Source: Candidatus Methylomirabilota bacterium (GTDB lineage Bacteria; Methylomirabilota; Methylomirabilia; Rokubacteriales; CSP1-6). From it: a stretch of 58,842 nucleotides of DNA. The stretch is from positions 1-58,842 of the forward strand of contig DASYTI010000067.1 of assembly GCA_036002485.1 (NCBI GenBank), in the 5' to 3' direction. Of this stretch, positions 1 through 58,842 are shown in pieces. Positions within the stretch are counted from its first letter, which is position 1. Each line of letters opens with the position of its first letter. The position numbers and the translations under genes were made by a program. The notes beneath the pieces are model-generated. The model did not search any database, was not told where the DNA came from, and worked only from the letters and a program-made list of their open reading frames with translations.

Positions 1-150
1 CTGCTGAACGGGGCCACGGCCGCCAATGTCTCCATCGCCGACGGGGCCGTCAGGAACCCGAGCCTCGGCGCCATCCAGTACGCTTCGTCGGCCACGGCGC
101 TCGTATCCGTGAGCGGCGCCAGCAGCAAGGTCACGGTCGGCGGCAAGTAG
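1..150 (+). CDS. C-terminal fragment of a hypothetical secreted-type protein
   Basis: The window opens inside a gene. Frame 1 is open from the first base to a TAG at 148-150 and gives 49 residues rich in Ser, Ala, Gly and Val, with no Cys or Trp, ending in a Ser/Lys/Gly-rich tail. This composition is typical of the last beta-strands of exported repeat or FecR-like proteins. The fragment is too short to assign a family. It converges on the outer-membrane TPR gene with only 30 bases between the two stop codons. The start and most of the protein lie outside the window. Confidence 0.5.
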   Translation: MLNGATAANVSIADGAVRNPSLGAIQYASSATALVSVSGASSKVTVGGK

Positions 151-180
151 TCCCCCGCCCCCGCCGGCCGATCAGCCGGC

Positions 181-1833
181 TCAGTACTGATACGAGACCG
201 AGACAGACAGCACGCTGCGGTTGTACTGGAAGACCTTCAAGTTCGACTGCTGCGCGATGATCTGATATTCCACGGCCAGGGTCAGCGGCGATCGCGTCAC
301 GCCCCCTTCCTGCCTCTGGAGCCACGGCAACGGATGCTCGACCTTGAAGATGTGGTTCTGCTCGGTGTCGTATCGCTGCCGAGAGCCCGGATTCTGGACG
401 GGCAGAAGCACGTTGGCGTGGAGGTAGTTTCGGAACTGCACGTCCAGGTTGTAGCTCACCCGCGTCAACGCCACGGGCACCGTGTACTGCACGCCGGCCA
501 GGATACGATTTCCTCGATACTGGAAGTCGCGGCCGCTCGTGTCATCCGTGTCCCACTGGTAGCCGAGCCGGAGCCAGTGCCGGTCGCCCTGCCAGTAGAA
601 GGTGTGCGCGAACCCGATCATGTAGTTGATGCCGCTCCGCTCCTCTTCGGGAGGCGCGGGGAAGTCGACAAACTTGGCGAACATCTTGCCCTGGATGCGT
701 CCGATGGGCGTGGTCACGTTGGCGGGTATCCAGGGATTGCCTTCCGGCGACGCGTTCCACTGAATCGTGCCGAACACGGTACCCGTCTGACGCTGGAGGA
801 ATTGCTTGCCGCCCAGCGTCTGGTAGTCATAGGCATACTGCGATCCGAGAAGGAAACGGCGGCCCGCCAGCACGCCGGTCTCGATGGCCCCTCGGTAGGT
901 CAGGCCGAGCACCCCGACATGATCCTGAACGCTGAAGTTGGGAAAGTTGTTGACGTAGTTCTCGAAGAACTGGTAGCCGACCGTGGACTCCCATGGCCCC
1001 GCGCGCAGCCAGTCATAGGAGAGGGTGAGCGAGGCAAGCTCGCCCGGCGACGTGGTCGACGTGTGCTGGAGCTCCTTGACCACCAGGTCATCGCTCGGGG
1101 CGGGAATGACCTTCACGTTGGTGTCGTACGTGAAGCCGAGCCGCAGCTCGGCGTGGAAGCGACTGCCCCCGCCCACGCCCGCGGCAAAGCTATCGCGGAG
1201 ACGCTCGGCCGGTCCCGTCAGCGCCGATCCGGTGAGACCCCGCGTGGCCGCATCGAGCTCGGCGGCGGCGCGCTCCGGCAATCCCATCACGGCCAGGGCC
1301 AGGCCGGTGTAGAAGCGGGTCAGCTGCTGTATGGCCGGGTTCTCCGAGGTCTCGGCGCGCAGCGCCTCCACCGCGGGCGCGTATTGCTTGTTGCGGTACC
1401 GCATGAAGCCCACGTAGTAGCCGAGGCCCTCGGTCTTCGGCCGCTCGCGGAAGCATTGCTCCAGGATGGGTTGGGCCAGCTCGTAGCGCTCCTGGGAGAA
1501 ATACACCACGCCCAGGAGGAACCGCACAGAGAAGTCGTTGGGGGCGAGCGAGCGGGCACGCTCCAGGGACTCGGCGGCCTGGGGCATCCGCTGCTGGGCG
1601 ATATAGACGAGGCCCATGTAATACCAGGCCTCGACATTCTTCGGCTCCTGCTCGACGGCCTCGCGGAGATGGCCCAGGGCCTCGTCGTATCGCTTGTCTT
1701 CATAGGCCAGGATGGCCTGGGCCACGAAGACATCGGTCTCCGACTGCTGGGCCCAGGCTGGCGCAACAGCGCCACCCAGCAAGGCCAAGACCAGGAAACA
1801 GGCCAGGGAACAGCGGGCGAGAGGATATCGCAT
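181..1833 (-). CDS. TPR-repeat outer-membrane beta-barrel protein
   Basis: This 550-residue protein has a clear signal peptide (residues 1-28, cleavage after AWA). Tandem TPR-like helices follow, at about 33-190, with repeated A..Y....Y..A pattern and the phrase AWYYMGLVYIAQ. From about 225 to the end there are alternating aromatic/polar strands that finish in Tyr-Gln-Tyr, the C-terminal aromatic signature of outer-membrane barrels. The layout resembles surface-lipoprotein-assembly-modifier (DUF560)-type proteins: a periplasmic TPR domain followed by a barrel. The likely role is outer-membrane export or assembly; the substrate is unknown. It starts at ATG 1833, just after a small hairpin with a T6 loop. 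The architecture is seen in the sequence; the family name is inferred. Confidence 0.75.
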   Translation of the reverse strand: MRYPLARCSLACFLVLALLGGAVAPAWAQQSETDVFVAQAILAYEDKRYDEALGHLREAVEQEPKNVEAWYYMGLVYIAQQRMPQAAESLERARSLAPNDFSVRFLLGVVYFSQERYELAQPILEQCFRERPKTEGLGYYVGFMRYRNKQYAPAVEALRAETSENPAIQQLTRFYTGLALAVMGLPERAAAELDAATRGLTGSALTGPAERLRDSFAAGVGGGSRFHAELRLGFTYDTNVKVIPAPSDDLVVKELQHTSTTSPGELASLTLSYDWLRAGPWESTVGYQFFENYVNNFPNFSVQDHVGVLGLTYRGAIETGVLAGRRFLLGSQYAYDYQTLGGKQFLQRQTGTVFGTIQWNASPEGNPWIPANVTTPIGRIQGKMFAKFVDFPAPPEEERSGINYMIGFAHTFYWQGDRHWLRLGYQWDTDDTSGRDFQYRGNRILAGVQYTVPVALTRVSYNLDVQFRNYLHANVLLPVQNPGSRQRYDTEQNHIFKVEHPLPWLQRQEGGVTRSPLTLAVEYQIIAQQSNLKVFQYNRSVLSVSVSYQY

Positions 1834-1838
1834 GGGGC

Positions 1839-1854
1839 CTGGTTTTTTTACCAG
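1839..1854. promoter_or_regulatory. Small hairpin with T6 loop in the 5' leader of the TPR/barrel gene
   Basis: A 5-bp stem (CTGGT/ACCAG) with a loop of six T residues on the plus strand lies 5 bases upstream of the ATG of the TPR/barrel gene. The DUF2207 gene upstream ends at 1898 on the same strand. It could be an intercistronic terminator, a mRNA-end element or a translation-modulating hairpin. The stem is short, so this is only a weak call. Confidence 0.25.
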
Positions 1855-1897
1855 AAACGGAGCCCTCCTGCCCCAGAAAACTAGATGCGGTCAACTG

Positions 1898-3610
1898 TTA
1901 GAACGTGCCCCCGCCCCCGCCGCCCATGCCTCCTCCCGAAGATCCTCCGGACAAGCCCCTGCCTCCGCTCCATGAGTCGCCCGCACCCCGGCGGGACGTC
2001 AGCAGGGCCTGCTCGGTGCCCGAGGAGAATCGGCTGAGGCTCCGGTCGAAGCTGTCGAGGTCGAAGCCACCGCCGGAGACGTACCACGTGGGCTGGCTGA
2101 CGGGCAGTCCGTCGAATGCGTGGATCCAGCGCTCGCTGACCCCCAGAGCAATGGCCCAGGCCAGCCACTTGTGCATGGTATCGGGGGGCAGGCGTCGAAG
2201 CTCGTCCTTGCTCGTCCGCTCGAGAAACTCCCGGAAGCCCTTGACCCGGTCCAGCGCCTGCACGCCGCGCCAGGTCTTCCTCGGCATGATCCGCGACAGC
2301 GCGACGACGATGAGACCGGAGAGACCGGCACCGAGGGCAAGCGGGAGGGGCGCCGCCCCGAGCCGTTCCGTGCCGCTCGTGAGGGCCCAGCCCGCCACGG
2401 CCACAAGCGCGATGCCCGAGACAAGCCAGAGGGCCCGCACCCGCTCCGGAGAGGACGGGAAAAAGCCGTCGCGGACCATGCTCCGGTAGATCTCGTCACG
2501 CATGGGCGGGAAGACATTGTCGTAGTCGCGCCTGAGCTCGGAGAGCCGCCGGGCGTTGACCCCCCAGTCGCTCCCGAAGAGTCGGCTGAGCACATAGAGC
2601 TCGAGGGGCTTGAGGCCGGGATCGCCCGAGAGGGGCTTGAGCCGATGAAAGACGAAATCCTTCTCGCCGAAGTCGGGCTCGATCTCCTCGATGCGGATAT
2701 AGCCGCGCACGGCCAGATCGACGAGGGTGGCGACCACGTCGCGCGGCTCCGCCTTCTCCGTGACGAGAGCTCCCCCCGCCGCGGGACCGAGTCCGTCGGG
2801 CGGGGCGTACTCCGGCTTGATGGTGCGGGCGCCGCCGGGATCCCGTCCATAGAGCTGCCACATGATCAGCGCGCCCGTGATGGTCAGGAGGGGCAGCGCG
2901 AAGGGCCAGTTGTCGCCCAGCCACCACAGAGCCCGGCGCGCCGCCGACGGTCCCCGAATGGCGCCGGGCGGCCAGCCCACGGCCACCGTCAGGCCCTCGC
3001 GCGCGCGAAGCGGTCGGGTCGTCCGGAAGGTCAGGTACGTGTCGGCTCGATCCTCGGTGTAGTCCGCACCCGCCGTCCCCGACGGGCCGGTATAGGCGAT
3101 GGCCCGGATCTGCTCGAGCGGGATGGAGGCAGGCGAGGAGACCACGGCCTCGGCCTGGCGAATCGGCACGTCCCACTCCGAGCCGGTGACGTTCCAGTAC
3201 AGCTCCTCGTGGCCGTCCACGTTCATGAGCGCGCGGCGCACGCGATAAGTCAGCATGACCGTTCTCGCCGTATCCACCGCCCCAGGAACCAAGACCTTGA
3301 CGTGGATGGCGCGCCCGAGCCGGGAGACCTCGGCCCGCAGCGGCATGACGCGCTCGTCGAAGGCGTGGACCTCGTCGATGCGGAGCGCGAACTCGAAGCC
3401 GCGACGCTCGTAACGGACGGGAATGGTGCGGAAGATCCCCTGGTGGCTGCCCTTGAAGTCGAAGGTGATGGCCTCGCGCACGTTGAGGATGCCGTCGGCC
3501 GTGACCTCGAGGGTGACGGCGAAGCGGTCGATGGCAAAGCTCTTGCCCTGGGCCGCCGCGGGGGCGGCGAGCGCCGCCAGCAGGGCAAAGGCGAGGACGG
3601 CTCGGGTGAT
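1898..3610 (-). CDS. DUF2207 domain membrane protein (non-canonical ATC start inferred)
   Basis: About 570 residues. There is an ideal signal peptide (TRAVLAFALLAALAAPAAA) and then the DUF2207 extracytoplasmic beta domain (about 22-210) with the phrase GIFRTIPVRYERRG. A TM helix follows near 235-255, a cytoplasmic winged-helix-like part, two more TM helices near 400-450, and a Gly/Ser-rich tail ending in a run of Gly then Thr-Phe, typical of this family. It lies 2 nt after the LemA stop, and LemA-DUF2207 pairing is common; the function is probably envelope-related but unsettled. I see no ATG, GTG or TTG in frame near the signal peptide. The only sensible start is an ATC at 3608-3610. The frame stays open upstream through lemA, which is a shadow of that gene. 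Confidence 0.8.
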   Translation of the reverse strand: MTRAVLAFALLAALAAPAAAQGKSFAIDRFAVTLEVTADGILNVREAITFDFKGSHQGIFRTIPVRYERRGFEFALRIDEVHAFDERVMPLRAEVSRLGRAIHVKVLVPGAVDTARTVMLTYRVRRALMNVDGHEELYWNVTGSEWDVPIRQAEAVVSSPASIPLEQIRAIAYTGPSGTAGADYTEDRADTYLTFRTTRPLRAREGLTVAVGWPPGAIRGPSAARRALWWLGDNWPFALPLLTITGALIMWQLYGRDPGGARTIKPEYAPPDGLGPAAGGALVTEKAEPRDVVATLVDLAVRGYIRIEEIEPDFGEKDFVFHRLKPLSGDPGLKPLELYVLSRLFGSDWGVNARRLSELRRDYDNVFPPMRDEIYRSMVRDGFFPSSPERVRALWLVSGIALVAVAGWALTSGTERLGAAPLPLALGAGLSGLIVVALSRIMPRKTWRGVQALDRVKGFREFLERTSKDELRRLPPDTMHKWLAWAIALGVSERWIHAFDGLPVSQPTWYVSGGGFDLDSFDRSLSRFSSGTEQALLTSRRGAGDSWSGGRGLSGGSSGGGMGGGGGGTF

Positions 3611-3612
3611 CG

Positions 3613-4176
3613 CTAAGCCCCGAAGGAGACCTTGGGGACCTGCCGCTCCTCGGGCCGGTCGAGCTCGAAGTACGCGTGCTCCCGGAACTGGAAGAGGCTG
3701 GCCACGAGGTTGGACGGAAATATCTCGATCGTCGTGTTGAGGTCCCGCACCACGGCGTTGAAGTAGCGCCGCGCGCTCTGGACGGCATCTTCGATCTCTC
3801 CCAGCGAGGCCTGGAGCGTCTGGAAGTTGGCGCTCGCCTTGAGGTCGGGATAGGACTCGGCGAGAGCGAAGAGGCCGCGGAGGGCCTGGGTCAACTGGCC
3901 TTCGGCCTGGGCGCGCGACTCCGGCGTCTGCGCGGCCACCGCGGCGCCGCGCGCCCGGATCACCGCGTCCAGGGTGCCGCGCTCGTGGGCCGCGTAGCCC
4001 TTGACCGACTCCACGAGGTTGGGGACGAGGTCGGTGCGACGCTTGAGCTGCACGTCCACGTCCGACCACGCCGACTGCGTGCGCTGGGCGAGCGAGACCA
4101 GCCGGTTGTAGCTCACGATCACGAAGATGACGATCGCGGCCACCACGGCAAGAAAGATCAGAAAGGCGAGACTCAT
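3613..4176 (-). CDS. lemA: LemA family protein
   Basis: 187 residues. An N-terminal TM helix (about 3-25) is followed by the LemA core: YNRLVSLAQRTQSAWSDVDV, then the LKRRTDLVPNLVESVKGYA motif, and later TIEIFPSNLVASLF. Coiled alpha-helices make up the rest. The topology is a single membrane anchor with a helical domain. The ATG at 4176 has GGAGG about 10 bases upstream, so upstream in-frame codons are not needed. The stop is 2 nt before the DUF2207 gene, so the two are translationally linked. LemA proteins have been tied to envelope stress and two-component systems, but the molecular role is not known. Confidence 0.93.
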   Translation of the reverse strand: MSLAFLIFLAVVAAIVIFVIVSYNRLVSLAQRTQSAWSDVDVQLKRRTDLVPNLVESVKGYAAHERGTLDAVIRARGAAVAAQTPESRAQAEGQLTQALRGLFALAESYPDLKASANFQTLQASLGEIEDAVQSARRYFNAVVRDLNTTIEIFPSNLVASLFQFREHAYFELDRPEERQVPKVSFGA

Positions 4177-4247
4177 GGGCGCGCGCCTCCTCGTTTCCAT
4201 GATACGAGCCCGGCGGACGTCGAGACAAGAAAGAAGCGCCCCTCGCG

Positions 4248-4273
4248 TCGGAAGGGGGGCAAAGCCCCCTCCA
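4248..4273. repeat. GC-rich hairpin, third and partial copy of the 95-nt dispersed element
   Basis: A TCGGAAGGGGGGC half followed by a three-base loop and a GCCCCCTCC half matches the terminal hairpin of the elements at 5799-5893 and 22015-22110, without their 5' part. It sits in the divergent gap between lemA and the M20 peptidase. Confidence 0.5.
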
Positions 4274-4301
4274 AGCTTCCCGTCCGGGTTATGGTAGCGG
4301 C

Positions 4302-5756
4302 ATGACCACCGACTGGAATGCATTCGAGACGAGATTGACCGACAAGCGACGCGGCATCGTCGAAGGCTTTCTCGAGTTCCTCCGCCGCAATACCGTGAGC
4401 CAGAACCCCCAGGGCGTGCGTGACGGGAGCGAATGGCTGGCCGCGCTCATGCGACGACGCGGGCTCGAGACTCGCGTGCTCGAATCAGGCGGCGGCCCCG
4501 CCGTCTTCGGCGAGCGCAAGGTGCCCGGCGCCGCCCGTACTGTACTCATCTACTGCCACTACGACACCAAGCCCGCCCCGGCCCAGGAATGGTTTCAGCC
4601 CTCGCCCTTCGAGCCGGTCTTTCGCAAGGTCGATGAGGCAGACAATGCGCCCTTTGTGCCCTTCGACCGCGTGCCCACGGAGGCCTTGGCCGACTGGCGC
4701 GTGCATGCGCGGGGGGCGTCAGACGACAAGGGGCCGATCTGGTCCCATCTCGAGGCGCTGGCCTTGATGGACGAGCTGAGGCTGTCTCCGCGGGTCAACG
4801 TCAAGTTCATCTTCGACGGCGAAGAAGAAATCGGCAGCCCCTTCTTCGGCCCCCTGACGGAAAACCACCGGAAGCTCCTCGCCGCCGATCTCGTCCTCGT
4901 CACGGATGGGCCCAAGCACGCGAGCGGCCGCCCCACCATCATGTTCGGGGCCCGCGGCGTGCTGAAGTTCGAGCTCACCGTCGAGTCCGCGCGCCGCGAT
5001 CTCCACTCGGGCAATTTCGCCGTGCCCAATCCCAACTGGCGCCTGGCCGGGCTCCTGTCGAGCATGGCGGCCCCCGACGGCACGCCGCTCATCGAGGCCT
5101 TCGAAGATGGCGTGCTCCCGCCCACCCAGGCCGAGCGTGAGCTCATGGCGCGCTATCCGCTCGATCTGCCCAGCCTCGAGCGCGAGCTGGGGGTGACGCT
5201 GCCCAAGGACTACCTCGAGCGAATGATGTTCCATCCGACCCTGACCATCCGCGGGCTGCGGAGCGGTTTCGTGGGGGCCGAAGCCAATACCATCATTCCG
5301 CACAAGACCACGGTGGCCATCGACATCCGCATGGTGAAGAACCAGAAGCTCGAGACCGTCTACGCGCGCGTGCTCGACCACATCCGCGCTCAAGGCTTCG
5401 AGGTTATCGAGGGCGCGGAGGCGCCCCTGCCCGATCATCTACGCGGGCGGGCCGTGCGCGTGCTCGACAAGGGCGGCTATGACCCCGCCAAGACCGCCGC
5501 CGATCTGCCGATCTGCGCCGAAGTGGTGGCCGCCGTCGAGCGGGCGCATGGCGGCCAGGAGGCGGTGGTGGTGCCGACGGCGGGAGGCAGCGTGCCGATC
5601 TGGGCCTTTACCGACATCCTGAAGCTGCCGACCATCCTGGTGCCCTACGCCAACGCCAACAATCGACAGCACAGCCCCAACGAGCACCTGAGGCTGGATC
5701 ATCTCTTCCAGGGGGTGAGGACGACGGCAGGTCTGCTCCACGACCTCGGCGATTAG
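4302..5756 (+). CDS. M20 family metallopeptidase (dipeptidase-like)
   Basis: 484 residues of the ArgE/DapE/ACY1/CPG2 fold. The first metal site CHYDTKP is at 85-91 (His86, Asp88) and the bridging Asp is in ASDDKGPIW, near 140. DGEEEIGS at about 172-179 supplies the catalytic Glu and a metal Glu. A dimerisation lid follows at about 210-350, and a late His is in the NNRQHSPNEH region that closes the active site. Members hydrolyse dipeptides or N-acyl amino acids in the cytoplasm using two zinc ions. The length fits the family's dipeptidase branch. It is divergent from lemA and convergent with zwf. The substrate is not predictable. Confidence 0.9.
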   Translation: MTTDWNAFETRLTDKRRGIVEGFLEFLRRNTVSQNPQGVRDGSEWLAALMRRRGLETRVLESGGGPAVFGERKVPGAARTVLIYCHYDTKPAPAQEWFQPSPFEPVFRKVDEADNAPFVPFDRVPTEALADWRVHARGASDDKGPIWSHLEALALMDELRLSPRVNVKFIFDGEEEIGSPFFGPLTENHRKLLAADLVLVTDGPKHASGRPTIMFGARGVLKFELTVESARRDLHSGNFAVPNPNWRLAGLLSSMAAPDGTPLIEAFEDGVLPPTQAERELMARYPLDLPSLERELGVTLPKDYLERMMFHPTLTIRGLRSGFVGAEANTIIPHKTTVAIDIRMVKNQKLETVYARVLDHIRAQGFEVIEGAEAPLPDHLRGRAVRVLDKGGYDPAKTAADLPICAEVVAAVERAHGGQEAVVVPTAGGSVPIWAFTDILKLPTILVPYANANNRQHSPNEHLRLDHLFQGVRTTAGLLHDLGD

Positions 5757-5798
5757 CTTTCGCGCAGGCGAGCAGGTGCGTCTCAATAATCTCGGGCT

Positions 5799-5893
5799 CT
5801 CGCGAGCAGGAATGTCCCATTTCGAGCGCCGGCTTCGCCGCCGCAATCGATCCCGGGGGGAGGTTTCGGAAGGGAGGCGGGGCCCCCCTCCGA
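5799..5893. repeat. Dispersed 95-nt element ending in a GC-rich hairpin (copy 1)
   Basis: Clearly related to 22015-22110. The shared parts are a 5' block with CATTTCGAGCGCCGGCT, a G-run (GGGGGGAGG) and a 3' hairpin at 5866-5893 with halves TCGGA..GGGAGGC and GCCCCCCTCCGA and a single bulged A. It fills the gap between two convergent genes, the M20 peptidase and zwf, and ends 1 base before the zwf stop codon. It may act as a two-way transcript end, but it has no T-run. Confidence 0.8.
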
Positions 5894-5894
5894 G

Positions 5895-7397
5895 TCATTT
5901 AGGCAGCCACCACTTGCGCCCATCCCGCTCGATCAGCGCGTCGGCAACCGCAGGGCCCCAGGACCCGGCGGGATAGTTAGGAAAGTCCCGGGCAGGCAGG
6001 GAGGCCCACAAGTCCAGGATGGGCGTGACGATGCGCCAGGCTTCCTCGACCATGTCCGCGCGATGGAAGAGGGTCGAGTCGCCGATCATGCTGTCATAGA
6101 GCAACCGCTCGTACCCGGTGGCCGCGCTCGTCTCGCCGAACTCCTTGTAGGAGAAAGCGAGCTTGACCGTGTTCAGCTCCATGGCCGGCCCCGGGTGCTT
6201 GGCCTTCATCTGAATCTCGATGCCCTCCTCGGGCTGGATGTGGAGCACGAGGCGATTGGGCTCGACCTGCTTCTCCCGCTCCTCGAAAAGCAAGAGGGGC
6301 GGCCGCCGGAACTGGATCATGATCTCGGTGTCGCGCCGGGCCAGCCGCTTGCCCGAGCGGAGGTAGAAGGGCACGCCGGCCCAGCGCCAGTTCTCGACCT
6401 CCAGCCGTATCGCCGCGTAGGTCTCCGTGTTCGAGGTCGGCGAGACCTTCGGCTCGCTCCGGTAACCCGGGACGGGCTGGCCGTCGATCACCCCGGGGCC
6501 GTACTGACCTCTCACCGTCGCCTTGAGCACATCCTCGGGCTTGAGGGTGCGGATGGCCGTGAACACCTTGACGCGTTCGTCCCGCACGGCCTCGGCCTGG
6601 AAAGACGTGGGCGGCTCCATGGCGACCAGGGCGAGGAGCTGGAGCATGTGATTCTGCATCATGTCCCGCACCACGCCCGCCTTGTCGTAGTAGTTGCCGC
6701 GGTCCTCCACGCCCACCGTCTCCGCGACCATGAGCTGGACGTGGTCGACGTAGTTGCGGTTCCACACGGGCTCGAGGAAGCCATTGGCGAAACGGAAGAC
6801 CATGATGTTCTGGACGGTCTCCTTGCCGAGGTAGTGGTCGATCCGGTAGATCTGGTTCTCCTCGAGCACGCGCGAGAGATCGGCGTTGAGAGCCCGGGCG
6901 GAATCGAGGTCGCGACCGAAGGGCTTCTCGACGACGACGCGCCGCCAGGCCCCCGTCGTTTGCCGGCTCAGGCCGGTCTCCCCCAGGCGCTTCACGATCT
7001 CGCCGAAGAAGTCGGGGGGAGTGGCCAGATAGAAGAGCACGCTGTCGCCCGTGCCGTGGGTCTTCCCGACCTCCTTGAGCAGGGCCTCGAGCTTGGTATA
7101 CGTCGCGGGATCAGTGAACTCCCCGGCCTGGTAGTAGAGACACGGGCGGAGTTCCTCCCACAGCGCCTCGTCGACCCGCTGGGTGGCGAACTCGTGGATG
7201 TCCTTGGTCTGCTCCTCTCGAAACTCCTCGTGGGTCTTCTCTTTACGCGTCACCCCCACGATGGCGAAGGGGCGGGGCAGCAGTCCCGCCGCCTTGAGGT
7301 TGTAGAGGGCGGGCAGCAGCTTGCGCTTGGTCAGATCGCCCGCGGCGCCGAAGATGACGAAGGTGCAGGGAGGCGGCGGCCTGAGCCCGGTCGCCAT
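5895..7397 (-). CDS. zwf: Glucose-6-phosphate 1-dehydrogenase
   Basis: 500 residues, the normal size. It oxidises glucose-6-P to 6-phosphogluconolactone with reduction of NADP(+), the first step of the oxidative pentose phosphate pathway. The dinucleotide site is FGAAGDLTKRKL at about 17-28. The substrate-binding and catalytic motif RIDHYLGKE is near 182-190. It is the last gene of a minus-strand operon and starts 1 nt after the gnd stop, so translation is probably coupled. Its stop codon is followed directly by the dispersed hairpin element, which separates it from the convergent peptidase gene. Confidence 0.97.
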   Translation of the reverse strand: MATGLRPPPPCTFVIFGAAGDLTKRKLLPALYNLKAAGLLPRPFAIVGVTRKEKTHEEFREEQTKDIHEFATQRVDEALWEELRPCLYYQAGEFTDPATYTKLEALLKEVGKTHGTGDSVLFYLATPPDFFGEIVKRLGETGLSRQTTGAWRRVVVEKPFGRDLDSARALNADLSRVLEENQIYRIDHYLGKETVQNIMVFRFANGFLEPVWNRNYVDHVQLMVAETVGVEDRGNYYDKAGVVRDMMQNHMLQLLALVAMEPPTSFQAEAVRDERVKVFTAIRTLKPEDVLKATVRGQYGPGVIDGQPVPGYRSEPKVSPTSNTETYAAIRLEVENWRWAGVPFYLRSGKRLARRDTEIMIQFRRPPLLLFEEREKQVEPNRLVLHIQPEEGIEIQMKAKHPGPAMELNTVKLAFSYKEFGETSAATGYERLLYDSMIGDSTLFHRADMVEEAWRIVTPILDLWASLPARDFPNYPAGSWGPAVADALIERDGRKWWLPK

Positions 7398-7398
7398 G

Positions 7399-8382
7399 CT
7401 AGCCGCCCGCGGGCGGCTCGACGTGGCCGCCGAACTTGTGTCGCATCGCCGACAGCACCTTCTCGGCGAAGGTGTGCTCCTGTCGCGAGCGGAAGCGCGT
7501 GTACAGGGAGGCGGAGAGCACGTCGGCGGGAACGCCTTCCTCGACGGCGGCCATCACCGTCCACCGCCCCTCCCCCGAGTCCGCCACCACGCCCTCGAAG
7601 TTCGAGAGGGTGGGGTTCTCCACGAGCGCCTGCGCGGTCAGGTCGAGCAGCCACGAGCTGATCACGCTGCCCCGCCGCCAGACCTCGGTGATGTCGGCGA
7701 GGTCGAGATCGTAGCGCAGCTCCGGAGCCAGGTCCTTGCTGGTGGCGTTCCTGAAGATGTCGAGACCCTCGGCATAGGACTGCATGAGCCCGTACTCGAT
7801 CCCGTTGTGCACCATCTTGACGAAATGGCCGGCCCCGCTCGGTCCACAGTAAAGGTACCCCTGCTCTGCGGTCCCCGCGAGCTTTTCACGTCCGGGCGTG
7901 CGAGGGATGGAGCCCATGCCGGGGGCCAGGCTCTTGAAGATCGGGTCCAGGCGCTCCACGACATCACGGGGGCCCCCGATCATGAGGCAGTAGCCGCGCT
8001 CGAGGCCCCACACGCCGCCGGACGTTCCCGCATCGATGTAGTGGATGCCCTGGGGCTCCACCATCTTCTTCCGGCGGACATCGTCCTTGTAGAAGGAATT
8101 GCCGCCATCGATGATGACGTCGCCCCTGGTCATCCGCTTCGCGAGCTCCCTCACCACCTGCTCGGTTGCCTCGCCCGCGGGCACCATGATCCACGCCGTC
8201 CGGGGCGGCGTGAGTCCGGCCACGAGGTCGTCGAGGGTGCTGACACCCTTCGCCCCTTCGCTCGAGATCTGCTTGACGGCGGCCGGATCGGTCGCGTACG
8301 CGACCACCTCGTGCCCGCCCCTCATGAGGCGCCGCGCCATGTTGCCGCCCATGCGCCCCAGGCCGACCATACCGATCTGCAT
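7399..8382 (-). CDS. gnd: 6-phosphogluconate dehydrogenase, decarboxylating (short GndA type)
   Basis: 327 residues. It makes ribulose-5-P, CO2 and NAD(P)H from 6-phosphogluconate. The Rossmann motif GLGRMGGN is at 7-14, with [10 protein letters not shown] near 96-105 and the substrate-site segment [19 protein letters not shown] near 188-206. The length matches the short bacterial form (about 300-330 residues), often NAD-preferring, and not the 470-residue E. coli type; cofactor choice here is inference. It is located between pgi (24 nt upstream) and zwf (1 nt downstream) in the same operon. Confidence 0.95.
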
Positions 8383-8406
8383 GTCGTGCCGCTCTCTTTC
8401 CGCGCT

Positions 8407-10149
8407 CTAGGCGAGCGCCTGTTCGATGGCCCGCCGAAGCGCCTCCAGACCGGCCGTCACGTCCTTGCCGAGGTGCACCCGGAGGGCCCGTCGCTGCCGC
8501 TCCGCCAGCACCTGGAAGTCGCCGCGGGCCTGCGCCGCCTTGACCACGCCGAAGGTGAGCTTCTGTCCGGGCACGGGCAGATCGGTGGCGTCATCGCAGG
8601 TGATCTGCAGAAAGACGCCGGAGTTGGGCCCGCCCTTGTAGACCTGACCCGTCGAGTGCAGGAAGCGCGGGCCGAAACCGAGGCAGGTCGCGACGTGCTT
8701 GCCGTCGCGCACCATTCGGCGCATGGCCTGGAGGGTCTGCTCGTGCGCCTCGCTCATCTCGATATAGGCGAGGAAGGCCGCGTAGTCACCGGGCTTGAGC
8801 CGTGCGAAGTGCGCGTGCAGGGCTCCCACGATCGAGGTGCGAGCCCCCGGCACCGCCATGAGCTGTGAGGCATTGCCCTCGTCGGCATAGAGCCTCAGGC
8901 CGTCGCCCTCGAGCATGGCGGCTTCGGGTGCCAGCATACCCGTGCGCTCGTACTGCTCGGTCAGCTTCCGCGTGGCGATCTTGCTCGCCTCCACGTCGGG
9001 CTGATTGAAGGCATTGATGCCGATGATCGCCCCCGCCACCGCCGTGGCGAACTCCCAGCGGAAGAATTCCTGCCCCAGATCGTACCGATGGCCGACGCGA
9101 ATGCGCACCACTGGGTGCCCCGCCCGCTCGAGAGCCGCCACGTGCTCGTCCTGGTGGAGGTCCGGGGCGGGCTCGAGGCGCAGATAGACGAAGAGCTGAT
9201 CGGCGCCGTAGACGGCCGTGTCGCCGGACGGCTCGCGGTCCACGGGAACGATCCCCTTCCCCTCCTTGCCCGTGGACTCGGCGAGGAGCTGCTCGAGCCA
9301 GGCGCCGAGGTCGTGGATGCCCGGAGAGGCGATCAGGGTCACCTTGTCACGGCCGCCTCTGGCGAGCACGCCCATCACGATGCCGAGCGCCGCGCCGGGG
9401 TTGTCGGCCACGGAAACCGCGGCGGAGCAGGCCGTCGCCATCTCCTTCGCCCGAGTCAGGAAATGCCCCACGCCGAGTCCCATGATGGCGGCCGGCACCA
9501 TGCCGAAATCCGACAGGGCCGAGTAGCGGCCGCCCACCGACGGCACGCCGAAGTAGACGTGCCGGAAATGGGCGGCCTCCGCGACCTGCTGCAGCTTCGA
9601 GCGAGGATCGGTGATCGCGATGAAGTGGCTCCCCGCGCTTTCCTCACCCACCGCCCGCCTGACGCGGTCGAAGAAGTAGTCCTTGAAGATGTTCGGCTCG
9701 AGGGTGGTGCCGGACTTGCTTGACACGATGAAGAGAGTCCGGGCGGGATCCAGTCTCCGCTCTACGCTGCGGATCTGAGCGGGATCCGTCGAGTCCAGCA
9801 CGTGCAGCTCGGGGAAGCCCGCGACCCGGCCGAAGGTCATCCGCAGCACCTCGGGGCAGAGGCTCGAGCCGCCCATCCCCAGGAGCAGGACATGGTCGAA
9901 GCCGCCCGTGCGCGCGTCCTCCTGGGCCCGCTTCAGATGATCGATCTGCGCGATCTCCTCCGCGGGGAGCTCGAGCCAGCCGAGCCACGAGGCCTCGTCC
10001 GTGGCCGTCCACAGCGACGCGTCGCGCTGCCAGAGACGGCGCACCTTGCCCGCCTCCTGCCAGGCCTGGATCTCCGCCTTGACCGCCGCCTCGAGGTCCG
10101 CGGGCAGCGTCCACGTCTGGCTCTGCACGTCCCGTAGCGGATCGCTCAT
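8407..10149 (-). CDS. pgi: Glucose-6-phosphate isomerase, resembling the Pgi half of Tal-Pgi fusions
   Basis: 580 residues. It interconverts glucose-6-P and fructose-6-P. SIS-type sugar-phosphate motifs are visible: LLGMGGSSLCPEVLR near 107-121, and FIVSSKSGTTLEPN near 158-171. The sequence style (long N-terminal helical lead, HLKRAQEDARTGGFDHV before the GMGGSS motif) is that of the C-terminal half of bifunctional transaldolase/phosphoglucose isomerase proteins. No transaldolase domain precedes it; the ATG at 10149 lies 52 nt after glk. In the operon it links the oxidative branch to glycolysis. The assignment to the Tal-Pgi lineage is from recall of the family, not from an alignment. Confidence 0.9.
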   Translation of the reverse strand: MSDPLRDVQSQTWTLPADLEAAVKAEIQAWQEAGKVRRLWQRDASLWTATDEASWLGWLELPAEEIAQIDHLKRAQEDARTGGFDHVLLLGMGGSSLCPEVLRMTFGRVAGFPELHVLDSTDPAQIRSVERRLDPARTLFIVSSKSGTTLEPNIFKDYFFDRVRRAVGEESAGSHFIAITDPRSKLQQVAEAAHFRHVYFGVPSVGGRYSALSDFGMVPAAIMGLGVGHFLTRAKEMATACSAAVSVADNPGAALGIVMGVLARGGRDKVTLIASPGIHDLGAWLEQLLAESTGKEGKGIVPVDREPSGDTAVYGADQLFVYLRLEPAPDLHQDEHVAALERAGHPVVRIRVGHRYDLGQEFFRWEFATAVAGAIIGINAFNQPDVEASKIATRKLTEQYERTGMLAPEAAMLEGDGLRLYADEGNASQLMAVPGARTSIVGALHAHFARLKPGDYAAFLAYIEMSEAHEQTLQAMRRMVRDGKHVATCLGFGPRFLHSTGQVYKGGPNSGVFLQITCDDATDLPVPGQKLTFGVVKAAQARGDFQVLAERQRRALRVHLGKDVTAGLEALRRAIEQALA

Positions 10150-10201
10150 GTCCGGCCTCCCCGCTGCTCGGATTGCCTCCGTACTATACCTGCCGCGCCG
10201 C

Positions 10202-11185
10202 TCATGTCCTGGCCATCTCCCCCGCCACTCGCGCGGCGCCCCAGAGCGGCGCCCGCGGATCGAGGGAGACCTTGACGGGCACCGTCGACAAGAGGTCTCG
10301 GAAGCGCCCCTTGGAGAGAAAGGCCTTGACGAAGCGGCCGTCGGTCAGCCGCGCACGGATCCTGGGCGCGATGCCGCCGCCCACCACGACTCCCCCCATG
10401 GCCACGGCCTTGAGGGCGAGGTTGCCCGCCTCGCTGCCATAGACGGAGACGAAACGATCCAGAGTCTCCACGCACACCGGATCGCCCCCCGCGAGGGCGA
10501 CCTCGGAGATGACGGCGCTCGGATCCTCGCTTCCCAGCCGGTGGCGCAGCCAGTCGGGCGCGGCGTGTCCGGCTCGCATCTGTAAGAACCGATAGATCTG
10601 GTGGAGGCCGGGCCCCGACAGCACGCGCTCGTAGCTGACGTGGCCAAATTCTTCCCGAAGGAAGCGGAGGAGATCTACCTCGAGCTCGTCGCGGGGCGCG
10701 AAGTCCACGTGCCCCCCCTCCGAGGCGACCACTTGGTATCGAGCGCCGTCCCAGATCATGAACGCCTCGCCGAGGCCCGTGCCCGCGGCGATCATGGCCA
10801 TGTGCCGCCCGGATCGCCACTGTCCCGCCTGCAGAATGAGGAAGTCCTCGTCCGGCAGATCGAGGACGCCGGTGGCCGCCGCCTCCAGGTCGTTCATCAG
10901 CTTCACCGGGCAGCCCAGCACGCCCGCGAGCTTCGATTCCTCGAGCTCCCAGGGCAGGTTGGTGGTGACGCAGCGGCCGTCCACCACGGGCCCGGCCACC
11001 CCGAAGCACGCCGCGCGCACTCGGAGGGCCGGGGCGCCGCCGATGAAGGTCGTCACCGCAGCCTCGAAGCTTTCGATCTCGCGGCTCGGCAGGGTCGCCT
11101 CCCGCACGACCCGGCGAGTTGCCGAGGTCTCGTCGAGCACGGCGAGGGCGGTCTTGGTGCCCCCGACATCGCCGGCGAGGATCAT
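10202..11185 (-). CDS. glk: Glucokinase
   Basis: 327 residues of the bacterial ROK-independent Glk family (about 320 residues). It phosphorylates free glucose with ATP. The phosphate-1 motif GDVGGTKTALAVLDE is at 5-19. A NDLEAAATGV segment lies near 103 with the catalytic Asp, and the adenosine-binding segment IAAGTGLGEAF is near 134. The start ATG overlaps the pgl stop by 4 nt (ATGA), showing translational coupling. In context it takes glucose released by the upstream glycosidases into the pentose phosphate branch. Confidence 0.95.
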   Translation of the reverse strand: MILAGDVGGTKTALAVLDETSATRRVVREATLPSREIESFEAAVTTFIGGAPALRVRAACFGVAGPVVDGRCVTTNLPWELEESKLAGVLGCPVKLMNDLEAAATGVLDLPDEDFLILQAGQWRSGRHMAMIAAGTGLGEAFMIWDGARYQVVASEGGHVDFAPRDELEVDLLRFLREEFGHVSYERVLSGPGLHQIYRFLQMRAGHAAPDWLRHRLGSEDPSAVISEVALAGGDPVCVETLDRFVSVYGSEAGNLALKAVAMGGVVVGGGIAPRIRARLTDGRFVKAFLSKGRFRDLLSTVPVKVSLDPRAPLWGAARVAGEMART

Positions 11186-11931
11186 GCGCCACCCTTGAGA
11201 TCTGCCGCAGCCGCGCGGTCGAGGAGCCAGCGCAGGCGACCCGACGTCGGCGCAATGAGCTGGACAGGCAGCCGCTCCGGATCAACCGGGCCCTCGAGAA
11301 CGGCCTTGAGGGTCTCGGCCTTGTCGGCGCCCGTGACGAGGAACCGGATCTCCCGCCCCTGGTTCAAGATGCGCGCGGTCAGCGTGATCCGGTCGGCCCC
11401 CAGCCGGGCCGCGTGGTTTGGCACGACCCAGCGCTGCCGCTCCTTCAGCGCCGGGCTCGCCGGGAAGAGCGAGGCGGTGTGACCGTCGGGCCCCATGCCG
11501 AGCAGGATCAGGTCGAGGGCCGGAGGCGGGCCCTTGACGTCGACCCCGAAGCGGCGCGCGATCGTGAGCTGATAGTCGCGCGCCGCGCGATCGAGATCGG
11601 GATCCTCTCCGCGCATCCGGTGCACGAGCGAAGGGGCGGCGCCGATCTTGTCGAGGAGCGCGGCGGCCGCGGCGCCATAGTTCGAGTCAGGGTGCTCGGG
11701 GGGGACGGCGCGCTCGTCACCCCAGAAGAACTCCACCCGCCCCCAGTCGACGGCGTCGCGGAGGGGAGACGCGGCCAGCAATCCATAGAGGCGCCGGGGG
11801 GTCGAGCCTCCGGACAGGGCGACGGTGAATCGGCCGCGCGCGCCGATGGCCGCCATCGCCAACGCGACGAACTCGGCCCCGGCCGCCTGTGACAGCGCCG
11901 CCGCGTCCTCGAACATCTCGAGGGAGCTCAT
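11182..11931 (-). CDS. pgl: 6-phosphogluconolactonase
   Basis: 249 residues of the DevB/SOL type. It hydrolyses 6-phosphogluconolactone. Visible family motifs are VALSGGSTPRRLY near 38-50, FFWGDERAVPPEHPDSNYG near 73-91, and LLGMGPDGHTASLFP near 140-154. The start is set at ATG 11931 because the motif-bearing protein begins with the usual lead helix there, and this ATG overlaps the rpiA stop by 4 nt. The open frame upstream is only the shadow of rpiA. It overlaps glk by 4 nt downstream. Confidence 0.95.
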   Translation of the reverse strand: MSSLEMFEDAAALSQAAGAEFVALAMAAIGARGRFTVALSGGSTPRRLYGLLAASPLRDAVDWGRVEFFWGDERAVPPEHPDSNYGAAAAALLDKIGAAPSLVHRMRGEDPDLDRAARDYQLTIARRFGVDVKGPPPALDLILLGMGPDGHTASLFPASPALKERQRWVVPNHAARLGADRITLTARILNQGREIRFLVTGADKAETLKAVLEGPVDPERLPVQLIAPTSGRLRWLLDRAAAADLKGGA

Positions 11932-12629
11932 CGCGCGACCCTCGCCCGCGGTCCGAGCTCGCGGACGCGCCCCCCCTCGGCCACCAGCACCAACGAGGCG
12001 GTGCCGAGAAAGAGACCATGGTCGAGGACGCCGGGAATCGCCCGCACGGAAGCGTCGAGCGCGGCCTTGTCGGCGATGGGGCCCGTGCCGCAGTCGAGGA
12101 GGATGTGCCCCGCATCCGTCATGAAGGTCCGGCCCTCGACCGTCCGCAGCTCGGGCCGCAGGCCGAGGGCGGTCAGGCGATCCTGGCAGAGCGGCTGAGC
12201 GAACGGCACGATCTCCACGGGAAGCCGCCCGTGATGGCCGAGGGCGGGCACGAGCTTGTTCGCTTCCACCAGGATGATCTGGCGGCGGGAGGCCGCCGCG
12301 ACGATGCGCTCGTACAAGAGAGCACCGCCGAAGCCTTTGATGAGATCGCAAGCGGGATCCACCTCGTCGGCGCCATCCACCGTCACGTCGAGAGTCCCGA
12401 CCTCGAGGCCGACCAGGGGCACGCCCACCTCGCGGGCGAGGGTCGCCGTGTCATGGGAGGTGGGCACGCCGCGCGCGCGAAAGCCCGCCCGCACGCGCAC
12501 CCCGAGGGCGCGCACGAAAGCCGCGGCCGCGCGACCGGAGCCCAGGCCCACCAGGGCGCCGTCGCGCAGCTCCGCGAGGGCACGCTCGGCCAGCAAGGCC
12601 ATGGCGGCCGGATCGACTTCGTCGCTCAT
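11928..12629 (-). CDS. rpiA: Ribose-5-phosphate isomerase A
   Basis: 233 residues. It converts ribulose-5-P and ribose-5-P. Family motifs are GLGSGRAAAAF near 28-38 (phosphate loop), DGADEVDP near 84-91 with the catalytic acid, and KGFGGALLYERI near 96-107 with the active-site Lys. The usual DESK segment is VEANK here. The ATG at 12629 begins right at the family N-terminus. It is 43 nt downstream of the GH63-like gene and overlaps pgl by 4 nt, so rpiA-pgl-glk form a tightly coupled trio. Confidence 0.95.
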   Translation of the reverse strand: MSDEVDPAAMALLAERALAELRDGALVGLGSGRAAAAFVRALGVRVRAGFRARGVPTSHDTATLAREVGVPLVGLEVGTLDVTVDGADEVDPACDLIKGFGGALLYERIVAAASRRQIILVEANKLVPALGHHGRLPVEIVPFAQPLCQDRLTALGLRPELRTVEGRTFMTDAGHILLDCGTGPIADKAALDASVRAIPGVLDHGLFLGTASLVLVAEGGRVRELGPRARVAR

Positions 12630-12672
12630 GGCCGTCCGGTGGCCTGCATTGTCGTCGGTATGGCCCACCCGG

Positions 12673-15321
<2,649 letters not shown>

Positions 15322-15470
15322 CTTCCCCCCGACTCAGTGATGCACCAACGCGCGCCCAAAGAAACGGGTGCCCATGAAAGCGGCTGGCCGGCGCCGCGCC
15401 CAGCGCCGAGGCGGCCCCCAGCATACTCCGACCCAAGTACAGCAGTGTTTCGAGCCGAAACGTGGCCCCT

Positions 15471-15526
15471 TGTTCGAGGTGAGGGGCGGCGCCTCGCCGA
15501 CGCGAGCCGAGAGCTGAATGGATCAG
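15471..15526. repeat. Dispersed repeat module B (copy 1)
   Basis: About 56 bases that match 29159-29214 in the same orientation at roughly 44 of 56 positions by my hand alignment. Shared blocks are GTTCGAG, GGCGGC and CGAGAGCTGA. It lies in the 201-nt gap between the GH63-like gene and the DUF2064 gene and runs into the stop codon of the latter. Confidence 0.65.
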
Positions 15527-16206
15527 CGGGGACGGGCGGCCAAGAATCGCCACGTCCGCGGCGCCGGCTTTCCCCCGCTCGCGGCCAGGTCGGTCTCGAG
15601 CCGGGCCAGAGCCTCGGGCGTGTCCACGTCGTACCAGGTAGGCAGCAGGGCGACCCGCAGCTGGAGGCTCCGGCACCGTGCCAGGGTCTCGTCGAAGACG
15701 CCCGCCGTGCTCCACGCCATGGACTCGAATAGCTCCACGTGGAGCCTCCGGAGGCCGATCAGACAATAGCCGCCGTCGTCGCTGGGTCCGAGCACCACAT
15801 CGTGGGCGCCCTCGCCCAGGAGCTTTACGGCCAGGCGGAGGCGTTCCGCCGGGATATGTGGTGCGTCGGTACCGATGAGGACAACTCCTTCCGCGCCGGC
15901 GGCCAAGACGGCGCCCGCGCATTCCGCCATGCGCGCGCCCAGATCGGCTCCGCGTTGAGGCCGGAGGAAGAATTCCGGCGCGAGCGCCGCGAACACGGGG
16001 CCCGACTCGGGCGGATCGTGAGCGATGACGGTGGCGGCCTCGGGCACTTCGCGCACGCGCTCGATGGTATCCAGGAGAAAGCAGCGCGAGAGCTCGGCCG
16101 CCTCGCCCGGCGACAGCGGAGGGCAGAGGCGCGTCTTCACCCGACCCGCCTCGGGCGCCTTGGCCATGATGACGACGGTCACACGCGGCCGCGCAGGGAC
16201 GCCCAT
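15523..16206 (-). CDS. DUF2064 / TIGR04282-type glycosyltransferase
   Basis: 227 residues, GT-A nucleotide-sugar fold. MAKAPEAGRVKTRLCPPLSP near the N-terminus (14-33) is the nucleotide-binding motif of DUF2064 proteins. GTDAPHIPAERL near 118-129 provides the Asp-containing metal motif, and LGPSDDGGYCLIGLR near 142-156 is the conserved core. Family members are known from glycosyltransfer and related nucleotidyl chemistry; the acceptor is unknown. It is 2 nt downstream of the debranching enzyme, so the two are one transcription unit and perhaps act on the same glucan or sugar nucleotide. Confidence 0.88.
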   Translation of the reverse strand: MGVPARPRVTVVIMAKAPEAGRVKTRLCPPLSPGEAAELSRCFLLDTIERVREVPEAATVIAHDPPESGPVFAALAPEFFLRPQRGADLGARMAECAGAVLAAGAEGVVLIGTDAPHIPAERLRLAVKLLGEGAHDVVLGPSDDGGYCLIGLRRLHVELFESMAWSTAGVFDETLARCRSLQLRVALLPTWYDVDTPEALARLETDLAASGGKPAPRTWRFLAARPR

Positions 16207-16208
16207 CG

Positions 16209-18206
16209 TCAGCCTCTTTGCCGCCTGGCCACGGCGTCGATCTCCACCCAGGCCCGCAGCGTCTCAGCCACCGTCCACGCCTGCGCCGGACAGCCGCCTG
16301 GCCGGAAAGGCGGTTCACCGTCAAAGACCTCGCCGAGCGTTCCGAGGCCATAGGCGGCGAGCGCGTGGCCCATGGGCTCGAGAAAGCTCGCGGCCGCCCC
16401 GGCGTCGCCGTGGACCTTCAGATGCGCCAGCGCGAAGGGTCCGAGGAGCCAGCCCCATACCGTGCCCTGGTGATAGGCCGAGTCACGCTCCCGAGGTCCG
16501 CCCGTGTACCGCCCGCGGTAGGCGGGATTCGCCGGGTCCAGGCTGCGGAGACCGAACGAGGTCAGCAGCCGGCGGGCGCAGATCTCGACGATGGCGCGCT
16601 GCCGGCTCGGGGGCAGCGGAGAGACCGCCATCGAGACGGCGAAGATCTGGTTGGGCCGCACGGCAGGGTCGGGGCCGGCGGGTCCGTCGATCACGTCATA
16701 GCAGCAGGCGGCTGACTCGTTCCAGAAGCGCGCGAAGGATGCCCCCGCGCGGGCCCCTCGCTCCTCCCACTCCGCGTGCGGTTTCCCGAGACGCCGCGCA
16801 AAGCCCGCGCCTGCCCACAGCGCACTGTGCCAGAGGGCGTTGATCTCGACGGGCTTGCCTATCCGCGGCGTCACCACGAAGTCGCCGATCTTCGCGTCCA
16901 TCCACGTCACCTGCGCGCCCGCTACACCGGCGCGCAAGAGCCCGTCGGCGGGGTCCTCGCCTATGCCGAAGCGGGTCCCCCGCCGGTACCAGCCCACGAT
17001 GTCCTCGACGACGGGGAAGAGCCGGGCGAGAAACGGGTCGTCACCGGTGGCGGTGTGATACGCGCGAACGGCCTCGATGAACCACAGGGCGGCATCGGCC
17101 GTGTTGTACTCGGGCGAGCGCGTGGCATCCGGGACGCGATTCGGGAGCATCCCGCGATCCACGAAGCGCGACGCCGTGGTCAGTATCCGGCGGGCGATCT
17201 CGGGACGGCCCGTGGCCACGGCGAGGCCGGTGACGGCGATCATCGCGTCGCGCCCCCATTCCTCGAACCATGGATAGCCTGCGATGATCGACCGCCCCGC
17301 GGGCAGCTCGGGCAGCGGCCGGCCAACGATGAACTGATCGGCGGCCAGGACGAGCTGTCCCACCCACGCGGGGATCGGAGCCGGTCCCGGCCTCGCCTGA
17401 TCCCAGCACCTGCGGAGACTCTGCACGGTGCCCTGACGACGGTCCCATGCTGCCTCGCCATCCGCGCTCGGGGCGGGCTCGGCCGAGCACGCGATGGTGA
17501 GAGAGCGGCCGGATTCGAGCCTGGCCCGAAAGGTGCCGGCATGAAAGTGGTCGTCCAGATGATCGAGCCCGCGCTCGTCTTCGCGGGCCAGAAAGTAGCC
17601 GCGATACCATTCCTGGGCGATCTCCGCCCGCGCGCCCGCGGACAGAAGGCGGAGAGGGGGAGCGCCGGCGAAGGCCGTCACCGCGAGCCCATCGGGGACG
17701 ACCTCCACGGACATGCCCGCGCTTTGACCTTGCGTGGTCGCGTGGAAGTCGCGGCAATCGACGAGGCACTTGAGCGTGAGTGCGACGGCACCGCTGGCGC
17801 GCAGGACCTGATACCGGACATACGTCGTCGCCTGCCCCTGCTCCATCCACACACGCTTCTCGATGAGGGCGTCAGCGCAGGCGAAGGTCCAGATTGGCGT
17901 CATGTCCTCGAGGCGGAAGGCTTCGAGGAAACGGTGCCCCACTGGAGCGACGACGCCGCTGGCCCATCGGTTGGTGCCGAGCTCGAAAGTCTCCCCGAGA
18001 TACTCGGCGATCTCCTCCACCTTGGCGACCAGCAGGCGGCGGTCGAACGGCGGCTCGAGGGCGGCCATGAGCAGGCCGTGGTATCGCCGGGTCAGCGTCC
18101 CCGCCACCGTGCCCGAGGCGAAGCTGCCTGCTCCATTCGTGCAGAGCCACTCCCGCGCCTCCGCGGCCCGAAGATCACCGGTGAGCTCTCGACCGAAGCT
18201 CAGCAA
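16209..18206 (-). CDS. Amylo-alpha-1,6-glucosidase (glycogen debranching-type, archaeal/bacterial)
   Basis: 665 residues. The N-terminal domain begins FGRELTGDLRAAEAREWLCT and TNGAGSFASGTVAGTLTRRY, the standard start of this family. The catalytic (alpha/alpha)6 barrel carries PWFEEWGRDAMIAVTGLAV near 338, RVPDATRSPEYNTADAALWF near 385, VTWMDAKIGDFVVTPRIGKP near 455 and YHQGTVWGWLLGPF near 610. It hydrolyses alpha-1,6 branch glucose from glycogen-like polymers in the cytoplasm, giving free glucose. The start is TTG at 18206, forced because no ATG or GTG lies in frame before the conserved N-terminus. It is first in a unit with the DUF2064 gene. Confidence 0.9.
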   Translation of the reverse strand: MLSFGRELTGDLRAAEAREWLCTNGAGSFASGTVAGTLTRRYHGLLMAALEPPFDRRLLVAKVEEIAEYLGETFELGTNRWASGVVAPVGHRFLEAFRLEDMTPIWTFACADALIEKRVWMEQGQATTYVRYQVLRASGAVALTLKCLVDCRDFHATTQGQSAGMSVEVVPDGLAVTAFAGAPPLRLLSAGARAEIAQEWYRGYFLAREDERGLDHLDDHFHAGTFRARLESGRSLTIACSAEPAPSADGEAAWDRRQGTVQSLRRCWDQARPGPAPIPAWVGQLVLAADQFIVGRPLPELPAGRSIIAGYPWFEEWGRDAMIAVTGLAVATGRPEIARRILTTASRFVDRGMLPNRVPDATRSPEYNTADAALWFIEAVRAYHTATGDDPFLARLFPVVEDIVGWYRRGTRFGIGEDPADGLLRAGVAGAQVTWMDAKIGDFVVTPRIGKPVEINALWHSALWAGAGFARRLGKPHAEWEERGARAGASFARFWNESAACCYDVIDGPAGPDPAVRPNQIFAVSMAVSPLPPSRQRAIVEICARRLLTSFGLRSLDPANPAYRGRYTGGPRERDSAYHQGTVWGWLLGPFALAHLKVHGDAGAAASFLEPMGHALAAYGLGTLGEVFDGEPPFRPGGCPAQAWTVAETLRAWVEIDAVARRQRG

Positions 18207-18239
18207 GGCGCCGGCGACCTGGTACCTGAAGCCGGGCTG

Positions 18240-18300
18240 GCAAATATCATTCTAGTTTTCAATATGTTAGAACTCGTATTCTCTTCCATCACTTGAAGAT
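18240..18300. promoter_or_regulatory. AT-rich divergent promoter region (candidate)
   Basis: This short stretch is clearly richer in A and T than anything around it. It lies between the minus-strand debranching gene (start 18206) and the plus-strand histidine kinase (start 18445), where two divergent promoters are expected. I could not fix -35 and -10 boxes with normal spacing on either strand, so this is a location call only. Confidence 0.4.
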
Positions 18301-18444
18301 CGGTCTCAGCAATGGCCCAGCTTGCCGTTCCGATTCAGCATCCGGCTGCGGCATGGGCTCCCTACACCCTCCGAAAGTGTCCTCGAACCGCCGATGACGA
18401 GGGTGGTACAGGAACACACGATAACGCGGCACCAGGGAGGCATC

Positions 18445-19683
18445 GTGAATCAAGTCGGCGCATCTGGAGAGTGGGCGGGAGAGCCCGGGCGGGACAAGCT
18501 GGCCGTCTTCACTCGGTCCCTCGAGGCCGAGGTCCGCGAGCTCCGCGCCAAGCTGGCCGCTCAGCAGCGGACTCTTGTCACGGCCCACCGCATGATGACG
18601 CTGGGGCGGCTCCTCTCGGATGTCGCGCATGACGTCTCCAATCCGCTGACTACCCTGGTCGCCCGGAGCGCCATGATCCGGATGACCTCGTCGACGCTCG
18701 AGGACGCCCAGCGTCACGCCGCCATCATCGAAGAGCAGGGACAGCGTGCCGCCCGAAGCATGCGCACTGTCTCGGGCTTCGGCCTGGGTGGAGAGCCCGG
18801 ACGCGCTCCCCTCGATCTCAACGAAGTGGTCCACGCCGTGATCGAGCTCCAGCGGCACCAGCTCGCCGGGAGCAATATCACCGTGACCGCCGAGCTCGAG
18901 CGGGGGCTGCCACACATTTCCGGGGAGGAGCAGCAGCTTCAGCACGTCGTCCTGAACCTGGTGCTCAACGCCTATGAAGCCATCGAGGCCACTCGGGAGG
19001 GAGGCGCCGTCACCGTGTCGACGCACGCGGATGAGGGCACGGTGTGGGTATCGGTTCGTGATAACGGACCTGGTATGCCGCCCGAGGTCGCCGACCGCGC
19101 TTTTCAGTCGTTTTTCACCACCAAGGACGAGCGCCTGGGCCTGGGCCTCGGGATCGCGCGCGAGCTTGCCCTGGCTCATGGCGGCGACATCGCCGTGCAA
19201 TCGGTGCAAGGCGCGGGCACCATCGTCACTCTGACCTTGCCCCGACCCGTGGCCCCTCCCCCCGCCGCGCATGCGGGCTTGGCGGAGCACGCGGCCGTCG
19301 CCTCCCGCCGCCCGCTGCTCGTGGTGGACGACGAGAGCGAAGTGGGAGAGCTTCTCTCGGACATTCTCCGGACCAGGGGTTATGAGACCCAGTATGTCGC
19401 CTCCCCCCGGGCCGCCCTCGAGCTGATCCGTGATCGCGACTTCCAGGGTGTCCTCATGGATCTCCGCATGCCGGAGATGAGCGGCACCGAGCTCTGGCGA
19501 GAGCTGCAGCGCGAACGGCCGGCCCTGGCCCTCAAGACCATCTTCATGACGGGCGACTACGCGAGCCTCGACACCGTGGCCATGCTGAGCGGCACGGAGC
19601 GGCCCTTGCTCAGCAAGCCATTCCGTTCCGACGAGCTCGATCTGGCCCTCGCCAGCCTGGACTCGATGGCCAAGGGCGACTGA
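18445..19683 (+). CDS. Hybrid sensor histidine kinase with C-terminal receiver, no sensor domain
   Basis: 412 residues from GTG 18445, chosen because AGGGAGG lies 4 nt upstream; in-frame ATGs at 18322 and 18394 have no ribosome site. A short coiled coil (about 18-45) leads into the dimerisation/phosphoacceptor domain, with His62 in SDVAHDVSNPL. The HATPase domain follows: NLVLNAYEAIE, DNGPGMPPE and GLGLGIARELA. The receiver domain has the VVDDES acidic pocket, phosphoacceptor Asp near 339 in VLMDLRMPEMSG and Lys in SKPF. It has no membrane segment and no PAS or GAF domain, so it is a cytoplasmic kinase with an unknown input. It is 5 nt upstream of its response regulator. Confidence 0.92.
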   Translation: MNQVGASGEWAGEPGRDKLAVFTRSLEAEVRELRAKLAAQQRTLVTAHRMMTLGRLLSDVAHDVSNPLTTLVARSAMIRMTSSTLEDAQRHAAIIEEQGQRAARSMRTVSGFGLGGEPGRAPLDLNEVVHAVIELQRHQLAGSNITVTAELERGLPHISGEEQQLQHVVLNLVLNAYEAIEATREGGAVTVSTHADEGTVWVSVRDNGPGMPPEVADRAFQSFFTTKDERLGLGLGIARELALAHGGDIAVQSVQGAGTIVTLTLPRPVAPPPAAHAGLAEHAAVASRRPLLVVDDESEVGELLSDILRTRGYETQYVASPRAALELIRDRDFQGVLMDLRMPEMSGTELWRELQRERPALALKTIFMTGDYASLDTVAMLSGTERPLLSKPFRSDELDLALASLDSMAKGD

Positions 19684-19688
19684 CCGCG

Positions 19689-20942
19689 ATGGCCAAGCCC
19701 CGGGCCCTTCTCGTCGAGGATGATCCGAGCGTGCGGAGCACGCTCACCGAGCTGCTCCAGCATGCCGGTTTCGAGGCCGATGCCGTCGGGAGCGCGGCCG
19801 AGGCCCGGCGCCACGTCGCCGACCATGCCCCGGACTTGGCCGTCCTCGATCTCGTGCTCCCGGACTCCGACGGCGTCACCCTCCTCTCGGACCTGCGCTC
19901 GGGCAGCCCAGAGCTCCGCGCCATCATGGTCACGGGTCATACGGATCCGCGCAGCATCGTGGCCGCGATGCGGGGTGGAGCCCTCGACTATCTGCCCAAG
20001 CCGGTAGACCCCGAGGTCTTCATGCGCCTCTGCCGCTCAGCGGTCGCCGACACCGCCGGGACGTCAGGGACCGCGGCCGTCGAGGCCCTGGTGGGAGGCT
20101 CCCCCTGGACCACCCGCATGAAGCAGACCATCGAGCGGCTGGCCCGGACCCGTCCGGCGGGCGCGCTCGTGAGCGGTGAGCCCGGGGCCGGCAAGACGCA
20201 CCTGGCGCGTGTGCTTCACACCGCCATGGGCCGGAGCGCCCATCCGTGTCTCGTGTACGCCTGCGGCGACTCGGCCAATCCCTCGGTGGATCTCTTCGGT
20301 GTCGCCACGACCTCGGAAGGCGGGCTGGCCACGGCCGTTCAGGGCGGCACCTTGATCCTCGACGATGTCGAGAAGCTCGACGCGCGCCTGCAGGAGCGGC
20401 TGACGAACTGGATCGCCTCGCTGGCCGAGGCCTCCGGCAGAACACCGCTCGTGATCGGTCTCACCACGGGCATGCGCAGGGACGCCCCCCTCCTCGACTC
20501 GCTCGGTCGGGTGGCGCTGGGCATTTCTCCGCTGCGTGAGCGGACCGCCGATATCGAGCCTCTCGCGCGCCACTTCCTGGCCCAGAGCGCGGCAACGCTC
20601 GGCAGGCCCTTCGAAGGCTTCACGCGCGGGGCGATACACCGGCTCATCGGCCATGTGTGGCTGGGAAATGTCCGCGAGCTCGCGCAGGCCGTGGCCCAGG
20701 CCGCCCAGGCCATGCCGGGCGGCGCCCTGCACGCCGACCACTTCCTCGCGGCCGAGCGTGGCTCTTCTGGGCCCGCCTGGGCTCCTACCGGTGAGCCGCG
20801 GCCGCTTCGTGAGATAGAGGACGCGTACATCGATCACGTGATCGGGCTCTGCGGCGGCAACAAGACCCGCGCCGCTAAGATCCTGGGGGTGGCGCGCGAG
20901 ACTCTTCGCATCCGGCTGACCGCTCGGCACTCTCCCGCCTGA
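19689..20942 (+). CDS. NtrC-family response regulator lacking the GAFTGA loop
   Basis: 417 residues: receiver (1-120, Asp54 in AVLDLVLPDSDG, Lys near 103), AAA+ domain (about 140-340) and Fis-type HTH (about 375-415, NKTRAAKILGVARETLRIRL). Walker A is GEPGAGKTH near 163-171. Where sigma-54 activators carry the GAFTGA loop after the LFG motif, this protein goes straight from DLFGVATTSEGGLATAVQ to GGTLILDDVEK, so the loop is gone, and the Walker B DE is DD. It therefore probably cannot remodel sigma-54 polymerase and may act with another sigma factor or as a repressor. The gene follows the hybrid kinase with a 5-nt gap. Confidence 0.93.
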   Translation: MAKPRALLVEDDPSVRSTLTELLQHAGFEADAVGSAAEARRHVADHAPDLAVLDLVLPDSDGVTLLSDLRSGSPELRAIMVTGHTDPRSIVAAMRGGALDYLPKPVDPEVFMRLCRSAVADTAGTSGTAAVEALVGGSPWTTRMKQTIERLARTRPAGALVSGEPGAGKTHLARVLHTAMGRSAHPCLVYACGDSANPSVDLFGVATTSEGGLATAVQGGTLILDDVEKLDARLQERLTNWIASLAEASGRTPLVIGLTTGMRRDAPLLDSLGRVALGISPLRERTADIEPLARHFLAQSAATLGRPFEGFTRGAIHRLIGHVWLGNVRELAQAVAQAAQAMPGGALHADHFLAAERGSSGPAWAPTGEPRPLREIEDAYIDHVIGLCGGNKTRAAKILGVARETLRIRLTARHSPA

Positions 20943-21087
20943 TCGCCACTCAGCTCGAAACCCGGGCAGCGTCTCGGCTTGTCGGACGGGTACTTCCGGA
21001 ATTCTTCCCGCCCTATTTCGGCAACGATTGCCGGAATCCGGGCTGTCAGCGAGGAAACAGCGAATCCCGTCAACAAGTTGGACTGCC

Positions 21088-21103
21088 TGGAATACAGCTT
21101 GCT
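21088..21103 (+). promoter_or_regulatory. Candidate sigma-54 (-24/-12) promoter for the sigma-factor gene
   Basis: TGGAATACAGCTTGCT has the invariant GG (21089-21090) and GC (21101-21102) at the exact 10-base spacing of sigma-54 promoters, and a good TTGCT -12 box. The -24 box is TGGAAT, against the TGGCAC consensus. Upstream, CCGGAAT occurs twice (20997-21003, 21032-21038) and could be activator sites. It sits 45 bases before the start codon of the sigma factor. Confidence 0.5.
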
Positions 21104-21116
21104 CTAAGGTGGAGGT

Positions 21117-21152
21117 ATGAGACACCCAACGCCGCCAAGGAGCCGCCAATGA
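21117..21152 (+). CDS. 11-codon leader ORF overlapping the sigma-factor start
   Basis: ATG at 21117 follows an excellent ribosome site (AAGGTGGAGG, 21106-21115). It encodes MRHPTPPRSRQ and ends at TGA 21150-21152, which overlaps the ATG (21149) of the sigma gene as ATGA. The real sigma gene has only a weaker AAGGAG of its own, inside this ORF. The layout suggests translational coupling or a control peptide. The proline- and arginine-rich content (three Pro, three Arg) could slow ribosomes. No homologue is known to me. Confidence 0.45.
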   Translation: MRHPTPPRSRQ

Positions 21153-21988
21153 AAGCCGTGAGCCAGACCTATCGCTGGCCTTTCGAAACCGCGGGAAGGG
21201 CCGTGAACCGCGAGGAAGTGGATGCCGCCTGGATCGCCTATAGGACAAACCCTTCGGGCGAGGCCAGAGACGTGATCGTCGAACGGTACATCCACCTGGT
21301 GCGCTACATGGCCCGGCGGCTGGGGCGGGCACTGCCGCCCTCGGTCGACCCTGACGACCTCGTGGGCGCGGGCCTCGAGGGCTTTCTGGGGGCGGTCGAC
21401 CGCTTCGATCCCGAGCAGGGAACGGACTTCAGCGTCTACGCGCTCACGCGGATCCGTGGAGCCATGGTGGACTTCGTCCGCGAGATCGATCCGGTGGGAC
21501 GCACCACGCGCCGGCGCCTCCGCGAGGCGGGGCGCGCCGTCGCGGCGCTCGAGCAGGACCGCGGCCATGAGATCTCGGATGCCGAGGCCGCCGAGCATCT
21601 GGGACTGTCCATGGATCGTTACCACGAGCTGATGACCTTCCAGGCCGCAGGCTCTCCCCTCTCGCTCGAGCGGCTCGAGGGAGGCGACGAGGACAATCGC
21701 GGCGCGGCCGCGCACGGGCGCCTCGCCGACCACTCGGAGGGGGATGCCTTGGGCCACGTCCTCGACTCGGAGCGCGCGTACGACGTTGCCGCGCTGGTCA
21801 GCGGGCTTCCGCGAGGACAGCAGCTTGTGCTCCAGCTCTACTACGTGGAGGACCTCAACTTCCGAGAGATCGCCATGATCATGGACATCTCGGAGTCGCG
21901 CGCCACCCAGCTCCACACGGCCGCCGTCCAGGCCCTCCGCTCGGGTCGCGACTGCCTCGAGACGGTCAGCACGCTGGCGCTCGCCTAG
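21149..21988 (+). CDS. FliA/WhiG-family (sigma-28-like) RNA polymerase sigma factor
   Basis: 279 residues. Region 2 starts at about 38 (RDVIVERYIHLVRYMARRLG; PDDLVGAGLEGFLGAVDRFD; the -10-recognition helix TDFSVYALTRIRGAMVDFVR). Region 3 is about 115-165. Region 4 (about 215-265) contains LPRGQQLVLQLYYVEDLNFR and a helix-turn-helix EIAMIMDISESRATQLH. This is the group-3 sigma-70 type used for flagellar, sporulation or stress regulons. No motility gene is in the window, so the regulon is unknown. It lies between the atypical and the canonical NtrC-type regulators and has a leader ORF and possible sigma-54 promoter upstream. It converges on the downstream regulator. Confidence 0.92.
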   Translation: MKAVSQTYRWPFETAGRAVNREEVDAAWIAYRTNPSGEARDVIVERYIHLVRYMARRLGRALPPSVDPDDLVGAGLEGFLGAVDRFDPEQGTDFSVYALTRIRGAMVDFVREIDPVGRTTRRRLREAGRAVAALEQDRGHEISDAEAAEHLGLSMDRYHELMTFQAAGSPLSLERLEGGDEDNRGAAAHGRLADHSEGDALGHVLDSERAYDVAALVSGLPRGQQLVLQLYYVEDLNFREIAMIMDISESRATQLHTAAVQALRSGRDCLETVSTLALA

Positions 21989-22014
21989 GACTCCATCCCA
22001 GTAGTCTCCCTGCC

Positions 22015-22110
22015 CTCGCGAGCAAGAACGTGCCATTTCGAGCGCCGGCTCCGCCGGCTCAATCTGCTTTTGGGGGGAGGCTTCGGAAGGGGGGCGGAGC
22101 CCCCCTCCGA
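22015..22110. repeat. Dispersed 95-nt element ending in a GC-rich hairpin (copy 2)
   Basis: Second copy of the 5799-5893 element, same orientation. The terminal hairpin at 22083-22110 is near perfect: TCGGA, bulged A, GGGGGGC, loop GGA, then GCCCCCC and TCCGA. As with copy 1, it lies exactly at the junction of a convergent gene pair (sigma factor and NtrC-type regulator), 6 bases from the latter's stop. No T-run follows, so it is not a textbook intrinsic terminator. Confidence 0.8.
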
Positions 22111-22116
22111 GCTAAC

Positions 22117-23487
22117 CTAGCCCGCGGGCGGGCTATAGGTCTTGAGCTTGTTGTAGAGCGTCTTCGGGTCCACGCCCAGGACCTTCGCCGCCTGCGTCCG
22201 ATTCCCGCCGACGTGCTTCAGCACCTTCAGGATATGTCGGCGCTCGACCTCGTCGAGGGGGGGCAGCCCTCCCTCCGCATCCGGAGGCGGATTCGGCAGA
22301 TGGAAGGCCACCTCTTCGGCCGTGATCTCTTCTCCCGCCGCCATCACGGCCAGACGCTCGATCATGTTGCGGAGCTCTCGGACATTGCCGGGCCAACGGT
22401 GACTGGTGAGCACCTTGATGGCCTCGGGGGTGAAGCGGATCGCGCGCCCGCGCGGCTGCGCCACCCGCTGGGCGAAATAGCGGATGAGCATCGGAATGTC
22501 CTCGACGCGCTCGCGGAGCGGCGGCACCTCGATGAGCACGACCCCCAGGCGGAAATAGAGATCGTGACGGAAATCGCCGGCCGCCACCGCCTGATCGAGC
22601 CGCTTGTTGGTGGCGGCGATGATCCGCACGTCCACGTGGAGGGTGCGATTGCCGCCCAGGCGCCTGATCTCCCCGCTGTCGAGGGTGCGGAGGAGCTTGG
22701 CCTGCATGGCCTGGCTCATCTCCGCGACCTCGTCGAGGAAGAGCGTCCCGTCGTGGGCGAGCTCGAGGAGGCCTTGCCGCTGGCCCGCCGCCCCCGTGAA
22801 GGAGCCCTTCTCGTGACCGAAGAGCTCGGACTCGAGCAGCTCGTCGAGCAGCGCCGCGCAGTTGATGGCGAGAAATGGCTGATCGCGTCGATCGCTGGTC
22901 CGGTGAACGTAGCGAGCGGCCAGCTCCTTGCCGCTGCCGCTCTCGCCCTGGATGAGGACGTGGGAGCGGGAGTGACCCGCCCGGGTCAGGAGCTCACGCA
23001 GCCGCTCGATGGCCCGGCTCTGGCCCTGCATGGCCGGCTCGGGCTCATGCTGCAGGACGACGCGCCGGAGGGCCCGGTTCTCGTGACGGAGCCGGCGGTG
23101 CTCAGCGGCCCGGGCCACGACTTCGTAGAGCTCGCTCAGCCGGAAAGGCTTGGTGACGTAGTCGAAGGCGCGGAGCTTGAGCGCCTCGATGGCCGTCTCG
23201 ACCTCGGCGTATCCGGTGACAATGATGACTTCGGCGTCATAGCCTTCGGCCCGCATGGCCTGCAGGACCTGGATGCCGTCCTTGCGGGGCATGCGCAGGT
23301 CCATGAGGACGACATCGAACTCCTCCCGGGCGAGGGTCCGGAGGGCGGCCTCGCCGTCCCGGGCGGCGCTGACGACATACCCCTTGCGCTCGAGCCCGGT
23401 GACGACCGTGTCTGACAGGGCAGGGTCGTCTTCCACAACCAGCAGCCGGGTCGCTTTGACCGCGCTCTCTACGACTTCGCTTTCCAT
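22117..23487 (-). CDS. Sigma-54-dependent response regulator (NtrC/AtoC type)
   Basis: 456 residues with three domains. Receiver: Asp63 in VVLMDLRMPRKDG, VVEDDP acidic pocket, Lys in YVTKPF. AAA+ sigma-54 activator: Walker A GESGSGKELAA near 183-193, GHEKGSFTGA near 225 which is the sigma-54 contact loop, GTLFLDEVAEM Walker B, and RWPGNVRELRN. Fis-type HTH: GNRTQAAKVLGVDPKTLYNKL near 428-448. Start ATG 23487; the open frame upstream lacks conserved sequence. It is an orphan (no kinase next to it) and is the only regulator in this block able to activate a sigma-54 promoter, such as the candidate at 21088. Confidence 0.95.
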   Translation of the reverse strand: MESEVVESAVKATRLLVVEDDPALSDTVVTGLERKGYVVSAARDGEAALRTLAREEFDVVLMDLRMPRKDGIQVLQAMRAEGYDAEVIIVTGYAEVETAIEALKLRAFDYVTKPFRLSELYEVVARAAEHRRLRHENRALRRVVLQHEPEPAMQGQSRAIERLRELLTRAGHSRSHVLIQGESGSGKELAARYVHRTSDRRDQPFLAINCAALLDELLESELFGHEKGSFTGAAGQRQGLLELAHDGTLFLDEVAEMSQAMQAKLLRTLDSGEIRRLGGNRTLHVDVRIIAATNKRLDQAVAAGDFRHDLYFRLGVVLIEVPPLRERVEDIPMLIRYFAQRVAQPRGRAIRFTPEAIKVLTSHRWPGNVRELRNMIERLAVMAAGEEITAEEVAFHLPNPPPDAEGGLPPLDEVERRHILKVLKHVGGNRTQAAKVLGVDPKTLYNKLKTYSPPAG

Positions 23488-23649
23488 GCGTATCGGGCAG
23501 CCTTTGGGATCGACGACGGGCGTAGCATGCCGGGCGGTCCCCCTGGGGAGATCGCGACAACCGGCCCGGAGAGTATGACGCAACCCCCCGAAATGTCAAA
23601 CGTTCCTCGAAGTCTCCGGAAGGAGACTGGAGCGGCCGATAACTCGGGC

Positions 23650-23835
23650 ATGGCCGACGAGAAGCACGAGACACCGGACCCGGTCAGGGGCCCGGGAGAC
23701 CGAGATTCTGACGGACTCCTCCCCGTGAGATTCCTCCGCGTGGTCGATGCCCGGCGGCGGCTGGTCCAGGGCTGGCTCACCCCCCAGCCCGAGCTCATCG
23801 CCCGAGCCTTGATCCTCCGCGCCGCGCTCGACTGA
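23650..23835 (+). CDS. Small hypothetical protein
   Basis: 61 residues from ATG 23650, charged and Asp/Arg-rich at the start, with a compact C-terminal half (LPVRFLRVVDARRRLVQGWLT then PELIARALILRAALD). Upstream in-frame ATGs at 23527 and 23575 would lengthen it to 102 or 86 residues. It is divergent from the NtrC-type regulator and convergent with the next small gene, 9 bases from its stop. I do not recognise a family. Coding status rests on position and reading-frame quality only. Confidence 0.35.
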   Translation: MADEKHETPDPVRGPGDRDSDGLLPVRFLRVVDARRRLVQGWLTPQPELIARALILRAALD

Positions 23836-23844
23836 GCAGCGCCC

Positions 23845-24144
23845 TCAGCCCGCGCTCAGCAAGCCAGGGAATCCAGGGGGCGAAGTCGCCTGCCCTTCTC
23901 GTCCCCGCTTGAGCTCGCCCAGAATCTGGCCATCCACCGACGCGAGCTCGCCCTGGGAAACCCGCAGCAGCCATCGCTGGCCACACGAGCAATCGAAGAC
24001 CACGGTGCACTGGCATCCGCCGCGGGCCCCCATGGGCACGTGTATGCGATGGAGGCGGAGACCATGCGAGCCGGCGCACTCGCGAAATCGACCCGTATGA
24101 TCCTGTGCCTCCAGCGTCGCGTTCGAAGGCCGTGCTCTGCTCAT
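23845..24144 (-). CDS. Small cysteine-containing hypothetical protein
   Basis: 99 residues. A cluster CQC-x7-CSCGQRW near 44-58 (four Cys) followed by a short helix LLRVSQGELASVDGQ looks like a small zinc- or thiol-type fold. A further Cys lies near 23. GAGAGG sits just before the ATG at 24144. It converges with the 61-residue gene. I do not recognise a family; a metal-binding role is inference from the Cys pattern. Confidence 0.45.
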   Translation of the reverse strand: MSRARPSNATLEAQDHTGRFRECAGSHGLRLHRIHVPMGARGGCQCTVVFDCSCGQRWLLRVSQGELASVDGQILGELKRGREGQATSPPGFPGLLSAG

Positions 24145-24286
24145 GCCTCTCAGAGGAGCAAGAGCCGTTCCACCCTCTATCTGCCTGATCTTACGATCCT
24201 AGGCGCACAGGAAGCTGACGGCACCCCGCAAAGCCGCCCCAAAATTGGCAGGAAAGCTGCCGAGGCCCGGCATGCGGTTTTGAGTC

Positions 24287-25126
24287 TCAGGCGGGGCGGA
24301 GCTGGTAGATCGCGACGTGTCGAATGGCGGCCACGGGGCGTGATCCGTGACTGACCAGGAGCAGGTCGAGCTCGACGAACTGATGGCCCTTCTTCTCGAA
24401 GAGCCTTTGGACACGCCCGCGCATGCCGAGCCGCTCGCCCACGCGCGCCACGCTCCAGTGACTCCCCTGGCTCTCGACGTGGATCCAGGGGCTCACCCGC
24501 ACATTGCCACTGAGCGCTTTGTTGGCCAGATCCAGGTACGTGCCCGGATGCGCCGGAGCCTCGGGCCCGCGATAGAGCGCCAGCGTCTCGCCAAAGCGAG
24601 CGAGGTACATGGCGGCGCTCTCGGGCGTGAGATGAAGCTCCGGCGTACCCAGGACCCGGAGGCCTTCGAGGTGCGCCCGGCACACCTGCGGTCGCTCGAC
24701 AGGCAGCGCAGCCGTCGCGTAGGTCTCGGCATCGGGGGGGTGCGGGCGCGGCGCGCGCGACAAGCTCATCTGGGCTGAGCCGCATATCTCACCCACCGCG
24801 TTGTGCGCCACGGCCTCGATGCTCACGTGGTCGCCCGTCCGCGACGTGACCCGCGCGCGGATGACGGCCGGCTCGTCGAAATAGATGGGCTTGGCGAAGC
24901 GCGTCCGAAAACTCCCGCCCTCGAGCCATTCCGCCCCCAGCGCCTCGACCACGGGATGCGTGAGCCAGCCATAGACGGTGACGCCGGGAACGAGACCGCC
25001 CTTGAAGCCGTACTGCCGGGCCACGGTGTCCTCGTGAATCTTGTTCTCGCGTGGCTCGGTCGGCTCTGGCGCGCTCACGTGGAACTCGGGCAGCGCCGTG
25101 CCGGGAGTCAGGGCGTCGAAGCTCAT
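24287..25126 (-). CDS. MaoC-like double hot-dog protein
   Basis: 279 residues. The N-terminal half has the hot-dog helix and strand pattern ENKIHEDTVARQYGFKGGLV-PGVTVYGWLTHPVVEA (about 27-63) followed by RFAKPIYFDEPAVIRARVT strands; a second, more divergent hot-dog domain fills about 150-279. Such proteins are enoyl-CoA hydratase-like or lipid thioester binding; here the usual D-x4-H catalytic pair is not evident, although IHEDTV and the following residues offer candidates. It is divergent from hydantoinase B. The function is not assignable beyond the fold. Confidence 0.7.
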   Translation of the reverse strand: MSFDALTPGTALPEFHVSAPEPTEPRENKIHEDTVARQYGFKGGLVPGVTVYGWLTHPVVEALGAEWLEGGSFRTRFAKPIYFDEPAVIRARVTSRTGDHVSIEAVAHNAVGEICGSAQMSLSRAPRPHPPDAETYATAALPVERPQVCRAHLEGLRVLGTPELHLTPESAAMYLARFGETLALYRGPEAPAHPGTYLDLANKALSGNVRVSPWIHVESQGSHWSVARVGERLGMRGRVQRLFEKKGHQFVELDLLLVSHGSRPVAAIRHVAIYQLRPA

Positions 25127-25254
25127 GGCAAGGAGAGACTACCCAGCGGCTCGCTCGAGAGCAAGGCCGGGGAGCGAGCGGTTGCTGCGTCGGGAGCCGG
25201 GGTGATGTACAGTCGCGGAGAAGCTCTCGATCCCCTGCGTCACCGGGAGGTACT

Positions 25255-27054
25255 ATGGCGCTCGACCGAATCACCGTCTCCGTCATCCAGCATCGCCTCG
25301 AATCCATCGTCCAGGAGATGGGCGAAGCCATGCTGCGCACGGCGTATTCGCAGATCCTGAACTCGAGCCGCGACTTCTCGACGGCCGTCTTCGACGGCCA
25401 GGGCCGACTGGCCGCCCAGGCCGAGCATGTGCCCATCCATGTCGGCGCGCTCCCGTGGGCGGTCACGGCCATCACCACCGACTTCGCCGGGCGCATCCGT
25501 CCCGGGGACATGTACCTGCTCAATGATCCGTACCACGGCGGCAATCACCTGCCCGACCTGACCGTGCTCCTGCCCGTCTTCGTGGGCGAGCGCCTGGCCT
25601 TCTGGTCCATCAACCGCGCCCACCAGAGCGACATCGGCGGCGCCACCCACGGCGCCTACAATCCCGGCGCCACGGAGATCTGGCAGGAGGGCCTCCGCAT
25701 CCCTCCCCTCAAGCTCTACGACGCCGGCACCCTGCGGGACGACGTCATGAACATGGTGGCCACCAATGTCCGCCACCCGCGCGACTTTCTGGGCGATCTC
25801 CGAGCCATGATGGGCTCCGCGCGGGTCGGCGAGCGGCGACTTCTCAAGCTGGTGGACGAGTACGGCATCGAGATGTCGACCCTGGCCGTGGGCGAAGTGC
25901 TCGACTCCGCCGAGCGGCAGAGTCGCGCGTGCATCCGGCAATGGAAGGACGGCGTGTACCGGGGCCTGTCCATTCTCGACGACGACGGCCACGGCATCGA
26001 GGACATCAAGCTCCGCGCCACCGTCACCAAGAAGGGCGACAGTCTCATCGTGGATCTGACGGAGTGCGACCCTCAGGTCATCGGCTTTGTCAACTCGTCC
26101 TACCCGAACACGATGTCGGCGGTGCACATGGCCCTGGCGTATCTCATCGATCCACGCATCCCGAAGAACGAGGGCACCTTCCGGCCCGTCGAGGTCAAGG
26201 CGAAGCAGGGCACCATCGTGTGGCCGTATCCGCCGGCCCCGGTGACGCTCGCGACCAACCATTGCGCTCAGGAGGTTGCCGAAGCGGTGATCAAGGCGCT
26301 GGCGGGCGCCTGTCCCGAGCGCGCCCTCGCGGGGTGGTCGCGTCGCTTCCGCATCGCCATCTCCGGCAAGAACCCGCGCAGCGGGCGTCCCTTCATCTGG
26401 CATCTCTTCCACGCGCGCGGGGGCGGCGGCGCCTCGTCCGCGGGCGACGGATGGGAGACTGCGGGAGAGGGCCAGGCGGCCGGGGGGATCAAGTTCGGCA
26501 GCGTGGAAGTGGCCGAGGCGCGCTTCCCTCTGTTCTTCAAGAACCACGAGTTCCGGCCGGATTCGGCGGGCGACGGCCGCTTTCGTGGCGGCGTGGGGTC
26601 GGTCCTCGAGCTGCGCATGGAGACGACGGAGCCGGCGCGCGGCAATACCGCGGGCGACGGGGTGCGCCATCCCTCCTACGGCCTCCTCGGCGGCAAGGAC
26701 GGGCTTCCTCACCGCTACGTGATGGTTGCGGGCGGCAAGCGGCGCGTGCTCAAGACCAAGGAGGCGGGCGTCCCGATTCCCCCGGGCGCCGTCTTCGACA
26801 TCGTCTCCGCGGGGGGCGGCGGATGGGGCAAGCCTGTCCGGCGCGATCCTGAGGCGCGCGCGGCCGATCTCGAGAACGGCTTCGTGACGCGTAGGGGGAG
26901 TGCGGGGGCCATATCTAGGCCCCCGCAGACGAATGATAGTCGGGTCAAGAATCTCTACGCGAAGTCTCGGACGGCGGGGGCCATGTCGAGGCCCCCGCAG
27001 ACGAATGATCGACGGGCTCGAAATCGCAACGCGAAGTCTCGGATGGGACGCTAG
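25255..27054 (+). CDS. hyuB: Hydantoinase B/oxoprolinase family protein
   Basis: 599 residues from ATG 25255, with GGGAGG 5 bases upstream. The family core is clear: SVIQHRLESIVQEMGEAMLR, SSRDFSTAVFDGQGRLAAQA, HVPIHVGALPWAV, GDMYLLNDPYHGGNHLPDL and SINRAHQSDIGG. It is the B subunit of an ATP-dependent cyclic amide hydrolase or acetone-carboxylase-like enzyme, working with HyuA, whose ATG lies 2 nt after its stop. The last 50 or so residues are unusual: they are encoded by two copies of a 70-bp direct repeat (26902-26971 and 26974-27043), giving two related peptides containing ISRPPQTND and MSRPPQTND. The family core probably ends before this tail. Confidence 0.92.
   Translation: MALDRITVSVIQHRLESIVQEMGEAMLRTAYSQILNSSRDFSTAVFDGQGRLAAQAEHVPIHVGALPWAVTAITTDFAGRIRPGDMYLLNDPYHGGNHLPDLTVLLPVFVGERLAFWSINRAHQSDIGGATHGAYNPGATEIWQEGLRIPPLKLYDAGTLRDDVMNMVATNVRHPRDFLGDLRAMMGSARVGERRLLKLVDEYGIEMSTLAVGEVLDSAERQSRACIRQWKDGVYRGLSILDDDGHGIEDIKLRATVTKKGDSLIVDLTECDPQVIGFVNSSYPNTMSAVHMALAYLIDPRIPKNEGTFRPVEVKAKQGTIVWPYPPAPVTLATNHCAQEVAEAVIKALAGACPERALAGWSRRFRIAISGKNPRSGRPFIWHLFHARGGGGASSAGDGWETAGEGQAAGGIKFGSVEVAEARFPLFFKNHEFRPDSAGDGRFRGGVGSVLELRMETTEPARGNTAGDGVRHPSYGLLGGKDGLPHRYVMVAGGKRRVLKTKEAGVPIPPGAVFDIVSAGGGGWGKPVRRDPEARAADLENGFVTRRGSAGAISRPPQTNDSRVKNLYAKSRTAGAMSRPPQTNDRRARNRNAKSRMGR
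26902..27043 (+). repeat. 70-bp tandem direct repeat with internal hairpins, inside the 3' end of hyuB
   Basis: Two 70-bp units (26902-26971 and 26974-27043) of equal length, about three-quarters or more identical. Each begins with a perfect 9-bp stem (GCGGGGGCC/GGCCCCCGC) around a 7-base loop (ATATCTA or ATGTCGA), followed by the identical block GCAGACGAATGAT and ends with GCGAAGTCTCGGA. It is in frame in hyuB and adds the C-terminal tail. Confidence 0.85.
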
Positions 27055-27056
27055 CC

Positions 27057-29105
27057 ATGTACCGCATCGGGATAGACGTGGGGGGAACCTTCACGGATCT
27101 GGTGGCGGTGGACCCGGACGGACGAGTCACCATCGCCAAGGCCACCTCGACGCCCGAGGACCAGTCGCTCGGTGTCGTGGAAGGACTGACGCTGCTTGCC
27201 CGCGAGCTCGGCCTCGATCTCCACGGGCTGCTGGGGGCCACCGACCTCGTCGTCCACGGCACCACGGTGGCGACCAATGCCCTCCTCGAGCGCAAGGGCG
27301 CCGCGGTGGGCATGCTCACCACCGAGGGGCACCGCGACATCATCGAGATGCGCGAGGGGCTCAAGGACGACCGCTACAACCTGCGCATGCCGCCCCCCAT
27401 CCCTCTCGTGCCTCGCGCGCGCCGGCTGGGCGTGAGGGAGCGGATTCGCTTCGATGGCAAGGTCGCCACGCCGCTCGATCGCCGCTCGCTCGAGGCCGGC
27501 GTCGGGAAGCTCAAGCGGGCCGGCATCGCCTCGGTTGCCGTGTGCTACCTGCACGCCTATGCCAACGCCCGCCACGAGCAAGCCACGCGGCGCGCCCTCG
27601 AGCGACTCATGCCCGGCGTCTACATCTCGCTGTCGTCCGAGGTCCTGCCCCAGATCAAGGAGTACGAGCGCTTCGGCACCACCGTGGTCAATGCCTATGT
27701 CGGCCCTATCCTCGGCGCCTATCTCGGCCGGCTCGAGCAGAGGCTCCGCGGGGCAGGCTATGCCCGGGACATCCTCATCATGCAATCCCACGGTGGGGTG
27801 GCGGGCGTGGCCGACTCCGTACGGCTGGCCGCCGGGGCGGTGCTCTCGGGACCGGCGGGCGGCATCGCCGGCGGTCGCCATGCCGCGCGGGTGCTCTCCC
27901 ACGGCGAGCTGATCACCTTCGACATGGGCGGCACCTCGACGGACATCGCGCTCCTCCAGGGCGGCGAGCCGCAGCTCACGGGCGACAAGGCGGTGGGACC
28001 GAGCAAGGTGGCCCTGCCCGCCATCGACATCCACACCCTGGGCGCGGGTGGCGGCTCCATCGCGCGGGTGGACGAAGGCGGCATCCTGCACGTCGGACCC
28101 GAGAGCGCCGGGGCCGTGCCGGGCCCCGCCTGCTATGGACTCGGCGGGACCGCGGCCACGGTCACCGACGCCAATGTCGTGCTGGGCTTCCTCGACCCTG
28201 CCAATTTCCTCGGCGGGCGCACGCGCCTTGAGACCGCTCGAGCTGAGGCCGCCGTTGCCGCCATCGCGTCGCGACTGGGTACCCTGCCCGTGGCCGCGGC
28301 CGAAGGCATCCAGCGCGTGGTGAACACCAACATGGCCGAAGGCATCCGCATCGTCTCCGTGCGGCGCGGCGCCGACCCGCGACGTTTTGCCCTCCTGGCC
28401 TTCGGGGGCGCGGCGGGCCTCCATGTCACCGAGGTCGCACGCATGCTCGAGATCTCGCGAGTGGTGGTTCCCCGGGTCGCGGCCGTGCTCTCGGCCTGGG
28501 GCATGCTCGCCACCGATCTGCGCCACGAGCTCGTGCGGACGCATGTCGGTGAAGCGCGCAAGGTGGGCGGGGCGCGGCTTCGCGCGCTGTTTGCCGAGAT
28601 GGAGGCGCGCGGGCGGGCGCGGCTGGGGCAGGATGTGCCGGGCCACGTGGACGTGCGCCGCGCCGTGGACATGCGCTACGGCGAGCAGACCTTCGAGATC
28701 ACCGTCCCGCTGGAGGGTGTAGACGTGAATGCTCCGGACCTGATGGACCAGGTCATCGACCGCTTCCACAAGCGCCACGAGGAGCTCTACACGTATAGCG
28801 CGCCCGGACAGGACGTGGTGCTGGTCAACGCCCGGCTCGCCGTGGTGGGCACGCTTGGGAATCCGCCCGCCGATCGTCCGGTCGAACTCGGGCCCGGCGC
28901 GAGCGCGCCGCCACGGAGTCGCCTCGTGTACCTCGGGCGCTGGGCGGAAGTACCGGTCTACGACTTCGAGGCCGCGCGGCCCGGGCTCGAGGTCAAGGGG
29001 CCCGCGATCTTCGAGTCGGCTACGACCACGGTGGTCCTGCGCCAGGACGACCGCGCGATCGTCACGCCGCGCGGCTGGCTAGACATCAAGGTCTCAGGCA
29101 CCTGA
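27057..29105 (+). CDS. hyuA: Hydantoinase A/oxoprolinase family protein
   Basis: 682 residues. The ATP-grasp/actin-type phosphate motif IGIDVGGTFTDLVAVD starts at residue 4; HGTTVATNALLERKG is near 66-80. QSHGGVAGVADSV, GPAGGIAGG, TFDMGGTSTDIAL and GGGSIARVDEGG continue the family core. The A subunit binds ATP and, with HyuB, opens cyclic amides (N-methylhydantoin, 5-oxoproline) or carboxylates ketones. Which substrate cannot be told from sequence. Start ATG 27057 is 2 nt after the hyuB stop, so the genes are coupled. A complex repeat region follows. Confidence 0.95.
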   Translation: MYRIGIDVGGTFTDLVAVDPDGRVTIAKATSTPEDQSLGVVEGLTLLARELGLDLHGLLGATDLVVHGTTVATNALLERKGAAVGMLTTEGHRDIIEMREGLKDDRYNLRMPPPIPLVPRARRLGVRERIRFDGKVATPLDRRSLEAGVGKLKRAGIASVAVCYLHAYANARHEQATRRALERLMPGVYISLSSEVLPQIKEYERFGTTVVNAYVGPILGAYLGRLEQRLRGAGYARDILIMQSHGGVAGVADSVRLAAGAVLSGPAGGIAGGRHAARVLSHGELITFDMGGTSTDIALLQGGEPQLTGDKAVGPSKVALPAIDIHTLGAGGGSIARVDEGGILHVGPESAGAVPGPACYGLGGTAATVTDANVVLGFLDPANFLGGRTRLETARAEAAVAAIASRLGTLPVAAAEGIQRVVNTNMAEGIRIVSVRRGADPRRFALLAFGGAAGLHVTEVARMLEISRVVVPRVAAVLSAWGMLATDLRHELVRTHVGEARKVGGARLRALFAEMEARGRARLGQDVPGHVDVRRAVDMRYGEQTFEITVPLEGVDVNAPDLMDQVIDRFHKRHEELYTYSAPGQDVVLVNARLAVVGTLGNPPADRPVELGPGASAPPRSRLVYLGRWAEVPVYDFEAARPGLEVKGPAIFESATTTVVLRQDDRAIVTPRGWLDIKVSGT

Positions 29106-29129
29106 CGAGGAACGCACCAGGCGGCTCAA

Positions 29130-29155
29130 AAAGGCCCAGCTGCGAGGCGGCGCCC
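29130..29155. repeat. Dispersed repeat module A (copy 1)
   Basis: 26 bases that match the reverse complement of 51476-51501 at 23 positions. It stands 5' of modules B (29159-29214) and C (29212-29250). In the other location A is next to C with only 5 bases between them. Confidence 0.6.
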
Positions 29156-29158
29156 GGC

Positions 29159-29214
29159 CGTTCGAGTTGAGCGGCGGCCCCTGGCCGTCTCGAGACGAGA
29201 GCTGAGTTGATCCG
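29159..29214. repeat. Dispersed repeat module B (copy 2), between modules A and C
   Basis: 56 bases that match 15471-15526 at about 44 positions, same orientation. It lies between modules A and C of the composite element, where the second composite (51432-51501) has no counterpart, so it may be an insertion into the composite. Confidence 0.6.
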
Positions 29215-29250
29215 CACGCGAGGCGTACTCTCTGTACGTTGAGCGTGCAG
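29212..29250 (+). repeat. Structured palindromic repeat module C (copy 1)
   Basis: 39-nt hairpin: outer stem 29212-29219 with 29243-29250, internal loop GAGG/TTGA, inner stem CGTAC/GTACG, loop TCTCT (29229-29233). The copy at 51432-51470 reads the same on the minus strand but with inner stem CGTAG/CTACG: the closing base pair is swapped C-G to G-C while the loop stays TCTCT. This is a compensatory change and supports a real RNA or DNA structure. Confidence 0.8.
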
Positions 29251-29359
29251 CCGAAGGTGCCGTCTTATGGTTGGCTGGTGTGGATGGTCTTGGCTGAGCG
29301 GTAGGGTCTCTTCGCACAAGCGCTCATCGCCGCAGATGGGCCTTTATCGGTCGCCGGCG

Positions 29360-32140
29360 CTAGCTGATGGCGCCGTCGAGAGCTGAGCGCGCCGCCTGAA
29401 GGAGCCCGTCGACCGAGAAGGGCTTTTTCAGGAAGACGCCGGGGACCGAGGCTTCCCCTTCACGCACGACCGGATCGTCCGTATAGCCGGACATGTAGAC
29501 CACGCATAGATCGGGGCGCACAGGGGCCAGGGTCTCGGCGATTTCGCGCCCCGTCATGCGTGGCATGACCATGTCCGTAACCAGGAGCTGGATCTCATCA
29601 GTGTGCAGGCTCCACAGCCGCATGGCCTCGGCCGGCTCCGCCGCCTCGAAAACCCGGTAGCCCGCGCTCCGGAGCACGTCTCGCGCGAGCTCGCGGACCG
29701 CCTCCTCGTCCTCGACGAGGAGTATGGTTTCGCGCCCCGCCGGCCCCCGCTCGATGACCAGCGGAGCTTCGGGCTCTGCCACCGCCGCCGCCACGGACGG
29801 CAGGTAGATGTCAAACACGGTACCGCGCCACTGCTCGCTGGCCACTGCGATGTAGCCGTCATGCTGCTTCACGATGCCGTACACCGTGCTGAGACCGAGC
29901 CCGGTCCCCTTCCTGGGCTCCTTGGTCGTGAAGAAGGGCTCGAAGATCTGTGCCTGCACGGCGGCATCCATGCCCTGGCCATTGTCCCGCACGCTGAGCT
30001 GGACAAATGATCCCGGATGCGAGCCCGGGTTCTTCCGCATGAAGGTCTCCCCCAGCTCCACCTTCGCCGTCGAGAGCGTGAGGCGTCCGCCCTTGGGCAT
30101 GGCGTCGCGGGCATTGACGGCGAGGTTGATCAGAACCTGCTCGATCTGGCCCCGGTCGGCCTTGACGCGCGCGAGAACGGGGTCGAGCACCGTCACGAGC
30201 TCCACGTCCTCGCCGATGAGCCGCCGCAGCATCACCTCCGTGTCGGTGACCACGACGTTAAGATCGAGCACGGAGCGTTGAAGCATCTGGCGCCGGCTGA
30301 AGGCAAGGAGCTGGCGCGTCAGCCCAGCTGCGCGATCCGCCGTCTTGTGGATGAGATCGACATCGCGACGGTACGGGCTATCGGCCGGGAGGCGCTCCAA
30401 GAGGAGCGTGCTGCGTCCGCTGATGACCGTGAGCAGGTTGTTGAAGTCGTGCGCCACCCCGCCTGCGAGCCGCCCGATGGCTTCCATCTTCTGGGCCTGA
30501 CGGAGCTGGGCCTCCCGATCGTGAAGCGCCCGCGCGGCCGTCTCCGTCTCGGCCCGGGCCCGCTTCTCGCCCTCGAAGGCGCGGGCATTTGCGATGGCGA
30601 TGGCCGCGTGGTCGGACAGCCGCTTGAGGATGGACTCGTCGTGGTCGGTGAAGACGCGCGTGCTCCGCTGGTCGACGTAGAGGAGACCCTCCACGCGGCC
30701 TTCGATGCAGATGGGCACCACCATGGCGGCCAGCGCCGCCTCGGCCCGGGCCACCTCGTGGAAGGTGGAGGACACGCGGGGATCGTGAAGATAGTCCTCC
30801 GTACGGAACGGACGTCCGGTCTCGAAGGCTATCCCTCCCGCTCCGATGCCGGGAAGGACGCGCAGGTCGCGCCAGCCCTCGTACCGGGCGTCGGGCCAGT
30901 AGCAGAAGCGCATCGCGCTCTGATCGTCCCCGTCCTCGCGAAGGGCGATCCGGACCAGATCGGAGCGGCAGAGCTCCCGGGCGCCCTCCCCCACGCGCTG
31001 GAGGGTCGTGTCCAGATCGAGGGCCGCGGAGAGGCTCCGCGCGACATCGTCGAGCACCTCGGCCTCCCGACGCCGCTGCTCGGCCTCGCCGTAGAGGCGG
31101 GCATTCTCGAGGGCCAGGGCGGCCTGGTCGGCGAAGGCCTCGAGGATGGCGATATCGGTCGTGGTGAACACGCGCCCGAGCTTGTCGGCGATCATGAGGG
31201 AGCCCGTGATCTCGCCCTTGACCCGGAGCGGAACGGCCAGGAGCGCGCGATCGCCCGTGATCTCGACCCCGCGGCGGTGCTGCTCCGGGAGACGGATGGA
31301 CGGATCACTCAAGACATCGGACACCCAGACCGGCTTGCCCTGGATCGTGGCCTGGCCCACCACGCCCGCTCCCGGTGGAAAGGTGTCCTCTTTGCCCCCG
31401 GGAGTGAGGCGGCCGCCCCAGGCCACCGACTTGAGCGAGCCGTCCGGCAGACGGCGCCGCAGACGGGAAAACGAGCCACCGAGAAGCGCGAGCACCCCAT
31501 TGACGATGCGCGCGCCGACTTCGGCCTCATCGAGGCTTTCCGCCAACCCCCGCGCGACCGCGGCCAGCGCCTCGGCCTCGCGCCGGCGGCGCTCCGCCTC
31601 GCCGAAGAGCCGCGCGTTCTTGATGGCGAGAGCAGCCTGGGCGGCGAAGAGATCGATATCTTCCCGCTCCTCCTCCGTGGGCTGGGCACCCGTGGGGAGC
31701 GAGACGTTCAGGATGCCGAGCACGTCGTCGCCGTCGAGGAGCGGGACGCCGTAGAAGACCGTCAGGTCACGTCCGGCGTACCAGGCGACGTCGACGAAGC
31801 GCGGGTCGCTTCGCACGTCCAGGATCAGAAGCGGCTGGCGTGACCTGGCCACGACCTCGCTGAGGCCAGTACCGAACGGGATGATGCGGGGCCGGCCCGC
31901 CATGATGCCCGGGGCCCGGGCGAGCCGGTATCCCCCAGCCTCTCGGTCCACGAGCCGCACGAGGCAGACGCCGTCCGGCCTCACGGCGGTAACGGCGGCG
32001 GTGATCTCGGCCAGCACGGCCTCCAGATCGAGCGCACCCGCGATGGCTCGAAGCACGGAGGCAAAGTGCCGATGGCGGGGGTCCCTTGTCCTGGGCTCGG
32101 CTCCTGCCTGACCGTTCACGGACTCCATCGACATGGTCAT
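29360..32140 (-). CDS. Hybrid histidine kinase with three GAF domains and C-terminal receiver
   Basis: 926 residues: GAF1 (about 20-180), GAF2 (about 190-345), GAF3 (about 370-520), then a short coil, HisKA with His in GGVAHDFNNLLTVISGRS (about 563), and HATPase with NLAVNARDAMPKGG, DNGQGMD and GTGLGLSTVYGIVKQ. The C-terminal receiver has VEDEEAVREL and Asp in LVTDMVMPRMTG. The H-box HDFNNLL type is common in hybrid kinases without a membrane anchor. No TM segment is visible. It is cytoplasmic, with inputs likely to be small molecules bound by GAF domains. It is 46 bases downstream of the transketolase-like gene on the same strand and may be co-transcribed. No partner regulator is adjacent. 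Confidence 0.93.
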   Translation of the reverse strand: MTMSMESVNGQAGAEPRTRDPRHRHFASVLRAIAGALDLEAVLAEITAAVTAVRPDGVCLVRLVDREAGGYRLARAPGIMAGRPRIIPFGTGLSEVVARSRQPLLILDVRSDPRFVDVAWYAGRDLTVFYGVPLLDGDDVLGILNVSLPTGAQPTEEEREDIDLFAAQAALAIKNARLFGEAERRRREAEALAAVARGLAESLDEAEVGARIVNGVLALLGGSFSRLRRRLPDGSLKSVAWGGRLTPGGKEDTFPPGAGVVGQATIQGKPVWVSDVLSDPSIRLPEQHRRGVEITGDRALLAVPLRVKGEITGSLMIADKLGRVFTTTDIAILEAFADQAALALENARLYGEAEQRRREAEVLDDVARSLSAALDLDTTLQRVGEGARELCRSDLVRIALREDGDDQSAMRFCYWPDARYEGWRDLRVLPGIGAGGIAFETGRPFRTEDYLHDPRVSSTFHEVARAEAALAAMVVPICIEGRVEGLLYVDQRSTRVFTDHDESILKRLSDHAAIAIANARAFEGEKRARAETETAARALHDREAQLRQAQKMEAIGRLAGGVAHDFNNLLTVISGRSTLLLERLPADSPYRRDVDLIHKTADRAAGLTRQLLAFSRRQMLQRSVLDLNVVVTDTEVMLRRLIGEDVELVTVLDPVLARVKADRGQIEQVLINLAVNARDAMPKGGRLTLSTAKVELGETFMRKNPGSHPGSFVQLSVRDNGQGMDAAVQAQIFEPFFTTKEPRKGTGLGLSTVYGIVKQHDGYIAVASEQWRGTVFDIYLPSVAAAVAEPEAPLVIERGPAGRETILLVEDEEAVRELARDVLRSAGYRVFEAAEPAEAMRLWSLHTDEIQLLVTDMVMPRMTGREIAETLAPVRPDLCVVYMSGYTDDPVVREGEASVPGVFLKKPFSVDGLLQAARSALDGAIS

Positions 32141-32186
32141 CGGCAGTCACGAGGCGGAATCGGAGAGTGCCCCGTGACGCAAAGGC

Positions 32187-34493
32187 CTATCGCGCGAGGA
32201 GAATCCGCGCGGCGCGCGCGATGCCGGCGCCGTCGATACCGTAGTGGGCGTAGAGGTCCGGGCGGCTGCCCGATTGACCGAAGTGATCGACTCCGAGCGG
32301 GATCTGGGGCACGCCGAGCGCCGAGCCCAGGAAGGCGAGGCCATGGGAATGCCCATCCAGGACCGAGACGATGGGCACTCCCTCCTCCTCCGACGTGACG
32401 AGCTGCTCGAGATAGGGGCGTGACGCGCGCAGGCCCCGGTAGAGACGATCCGGGCTCGTCACCACGAAAAGGCTGGCCAAGATGCCCTCGGCGCGCAGGG
32501 CGCGGGCGGCCTCCATCGCCTCGGGCACCATGACCCCGGCCGCGAAGAGGCTCACGGCATTGTCTTCCGCATCCCATCCCGCCTCGGCTCGCGCGTCGAT
32601 GAGCCGGTAGCCTCCGCGAAGAACCTGAGCGCGGTACTCGTCGGACGGCGGCGGGGCCAGAGATTGCGCGACGGGCTTGGTGGAGAGCCGCACATAGAGG
32701 CTCTCGCCACCCTCCCGGTCCAGCAGAGCGCGCAGCCCCTCGAGCAGGACCCACTCGACTTCGAGCGCGAAGGCGGGCTCGTAGTAGACGAGGGCGGGAA
32801 GCGCGATGCCAATGCCGGGCGTGATCACCGACTGGTGCGCCCCGCCCTCGGGCGAGAGGCTCACGCCGGAGGGCGTGGCCGCCACGATGAAGCGGCCTCC
32901 CGCGTACAGGGCATGGTAGAGCGCATCGAGCCCCCGCGTGACAAAGGGGTCGTAGAGAGTACCGATGGGTAGGAGCGGCACTCCCGAGAGCTCCGGGGCA
33001 AGGCCGAAGGCTCCCAGGGCCAGGAAGAGATTGTGCTCGGCGATGCCCAGCTCGACGTGCTGGCCGCGCGGCGACTCTCGCCAGGGCACGGCTTGCGGCA
33101 CGTCGGCGAAGAAGTCCGGCTTCGCCGTTGGGGAATAGACGCCGGTGCGGGTGATCCAGGCGCCGAGGTGGGTCGTCACCGCCACGTCGGCCGAAAGGGT
33201 AACGACGTGCGCGCCCACGGGCAAGCGCGCCAGCCGGGACAGGGCGCGGCCGAAGGCCTCCTGGCTCGAGGAAGTCTCCGGGTAGCGCTCGTCGAGCGTT
33301 GCGGGCAGCTCCGGCGCCTCCACGCGGCGACCCGGCGCTCGGAAGGGAGCGGGGCGCTCACGGATCCATCGACCCTCGGGACTCGAATCCGGAAAGCGGT
33401 CCCACTCCGCGCCAGGCTTCACGCCGAGCGAGTCGCGAAGCGCCTCCATCTGAGTCGCGGTCAAGAGCGCGCCATGATTCATGGGATCGCCCGCCATGGG
33501 CAATCCCCAGCCCTTGATCGTCTGGGCGAGCACGACGCAAGGCTGTCCCGGGTGACGCCTGGCCTCGGCGAAGGCCTCCAGGATCTTGATCATGTCATGA
33601 CCGCCCACGTCGGCGATGGCGGCCTGCAGCATCTCGTCCGAGAGATCAGTCACGGCCCGGTCGATCTCGGCGGACAGCTCTCCGTCGGGCAGCGTGGCGA
33701 GCGCCTTGCGTACGGAGCCCGCCGGCTTTCGCAGGAGGGCCTGGTACTCGGCACTGGACATCGCGTCGAGTCGCTGTCGCAGGGGCGGGCCGCCGGGCCG
33801 TGAGAAGAGAGTCTCGAGGCGGCACCCCCAGCGCAGCTCGATCACGTGCCAGCCCGCGGCGGCGAACCACTGCGCGAGCTGGCGCGGCCGCGCGTCGGGC
33901 GTGAGGCGATCGAGGCTCTGTCGATTGACGTCCACCATCCACAGGACATTTCCGAGCCCACCGAGCGGCTCCTCGAGGAGTGCTTCCCAGACATTGCCTT
34001 CGTCGAGCTCCGCGTCGCCCACCACGGCGATGAAGCGCTCGGGCGAGCGCACCTGCCAGTGGTCCTCGACATAGCGCGAGGCGAGGGCGCCGAAAAGCGT
34101 GCTGGCGGCGCCGAGGCCCATGGAGCCGGTCGAGAGATCCACGATGGCGGGGTTCTTGCGGCGGCTCGGATAGGCCTGCAGGCCGCCGAAGACACGCAGG
34201 CTCCGGAGATCCTCCGCGGTGAGGCGCCCGCGCAGGTACTCGATGGCATAGAAGGCCGGCGAGCCGTGGGCCTTGGTCGCCACCACGTCGCCCGCGCGGA
34301 GCTCCGCGAAGTACAGCGCGGTCATGAGGCTGACCACCGAGGCCGAGGAGGCTTGATGGCCGCCCACCTTGGTGCCGTCGGGATTGGGCCGGGAATTGGC
34401 GTGGTGGACCATCAGCGTGGAGAGCCAGAGCACCCGGCGCTGGATTTGCTCGAGCAGGACGGGGTCGGGAGTAGGCACGGGCTCGACGGTCAT
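32187..34493 (-). CDS. Thiamine diphosphate enzyme of the transketolase/AceE superfamily
   Basis: 768 residues in three parts: TPP-binding N-domain with VVGDAELDEGNVWEALLE and then WMVDVNRQSLDR (about 158-190); a pyrimidine-binding middle domain (about 400-570: VTLSADVAVTTHLGAWI, ELGIAEHNLFLALGAFGLA with the conserved Glu); and a transketolase C-terminal domain. The HQASSASVVSLMTALYF opening and NRQSLD are more like homodimeric pyruvate dehydrogenase E1 (AceE, about 890 residues) than classical transketolase (about 660). So it could be a 2-oxoacid dehydrogenase E1-like or transketolase-like enzyme. It is divergent from the EamA transporter. The reaction is undecided. Confidence 0.8.
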   Translation of the reverse strand: MTVEPVPTPDPVLLEQIQRRVLWLSTLMVHHANSRPNPDGTKVGGHQASSASVVSLMTALYFAELRAGDVVATKAHGSPAFYAIEYLRGRLTAEDLRSLRVFGGLQAYPSRRKNPAIVDLSTGSMGLGAASTLFGALASRYVEDHWQVRSPERFIAVVGDAELDEGNVWEALLEEPLGGLGNVLWMVDVNRQSLDRLTPDARPRQLAQWFAAAGWHVIELRWGCRLETLFSRPGGPPLRQRLDAMSSAEYQALLRKPAGSVRKALATLPDGELSAEIDRAVTDLSDEMLQAAIADVGGHDMIKILEAFAEARRHPGQPCVVLAQTIKGWGLPMAGDPMNHGALLTATQMEALRDSLGVKPGAEWDRFPDSSPEGRWIRERPAPFRAPGRRVEAPELPATLDERYPETSSSQEAFGRALSRLARLPVGAHVVTLSADVAVTTHLGAWITRTGVYSPTAKPDFFADVPQAVPWRESPRGQHVELGIAEHNLFLALGAFGLAPELSGVPLLPIGTLYDPFVTRGLDALYHALYAGGRFIVAATPSGVSLSPEGGAHQSVITPGIGIALPALVYYEPAFALEVEWVLLEGLRALLDREGGESLYVRLSTKPVAQSLAPPPSDEYRAQVLRGGYRLIDARAEAGWDAEDNAVSLFAAGVMVPEAMEAARALRAEGILASLFVVTSPDRLYRGLRASRPYLEQLVTSEEEGVPIVSVLDGHSHGLAFLGSALGVPQIPLGVDHFGQSGSRPDLYAHYGIDGAGIARAARILLAR

Positions 34494-34529
34494 GGATTCA
34501 TTACCTTAGCGCATTCCGCCGCGTCTGGT

Positions 34530-35435
34530 ATGGTATCGGCGCCCGTGGATCTCTTCTCCCTTCCCGCCCTGGGCGCGCTCTGCGCGCTGGGATCCGGTCT
34601 GACGTGGGCGGTGACGAGCCTGCTCATCCGCACCGTGTGCCCTCCCCTGAGCTCGGTGACGGCGAGCGCGATCCGCGCGCTGCTGGGGGGAAGCCTCCTC
34701 CTCGTCTGGGTACTCCTGACGGGCGGCGTGGGGCGGCTGGCCTCGATGGGCGAGACCAACTTCCTGCTGCTCGTGGTCTCCATCGTGCTCGCCATCGCCA
34801 TCGGCGATGTGCTGTTCTTCGAAAGCCTCCGCTTCATTGGCCTGGCGCGCGCCATGACCGTGTCCATGGTCTATCCGCTCATGAGCGCCGTGATGGCGGC
34901 CATCTTCCTCGGCGAGCCGCTGACCGCCCGCATGGGCGTGGGATCGCTGGTGACCGTCCTGGGACTTGCCCTTATCGTGCGCGCCCGTTCCGGTGCGCCG
35001 CCTCGCGAGGAGCGCTTCGCGCTCGGAATGGTCGCCGCCATCACGGCGGCCCTGGCCTGGGCGGGATCGCTCCTGGTCCTCAAGCCCGCCATGGGAGCGC
35101 TCGATCCCGTCACCGCCCAGGCGGTGCGTCTGCCCCTGGCCGGGGTCGTGCTCCTGGCCACGCCGTGGGGCTGGGAAGCTCCTCGCCACGTGCGGGCGGC
35201 GGATCGTGCCACCCTCTGGCGCGTCGTGCTGCTCGGGCTCTTGACCGCGGCGAGCTCCGTCCTCTTCGTGACGGGTATCAAGTGGGCGGAGGTGGCCGTG
35301 GCCGCAGTGCTCTCCTCGACCGCGCCCCTCTTCGCCCTGCCGCTGGGGCTCATCTTCCTGCGCGAGCGAGTGACGGGGGTTGCGGTGGCCGGCACGGTGA
35401 TTACCCTGGCCGGCCTGGCGATCTTGCAGCTCTAG
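34530..35435 (+). CDS. EamA/DMT-family drug/metabolite transporter
   Basis: About 301 residues with ten predicted TM helices in two EamA repeats (about 10-140 and 155-295). LGEPLTARMGVGSLVTVLGL and LRERVTGVAVAGTVITLAGL are the usual conserved ends of each half. Inner-membrane exporter or exchanger of metabolites; substrate unknown. Start ATG 34530, with GTG 34545 as an alternative; the open frame upstream overlaps the divergent transketolase-like gene and is a shadow. It is followed by a gap and the compositionally different island. Confidence 0.88.
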   Translation: MVSAPVDLFSLPALGALCALGSGLTWAVTSLLIRTVCPPLSSVTASAIRALLGGSLLLVWVLLTGGVGRLASMGETNFLLLVVSIVLAIAIGDVLFFESLRFIGLARAMTVSMVYPLMSAVMAAIFLGEPLTARMGVGSLVTVLGLALIVRARSGAPPREERFALGMVAAITAALAWAGSLLVLKPAMGALDPVTAQAVRLPLAGVVLLATPWGWEAPRHVRAADRATLWRVVLLGLLTAASSVLFVTGIKWAEVAVAAVLSSTAPLFALPLGLIFLRERVTGVAVAGTVITLAGLAILQL

Positions 35436-35675
35436 GACCCGCTAGGCAGACCTCGCATATCGTAGATCCCAGGTCTCCAATAGCAACTTTACCCCGCGGA
35501 GTAGAGATGGCCGAAATGGCTGGTTTCCCGGACCGATCCTCGTAAACCGTACTTTGGCATCATCGTGCTACCCTCGCCCAATGCTTGATATCTGGCGGTA
35601 CATAGACCAGCCGAGCTCTAGTTGGGCAGACCAGTGGTGCGCCCCTCGATGAAGACGACTTGGGGGACAGTTATC

Positions 35676-36740
35676 ATGAGACTGCCGATCAGAGGGCTCC
35701 CGGTCGTCGCGGCCGTCTTTCTTCTCGTCGCGCCAGGCGCCGCCCACGCGCAGCAGCCGGTGATGCCGGTGATCGGGTTCCTCGGCACCTCGACGGCCGC
35801 GGCCTGGGCAGGCTACGTGGCCGGGTTCCGTCAGGGGCTCAGCGAGGCCGGCTATGTCGACGGCCGCAACGTCACGATCGAATTCCGCTGGGCGGAGGGC
35901 CGATCCGATCGATTGTCGGCGCTCGCGGCTGATTTGGTCGGCCGTCGGGTGACCGTGGTCGTCACAAGCACTGGAGTGGCTGCGGCGCTTGCCGCGAAGG
36001 CCGCGACCCCGACCATCCCTGTCGTTTTCGTGATGGGGGCCGACCCGGTCGAGTTCGGTCTCGTCGCCAGTTTCAATCGGCCGGGCGGCAACCTCACGGG
36101 CGTAAGTTTCTTGCTCAATGTGCTCGTGCCGAAACGGCTGCAGGTGCTGCACCAATTGGTGCCGACAACCAGAGCCATCGGCGTGCTCGTTCACCCGAAC
36201 AACCCCAATGCCGTGTCCGACACGAAAAATGTCGAGGCGGCGGCCCGCGCGCTCCGGCTGCGGACCCATGTCGTGACCGCCCGAACCGAACGCGACTTCG
36301 ATGCGGCATTCGCCATCGTGATCGCAGATGTGCTCACTGCCGAGCATCGCGAACGAATCGTGGCCCTCGCGACAAGGAATCGGCTACCGGTGATTTCCGA
36401 GTTTCGGAACTTCGCTGACTCCGGCGCCCTCCTTACGTATGGTTCCAGCGGGCCCGACGCCGGCCGACGCGCCGCGTACTTTGTGGACAAGATTCTCAAG
36501 GGCGCGAACCCCGCCCATCTACCCGTCGAGCAGCCGACCAAGTTCGAGTTGGTCATCAATCTTAGGGCCGCGAAGGCTCTTGGGCTGGCGATCCCGCCGT
36601 CGCTACGATTACGGGCGAACCACGTCATAGAGTCAGTTCACGCTGCCCAACATCACGCTGCAGCGGACTGGCCGCTCGCCCTGCTCGCGCCCCGGGCGCT
36701 GAGCGGTACGTTCGACGCACGACGAACCAATCGACGGTAA
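35676..36740 (+). CDS. ABC transporter substrate-binding protein (TrpX-like, PF04392 type)
   Basis: About 354 residues. Signal peptide (RLPIRGLPVVAAVFLLVAPG, cleavage near AHA/QQ), then a periplasmic binding fold: PVIGFLGTSTAAAWAGYVAG near 30, GQ..GYVDGRNVTIEFRWAEG and PVVFVMGADPVEFGLV near 130, and RPGGNLTGVSF. These are the marks of the ABC_sub_bind family. Start ATG 35676 has GGGGGA 9 bases upstream; ATG 35649 is an alternative. No permease or ATPase is near. The third codon positions carry visibly more A and T than in the flanking genes. It is followed 24 bases later by a second binding protein. Confidence 0.85.
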   Translation: MRLPIRGLPVVAAVFLLVAPGAAHAQQPVMPVIGFLGTSTAAAWAGYVAGFRQGLSEAGYVDGRNVTIEFRWAEGRSDRLSALAADLVGRRVTVVVTSTGVAAALAAKAATPTIPVVFVMGADPVEFGLVASFNRPGGNLTGVSFLLNVLVPKRLQVLHQLVPTTRAIGVLVHPNNPNAVSDTKNVEAAARALRLRTHVVTARTERDFDAAFAIVIADVLTAEHRERIVALATRNRLPVISEFRNFADSGALLTYGSSGPDAGRRAAYFVDKILKGANPAHLPVEQPTKFELVINLRAAKALGLAIPPSLRLRANHVIESVHAAQHHAAADWPLALLAPRALSGTFDARRTNRR

Positions 36741-36764
36741 CAGCTCCGCTTGAGAGGATAAGCG

Positions 36765-37808
36765 ATGATGAGACGGCGGCTCTTCCTGGCGAGTGCGCTG
36801 AGCGCGTTCGGCCTTTCCCAAACGCAAGTGGCTCGCGCCGCGGAACGGCGGACGGCTCAGGTGGCTGAGCCGCTCGTCTGGCCGGTCGTCAGCTTACCGC
36901 CGAACGGCATTCGATCCTTCGCCGGTCACACCAACACGGTCGTGGATATCGCCGGCCGGATCGGGACACCACCGAGCCTCGTGATCTTCAGCGAGGGCAA
37001 TCACTTGATGGTCCTGCTCAGCAAGGACATTGTCGGTGCGTTCGCGACATGGGCCAAAGCACAACCGCACTATGCGGATCTCAACCTGGACAACGTCGTG
37101 GTCGTGACCCTGCCGCAGCCGATCGTCGTCCAAATGGTGCGCACGGGCGCAGTCGCGCTCGGCAATCTCACGATCGACTTCACCCGTGCGTCTGGCCTCT
37201 ACCCTGATATCGTCATGGGTGGACCGGCCCCGCTGCAGGAATTGTACAAACTCGGAGTTCTCCAGCCGCAGGCCCGTTACTTCTCGCGGAATCGCGGCCG
37301 CGCGCTGCTTGTCCGCAAGGGCAATCCCCTCCGGATTCGTGGCCTTGCCGACGTGGCGCGTACTGGCGCCCGCGTCGCGCAAGCTGATTCGGTCGAGGCA
37401 GGCGCGCGCGCCGGCAACCGCGCCGCGATCGAAGGGCTGGTGGGAAAGCCGGCCGCCGACGCCTTCTTCGCCAATGAGGTCGAGCACTTTCCCGGCCGCC
37501 TCGGTATCACTCATCGGGATGTCCCCGAGATGGTCGCGCGTGGCTATGCCGACGTGGGCCTCACGCAGTACCATCTCATTTCATATTGGGCGCGCACCTT
37601 CCCCAATCAATTCGTGTTGGTGCCCATCGCGGGAGCGGAGCGATTTCCCGTCAAGATCGCCTTTGGCCGTGTCATTGGCCCGCTGCGCGCCCAGGCGGCG
37701 AAGGCGTTCGAGGAATTCTTCTTCAGCCAGGCGAGGGACGTCTATCCTCGATATGATTTCGCGCGGATGACTGACGACGAGTATGGAGCGGTGTTAGCGC
37801 TCGATTGA
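36765..37808 (+). CDS. Periplasmic binding protein, ModA/type-II PBP-like, Tat-type signal
   Basis: 347 residues. N-terminus RRRLFLASALSAF is a twin-arginine-like signal. The mature part resembles molybdate/tungstate-type or generic type-II binding proteins: YPDIVMGGPAPLQELYKLGV, LLVRKGNPLRIRGLADVARTG near 180, HRDVPEMVARGYADVGLTQYHL near 250. ATG 36765 has GAGGA 7 bases upstream. Paired with the previous gene (24-nt gap) but there is no transporter. It could feed a distant permease or be a sensor. Composition is like its partner gene, unlike the surroundings. Confidence 0.7.
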   Translation: MMRRRLFLASALSAFGLSQTQVARAAERRTAQVAEPLVWPVVSLPPNGIRSFAGHTNTVVDIAGRIGTPPSLVIFSEGNHLMVLLSKDIVGAFATWAKAQPHYADLNLDNVVVVTLPQPIVVQMVRTGAVALGNLTIDFTRASGLYPDIVMGGPAPLQELYKLGVLQPQARYFSRNRGRALLVRKGNPLRIRGLADVARTGARVAQADSVEAGARAGNRAAIEGLVGKPAADAFFANEVEHFPGRLGITHRDVPEMVARGYADVGLTQYHLISYWARTFPNQFVLVPIAGAERFPVKIAFGRVIGPLRAQAAKAFEEFFFSQARDVYPRYDFARMTDDEYGAVLALD

Positions 37809-37941
37809 TCGATGAGTAATGGAACGAGGCCGCAGCGCCTGTCAGCAAAGATCGACAGCTGAAAGTCGCAGTCCTTGCCGCCTGGTCGATGTCCTTGGCG
37901 AGTAGGGCTTGGTCCGCCTGCCAAGGGTCTCAGGTGATCGA

Positions 37942-39381
37942 TCAATGACCGATGAGCAACTCCCGGATATCGGAGGTGGACTGGACCTCAGGATGTCTGT
38001 TGAAAGGGCGGCTCACGATCACTGTGCAGGCGGACACGGTCTCGATCTCACGGCCAGCGGGTGGAGGACGTCGATCGCCCACCCCACGTCCAGGCGCTCT
38101 CCGAGCCAGCCGGCGCACGCCGTCCGCGCGTCGATGTGAAGGCCCTGGGCGTCGTGACGCGCCCGGAGAAGCTTGATGGGATCGTCGGGGACCCGCGGCA
38201 GGTGGCGGCACCTCGGGGAGCGGGCGGCCGTCCGGCCGCCGGAACCGCAGCGCCCCGTCAGGTCCGCGCGCGACCTGATAGCCCTCCTCGTGCACCGCCC
38301 GATGATGCCGGCGACACAGCAGGGCGAGGTTGAAGAGGGTGGTCGGGCCGCCGTGGGCCCAATGGCGGAGATGATGCCCCTGGGTGAAGCGCACGCCGCA
38401 CCCCGGGAAGCGGCAGCAGCCTTGGTCCCGATGGTGGAGGGCACGGCGTAAAGCCGGAGGAATCGTCCGGGTCCGGGCCCCGATCTCCACTAAGCGCCCT
38501 TTGTCGTCGTGGCGGATCACCACCCGGCTCGCGTCACACGCCAACCGCCGGGACGTTTCTGCAGAAACGTGAGTACCCCCCTCGAGGACGGACTGGCCTG
38601 GGCGCTCCGGATCGGCCAGCACCTGGGCGTCGACGTGGACCACTACCTGGTAGCGCTCACCCGAAGTGCCGGGATCGAGGCCGTGGTGCAGGGCCGTCTC
38701 CGCGAGCAGGGCCAGCGCATCCGCCTGCTGCTGATAGACCGGGGGCGTTTCCGCGGAAACGTCCCCGAAACCTGCCGAGGCCCTGGCCCGCTCTCGGGCC
38801 CGCTGATAGAGGCTCTCGCGGGCGGCGGCCAGGACTTGCATGACCAGCGCTCCCACCTCCGGCTCGAGCCGCCCCCGCAGCACCACCATGCCGTCCTCGT
38901 CCTGATACACGTGCAGGGCTCGCATCGCGTGCCGGCGCTTCGTCTCCCGCGCCTCGGCCCGCCGATCCACGCACCGCCACCCGCGCACGATCCGCTCGAC
39001 GTGGGCAGCCGTGCCGGCGCGCCCCACCACAAGCAGGCGGGCTTCGGTCTCCGGCGTGGCCACGCGGGTCAGGGCGCGGACCTTGGCGTAGGACAGCTCC
39101 CCGCGGCCAAGGGCCTCGGCCAGGAGCGGCAGCGTGCCGAGCGCGCGGGCCACTCGGACCCGCTCCCGGGCCGCGCCCAGGTCGAGCCCCACCCGCCAGG
39201 AGAGCCAGGCCGCGCAGGAGCGGAAGCCCGTGTTCCAGCCGCCGCGGGCGTCGAATGCTCGGATCAGCTCGAGCAGGCGCGCGGTGGCGGCGTCGAGATG
39301 GGCGGACAGCTCGGCGATCTCGTCGCCGAGTCGGTCCAGCGCCGAAACAGGTTGCTGAGTAGATAGCGAATGGATCTGCAT
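37942..39381 (-). CDS. DUF222/HNH endonuclease-like protein, C-terminus frameshifted
   Basis: 479 residues in this frame from ATG 39381 (AGGAGGG 9 bases upstream). DUF222 domain: DRLGDEIAELSAHLDAAT, RELSYAKVRALTRVATPETE-like segment; HNH core near 340-390: CCRFPGCGVRFTQGHHLRHW and CRRHHRAVHEEGYQV. After PLPEVPPP the frame becomes low-complexity Arg/Pro-rich. The expected tail (RTACAGWLGERLDVGWAIDV) lies in another minus frame ending at 38019, so a 1-nt frameshift near 38190-38225 breaks the gene, leaving 37942 as a chance stop. The HNH core is intact and may still work. Two VSAET peptides are encoded by near-perfect palindromes (38553-38570, 38746-38761). Confidence 0.85.
   Translation of the reverse strand: MQIHSLSTQQPVSALDRLGDEIAELSAHLDAATARLLELIRAFDARGGWNTGFRSCAAWLSWRVGLDLGAARERVRVARALGTLPLLAEALGRGELSYAKVRALTRVATPETEARLLVVGRAGTAAHVERIVRGWRCVDRRAEARETKRRHAMRALHVYQDEDGMVVLRGRLEPEVGALVMQVLAAARESLYQRARERARASAGFGDVSAETPPVYQQQADALALLAETALHHGLDPGTSGERYQVVVHVDAQVLADPERPGQSVLEGGTHVSAETSRRLACDASRVVIRHDDKGRLVEIGARTRTIPPALRRALHHRDQGCCRFPGCGVRFTQGHHLRHWAHGGPTTLFNLALLCRRHHRAVHEEGYQVARGPDGALRFRRPDGRPLPEVPPPAAGPRRSHQASPGASRRPGPSHRRADGVRRLARRAPGRGVGDRRPPPAGREIETVSACTVIVSRPFNRHPEVQSTSDIRELLIGH
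38553..38570. repeat. Perfect 18-bp palindrome in the HNH gene
   Basis: ACGTTTCTGCAGAAACGT is its own reverse complement. It encodes part of a HVSAET segment. The second copy-like palindrome is at 38746-38761 and encodes DVSAET. The repeat of sequence and peptide at two places suggests an inserted palindromic element or strong functional constraint. Confidence 0.75.
38746..38761. repeat. Perfect 16-bp palindrome in the HNH gene
   Basis: CGTTTCCGCGGAAACG is its own reverse complement, related to 38553-38570 (both GTTTC-inner-GAAAC). It encodes the second VSAET peptide. Confidence 0.75.
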
Positions 39382-39717
39382 GGGGAGACCCTCCTGTTGA
39401 AACAACTCTATCCCCTGATTTTCGAGCCATCTGGAGGCGCCAGAACGTGCGATCTCGAGCCGAAAATCTTTTTTGCTCCGATCGCATCCAGCTGTCGACC
39501 GGTGAGCCCGTGAGTGCCTCTGGGCTGACGCTATCTGAAGATTGCCGGAGAATGACCGGGGCGCGGCGACGAAGCTGTCAAGCGGCAAAATGATTTGTGG
39601 TGTATCCGCGCAGATACCCGCGCAGGCGCGCGGGGGCAACAAACGAGCCAGGCGTGTCGCAGGTCGGCCCCTCACCCTGCCCTCTCCCCAGAGGGGAGAG
39701 GGATGCAGTGGAACCGA
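39382..39717. other. 336-nt gap with hairpins and no gene
   Basis: Between the HNH gene and the acyl-CoA dehydrogenase. It holds an 8-bp inverted repeat (GATTTTCG at 39417 to CGAAAATC near 39470) around a stretch with weak similarity to the 95-nt element, a GC hairpin (CCCGCGC/GCGCGGG) near 39620-39640, and the REP-like hairpin listed separately. I see no credible protein gene or promoter boxes with confidence. Confidence 0.6.
39680..39702. repeat. REP-like hairpin (CCCTCTCCCC/GGGGAGAGGG)
   Basis: A 10-bp perfect stem around the loop AGA, preceded by CCCTCACCCTG. This sequence type is a widespread dispersed palindrome in GC-rich genomes. It lies 15 bases after the stop of the acyl-CoA dehydrogenase gene (transcribed from the minus strand), so it could act at the 3' end of that mRNA. 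Confidence 0.7.
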
Positions 39718-40926
39718 TCAAGCGTGCTTGCGGAGCTCCAGGCGGCCGATCTGGCGGCGGTGGACCTCGTCGGGGCCGTCGGCGAAGCGCAGGGTGCGCG
39801 AGTGCGCCCACATGGAGGCCAGGGGAAACTCCTGGCTCACCCCGCCGCCGCCGTGAAGCTGCATGGCGCGCTCGACCACGGCCAGGGTGATGTTCGGCAC
39901 GGCCACCTTGATCTCGGCGATGGCCTGCTTGGCCGCCTTGTTGCCCACCGTGTCCATCATGTAGGCGGCGTGTAGGACGAGAAGCCGCGCCTGATCGATC
40001 TCGATGCGCGACTGCGCGATGCGCTCGAGGGTGATGTCGTTGTCGGCGAGCGGCTTGCCGAAGGCGATGCGCGTGGTCGAGCGACGGCACATCAGCTCCA
40101 GGGCGCGCTCGGCCACGCCGATCTGGCGCATGCAATGATGAATGCGCCCGGGCCCCAGGCGGCCCTGGGCGATCTCGAAACCCCGCCCCTCTCCCAGGAG
40201 CATGTTGGAGGCGGGGACGCGCACGTTCTCGAAGACGACTTCCCCGTGGCCGTGGGGCGCGTCGTCGTAGCCGAAGACCTTCAGCATGCGGAGGATCTTG
40301 ATGCCGGGCGCGTCGCGCGGCACCAGGATCATGGACTGCTGCTTGTACCGGTCGGGGTTCTTGGCGTCGGTCTTGCCCATGAAGATGAGGATCTTGCAGC
40401 GGGGGTCTCCGATACCCGAGGTCCACCACTTGTGGCCGTTGATCACGTAGTGGTCGCCGTCCCGCGTGATGCTGGACTCGATGTTGGTGGCGTCCGAGGA
40501 GGCGACCTTGGGCTCGGTCATGGCGAAGGCGGAGCGGATCTTGCCTTCGAGGAGCGGCTCCAGCCACTGCTTCTTCTGCTCGGGCGTGCCGTAGCGCTCG
40601 ATGGTCTCCATGTTGCCGGTGTCGGGGGCCGAGCAGTTGAACGACTCGGGCGCGATGGGCGAGCGCCCCATGATCTCGCAAAGGGGTGCGTATTCGAGAT
40701 TGGTCAGCCCCGCCCCCCGCTCGCTCTCGGGGAGGAAGAGATTCCAGAGGCCGCGCTCCCGCGCCTTGGCCTTGAGCTCCTCCATGATGGGCGGGATCTG
40801 CCATCGCGTCGGCCCCTGATCGAGCTGCTCGGCGAAGACGGGCTCCGCCGCGTAGACGTGCTTGTTCATGAAGTCCGTGAGCTGCTCCATGTACATCTTC
40901 GTCTTCTTGGAGTATTCGAATTCCAT
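39718..40926 (-). CDS. Acyl-CoA dehydrogenase family protein
   Basis: 402 residues from ATG 40926, with a G-rich ribosome site (GGGGGGA) just upstream. FAD and acyl-CoA site motifs: [20 protein letters not shown] near 140 and [18 protein letters not shown] near 175; [20 protein letters not shown] and [20 protein letters not shown] in the C-terminal helical domain; [14 protein letters not shown] near the end. FAD-dependent alpha,beta-dehydrogenation of an acyl-CoA; chain specificity unknown. Upstream residues are out-of-family. The Gfo/Idh/MocA gene is upstream on the same strand (48 bases), perhaps an operon. Confidence 0.93.
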
Positions 40927-40974
40927 CGGCGGTCCCCCCCGGGCCTGGCTCAAGGATTCGTGAAGTGTGTGGCC

Positions 40975-42063
40975 CTAAATAGACACCATCCGGCCGCCCG
41001 ACGCAATGGAGTCGAGCACGGCATCGAGGACGACCTGCGCGCGGAGGCCGTCCTCGAAGGACGGCGACGCGCTCTGGCCTTTGCGCGCGGCGGCGAGGAA
41101 GCGCTTCACGAGCGGCGCAATGGTCGTCTTGCCGACGACCTCCATGGCGTCGCCCTCGCCCGCGCTCTTGGGCAGCCCGGCGGGCACCTTGACAGGCGCG
41201 GAGCTGGCTCCCTTGCCGCCGTGGCGCAGCTCTCCGCGCCACCAGCGAGGCGTTTCCCGATCGAGACGGTACAGGAGCGCTCCTTCCGTGCCGTACGCTT
41301 CGAGCGTCTGCTCGTTCACGCCGTAGGCCGCGCGACTCGCCGTCAGCGTCACCTGCGCGCCCGAAGCGAGCTCGCCTGTCACCGCGCAGTAGTCCTCGGC
41401 GTCCGCGGGCTTCTCGCCGCCGGGCATGGTACGGGTGGGATGCGCCATGCCGGCCTGGGCGGTCAGGCGCTTGAACTCGCCGAAGTTCCAGCAGGCGAGA
41501 TCGATGAGGTGAACGCCCATGTCCCCCATCGCCCCATGGCCGGCCTGGGCCCGATCCATGCGCCAGGTCGACGGCACCGCCTCATCGGCGAAGCGCGGGG
41601 CGAAGTGGCGGAGGTTGACGTGAAAGAGCCGGCCGAGCACTCCCGCCTCGACCATGGCGTGGAAGCGTTGCATGGCGGCCGGATAGCGGAAGTTGAAGCT
41701 CGTCATGGCCGTGCGGCGGGCCCGCTGGGCCGCTTCGACCATGGACCGGGCCTGCCCCGCGTTCATGGCGAGCGGCTTCTCGCAGAGCACGTGGCAGCCC
41801 GCCCCGAGCGCGGCGAGGGCGATGGCCTCGTGAGAGGCGGGCGGGGTGGCGATCACCACGATCTCCGGCTTGGCCTCCGTCAGCATCCGTTCCCAGCGGT
41901 CGAACACCCGAGGCACGCCGTAGCGCTCCGCCACGACCTGCGCGGCCGCCTCGTCGCGCTGGCAGACGGCGATCACTTCACAGCCGTGAGCCTGGAAGGC
42001 GGGGATATGGGCGCGACCGAAGCCGAGCCCCACGATGCCGACGGTGAAGGACTTGCGGGACAT
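40975..42063 (-). CDS. Gfo/Idh/MocA family oxidoreductase
   Basis: 362 residues. N-terminal Rossmann domain VGIVGLGFGRAHIPAFQAHG at 8-27, the conserved EKP motif in LCEKPLAMNAGQARSMVEAA near 95 (VLCEKPLA), and the C-terminal (alpha+beta) domain with YAAVTGELASGAQVTLTASR-like strands near 215. NAD(P)-dependent sugar or inositol-type dehydrogenase; substrate not assignable. It starts 3 bases after the stop of the MscS gene on the same strand and precedes the acyl-CoA dehydrogenase. Confidence 0.92.
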   Translation of the reverse strand: MSRKSFTVGIVGLGFGRAHIPAFQAHGCEVIAVCQRDEAAAQVVAERYGVPRVFDRWERMLTEAKPEIVVIATPPASHEAIALAALGAGCHVLCEKPLAMNAGQARSMVEAAQRARRTAMTSFNFRYPAAMQRFHAMVEAGVLGRLFHVNLRHFAPRFADEAVPSTWRMDRAQAGHGAMGDMGVHLIDLACWNFGEFKRLTAQAGMAHPTRTMPGGEKPADAEDYCAVTGELASGAQVTLTASRAAYGVNEQTLEAYGTEGALLYRLDRETPRWWRGELRHGGKGASSAPVKVPAGLPKSAGEGDAMEVVGKTTIAPLVKRFLAAARKGQSASPSFEDGLRAQVVLDAVLDSIASGGRMVSI

Positions 42064-42066
42064 GGG

Positions 42067-44520
42067 TCAGGTCTCCTCTCGGGGCGGGAAGCGGAGGGTG
42101 ACGTCACGCTGGGGGGACGGGATGGCGATCCCCGCGTCCTTGAACGCGGCATTGACGGCGACGCCGAGCCGGCTCTTGACGATCAGCCAATCCTCGAACC
42201 GGTCCGTCCAGGCGCGGATCTCGAAGTCGAGGGTGCTGTCCCCGAAGTCCTTGAACAGCGCGAGAGGCGCCGGCTCGGGAATGACCCCGGGCACGGTCAG
42301 CGCCGTGGCCCGCAGGAGATCGAGCACCCGCTCGGGGTCTGCCCCGTAAGACACGCCGATCGGCAGGTCGATGCGACGCCGGCGGTCCGACAGGGTCCAG
42401 TTGGTAACGCGGTCGGAGATGAAGGTCGCATTGGGCACGAACACCTCGGCGCCCGGCCAGGTTCGGACGGTGGTGGAGCGGATGCCGATGCGGCGGACAA
42501 TCCCTTCGAGGTCGCCCAGCTGGACCACATCGCCGACCTGGATGGGGCGCTCCAGCAGCAGGATGATGCCCGACACGAAATTGTTGACCACGGACTGCAG
42601 CCCGAAGCCCACGCCCACCCCGAAGGCGCCCGTGAGGAAGGTGACGCGGTTCATGTCCACGCCCAGAGCGGCCGCGGCGAAGAGAAAACCCACGAGCAGG
42701 ATGGCGTAGTGAACGAGCACGGAGAGCGCATAGGGCAGCCCCCGCGCCAGCAAGAGTCGAGGGTAGATGTCCTCCTCGAGCACGAAGCGCACCAAGCGCG
42801 AGGCGAGGAAGGCCAGGGCCACCGTGATGACGAAGGCGAGGACGTCCCCCAGCGAGATCGTGAGAGCACCTCGCGTGACTGAGGCGGCGAGGCTGCCGTA
42901 CAGGAAATCGCGGGCGGGATCGAGCAGGCTCAACGCGTCTAGCGTCGAGGCCACCCACAGGAACACCGCCGCCCACCGGAGAAGCCGAAGAATCCGGCGC
43001 TCGAGCAGCGCCCGGTGACGCCGGACCATCTGAAGCGTAATGAGCGGCCAGTTGCGGAGCGCCCAGGCGAGCAGGCCGTCAGCCACTCGGACGGCGGCAT
43101 AGAGCAGCATGGCGGCATAGCCGCTCCGGAGCACCCCATCGCCGATGAGCCGCGCGATCGGCATGTATCCGGCGGCGCCGAGCCCGAGCGCGAGCAGGAG
43201 CGCCGCGAGGGCGATCCACAAGAGCGGCGGAGGCACCACCACTCTGGATGAGGGGGGCACGGAAGGGGCCGCGGCCTCGCGAGCGGTGGCACGGCGGCGG
43301 GCCAGAACTCGCTCGATCATGACCACCGCGACGGCGACCAGCATCTCGACCACGAACATTCGCTGCTCGAGGCCGGGCACGTCGAGGGCGAGCTCACGCA
43401 CGCGGTTGACCAGGAAGAAGGCGCCCAGAGCGAAAAACCCGATGGGAGGCGTGGGCGCCGTCAGTCGTCGCAAGATGCGGATGACCGGCACCAGCATGAG
43501 GAGGGCCACCGCGTTGCGCAGGACGAGCGGCGGCCGGGGATAGAGCCAAAAGGTGGCCATGAGAGCGAGGACGAGCGCCGCGGAGATCGGGAACTGGAAG
43601 ATCTGGGCCACGCGGGCCAGGTCTGGATCGTCTTCGCTCCACTGCCGCGCGCGACGATGTCCGATCCGGAGGAAGATGAGCAGGGCCACGAAGACGAAGG
43701 CGTGGACGATGGCTCGTTCCCGGCGGTCGGCCATGAACTGTGCCAGGAGCCTACTTTCGCTGGCCAGTCCCGCCCACAGTTTGCCGGGGACTTCCCGCCA
43801 GGGCACGGGCCCTCGATCGGCGTCGCGCCACACCGGCGGGCTGTCGCGCCGGAAGAGCATCGCCAGATCCAGTCCGCGCGCCCGGGCCACTCGCGCCTGC
43901 GCGTCCTGGACGAGGGCCAGCTGCTGGGCCACGCGGGCCTGGAGACTCAGGATATAGGCCCGCCGGGCCAGCGCCGTGCTCCGGCTGAGGCCGATGGCGG
44001 TGGTGGTGACGTCGATGCGCTGGAGCACGGTCGAGGGCGCCTGCGAGCGCCGCGCCTCATCGCGCGTGCGCGCCCACTGATCGGCGAGCCGGTTGAGGCG
44101 GTCGAGCTCGCTCTCGATGACGGTCGCCTCGCGGGTCAAGAGGTCTGACCACGCCGCGAGTTCCGTCGCGATGCCCCGCCATGCGTCCGCGAGATTGGTC
44201 AGCACGACCAGGGTGGACTCGGAGTCGAGCAGCCGCTGAGTCTCGGTCAGCTGGCGATGGATGCGGTCGGCCATGGCGGGCAGCCGAGCCTCGATATTCG
44301 CGAGATCGGCGCTGGTGGCCAGCCGCTCGTCGAGCGCCTTGAGGGAGACTCCGACCTCCTCCGACCGCGCGGAGATTTCCGGCACGGCAATGGGCGGGGG
44401 GGAGGAAGACGTGTCCTGAGCCCGAGCCGGCTGAAGAAGGACGCAGAGGAGGAAAAATCCGGCCAGGGCGACGGCGAGGCGGCCGCGCCCACCTGTCCGG
44501 CCGCGTGGCTGCTCGATCAT
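42067..44520 (-). CDS. Large MscS-family mechanosensitive channel (KefA/YbdG type)
   Basis: 817 residues from ATG 44520. Signal peptide (to about 36), a long periplasmic coiled-coil region (about 45-210: LKALDERLATSADLANIEAR and EARRSQAPSTVLQRIDVTTT), and about ten TM helices (about 255-600). The MscS channel core holds FGVGVGFGLQSVVNNFVSGI and LLLERPIQVGDVVQLGDLEG, then WPGAEVFVPNATFISDRVTN. C-terminal cytoplasmic domain to the end. Inner-membrane channel opening under osmotic down-shock. The divergent GAF gene starts 97 bases away. The open frame upstream of 44520 is a shadow. Confidence 0.92.
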   Translation of the reverse strand: MIEQPRGRTGGRGRLAVALAGFFLLCVLLQPARAQDTSSSPPPIAVPEISARSEEVGVSLKALDERLATSADLANIEARLPAMADRIHRQLTETQRLLDSESTLVVLTNLADAWRGIATELAAWSDLLTREATVIESELDRLNRLADQWARTRDEARRSQAPSTVLQRIDVTTTAIGLSRSTALARRAYILSLQARVAQQLALVQDAQARVARARGLDLAMLFRRDSPPVWRDADRGPVPWREVPGKLWAGLASESRLLAQFMADRRERAIVHAFVFVALLIFLRIGHRRARQWSEDDPDLARVAQIFQFPISAALVLALMATFWLYPRPPLVLRNAVALLMLVPVIRILRRLTAPTPPIGFFALGAFFLVNRVRELALDVPGLEQRMFVVEMLVAVAVVMIERVLARRRATAREAAAPSVPPSSRVVVPPPLLWIALAALLLALGLGAAGYMPIARLIGDGVLRSGYAAMLLYAAVRVADGLLAWALRNWPLITLQMVRRHRALLERRILRLLRWAAVFLWVASTLDALSLLDPARDFLYGSLAASVTRGALTISLGDVLAFVITVALAFLASRLVRFVLEEDIYPRLLLARGLPYALSVLVHYAILLVGFLFAAAALGVDMNRVTFLTGAFGVGVGFGLQSVVNNFVSGIILLLERPIQVGDVVQLGDLEGIVRRIGIRSTTVRTWPGAEVFVPNATFISDRVTNWTLSDRRRRIDLPIGVSYGADPERVLDLLRATALTVPGVIPEPAPLALFKDFGDSTLDFEIRAWTDRFEDWLIVKSRLGVAVNAAFKDAGIAIPSPQRDVTLRFPPREET

Positions 44521-44616
44521 CGACGAGTCCTCACGTCCTGAAGGTTCACGCGGCCTGGACTCCGCGGCGGGAGTATAACGCACCCTTTGCGCCGGATACG
44601 GTAGTATCCCGCCACC

Positions 44617-45135
44617 ATGATGCTCCTCGCAGATCCGCTGCCTCATCTGGTCGCCGTCGCGCGGGCGGTGGGCGAGCCCGGTCAGCCCGACGCGCTCTTC
44701 GCAGCCCTCGATATCGCCATGGGCGGCGTCATCGGCCACAAGCTCTTCACCGTGCTTGTCTACCATGCCGACGCCGCGCAGTCGGAGCGTCGATACACGA
44801 ATCAGCCCGCGGCCTATCCGGTGGGTGGGCGCAAGCCCGTCACGCCCTCGGCGTGGACGGAGCGGCTCTTCAAGGAGCGGCGTCCGTATGTGGGCCGGAC
44901 GGCCGACGATATCCGCGCCGTCTTCTTCGACCACGAGCTGATCCTCTCGCTGGGCTGCCAGTCGGTGCTCAACGTGCCCGTCGTCTGGAACGGGCGAACG
45001 CTCGGCACGATCAACCTCCTGCACGAGGCGGGCTGGTACGACGAGAGAGATCTCCCGGTGGCTACTGCCTTCGCGGCCCTGGCCGTGCCCGGCTACGTCG
45101 AGCTGCTCCGGCGTTCTGCGCCGGCATCGCCATGA
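44617..45135 (+). CDS. GAF-domain protein
   Basis: 172 residues consisting of one GAF domain: LFAALDIAMGGVIGHKLFTV near 26-45, the turn AAYPVGGRKPVTPSAWTERL, and the C-terminal GCQSVLNVPVVWNGRTLGTI-NLLHEAGWYDERDLPVA. Lone GAF proteins bind small molecules or act as methionine-sulfoxide-reductase or signalling partners. No catalytic Cys set is obvious apart from the single Cys in LGCQS. It precedes the ABC importer by 92 bases and is divergent from the MscS gene; a link to either is unproven. Confidence 0.75.
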   Translation: MMLLADPLPHLVAVARAVGEPGQPDALFAALDIAMGGVIGHKLFTVLVYHADAAQSERRYTNQPAAYPVGGRKPVTPSAWTERLFKERRPYVGRTADDIRAVFFDHELILSLGCQSVLNVPVVWNGRTLGTINLLHEAGWYDERDLPVATAFAALAVPGYVELLRRSAPASP

Positions 45136-45227
45136 GAGCACGAACGGCCTTGACACGGGCGAGGCCCTACCCGATAGTCGCGCTCGCGCCCCTACCGAAG
45201 CTGACTTCCTCGCACAGGAGGCTCTAC

Positions 45228-46403
45228 ATGGGTCAACGTCGACCGCACAGGTGGTGGCTTCTCGCCGCGCTCCCGCTTTTTACTCTCGGAGCCATCCTGG
45301 GTGCCACAGGGGGGCCCGCGGAGGCCCAGCAGGCTGTCACGATCTCCGTGATCGACGTAGCCGGTGATCTCAGCTCGGTTCAGGTGATCCTGGACAACTA
45401 CAAGAAGGCCTTCCCGAACAAGGTCAAGGAGATCAAGACGCAGCGGGCTCCCGAGCCCGAGCTGCCCGCCAAGATCAAGGCGCAGCAGGATGCCGGCCGG
45501 CTCGATATCAACCTCATCATGACCGGACAGTCCGCGGCCTCCCAGCTCGTCTCCGCGGGCCAGCTCGTCAAGCTCTTCCCCACGTACGACAAGATGTTCC
45601 CACGGGACGAGCTGACCGACGCCGGCCGGGCCCTGCAGGACGAGGCGGAGGGGTACCTGCTGCCGTCGGTGGTCAGCAATGGCGGCCCCGTCTTCATCTA
45701 CAACCCGAAGAAAGTGCCGAATCCGCCGAAGACGGCCGAGCAGCTCCTGGCCTGGGCCAAGGCCAATCCGGGCAAGTTCCTCTACGCCCGTCCCGCCAAC
45801 AGCGGCCCGGGGCGCTCCATCCTGGCCGGCATGTCCTACGTCCTCAAGGACAGGGACCCGAAGGATCCGGAGAAGGGCTGGGACAAGACGTGGGCCTTCC
45901 TCAAGGAGCTCGGGCAATCGATCGAGTACTACCCCACAGGGACGGGCTTCACGCTGAAGGAGTTCGCCCAGGAGCAGCGGTGGATGATCGCCGGCATCAT
46001 GGAGTGGGACATGAAGCCGCGCGCCGAGGGCATGATCCCTCCGGAGTCCAAGATCACCATCCTGGAGAACACGACCTTCGTGATCGATGGGCACTACTGG
46101 GCCATCCCCAAGGGCGTCTCGCCCGCCGAGCTGGAAGTGATCCTGGACCTCATGAAGTTCATGCGCCGGCCCGAGCAGCAGGTCCTGACGTGGCGCGCTT
46201 TCATCGGGCCCTCCATCAAGGCGGCCACCCTGGACAAGGCCCCGCCGGATCTGCAGACCTACGTGAAGGAGATCTGGCGGCCGGAGTACGACGAGATCGG
46301 GAAGAAATGGAAGGTGACGCCCATGCTCGAGGTGAAGAAGCTGAACTATGCCATCGAGCGATGGGACAAGGAGGTCGGGGCGCAAAAGATCAAGAAGCAG
46401 TGA
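45228..46403 (+). CDS. ABC importer extracellular solute-binding protein
   Basis: 391 residues from ATG 45228 (CAGGAGG 6 bases upstream). Signal peptide 1-35 (WWLLAALPLFTLGAILGATG, cleaved near AEA/QQ). Type-II binding fold of the Fe/spermidine (SBP_bac_6/8) type: VIDVAGDLSSVQVILDNYKK, PSVVSNGGPVFIYNPKKVPN, and WAIPKGVSPAELEVILDLMK near 295. First gene of a four-gene importer; its stop overlaps the ATPase GTG start (GTGA). Ligand probably a small organic molecule, polyamine or metal complex. Confidence 0.9.
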   Translation: MGQRRPHRWWLLAALPLFTLGAILGATGGPAEAQQAVTISVIDVAGDLSSVQVILDNYKKAFPNKVKEIKTQRAPEPELPAKIKAQQDAGRLDINLIMTGQSAASQLVSAGQLVKLFPTYDKMFPRDELTDAGRALQDEAEGYLLPSVVSNGGPVFIYNPKKVPNPPKTAEQLLAWAKANPGKFLYARPANSGPGRSILAGMSYVLKDRDPKDPEKGWDKTWAFLKELGQSIEYYPTGTGFTLKEFAQEQRWMIAGIMEWDMKPRAEGMIPPESKITILENTTFVIDGHYWAIPKGVSPAELEVILDLMKFMRRPEQQVLTWRAFIGPSIKAATLDKAPPDLQTYVKEIWRPEYDEIGKKWKVTPMLEVKKLNYAIERWDKEVGAQKIKKQ

Positions 46404-47473
46404 GCCAGCCGCTCCACTCGCTGCGCTTTCGACTGACCAAGCGCTTCGGGGCGAAGACGGTCCTCCACGACTTCGCTCTCGAAGTGCGCGGCCGCCAATT
46501 CGTCACCTTCCTGGGGCCGAGCGGGTGCGGCAAGTCGACGGCGCGGAACATCATCGCGGGCTTGATCCCGGCCAGCGATGGAGAGGTATGGGTCGATGAA
46601 GAGCGCATCGACCACCTTCCCCCGGAGAAGCGGGGGTTCGGGATGGTCTTCCAGAACTACGCCCTCTTCCCTCATCTGACCGTCTTCGGCAACATCGCCT
46701 TCGGCCTGCAGCTCCAGCACCGGCCCGCTCCCGAGATCCGAGAGGCCGTGCGCGCGATGCTCGACCTCGTGCAGCTCCCGGGACTCGAGGAGCGCTACCC
46801 CAGTCAGCTCTCCGGAGGCCAGCAGCAGCGGGTGGCTATCGCGCGGGCCCTCGTCCTGCACCCGCGCCTGCTCCTCATGGACGAGCCCCTGTCCAACCTG
46901 GACGCCAAGCTTCGAATCGAAATGCGGGCGGAGATCAAGCGCATCCATGCCCGCCTCGGCCTCACCTCCGTGTACGTCACCCACGATCAGGCGGAGGCCC
47001 TCTCGCTCTCCGACTGGGTCGTGGTCATGCGGGACGGCGTGGTGATCCAAGCGGGTCCACCGTCCGAGATTCACGACCGGCCGCAGAGCCTCTTCGTGGC
47101 CGACTTCATGGGGTTCCGCAACTTCTTCCCCGTGGAGATCACCGCCGCCGACTCCGACGGGGTGGAGGGCACGGGCCATGGCATGAGCATGAGGGGACGA
47201 GCGCGCCACCCATTGGCGCCGGGCGCCGCCGCGGTGGCCGCCATCCGTCCTGACGACGTGGAGCTCGGCCAGGAGGGCGGGGGCGCCAATCGATTCCGGG
47301 GCAAGGTCGAGCTCGTCGAGTATCTCGGGCGGGAGAACGAGGCGGTCCTGACCCTGGAGGCCGGGCCCAAGGTGTGGATGCGCACGCCGCGCTCCCTGGC
47401 CCCCGATGAGTCGGTGACCGTGACCTTCCCGGCCGACAAGGTGATCTTCCTGCCGCCGGAGCCTGCCGCATGA
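46400..47473 (+). CDS. ABC importer ATP-binding protein (PotA/FbpC type)
   Basis: 357 residues. GTG start at 46400 overlaps the stop of the binding-protein gene; the family N-terminus LHSLRFRLTKRFGAKTVLHD follows directly. Walker A GPSGCGKST at 39-47, Q-loop VFQNYALFPHLTV, signature LSGGQQQR near 138, Walker B LLLMDEPLSNLD near 158, and His switch VTHDQAEALSLSD. A C-terminal TOBE-like beta domain (about 245-357) is typical of the Pot/Fbp/MalK group. The upstream open frame is a shadow of the binding-protein gene. Confidence 0.95.
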   Translation: MSQPLHSLRFRLTKRFGAKTVLHDFALEVRGRQFVTFLGPSGCGKSTARNIIAGLIPASDGEVWVDEERIDHLPPEKRGFGMVFQNYALFPHLTVFGNIAFGLQLQHRPAPEIREAVRAMLDLVQLPGLEERYPSQLSGGQQQRVAIARALVLHPRLLLMDEPLSNLDAKLRIEMRAEIKRIHARLGLTSVYVTHDQAEALSLSDWVVVMRDGVVIQAGPPSEIHDRPQSLFVADFMGFRNFFPVEITAADSDGVEGTGHGMSMRGRARHPLAPGAAAVAAIRPDDVELGQEGGGANRFRGKVELVEYLGRENEAVLTLEAGPKVWMRTPRSLAPDESVTVTFPADKVIFLPPEPAA

Positions 47474-48354
47474 GACGGCGCCGCGCTGGCGAGGCGAGCG
47501 AGCTCGACGCGATGGCCGTTGCCTGCCTCCTGCCGTCGCTCCTCTACGTCGTGGTCATGTTCGTCTACCCGTTTCTCAACGGGATCTACCTGAGCCTGCG
47601 CCCGTCCAAGCAGAGCGGCCTCGGCCTCGCCAACTACGTTGCCTTTTTCACCGACGAGTGGCAGTACCGCACGGTGTGGATCACCTTCAGCATCGCCGTC
47701 CCCAACACCGTCGTGGTGGTGGCCGTCGCCCTGCTCCTGGCCTACGGAATGCGACGGGGGATCTGGCTCGAGCGGACAATCACCACCATCCTGGTGCTTC
47801 CCATCTCCCTCGGCATCATCCTCCTCGCCGAGGGCATTCTGGGATTCTACGGAGGCCGCGGCTGGTTCAACCAGATCCTCCTGGCCGCCGGCTTGCTCCA
47901 GGAGCCCCTGACCCTCACCCACAACTACACCGGCGTGATGCTGTCGCTCTTCATGCAGCAGTTTCCCTTCTGCTTCCTCATGCTCCTGGGCTACATCTCG
48001 GGTATCGATCCCAGCATCGAAAATTCCGCGAGGACCCTGGGGGCGGGGCCGTGGATCGTCTTCTCCAGGGTGATGTTCCCTCTGATCGCGCCGGGACTGG
48101 CCATCGCCTTCGCCCTCGTGTTCGTCCTGAGCTTCGGCGTATTTCCCTCGGCCATCCTGCTGGGCCAGCCCGCCGGGGCCACCCGCACGATTGCCATCGC
48201 CGCCTACCAGCAGGCCTTCGAGCACTACGACATGTCGTACGCCTCGGCCATCGCGGTGGTCATGGGCCTGTTCCAGCTCGCGGGGCTTGTCGTCATCGTT
48301 CTCCTCAGGCGACGACTGGTGATGGCGCCCACCATGGGCGTCGGGAAGCGCTGA
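47470..48354 (+). CDS. ABC importer permease 1
   Basis: 294 residues, about six TM helices, with the permease EAA-like loop LGYISGIDPSIENSARTLGA and WIVFSRVMFPLIAPGLAIAF near 175-205. PotB/FbpB-like. ATG 47470 overlaps the ATPase stop (ATGA), so the three genes are translationally coupled. It pairs with permease 2 downstream. Confidence 0.93.
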   Translation: MRRRRAGEASELDAMAVACLLPSLLYVVVMFVYPFLNGIYLSLRPSKQSGLGLANYVAFFTDEWQYRTVWITFSIAVPNTVVVVAVALLLAYGMRRGIWLERTITTILVLPISLGIILLAEGILGFYGGRGWFNQILLAAGLLQEPLTLTHNYTGVMLSLFMQQFPFCFLMLLGYISGIDPSIENSARTLGAGPWIVFSRVMFPLIAPGLAIAFALVFVLSFGVFPSAILLGQPAGATRTIAIAAYQQAFEHYDMSYASAIAVVMGLFQLAGLVVIVLLRRRLVMAPTMGVGKR

Positions 48355-48412
48355 GCCACCGTGAACCAGTCAACATGCGAGGCACCGCGTGAGATGAATG
48401 TGGTGGGGGGGC

Positions 48413-48443
48413 CTGGGGGAGGAGCGACGCCGCTCCCCCCCAG
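48413..48443. repeat. Intercistronic hairpin between the two permease genes
   Basis: A 13-bp stem with one bulged A (CTGGGGG-A-GGAGCG with CGCTCCCCCCCAG) around the 4-nt loop ACGC. It lies in the only sizeable gap (98 nt) of the importer operon, just before the ribosome region of permease 2. It could be a mRNA stability element or partial terminator tuning permease 2 level. Confidence 0.7.
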
Positions 48444-48452
48444 ATCAAATTG

Positions 48453-49274
48453 ATGCGCGGGCGTCTATGGAGCCTGGCCCTCTACATGTTCGTCCTGGGG
48501 TTCATCCTGAACCTCCTGGGTATCGTCAGCCATGTCGTGGTCAGCGCCTTTGCCAAGCGATGGTTCGGGACGCCCGTGCCCGCCAGATTCACCACGGAAT
48601 GGTTTCAGTATGCGTGGACGAACTTCGACCTCGGTCGCGTGCTCGGGGTGACGGTCTTCGTGGCTCTCTCCGTCGTGCTCCTGGCCCTGCTCCTCGGATT
48701 CCCGGCCGCCTATATCCTCGCCAGGAGGAATTTCCGGGGCAAGGCCCTTCTGCTTCTGCTCTACTTCCTGCCCCTCCTCATCCCCCAGATGACCTACGGG
48801 ATTCCCCTCGCCACGACGATGTACCGCTACGCCATCGGGGGGACGGTGACGGGAGTCATCCTCGCCAACCTCGTGCCCATGGTTCCCCTGGCCGTTTTCA
48901 TCCTGATGCCGTTCATCGAGCAGATCAGCGTGAATCTCGAGTGGGGGGCGGCCATGATGGGCGCCAATCGCATCCAGGTCTTCCGCCGCGTCCTGTTTCC
49001 GCTGACCGTGCCCGGCCTCCTCACCGCGGGAATCCTGATTCTCGTGAACACCGTCTCGAATTTCGAGCTGACCTTCCTCGTCTCCGGGGCGGGCTCGCAG
49101 ACCCTCGTCGTCGCTCTCTTCTACAATGTCTTCGCGGGCGGCGTCCGGCCCGTGTACTCCGTCGACGCCATGGCCGTGATGTACATGGTCACCGTCATGC
49201 TCGTCCTGCTTGTCGCCCTGCGCTTCGTCCGGCCCACCCAGATGGTCTTCCGCCTCGATCAACCCCGCCGGTAG
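48453..49274 (+). CDS. ABC importer permease 2
   Basis: 273 residues, about six TM helices. EAA-like loop SVNLEWGAAMMGANRIQVFR and RVLFPLTVPGLLTAGILILV near 160-190. PotC/FbpB-like. A TTG directly precedes the ATG at 48453 and could also be used. It is the last gene of the importer, separated from permease 1 by a hairpin-containing gap. Confidence 0.92.
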   Translation: MRGRLWSLALYMFVLGFILNLLGIVSHVVVSAFAKRWFGTPVPARFTTEWFQYAWTNFDLGRVLGVTVFVALSVVLLALLLGFPAAYILARRNFRGKALLLLLYFLPLLIPQMTYGIPLATTMYRYAIGGTVTGVILANLVPMVPLAVFILMPFIEQISVNLEWGAAMMGANRIQVFRRVLFPLTVPGLLTAGILILVNTVSNFELTFLVSGAGSQTLVVALFYNVFAGGVRPVYSVDAMAVMYMVTVMLVLLVALRFVRPTQMVFRLDQPRR

Positions 49275-49331
49275 GCGCGGTGGCGCCCCGATCTCTCGGG
49301 ATCCGGAGACCGGGGCGCGCCTGCGGTCGTG

Positions 49332-49862
49332 TTACTTCGCGCTGGCCGCCTTCTTGTCCTTGTGGAGCTTCGCCTTGTCGTGGTTGACCTCGCGGCGGTC
49401 CTCGCGGCGGTCGCGATTGTCCTCGCGGAGATCCTTGCGATCGTTGTGGAGGTCTTTCCGGTCACGGTAGAGGTCGCGCCGATCGCCGCGGATATCCTTG
49501 CGGTCGCCGGCGATCTCCGCTCGGTCCTTCTTCACGGCCTCGGTGTTGCCCGCGGCCTTGTCCTGCCGGAGCTGCTTCTCGTCCTGCCGGAGGTCGCGCC
49601 GGTCCGAGTATAGATCCTTCCGGTCACTGCGGATGTCCTGCTTGTCCTGCGTGATGTCGCGCCGGTCCTGTCTGATGTCCCGCCGGTCCTGCTTCAGGTC
49701 GCGGCGATCGCGCCGGAGCTCGCGCCGGTCCTGCTGCACCTGCGGATCCGGCGTGGGCGGCGCCGTCGGCGCCGGAGGCGGCGTGGTCTGAGCCCACGCG
49801 GCGGGAATCCAGGCGGTCGCGAGGATTGCCCCGCTCGCTACCAAGGTCGTCCATCGAGCCAT
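49332..49862 (-). CDS. Exported heptad-repeat (DR[RK]D[LI]xx) protein
   Basis: 176 residues. Signal peptide 1-25 (cleaved after AWA), a short Pro/Thr/Ala linker (26-42), then about 16 seven-residue repeats of the pattern D-R-[RK]-D-[LI]-x-x in two blocks of about eight, split by a KAAGNTEAVKK break. The tail is Lys/Ala-rich. The pattern gives a highly charged continuous alpha-helix with one apolar residue (L or I) per heptad, so a single helix or coiled coil outside the cytoplasm is likely. No enzyme motif. At DNA level it makes a 21-nt period. It is convergent with the importer operon. I do not recognise a characterised function. Confidence 0.85.
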   Translation of the reverse strand: MARWTTLVASGAILATAWIPAAWAQTTPPPAPTAPPTPDPQVQQDRRELRRDRRDLKQDRRDIRQDRRDITQDKQDIRSDRKDLYSDRRDLRQDEKQLRQDKAAGNTEAVKKDRAEIAGDRKDIRGDRRDLYRDRKDLHNDRKDLREDNRDRREDRREVNHDKAKLHKDKKAASAK

Positions 49863-50086
49863 CGCTATCCTCCATGGGTGAGAGTCACTGCACTGCCGAT
49901 ACGACGCAGGCAGGAACGCAAGCGTTTAGCCCTCAAGAGAGCAAGCTCCGGACCCAGGGGAAATCCTTTGGGGAGCAGGTACTTACACCAGCCTCCTTAA
50001 AGTCGATTGGCAGATTCCGTCACCCCCCTGCCGCGCCCCGTCTCCGTGCTACCATGCCGGGCAGCCAACTCAGGGAGGTTCACACC

Positions 50087-50878
50087 GTGGCAACCGACAG
50101 CCAGGCGCAGGAAGTCCTCCTTACCCGCGACGGCCCCGTGGTGACGCTGACCTTCAATCGTCCCGAGGCCCGCAATGCCCTGACGTGGAACATGTACGAG
50201 CGGCTCTCCCAGACCTGCGACGAAGTGGACGCCGACGACTCTGTGCGCGTGCTCGTCCTGCGGGGGGCGGGCGGCAAGGCCTTCGTGGCGGGCACCGACA
50301 TCTCGCAGTTCAAGAGCTTCAAGACCGCGGAGGACGGCATCCAGTACGAGCGCGACGGCGAGCGCCGAACGAGCCGGCTCGAGCGCGTGGGCAAGCCCGT
50401 CATCGCTCAGATCGAAGGCTTCGCGGTGGGCGGCGGCTTCGCCATCGCTGCCGTCTGCGACGTCCGTATCGCCACCCCCGAGTCGCGCTTCGGGGCGCCG
50501 ATAGCGCGCACGCTCGGAAACTGCCTCTCCATGGAGAACTACTCGCGCTTCGTGGATCTCTTCGGCCCGTCACGGGTCAAGGAAATGATCATGCGGGCGC
50601 GTCTCCTGACGGCGGAAGAGGCCCATGCCGCGGGCTTCGTCCACGAGATCGTGCCCGGCGCCGAGATCGAAGCGCGCGTCACCGCCGTGGCGGCGGAGCT
50701 GGCATCTCACGCGCCGATCACGTTGAGGGTAACCAAGGAAGCGGTGCGGCGCATCCAGGAGCGTCGGCGCCTCGAAGGCGGCGACGATCTGATCTCCCTG
50801 ACCTATACCAGCGCCGACTTCCGCGAAGGCATGAGCGCCTTCCTCGAGAAGCGCCCACCCCGGTGGACTGGCAAGTAG
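50087..50878 (+). CDS. Crotonase (enoyl-CoA hydratase/isomerase) family protein
   Basis: 263 residues from GTG 50087, chosen because AGGGAGG lies 7-8 bases upstream; ATG 50054 is a longer alternative. Oxyanion-hole segments: GAGGKAFVAGTDISQFKSF near 60-78 and IEGFAVGGGFAIAAVCDVRI near 105-124. The rest matches the crotonase fold (NRPEARNALTWNMYERLSQT near 22). The usual catalytic Glu pair of hydratases (PGxGG and EA) is not clearly present; the corresponding segment reads ARTLGNCLSMENYSRFVDLF, so it could be an isomerase, hydrolase or non-hydratase member. Carbonic-anhydrase-like gene follows after 8 bases. Confidence 0.88.
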   Translation: MATDSQAQEVLLTRDGPVVTLTFNRPEARNALTWNMYERLSQTCDEVDADDSVRVLVLRGAGGKAFVAGTDISQFKSFKTAEDGIQYERDGERRTSRLERVGKPVIAQIEGFAVGGGFAIAAVCDVRIATPESRFGAPIARTLGNCLSMENYSRFVDLFGPSRVKEMIMRARLLTAEEAHAAGFVHEIVPGAEIEARVTAVAAELASHAPITLRVTKEAVRRIQERRRLEGGDDLISLTYTSADFREGMSAFLEKRPPRWTGK

Positions 50879-50886
50879 GCGCGTCC

Positions 50887-51402
50887 ATGATCCGCAGCGT
50901 TCCTGGACGCACCCCGCGCGTGCACCCCGCCGCCTGGGTCGATCCTTCCGCCCAGGTTATCGGCGACGTCACCATCGAGGAAGGCGCCAGCGTCTGGCCG
51001 CTCAGCGTGCTCCGGGGCGATCAGGACAACTACGTCACGCTCGGCCGGAACTCCAATGTCCAGGACAACTCCGTGCTGCACGTCACGCCGGAGTTTCCCT
51101 GCATCGTGGGCGCCGGCGTCACCATCGGCCACCGCTGCGTGGTCCACGCCTGCACCATCATGGACAACGTGCGGATCGGCATCGGGGCTGTGGTGCTCAC
51201 GGGCGCCGTGGTCGAGGAAGGCGCGCAGGTAGCCGCGGGGGCCGTGGTGCCGGAGGGCAAGGTGGTGCCCGCGGGCTGGCTCGTCATGGGCGTGCCCGCC
51301 AAGCCTATTCGCAAGATGAGTCAGGACGAGGTCGAGGACATCCTCAAGAACGCGCGCGACTACCTCGAACTCTGGCACCGCGACTACCGAGGGCGGGGAT
51401 AA
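50887..51402 (+). CDS. Gamma-carbonic anhydrase-like hexapeptide-repeat protein
   Basis: 171 residues of left-handed beta-helix (I/V-G-x-x-x-x repeats: VIGDVTIEEGASVWPLSVLR, CIVGAGVTIGHRCVVHACTI, VRIGIGAVVLTGAVVEEGAQ). His65, His82 and His87 stand as in the zinc ligands of gamma-class carbonic anhydrases. C-terminal alpha-helix carries the trimer cap. CamH/YrdA-type; activity not certain. ATG 50887 is 8 bases after the crotonase stop, so co-transcribed. Confidence 0.9.
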   Translation: MIRSVPGRTPRVHPAAWVDPSAQVIGDVTIEEGASVWPLSVLRGDQDNYVTLGRNSNVQDNSVLHVTPEFPCIVGAGVTIGHRCVVHACTIMDNVRIGIGAVVLTGAVVEEGAQVAAGAVVPEGKVVPAGWLVMGVPAKPIRKMSQDEVEDILKNARDYLELWHRDYRGRG

Positions 51403-51431
51403 GGGTCCATCTGCTTCGTTGCCGCCCTCGG

Positions 51432-51470
51432 CCGCACGCTCAACGTAGAGAGACTACGCCTCGCGTGCGG
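51432..51470 (-). repeat. Structured palindromic repeat module C (copy 2, minus strand sense)
   Basis: Reads on the minus strand like 29212-29250: outer stem CCGCACGC/GCGTGCGG, internal loop GAGG/TTGA, inner stem CGTAG/CTACG and loop TCTCT (51449-51453 on plus as AGAGA). One mismatch of copy 1 (its 29213:29249 C-A) is a C-G pair here, and the inner closing pair is swapped relative to copy 1. Lies between the gamma-carbonic anhydrase gene and the SDR gene, convergent pair. Confidence 0.8.
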
Positions 51471-51475
51471 CCTTC

Positions 51476-51501
51476 GGGCGCCGCCGCGCATCTGGGCCCT
51501 T
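51476..51501 (-). repeat. Dispersed repeat module A (copy 2)
   Basis: Reverse complement matches 29130-29155 at 23 of 26 bases. It lies 5 bases from module C, in the same relative order as in the other composite but without module B between them. Confidence 0.6.
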
Positions 51502-51528
51502 CTCCCCGCCCTCGGCACGGTGGGCCGC

Positions 51529-52317
51529 TCAGGGTGCGCCGGGAGGCGCTCCGAGGTTGCGGGAGACCTCGATGTCCCGGCTCTGGTCGCGTGTGCGCGT
51601 GGGGCTCAGGATCATCTCCTCCACCACCGTGCGCGCGGGCAAGGTGACGCAGAGGAGGATGGCCTGCGCCACGTCCTCGGGCAGCATCATGGTGGCGCGG
51701 GCCTTGGCATCGGGGGGCAGCGGGCGCTTGTCGAGGATGGGCGTGTCCACCTCCGCAGGCATCACGGTGGTCGCCCGGATGCCCTTGTCGCGGAGCACGG
51801 TGTGAAGGTGCCCCATGAAGTTGAGCACCCCCGCCTTGGCCGCCCCGTAAGGGGCCCCGCCGATCAGCCCGGGCTTCAGGGCGGCCATCGAGCCCACGGT
51901 TACGATGGTGCCCCCGCCGTGCTCGATCATGCTCGGCAGCACGGCCTGGGTCAGGGCGAAGACGCCCGTCAGGTTGACGTTGATCACGGCCTCCCACTCG
52001 TCCAGGGGCACCCAGCGCGCATTGCGCGCCTTGCTCGAGTGGCCGGCATTATTGATCAAGATGTCCACGCGCCCCTGCTCCTTGATCACCCACTCCGCGA
52101 GCGCCCGCCCCTGGACGGGCTTGGCGACGTCGGCCTCGCGGGCCACGGCCTGGCCGCCCGCCTTCTTGATCTCGGCGACGACGGCGTCGAGGGGCGCCCG
52201 GCGGCGGCCGGTCACCACCACGTGCGCGCCTTCCGCGGCGAGCATGAGCGCGGTCGACCGGCCTATGCCCGTTCCGGCCCCCGTGACGATCGCGATCTGC
52301 CCATCGAGCTGTCCCAT
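51529..52317 (-). CDS. Short-chain dehydrogenase/reductase (SDR)
   Basis: 262 residues of the classical SDR type. NAD(P) motif TGAGTGIG at 12-19, NNAG at 89-92, and catalytic Ser143, Tyr157, Lys161 (SMAALKPGLIGGAPYGAAKAG). The arginine pair after the second beta-strand (TGRRR) favours NADP(H). Substrate unknown. Nudix gene is upstream on the same strand (14 bases). Confidence 0.93.
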   Translation of the reverse strand: MGQLDGQIAIVTGAGTGIGRSTALMLAAEGAHVVVTGRRRAPLDAVVAEIKKAGGQAVAREADVAKPVQGRALAEWVIKEQGRVDILINNAGHSSKARNARWVPLDEWEAVINVNLTGVFALTQAVLPSMIEHGGGTIVTVGSMAALKPGLIGGAPYGAAKAGVLNFMGHLHTVLRDKGIRATTVMPAEVDTPILDKRPLPPDAKARATMMLPEDVAQAILLCVTLPARTVVEEMILSPTRTRDQSRDIEVSRNLGAPPGAP

Positions 52318-52331
52318 GCAGTTCTCCTGAT

Positions 52332-52949
52332 CTATCGCCAGGCCCAGACGGGCTGTTCGAAATGGTCCACGCGCGTCGACTTGCCCCGCGCCACGACTTC
52401 GAGCATCTGGTAGATCACGGCCGCGGTCGGCGCGTGGATGAGGGCGCCGAGAATCGGAAGCTGGATCACCGGACGATCGCTTTCGGGAATGGAGACGAGC
52501 CGGGGCAGATCAGGCCTCTCCAGGTCGGCGAAGGGCACCCGGTAGAGGCGCGCCACTTCCGAAGGGTTGGGCGTCAACGGACCGAGATGATCGCTCCAGA
52601 AGACCACGGGCGTGATGACAAACCCCGAGCGCGTGGGGTAGTCGTCGAGCAGACCCAGCGAGGAGCCCCCGGGCAGACGCAGCCCTACCTCCTCGTCGAG
52701 CTCGCGTAGGGCCGCATGTTCCGGGGTCTCCCCCACGTCGACTCGCCCGCCGGGCAACGCCCACTGCCCGGTGTGGGCCCGCAGGGTGGGCGCGCGCTTG
52801 GTCAAGAGGAAGCATGCGCGCCCTTCCTCGTCCGCCACGAGGACGACGGCCACCGCCGCCGCCTTGCGGCCGTCGATCGCGACGCCCCGGCGCTCGAAGG
52901 CCTGCAGGTTCGCGCGCGCCCGCGCGAGGAAGCCCTCGTCGAAGCGCAC
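52332..52949 (-). CDS. Nudix hydrolase
   Basis: 205 residues. Nudix box G68-x5-E74-x7-R82-E83-L-x-E86-E87-x-G-L, fully conserved. C-terminal half with a proline-rich and hydrophobic segment resembles CoA-pyrophosphatase/ADP-ribose-type members, but the usual CoA signature was not confirmed. Hydrolyses a nucleoside diphosphate derivative with Mg2+. 6 bases downstream of the aldolase gene on the same strand, with the SDR following. Confidence 0.9.
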   Translation of the reverse strand: MRFDEGFLARARANLQAFERRGVAIDGRKAAAVAVVLVADEEGRACFLLTKRAPTLRAHTGQWALPGGRVDVGETPEHAALRELDEEVGLRLPGGSSLGLLDDYPTRSGFVITPVVFWSDHLGPLTPNPSEVARLYRVPFADLERPDLPRLVSIPESDRPVIQLPILGALIHAPTAAVIYQMLEVVARGKSTRVDHFEQPVWAWR

Positions 52950-52955
52950 GGGGGG

Positions 52956-53747
52956 CTAGTACGCCGGAAGCTTGCCGGCCTTCGCCCCCGTCTTACGAAC
53001 CACACCGACCTCTTCGCCGGCCTTGGCGGCCATGAAGCGGCTGTCGCTCGCCAGGGTCACGAACTGATAGCCCTGCTCGATCATCTTCACGGCGTAGGCG
53101 GCGGTCGCATTGTGAATGCCCGCGATCACCCCGTGCTTCTTGCACGCTTTGACGATGAGCTGCTGCGCCTCCACCACCGGGGCGTCCGTCTGGTCGAGCC
53201 GCGGCTTGAGGCCGAGGGCCAGCGAGAGATCCGAGGGCCCGACGTAGATGGCGTCCACGCCCGGCACGCTCAGGATATCGTCGATGTTCTTGACCGCCTC
53301 TGCCGTCTCGATCATGGGCATCACGATGACGTCGTCGTTGGCGTGGTCGCCATAGTCGCCGCCCATGTAGAGGCTCGCGCGCACGGGCCCCCAGCTCCGG
53401 TAGCCGCGCGGCGGATACTTGCAGGCCTGCACGAGGGCCTCGGCCTGCTCGCGCGTATTGATCATGGGGCAGATGACGCCGTAGGCGCCCGCGTCGAGAA
53501 TCTTCATGATGCGCGCCGGATCATTCCAGGGTATGCGAGCGAGCGGGATCACCTCCGTGGTCGAGATGCCCTGGAGCATCGAGACGCCCACCTGGTAGTC
53601 GACGACACCGTGCTGCATATCCACCGTCAGCGAGTCGAAGCCCTGATGAGCCATGACTTCCGCCGAGAAGCCCGAGGGAATGGACAGCCAGCCATTGACG
53701 ACCGCTTCGCCGCGAGCCCAGATCTCCCGCACCGTGTTCTTCCGCAC
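52956..53747 (-). CDS. HpcH/HpaI family aldolase
   Basis: 263 residues. HpcH/HpaI core: WLSIPSGFSAEVMAHQGFDS near 19, LTVDMQHGVVDYQ, VCPMINTREQAEALVQACKY-type segment, then PMIETAEAVKNIDDIL near 140 and GPSDLSLALGLKPRL near 165. Class II, metal-dependent aldolase for 2-keto-3-deoxy acids (for example 4-hydroxy-2-oxo- or 2-keto-3-deoxyrhamnonate-type). Specific substrate unknown. Stop-start distance to the Nudix gene is 6 bases. Confidence 0.92.
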   Translation of the reverse strand: MRKNTVREIWARGEAVVNGWLSIPSGFSAEVMAHQGFDSLTVDMQHGVVDYQVGVSMLQGISTTEVIPLARIPWNDPARIMKILDAGAYGVICPMINTREQAEALVQACKYPPRGYRSWGPVRASLYMGGDYGDHANDDVIVMPMIETAEAVKNIDDILSVPGVDAIYVGPSDLSLALGLKPRLDQTDAPVVEAQQLIVKACKKHGVIAGIHNATAAYAVKMIEQGYQFVTLASDSRFMAAKAGEEVGVVRKTGAKAGKLPAY

Positions 53748-53822
53748 GTGGTTCTCCTTTCGGACGTCGAGCTCCTGCGTTGTGAGGTACCGCGCTATCT
53801 AACTCCCCGCCTCGGGCGGCTG

Positions 53823-54719
53823 TCAAGGACGGCGGGGCGGATAAGCGTCCGTCCAGTGGCGCGCGATGTCCCCACGCCGGGCGAACCAGACCTCTCCGCG
53901 GCGCTGGGCATGATCGAGGAAACGCGCGAGCCCGGCCGCGCGGCCCGGCCGGCCCGCGATGCGGCAGTGCAGCCCCACCGACATCATGCGCGGGCGCGTC
54001 TCCCCTTCCTCCCAGAGCTGGTCGAAGGCATCCCGCAGATACGCGAAGAAGTCGTCGGCCACCTGCAGCGAGCCCCGCCAGAAGCGGATGTCGTTGGTAT
54101 CGAGCGCATAGGGGACGACGAGCCAGGGACCGGTGCCGGTCTGCGTCCAGTACGGCAAGTCGTCGGCGTACGAGTCGCTGTCGTAGAGAAAGGAGCCCTG
54201 CGCGGCCACGAGCTCGCGGGTATGGACGGACGGGCCGTAGCGGCAATACCAGCCCAGCGGCGTCTGTCCCGTGGAGTCCCGGATCGAGGAGATGGCGCGG
54301 CTTATGGCCGCGCGCTCGCTCTTGCGGTCCAGCAGGTAGTGCTCCTCCCAGCGATTGCCATGGGCGCAGATGTCCCAGCCGCGGGCGGTGATCGCCTTGG
54401 CCGCCTCGCGATTTCGCTCGAGGGCCACCGCGCAAGCGAAGACCGTGCCCTGGACCTCGTGCTGGTCGAGCACCCGCAAGAGGCGCCAGAAGCCCGCGCG
54501 GCTGCCGTACTCGTAGAAGCTCTCGTTGGCGAGATCGCGCTGCTCCGGCGGCACCGGCGAGGGCGCCTCCCCCATGGTCTCGCGCTGGAGCTGACCGTCC
54601 TCGACTCGATTCTCGGAGCCCTCCTCGTAGTTGATGACGATGTTCACGGCCACGCGGGCGCGGGCGGGCCAGCGCGCCTCCGGCGGCGTCTCACCATAGC
54701 CCACGAAGTTGCGCATCAT
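53823..54719 (-). CDS. Polysaccharide deacetylase family protein (PuuE allantoinase-like)
   Basis: About 298 residues. NodB-fold family with an N-terminal RVAVNIVINYEEGSENRVED segment that carries the first metal Asp/Glu and ITARGWDICAHGNRWEEHYL near 105-124 that carries the His metal site; a GWYCRYGPSVHTRELV middle. The long insertion before the fold and the phrase NYEEGSE match the allantoinase/polysaccharide deacetylase (PuuE) branch. ATG 54719, with ATG 54716 also possible. Divergent from the YqeY gene and 75 bases upstream of the aldolase on the same strand. Confidence 0.88.
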   Translation of the reverse strand: MMRNFVGYGETPPEARWPARARVAVNIVINYEEGSENRVEDGQLQRETMGEAPSPVPPEQRDLANESFYEYGSRAGFWRLLRVLDQHEVQGTVFACAVALERNREAAKAITARGWDICAHGNRWEEHYLLDRKSERAAISRAISSIRDSTGQTPLGWYCRYGPSVHTRELVAAQGSFLYDSDSYADDLPYWTQTGTGPWLVVPYALDTNDIRFWRGSLQVADDFFAYLRDAFDQLWEEGETRPRMMSVGLHCRIAGRPGRAAGLARFLDHAQRRGEVWFARRGDIARHWTDAYPPRRP

Positions 54720-54810
54720 GGCAGGAGGATAGTCGCAGAGAAGGGGCAACGGCAAGCACGCTGGGCTCGTTGCTCCGCTTTCTTTGCCCGGCCGACGCCC
54801 TCACGCTACT

Positions 54811-55281
54811 ATGTCGAGCACCATGACCCTCGAACAGACGCTCGACGACACCCTCAGGCAGGCCATGAAGAACAAGGACGGCCCCACCACGGATGTGGTG
54901 CGCATGCTCAAGACCAAGCTTCAGGAGCGCCGCACCGCCAAGGGCTTCGCGGGCGCGGTGAACGACGCCCTCGTGCTCGACGTCATCGGCGCCTACCGCA
55001 AGCAGCTCCAGAAGGCCATCGCGGAATACGAGAAGATCGGAGAACGCGGCGCCAGCCAGGCCGCCCAGCTCCGCTTCGAGCTCGAGTTCTGTGAGCGCTA
55101 CCTGCCCAAGGGCATGAACGAGGCCGCCGTGCGGGCGCTCGTCAAGGAGCGGCTCGCCGCCCTCGGCATCACCGACGTCAAGCAGGCAGGCCGGCTCGTG
55201 GGCGATATCATGAAGACCCACAAGGGCCAGCTCGAGGCGAGCGACGTGAAACGCATCGCGGAGGAATTGCTCGCCGGCTGA
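54811..55281 (+). CDS. GatB/YqeY domain protein
   Basis: About 156 residues of helical tRNA-binding YqeY type: LDDTLRQAMKNKDGPTTDVV, RMLKTKLQERRTAKGFAGAV, RFELEFCERYLPKGMNEAAV, and DVKQAGRLVGDIMKTHKGQL near 117-136. ATG 54811 is preferred, ATG 54823 and 54784 are alternatives. The family shares the tRNA-binding tail of GatB; function outside amidotransferase is unknown. Divergent from the deacetylase, convergent with the acyl-CoA ligase. Confidence 0.92.
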   Translation: MSSTMTLEQTLDDTLRQAMKNKDGPTTDVVRMLKTKLQERRTAKGFAGAVNDALVLDVIGAYRKQLQKAIAEYEKIGERGASQAAQLRFELEFCERYLPKGMNEAAVRALVKERLAALGITDVKQAGRLVGDIMKTHKGQLEASDVKRIAEELLAG

Positions 55282-55296
55282 TCGCCGGCTATCAGG

Positions 55297-56691
55297 TCAG
55301 GGGCGGAGCAGCGACTTGAGGATCTTTCCCGTGGCGCTCTTGGGCAGGTCCGCAACGATGGAGACCCGCCTGGGGTACTTGAAGGACGCGAGTCGATCGC
55401 GGCAGAAGGCCACCAGCTCCTCGCCCGTGGCCCACATTCCGGGCCGCAGGGCGACGAAGGCCGCGATCTCCTCCCCGAGCTCACTATGGGCGACACCGAC
55501 CACGGCCGCCTCGGCCACCGCGGGATGCCCCAGGAGCGCGGCTTCGACCTCGCCCGGCACGACCGAGTAGCCGCCGCGAAGAATCAGCTCCTTCTTTCTT
55601 CCCACGATGGTGACGAAGCCGTCGCCGGAGATCGTGGCCAGATCGCCCGTCCTGAACCATCCTTCCTCCATCACCGCCCGGGTCTCCTCCGGCGCCCGCA
55701 GGTAGCCCTCGAGGGCGGCGGGCGACCGGATCCAGAGCTCGCCGATCTCTCCCACGCCGAGCGCCCGTCTCTCCTCGCTCATGATCCGCACCTCCACCCC
55801 CGGCACCGCTCGCCCGATCGAATCCGGCAGGTCCGTCAGATCATCGGCGAGATACGAGATGGGCCGGAAGAGCTCGGTCATGCCATAGCCGCGAAGGATT
55901 CTCACTCCCGTGCGCTCCTTCCACTGCCGGGCCAGCTCCCACGGGCAAGGCGCCGCGCCGGACAGGGCGACACGTAATGACCCGAGATCATCGCGGGCAA
56001 GGCCCGGCACCTCGAGGATGCGCTGGAACATCGTTGCCACGGCCGGGAGCACCGTGACGCGATGGCGCGAGATCGCGCGCAGCGCCGCATCAGGAGTGAA
56101 GCGCTCGAGCACCGCCACCGTCGCCCCGGCGAGAAGCGGCGCCAGCAGTCCGCCATTGAGCCCAAAGGAGTGGGCCATCGGCAGCGCCCCCAGCACGATA
56201 TCGTCCGGCACGAGCGCCATCACGGGGCCCGCCCAGGACTCATTCGCGGCGCGAAGCGCGGCATGCGACAGCACAGCCCCCTTCGGCTCACCCGTCGACC
56301 CCGACGTATAGAGGACGAGCGCAGGCCCCCTGGCGCCCACGCTATCCCACACCGCCTCCTCCGCGCGCACCTCCTCCACCACGAGCGCAGGTTCCAGATG
56401 CCCCAGGACCTTGCGGCATTCTTCGGCGGACAGCAGCGGATTGATGGGGCTGACAGTGGCGCCGAGCTTGAGAACGCCCCACAGCGCGGCCACGAACCCC
56501 CAGCTATTTGGCAGCTGGAGCGCCACCGTGTCGCCCGCACGCACGCCGTGTCTCGACAGGCGCCGCGCGACGCCGCCGGCACGAAGCTCAATCTCACGCC
56601 AGCTCAGCGCCTCCGCGTCACAAAGAATCGCCGGGGCATCAGGACGCCGTCGCGCCACCGCATCGAGCAGCCCGGCAAAATTCTCCGCCAC
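55297..56691 (-). CDS. AMP-dependent acyl-CoA synthetase/ligase
   Basis: 464 residues, ANL superfamily, on the short side (usual 500-560). P-loop LVLYTSGSTGEPKGAVLSH near 125, GYGMTELFRP near 265, and GELWIRSPAALEGYLRAPEE with RTGDLATISGDGFVTIVGRK near 345-370. The C-terminal lysine motif is in LPKSATGKILKSLLRP at the end. Activates a carboxylic acid to acyl-AMP and acyl-CoA. With the upstream UbiD gene, aromatic or fatty acid substrates are likely but not proven. Confidence 0.93.
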   Translation of the reverse strand: MAENFAGLLDAVARRRPDAPAILCDAEALSWREIELRAGGVARRLSRHGVRAGDTVALQLPNSWGFVAALWGVLKLGATVSPINPLLSAEECRKVLGHLEPALVVEEVRAEEAVWDSVGARGPALVLYTSGSTGEPKGAVLSHAALRAANESWAGPVMALVPDDIVLGALPMAHSFGLNGGLLAPLLAGATVAVLERFTPDAALRAISRHRVTVLPAVATMFQRILEVPGLARDDLGSLRVALSGAAPCPWELARQWKERTGVRILRGYGMTELFRPISYLADDLTDLPDSIGRAVPGVEVRIMSEERRALGVGEIGELWIRSPAALEGYLRAPEETRAVMEEGWFRTGDLATISGDGFVTIVGRKKELILRGGYSVVPGEVEAALLGHPAVAEAAVVGVAHSELGEEIAAFVALRPGMWATGEELVAFCRDRLASFKYPRRVSIVADLPKSATGKILKSLLRP

Positions 56692-57029
56692 TAGCTGTCC
56701 CTGCCGCTGGGCATGACAAATACATCAATTGCCGAACCGCAGGGAGCGACCGGGGCGCTGCGCGGGTGGCGCCGGCAGGCACGCCCTCGGAAGCGAATCC
56801 GACGAGCCGTAGCGCGCCCCGAAGCGCAGGGCGTCTCCGCCGCGCGAGCCGGCCTGCGCAGCAGGCCGACGAGCGCACCCCCCGCCTCGGGGGGATGGGG
56901 GGGCAGGCGGAGGCGCCCGAGCGAGGTGGCGCGCGAGGCGAGGAGGTTGAGCGTACGAGGGCGTGCCTGCCGGCGCCACCCGCGCAGCGCCCCGCCTGGC
57001 GCGTTGTCAGCCGATCCAGCCCCTGACAA
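56692..57029. other. 338-nt gap holding a long inverted repeat
   Basis: Between the UbiD gene and the acyl-CoA ligase, both on the minus strand. The gap is dominated by the inverted-repeat element described next. No protein gene is credible; reading frames on both strands inside it are GC-driven Arg/Pro-rich shadows. Confidence 0.7.
56751..56994. repeat. Inverted-repeat element with perfect 39-bp arms
   Basis: The arms 56751-56789 and 56956-56994 are exact reverse complements (39 of 39) and are separated by 166 bp. Inside, a further 8-bp hairpin (56850-56868, CGGCCTGC/GCAGGCCG, loop GCA) and a 10-of-11 pair (56831-56841 with 56906-56916) show a nested fold. Arms decay in similarity inward (partial matches for another 20 or so bases). 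No transposase or clear target-site duplication was seen. MITE-like or a structural RNA/terminator. Confidence 0.85.
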
Positions 57030-58385
57030 CTACAACCCGTAGTCTTTGAGGTTGATGCGCTGCCAGACTTCGGGCGGCACGCGGTGACGTGGCGTGTAGG
57101 CCGCCAGCGAAGGCTTCGCCGTCGCGTCCACGCCCCACTTCGCCGTGTAGCCATCTTCCTTCGTAGAAGGATCGAGATCCGAGCCGCGGGCATTCGTGAT
57201 GATGGAGATGTCTCGATCGGGCTGGCAGCGCGTGGCGAGCGCCCATGTCACCTGCCGGTCATCGAAGATGTCCACGTCGTGGTCGACCACCACCACCCGC
57301 TTCATGTAGAGATCCGCGCCCAGCACCGCCATGATCGCGTTCTTCGCCTGCCCGGGCAGCCGCTGCTCGATCGAGACATAGCACGTGAAGGGGCCGGGCA
57401 CCCGCACCGCCTTCACCGAGGGAACCATGGCGCGCACCGCACGATAGAGGTTCGCCTCCATCGGAATCGTCGAGAGCAGCATGTGATCGAGATGCGCCAC
57501 CGTGATGTCCTGAAAGTACGCGCCCGTCCGGTGGGTGATGGCCTTGACCTTCACCACCTCGCGCTCCCGCTCCCCCAGGCTGTATCCCGTGAACTCGCCG
57601 AAGGGCCCCTCGGGCGTCCGCGCCCCCGGCAAGATCTCCGCCTCGATGATCATCTCGGCATGCGCCGGGACCAAGACCTCCGAGGTCTCGCAGCGAACCA
57701 GCTCGAGCGCCTCGCCGAGAAGACCGCCCATGATCGCCCGCTCGTCCTCGTCGATGGAGCCGATGGCCAGCGCGCCGAGGGCGATGGCGGGGTGGACGCC
57801 GATGGCGAAGGCCACGGGCAGGGCCTCGCCGCGGGACTCGGCGATCTTCTGGAACTCCCAGAGATGCTTGCCCGCGGTCAGATGAATGGAGGTCGTGTCT
57901 CGACCCTTGATCATGAGGCGGTTGTAGGCGCAGTTCCACGACTCGCCGCTCGGGTCCTTGGCGAAGGAGATGGCCGCGGTGATATAGGCCCCGACATCAC
58001 CCTCGTGATGGAGAATTTGCGGCAGGTCGTAGAGATTGATCCTGTCCCCCGTCACGATCGTGTCCTTGCACGGTCCCGTCTTGACCACCGTGGGCGGTAG
58101 GGGGCGGTCCATGGCGCGGAGATAGGTCCTCAGCATGTCTTGAGGCGCCGAGCTCATGGCCAGGGCCAGACGAGAGCGGCTGGCGTGGAGATTGGTCAGG
58201 ACGGGGAACTTGCTGCCCTTGAGCCGCTCGCAGATCACGATAGGCCGTCGCCGGCCCTCGCGCTCGAGCTTGACCACGAGGGCGGTCAGCTCATAGGCGG
58301 GGTCGATCTCCCGGGAGATCATCACGATCTCCTCGGGCTTGGTGCGCTTGACGAGGTCGAGATAGGCGGTAAGGCTCTGCGCCAT
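57030..58385 (-). CDS. UbiD family (prFMN-dependent) decarboxylase
   Basis: 451 residues. UbiD fold with substrate and prFMN site residues: GDVGAYITAAISFAKDPSG near 128-146, YNRLMIKGRDTTSIHLTAGK near 152-171, and LPGARTPEGPFGEFTGYSLG near 248-267, which contains the E-x-x-x-G-E part of the active site. GPFTCYVSIEQRLPGQAKNA and QPDRDISIITNARGSDLDPS (C-terminal). Reversible decarboxylation of aromatic or alpha,beta-unsaturated acids. No ubiX gene in the window. Likely linked to the downstream acyl-CoA ligase though the 338-nt gap argues against tight coupling. Confidence 0.93.
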   Translation of the reverse strand: MAQSLTAYLDLVKRTKPEEIVMISREIDPAYELTALVVKLEREGRRRPIVICERLKGSKFPVLTNLHASRSRLALAMSSAPQDMLRTYLRAMDRPLPPTVVKTGPCKDTIVTGDRINLYDLPQILHHEGDVGAYITAAISFAKDPSGESWNCAYNRLMIKGRDTTSIHLTAGKHLWEFQKIAESRGEALPVAFAIGVHPAIALGALAIGSIDEDERAIMGGLLGEALELVRCETSEVLVPAHAEMIIEAEILPGARTPEGPFGEFTGYSLGEREREVVKVKAITHRTGAYFQDITVAHLDHMLLSTIPMEANLYRAVRAMVPSVKAVRVPGPFTCYVSIEQRLPGQAKNAIMAVLGADLYMKRVVVVDHDVDIFDDRQVTWALATRCQPDRDISIITNARGSDLDPSTKEDGYTAKWGVDATAKPSLAAYTPRHRVPPEVWQRINLKDYGL

Positions 58386-58444
58386 CGGTAGCTCCTTCAG
58401 GGTGAAAGCTGTGAAGCGGGCGGGCTCAACCGACCGGCGTTAGC

Positions 58445-58842
58445 TTAGCGCGGTTGGCTGGCGCGATTCAAGGGCGCCTCCGGCGTCCGGACATGCTCGG
58501 GCCTCACGCCCAATCCGATGAGTCTGGCAGGAATTCGCGGAAGCCCGGGAAGCCGCGCGAGGACCCGCACGATGAGGGGCGGCCGCGACGGGCCCGTACT
58601 GCTCAACACAGGCCCGATGACCCGCCGCTGGACGATGACCTGGAACCGCTGGATGACACGCGTGGGGAGCTCGCGCCGTCGCTGGACCCGGCGCAGGTCA
58701 TCATCTGTCGCTCGCCGCTCGCGCAGCGGCCCGGCGAGGAGATTGGCGGTGGCCACGGCATCCTGGATGGCGAGGTTGATGCCGACGCCGCCCACGGGGG
58801 ACATGGCGTGCGCGGCGTCACCGATGCAGAGGAGCCCCGTGC
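58445..58842 (-). CDS. FAD-dependent monooxygenase/oxidoreductase, C-terminal part only
   Basis: The window ends inside this gene. The visible part encodes GDAAHAMSPVGGVGINLAIQ, the conserved GD-x6-P motif that binds the FAD ribityl/pyrophosphate in PHBH-type flavoprotein monooxygenases, near the window edge, followed by a basic C-terminal region. 5' end beyond 58842. An aromatic hydroxylase role next to UbiD is inference. Confidence 0.85.
   Translation of the reverse strand, partial: TGLLCIGDAAHAMSPVGGVGINLAIQDAVATANLLAGPLRERRATDDDLRRVQRRRELPTRVIQRFQVIVQRRVIGPVLSSTGPSRPPLIVRVLARLPGLPRIPARLIGLGVRPEHVRTPEAPLNRASQPR

Follow-up and report, generated by a model that had tools for sequence, protein, structure and literature searches.

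A conserved NtrC-type response regulator from a soil Rokubacterium without GAFTGA and with an eroded AAA+ motor, encoded beside a FliA-like sigma factor

The regulator encoded at positions 19689 to 20942 of the window, that is, of the whole 58,842 nt stretch of DNA analyzed here, which comes from a soil Rokubacterium, has the receiver residues and the HTH_8 domain of an NtrC-type two-component response regulator and exceeds the score cut-off for the sigma-54 activator domain, but it lacks the GAFTGA loop and the catalytic apparatus of these activators beyond Walker A. Because the tested defining features fail, this protein, P0001, should on the strength of its sequence be regarded as NtrC-type by descent and should not be annotated as a sigma-54 activator. 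By analogy with R. capsulatus NtrC, VpsR, or TyrR, P0001 is probably a DNA-binding regulator that is controlled by phosphorylation and does not remodel the polymerase. Regulators without GAFTGA are already known and uncommon, and P0001 joins them as a member that appears unusually eroded. The features that define the protein are as follows.

19689..20942, plus strand: P0001 regulator, 417 aa, with a receiver (REC), an AAA+ core without GAFTGA, a lid, and a Fis-type HTH
20175..20198, plus strand: Walker A GEPGAGKT, kept (residues 163-170)
20298..20324, plus strand: leftover segment GVATTSEGG at the place of loop 1/GAFTGA (residues 204-212), a gap in all four orthologues
20358..20366, plus strand: Walker B L-D-D, not L-D-E (residues 224-226), where all 52 other homologues have Glu
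20472..20510, plus strand: arginine-finger region FRxDLYYR, deleted or replaced (residues 262-274), finger 1 gapped and finger 2 Ser271, with approximate boundaries
20805..20918, plus strand: Fis-type helix-turn-helix HTH_8 (residues 373-410), strongly constrained (dN/dS 0.06)

All domains of P0001 score above the Pfam cut-offs, namely, the receiver (residues 7-112), the sigma-54-type AAA+ core (135-242), the AAA+ lid (283-354), and HTH_8 (373-410). The receiver contains the Asp pair D11/D12, the phospho-acceptor D54, T82, and K104. The core reaches 48 bits with PF00158 (cut-off 20.2), and since it passes, databases label proteins of this kind 'sigma-54-dependent regulator'; the match covers only positions 2-117 of the 168 in the profile. 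In translation, the critical stretch reads DLFG-VATTSEGG-LATAVQGG, without GAFTGA, and Walker B reads LILDDVE. The extent of the loss was assessed in a 56-row alignment that set P0001 and its three orthologues against 52 homologues of greater distance. Conservation of the GAFTGA columns is 90-100% among these 52 proteins, and all four orthologues have a gap there. The Walker B Glu, present in 52/52 other homologues, is Asp in 4/4 orthologues, arginine finger 1 in the FRxDL segment (52/52) is deleted, arginine finger 2 (52/52) is Ser or Trp, and the switch Asn (92% of the 52) is Ala or Asp. The roles of the switch Asn, the Walker B Glu, and the Arg finger in moving the L1 loop have been reviewed (PMC7175178). 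Walker A and the sensor II Arg are intact (100% kept), and Arg274, near the lost arginine finger, is invariant. None of the 52 non-orthologous homologues lacks more than two of the counted features. Sensor I, changed from ATN to LTT in P0001, was left out of this count, the alignment being ambiguous there. The initial annotation had pointed out the missing GAFTGA and the DD in place of DE in Walker B; both are found in all four orthologues, and the loss had been understated, as neither arginine finger nor the switch Asn had been listed. It had also considered that the loop might be present in a displaced position, but the loop is not displaced, as G-x-F-T-G occurs nowhere in P0001. A sequencing or assembly error was ruled out, as the same losses occur in four genomes.

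Orthologues of P0001 are present in 4 of the 57 family genomes, that is, in the window's genome, in G004 (87% identity), and in G009 and G030 (51%), and the latter three have lost the same motor features as P0001. A scan of one genome per species yielded only these three named Rokubacteria orthologues and, beyond them, generic homologues of about 30% identity. The genomes are fragmented, the three named ones are metagenome-assembled, and the orthologue sample is small, with four proteins from two genera that are not independent. In all four genomes the reading frame is open. In the comparison of the window with G004, P0001 as a whole has a dN/dS of 0.14. The receiver (0.05) and the HTH (0.06) lie below this value and the AAA+ core (0.22) lies above it; the leftover loop is fast-changing (0.73 for residues 204-214), and its length varies between genera. 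Constraint is weaker in the G009/G030 pair (0.27). This pattern indicates that P0001 has been kept, with the receiver and the DNA-binding end the most constrained parts, and the orthologues show how far the motor has been dismantled while these parts stayed under strong selection. With the motor residues gone in all orthologues and purifying selection acting on the protein, the different mode of action that had been postulated is well supported. As to the checks that the initial annotation had proposed, the AlphaFold2 model of P0001 (mean pLDDT 87) keeps the AAA+ fold, with Brucella NtrX and Aquifex NtrC1 as the structural matches of best E-value and VpsR and FleQ lower down, and a quick tree groups the four orthologues with full support, on a long branch (1.67) and without a resolved sister group.

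Immediately upstream of P0001, a kinase gene ends 5 bases before the start of the regulator.

18445..19683, plus strand: hybrid histidine kinase with HisKA, HATPase_c, and REC domains (Pfam), soluble, no recognisable input domain

The start at 18445 was picked by conservation with G004 and is a GTG after an AGGAGGC-type ribosome site. The pairing of the regulator with an input-free hybrid kinase had been described correctly. Among nine genomes searched, an orthologue of the kinase was found only in G004 (80%), the next-best match being 36-37% identical, and the kinase partner therefore appears to be specific to the window's genus. A Pfam search of the kinase for an Hpt domain gave no match, so that phosphate may or may not pass directly from its His to P0001.

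We propose that the ancestor of P0001 was a sigma-54 activator and that the parts required for remodelling the sigma-54 RNA polymerase were lost. The adjacent kinase would phosphorylate Asp54 of P0001, the phosphorylated receiver would alter how P0001 forms dimers or oligomers, and operator sites would be bound through the HTH. The AAA+ fold would be a platform for assembly, either ATP-binding or purely structural. In this way, P0001 would activate or repress promoters of sigma-70-family polymerase without itself driving sigma-54 open-complex formation. The ATPase activity has presumably been lost, and sigma-54 polymerase would not be remodelled. Some nucleotide-driven function is possible, since P0001 retains Walker A as well as the invariant Arg274 close to the lost finger. 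In the G030 orthologue (L031:12510-13811), the phospho-acceptor Asp of the receiver is changed to Ala and the conserved Thr is also lost. That protein is therefore probably not phosphorylated, and, given this substitution, phospho-control is apparently not universal among the orthologues.

There are several precedents for such a regulator. In R. capsulatus NtrC, which is sigma-70-dependent, loop 1 with GAFTGA is deleted, phosphorylation is needed, and ATP is bound without hydrolysis (PMC10274813). Both this protein and P0001 are REC-AAA+-HTH proteins without GAFTGA; R. capsulatus NtrC is the partner of NtrB in nitrogen control, and there is no orthology with P0001. Caulobacter NtrC has an eight-residue deletion over GAFTGA, acts on sigma-70 promoters, and depends in vivo on its Walker A and B residues (PMC10274813). 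It is, like P0001, a two-component NtrC-type protein without GAFTGA, whereas the Walker B Glu is missing in P0001. VpsR of Vibrio cholerae, a GAFTGA-defective relative of the sigma-54 activators, acts without ATP (PMC10274813, PMC3162934). Its structure (PDB 7v2b) matches the P0001 model at an identity of only 18-20%, and it is tied to c-di-GMP control, whereas P0001 shows no sign of c-di-GMP binding. TyrR, DhaR, and HupR are descendants of sigma-54 activators that are now sigma-70 dependent (PMC3162934); the input domains of TyrR and DhaR differ from that of P0001, and the motif changes in all three are small, as described in the same article. P0001 shares with the GAFTGA-less regulators the descent from sigma-54 activators and the deleted or altered loop 1. 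It differs from the known cases in its narrow distribution, its flagellar-relic setting, and perhaps the extent of motor loss. P0001 is not a member of the PgtA family, as it scores 143 bits with the PgtA profile NF047793 (equivalog cut-off 650). Positions 7-339 of the 414 in this profile align to residues 5-338 of P0001 with almost no net gap, whereas about 24 more residues are needed for a GAFTDA-bearing relative, and this profile comparison hints that PgtA may have deletions like those of P0001. FleQ, FlrC, and FlbD are NtrC-type sigma-54 activators in flagellar hierarchies that have kept a usable ATPase core. The flagellar setting is common to these proteins and P0001, by way of the G009 orthologue, but P0001 is apparently without a usable ATPase core.

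Downstream of P0001 lie a sigma factor gene with its own promoter elements and, convergent to it, an intact activator gene.

21019..21033, no strand assigned: perfect inverted repeat CGGCAACGATTGCCG (CGGCAA and TTGCCG around CGA), candidate regulator site
21088..21103, plus strand: sigma-54-type promoter TGGAATACAGCTTGCT, upstream of the sigma gene, in the gap between P0001 and that gene
21149..21988, plus strand: FliA/WhiG-type sigma factor with sigma-70 regions 2, 3, and 4, downstream of P0001
22117..23487, minus strand: NtrC-type sigma-54 activator, intact and GSFTGA-bearing, with Met 33 of the longest frame as its start, convergent to the sigma gene

The sigma factor scores 187.4 bits with TIGR02479 (cut-off 189.6), and its G009 orthologue scores 203. 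At an identity of at least 59%, the gene is present in exactly the four of the 57 genomes that have P0001, and one homologue of 39% occurs in G013. It is adjacent to P0001 in the window, G004, and G030, and its dN/dS of 0.11 reveals a constraint like that on P0001. From the initial annotation, which had suggested that P0001 acts with this FliA-like sigma factor, the genetic link stands (the same 4 of 57 genomes, adjacent genes), while joint action at promoters does not find support in the motif counts. The FliA-type motif is not clearly enriched in the window's genome (106 sites versus 87 in the reversed control) or in G004 (100 versus 101), and sites with 0-1 mismatches are absent from the G009 flagellar contig. 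The excess is larger in two members of the genus without this sigma factor (101 versus 68 and 146 versus 102), and the motif scan is therefore uninformative. It is possible that P0001 acts through the FliA-like sigma factor, and among local targets our guess falls on the adjacent sigma gene as the most plausible.

The promoter TGGAATACAGCTTGCT, which the initial annotation had overlooked, has the exact -24/-12 spacing, is conserved in G004, and has a chance probability in the gap of 0.0024. The whole G004 contig contains only two strict sigma-54-type sites, which match the window positions 21088-21103 and 24157-24172. As had been stated, the activator at 22117 on the minus strand keeps GSFTGA; it is 94% identical in G004, and a G009 protein of 67% identity groups with it. 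All three genes, those of P0001, the sigma factor, and this activator, are conserved together in G004 and located on one contig in G009, and rpoN is present in the window's genome. Judging from these elements, the sigma gene is probably controlled by sigma-54 via a true activator. Because of the conserved sigma-54-type promoter and the intact GSFTGA neighbor, the locus is not wholly sigma-54-independent and P0001 could still act within a sigma-54 circuit; it may, but need not, contact the sigma-gene promoter.

A direct role of this kind, possible though doubtful, would make P0001 a modulator that binds the enhancer region of the sigma gene, competes or forms mixed oligomers with the 22117 activator, and damps or gates that activator. 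The conserved promoter and the joint conservation of the three genes speak for it, as does the inverted repeat CGGCAACGATTGCCG, which lies about 55 bp upstream of TGGAATACAGCTTGCT and is perfect in G004 as well. However, a repeat of this kind is no rarity in a gap as long as this one (chance P about 0.19), a genome-wide count of CGGCAA-N3-TTGCCG shows no enrichment over the control (22 occurrences versus 21), and the repeat could not be detected in the stretches from G009 and G030. In addition, the recognition helices of P0001 and the 22117 activator differ. A regulon defined by the CGGCAA-N3-TTGCCG motif was dropped as a candidate for lack of genome-wide enrichment.

A second conserved sigma-54-type promoter, TGGAACGGCTCTTGCT (24157-24172, minus strand), has one mismatch to the consensus and is located 13 bases before a conserved 99-aa frame (23845-24144, minus strand), after which the 22117 activator gene follows. 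There are two rpoN-type matches in the window's genome (G000:C19:95200-95672 and G000:C106:54679-55149), and the first of these is broken into two parts in adjacent frames, which suggests a frameshift or an assembly error.

The genomic background of P0001 in G009 is flagellar, a context that had likewise been missed. The G009 contig with the P0001 orthologue also encodes flagellin, MotA, FliI, FlgD, FlgF, FlgL, and FliW, and the orthologue adjoins a kinase/activator pair and lies upstream of a fliA-type gene. The sigma frame of G009 (L030:16620-17600) begins with an FlgE/FlgG-like N-terminal stub of about 50 residues (FlgE profile, E 3.7e-11), and a shorter stub of this type can be read by eye in the sigma frame of G030 (L031:14051-14989); apparently, these stubs are the leftover of a deletion in a hook gene. 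FlhA, flagellin, and rod proteins had no match in the window's genome (96% complete) or in G004, both of which are fragmented. In G030 (98% complete), neither FlhA nor flagellin was detected, with one short rod-protein match, and FlhA was not found in G009, which is weak evidence as that genome is only 84% complete. Because the pair of P0001 and the sigma gene sits in a flagellar cluster in G009 and flagellar markers are absent from the window's genome, the window locus has the look of a regulatory relic. Most likely, the flagellum was lost while the regulators were retained; arrival of the module without flagellar structural genes is a possible alternative.

The absence of flagellar markers from the window's genome, the lost receiver Asp in G030, and the relaxed dN/dS of the G009/G030 pair would also fit a functionless pseudogene decaying after the loss of a flagellar system, but the frame is open in all four genomes, selection between the window and G004 is strong, above all on the receiver and the HTH, and the neighboring sigma gene is equally constrained, which makes decay highly unlikely. 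That P0001 is still a sigma-54 activator, via another surface or a displaced loop, is hardly credible: in its favor, P0001 still has Walker A and the sensor II Arg, and probable sigma-54 promoters lie nearby, but G-x-F-T-G occurs nowhere else in the protein, the remaining loop is short, fast-changing, and of different length between genera, and the catalytic Glu and both finger positions are lost. P0001 as a non-remodelling DNA-binding regulator is thus the reading that we prefer. Rather speculatively, and on balance we consider it unlikely, a flagellar transcription hierarchy may have outlived the flagellum, with the dead regulator, the kinase, the sigma-54 activator, and the FliA-type sigma factor rewired to a non-motility regulon and the sigma gene's own sigma-54 promoter under the gating control of the dead regulator. 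If true, this would be a case of regulators outlasting their machine, in an uncultured lineage.

Many NtrC-type regulators of Rokubacteria carry GAFTDA in place of GAFTGA (L013-L016, L018-L021, L023-L026; L007; L030:12048-13349). Among the carriers, one protein belongs to the window's genome and another to the flagellar cluster of G009, and GAFTDA is a lineage-wide variant of the sigma-54 loop.
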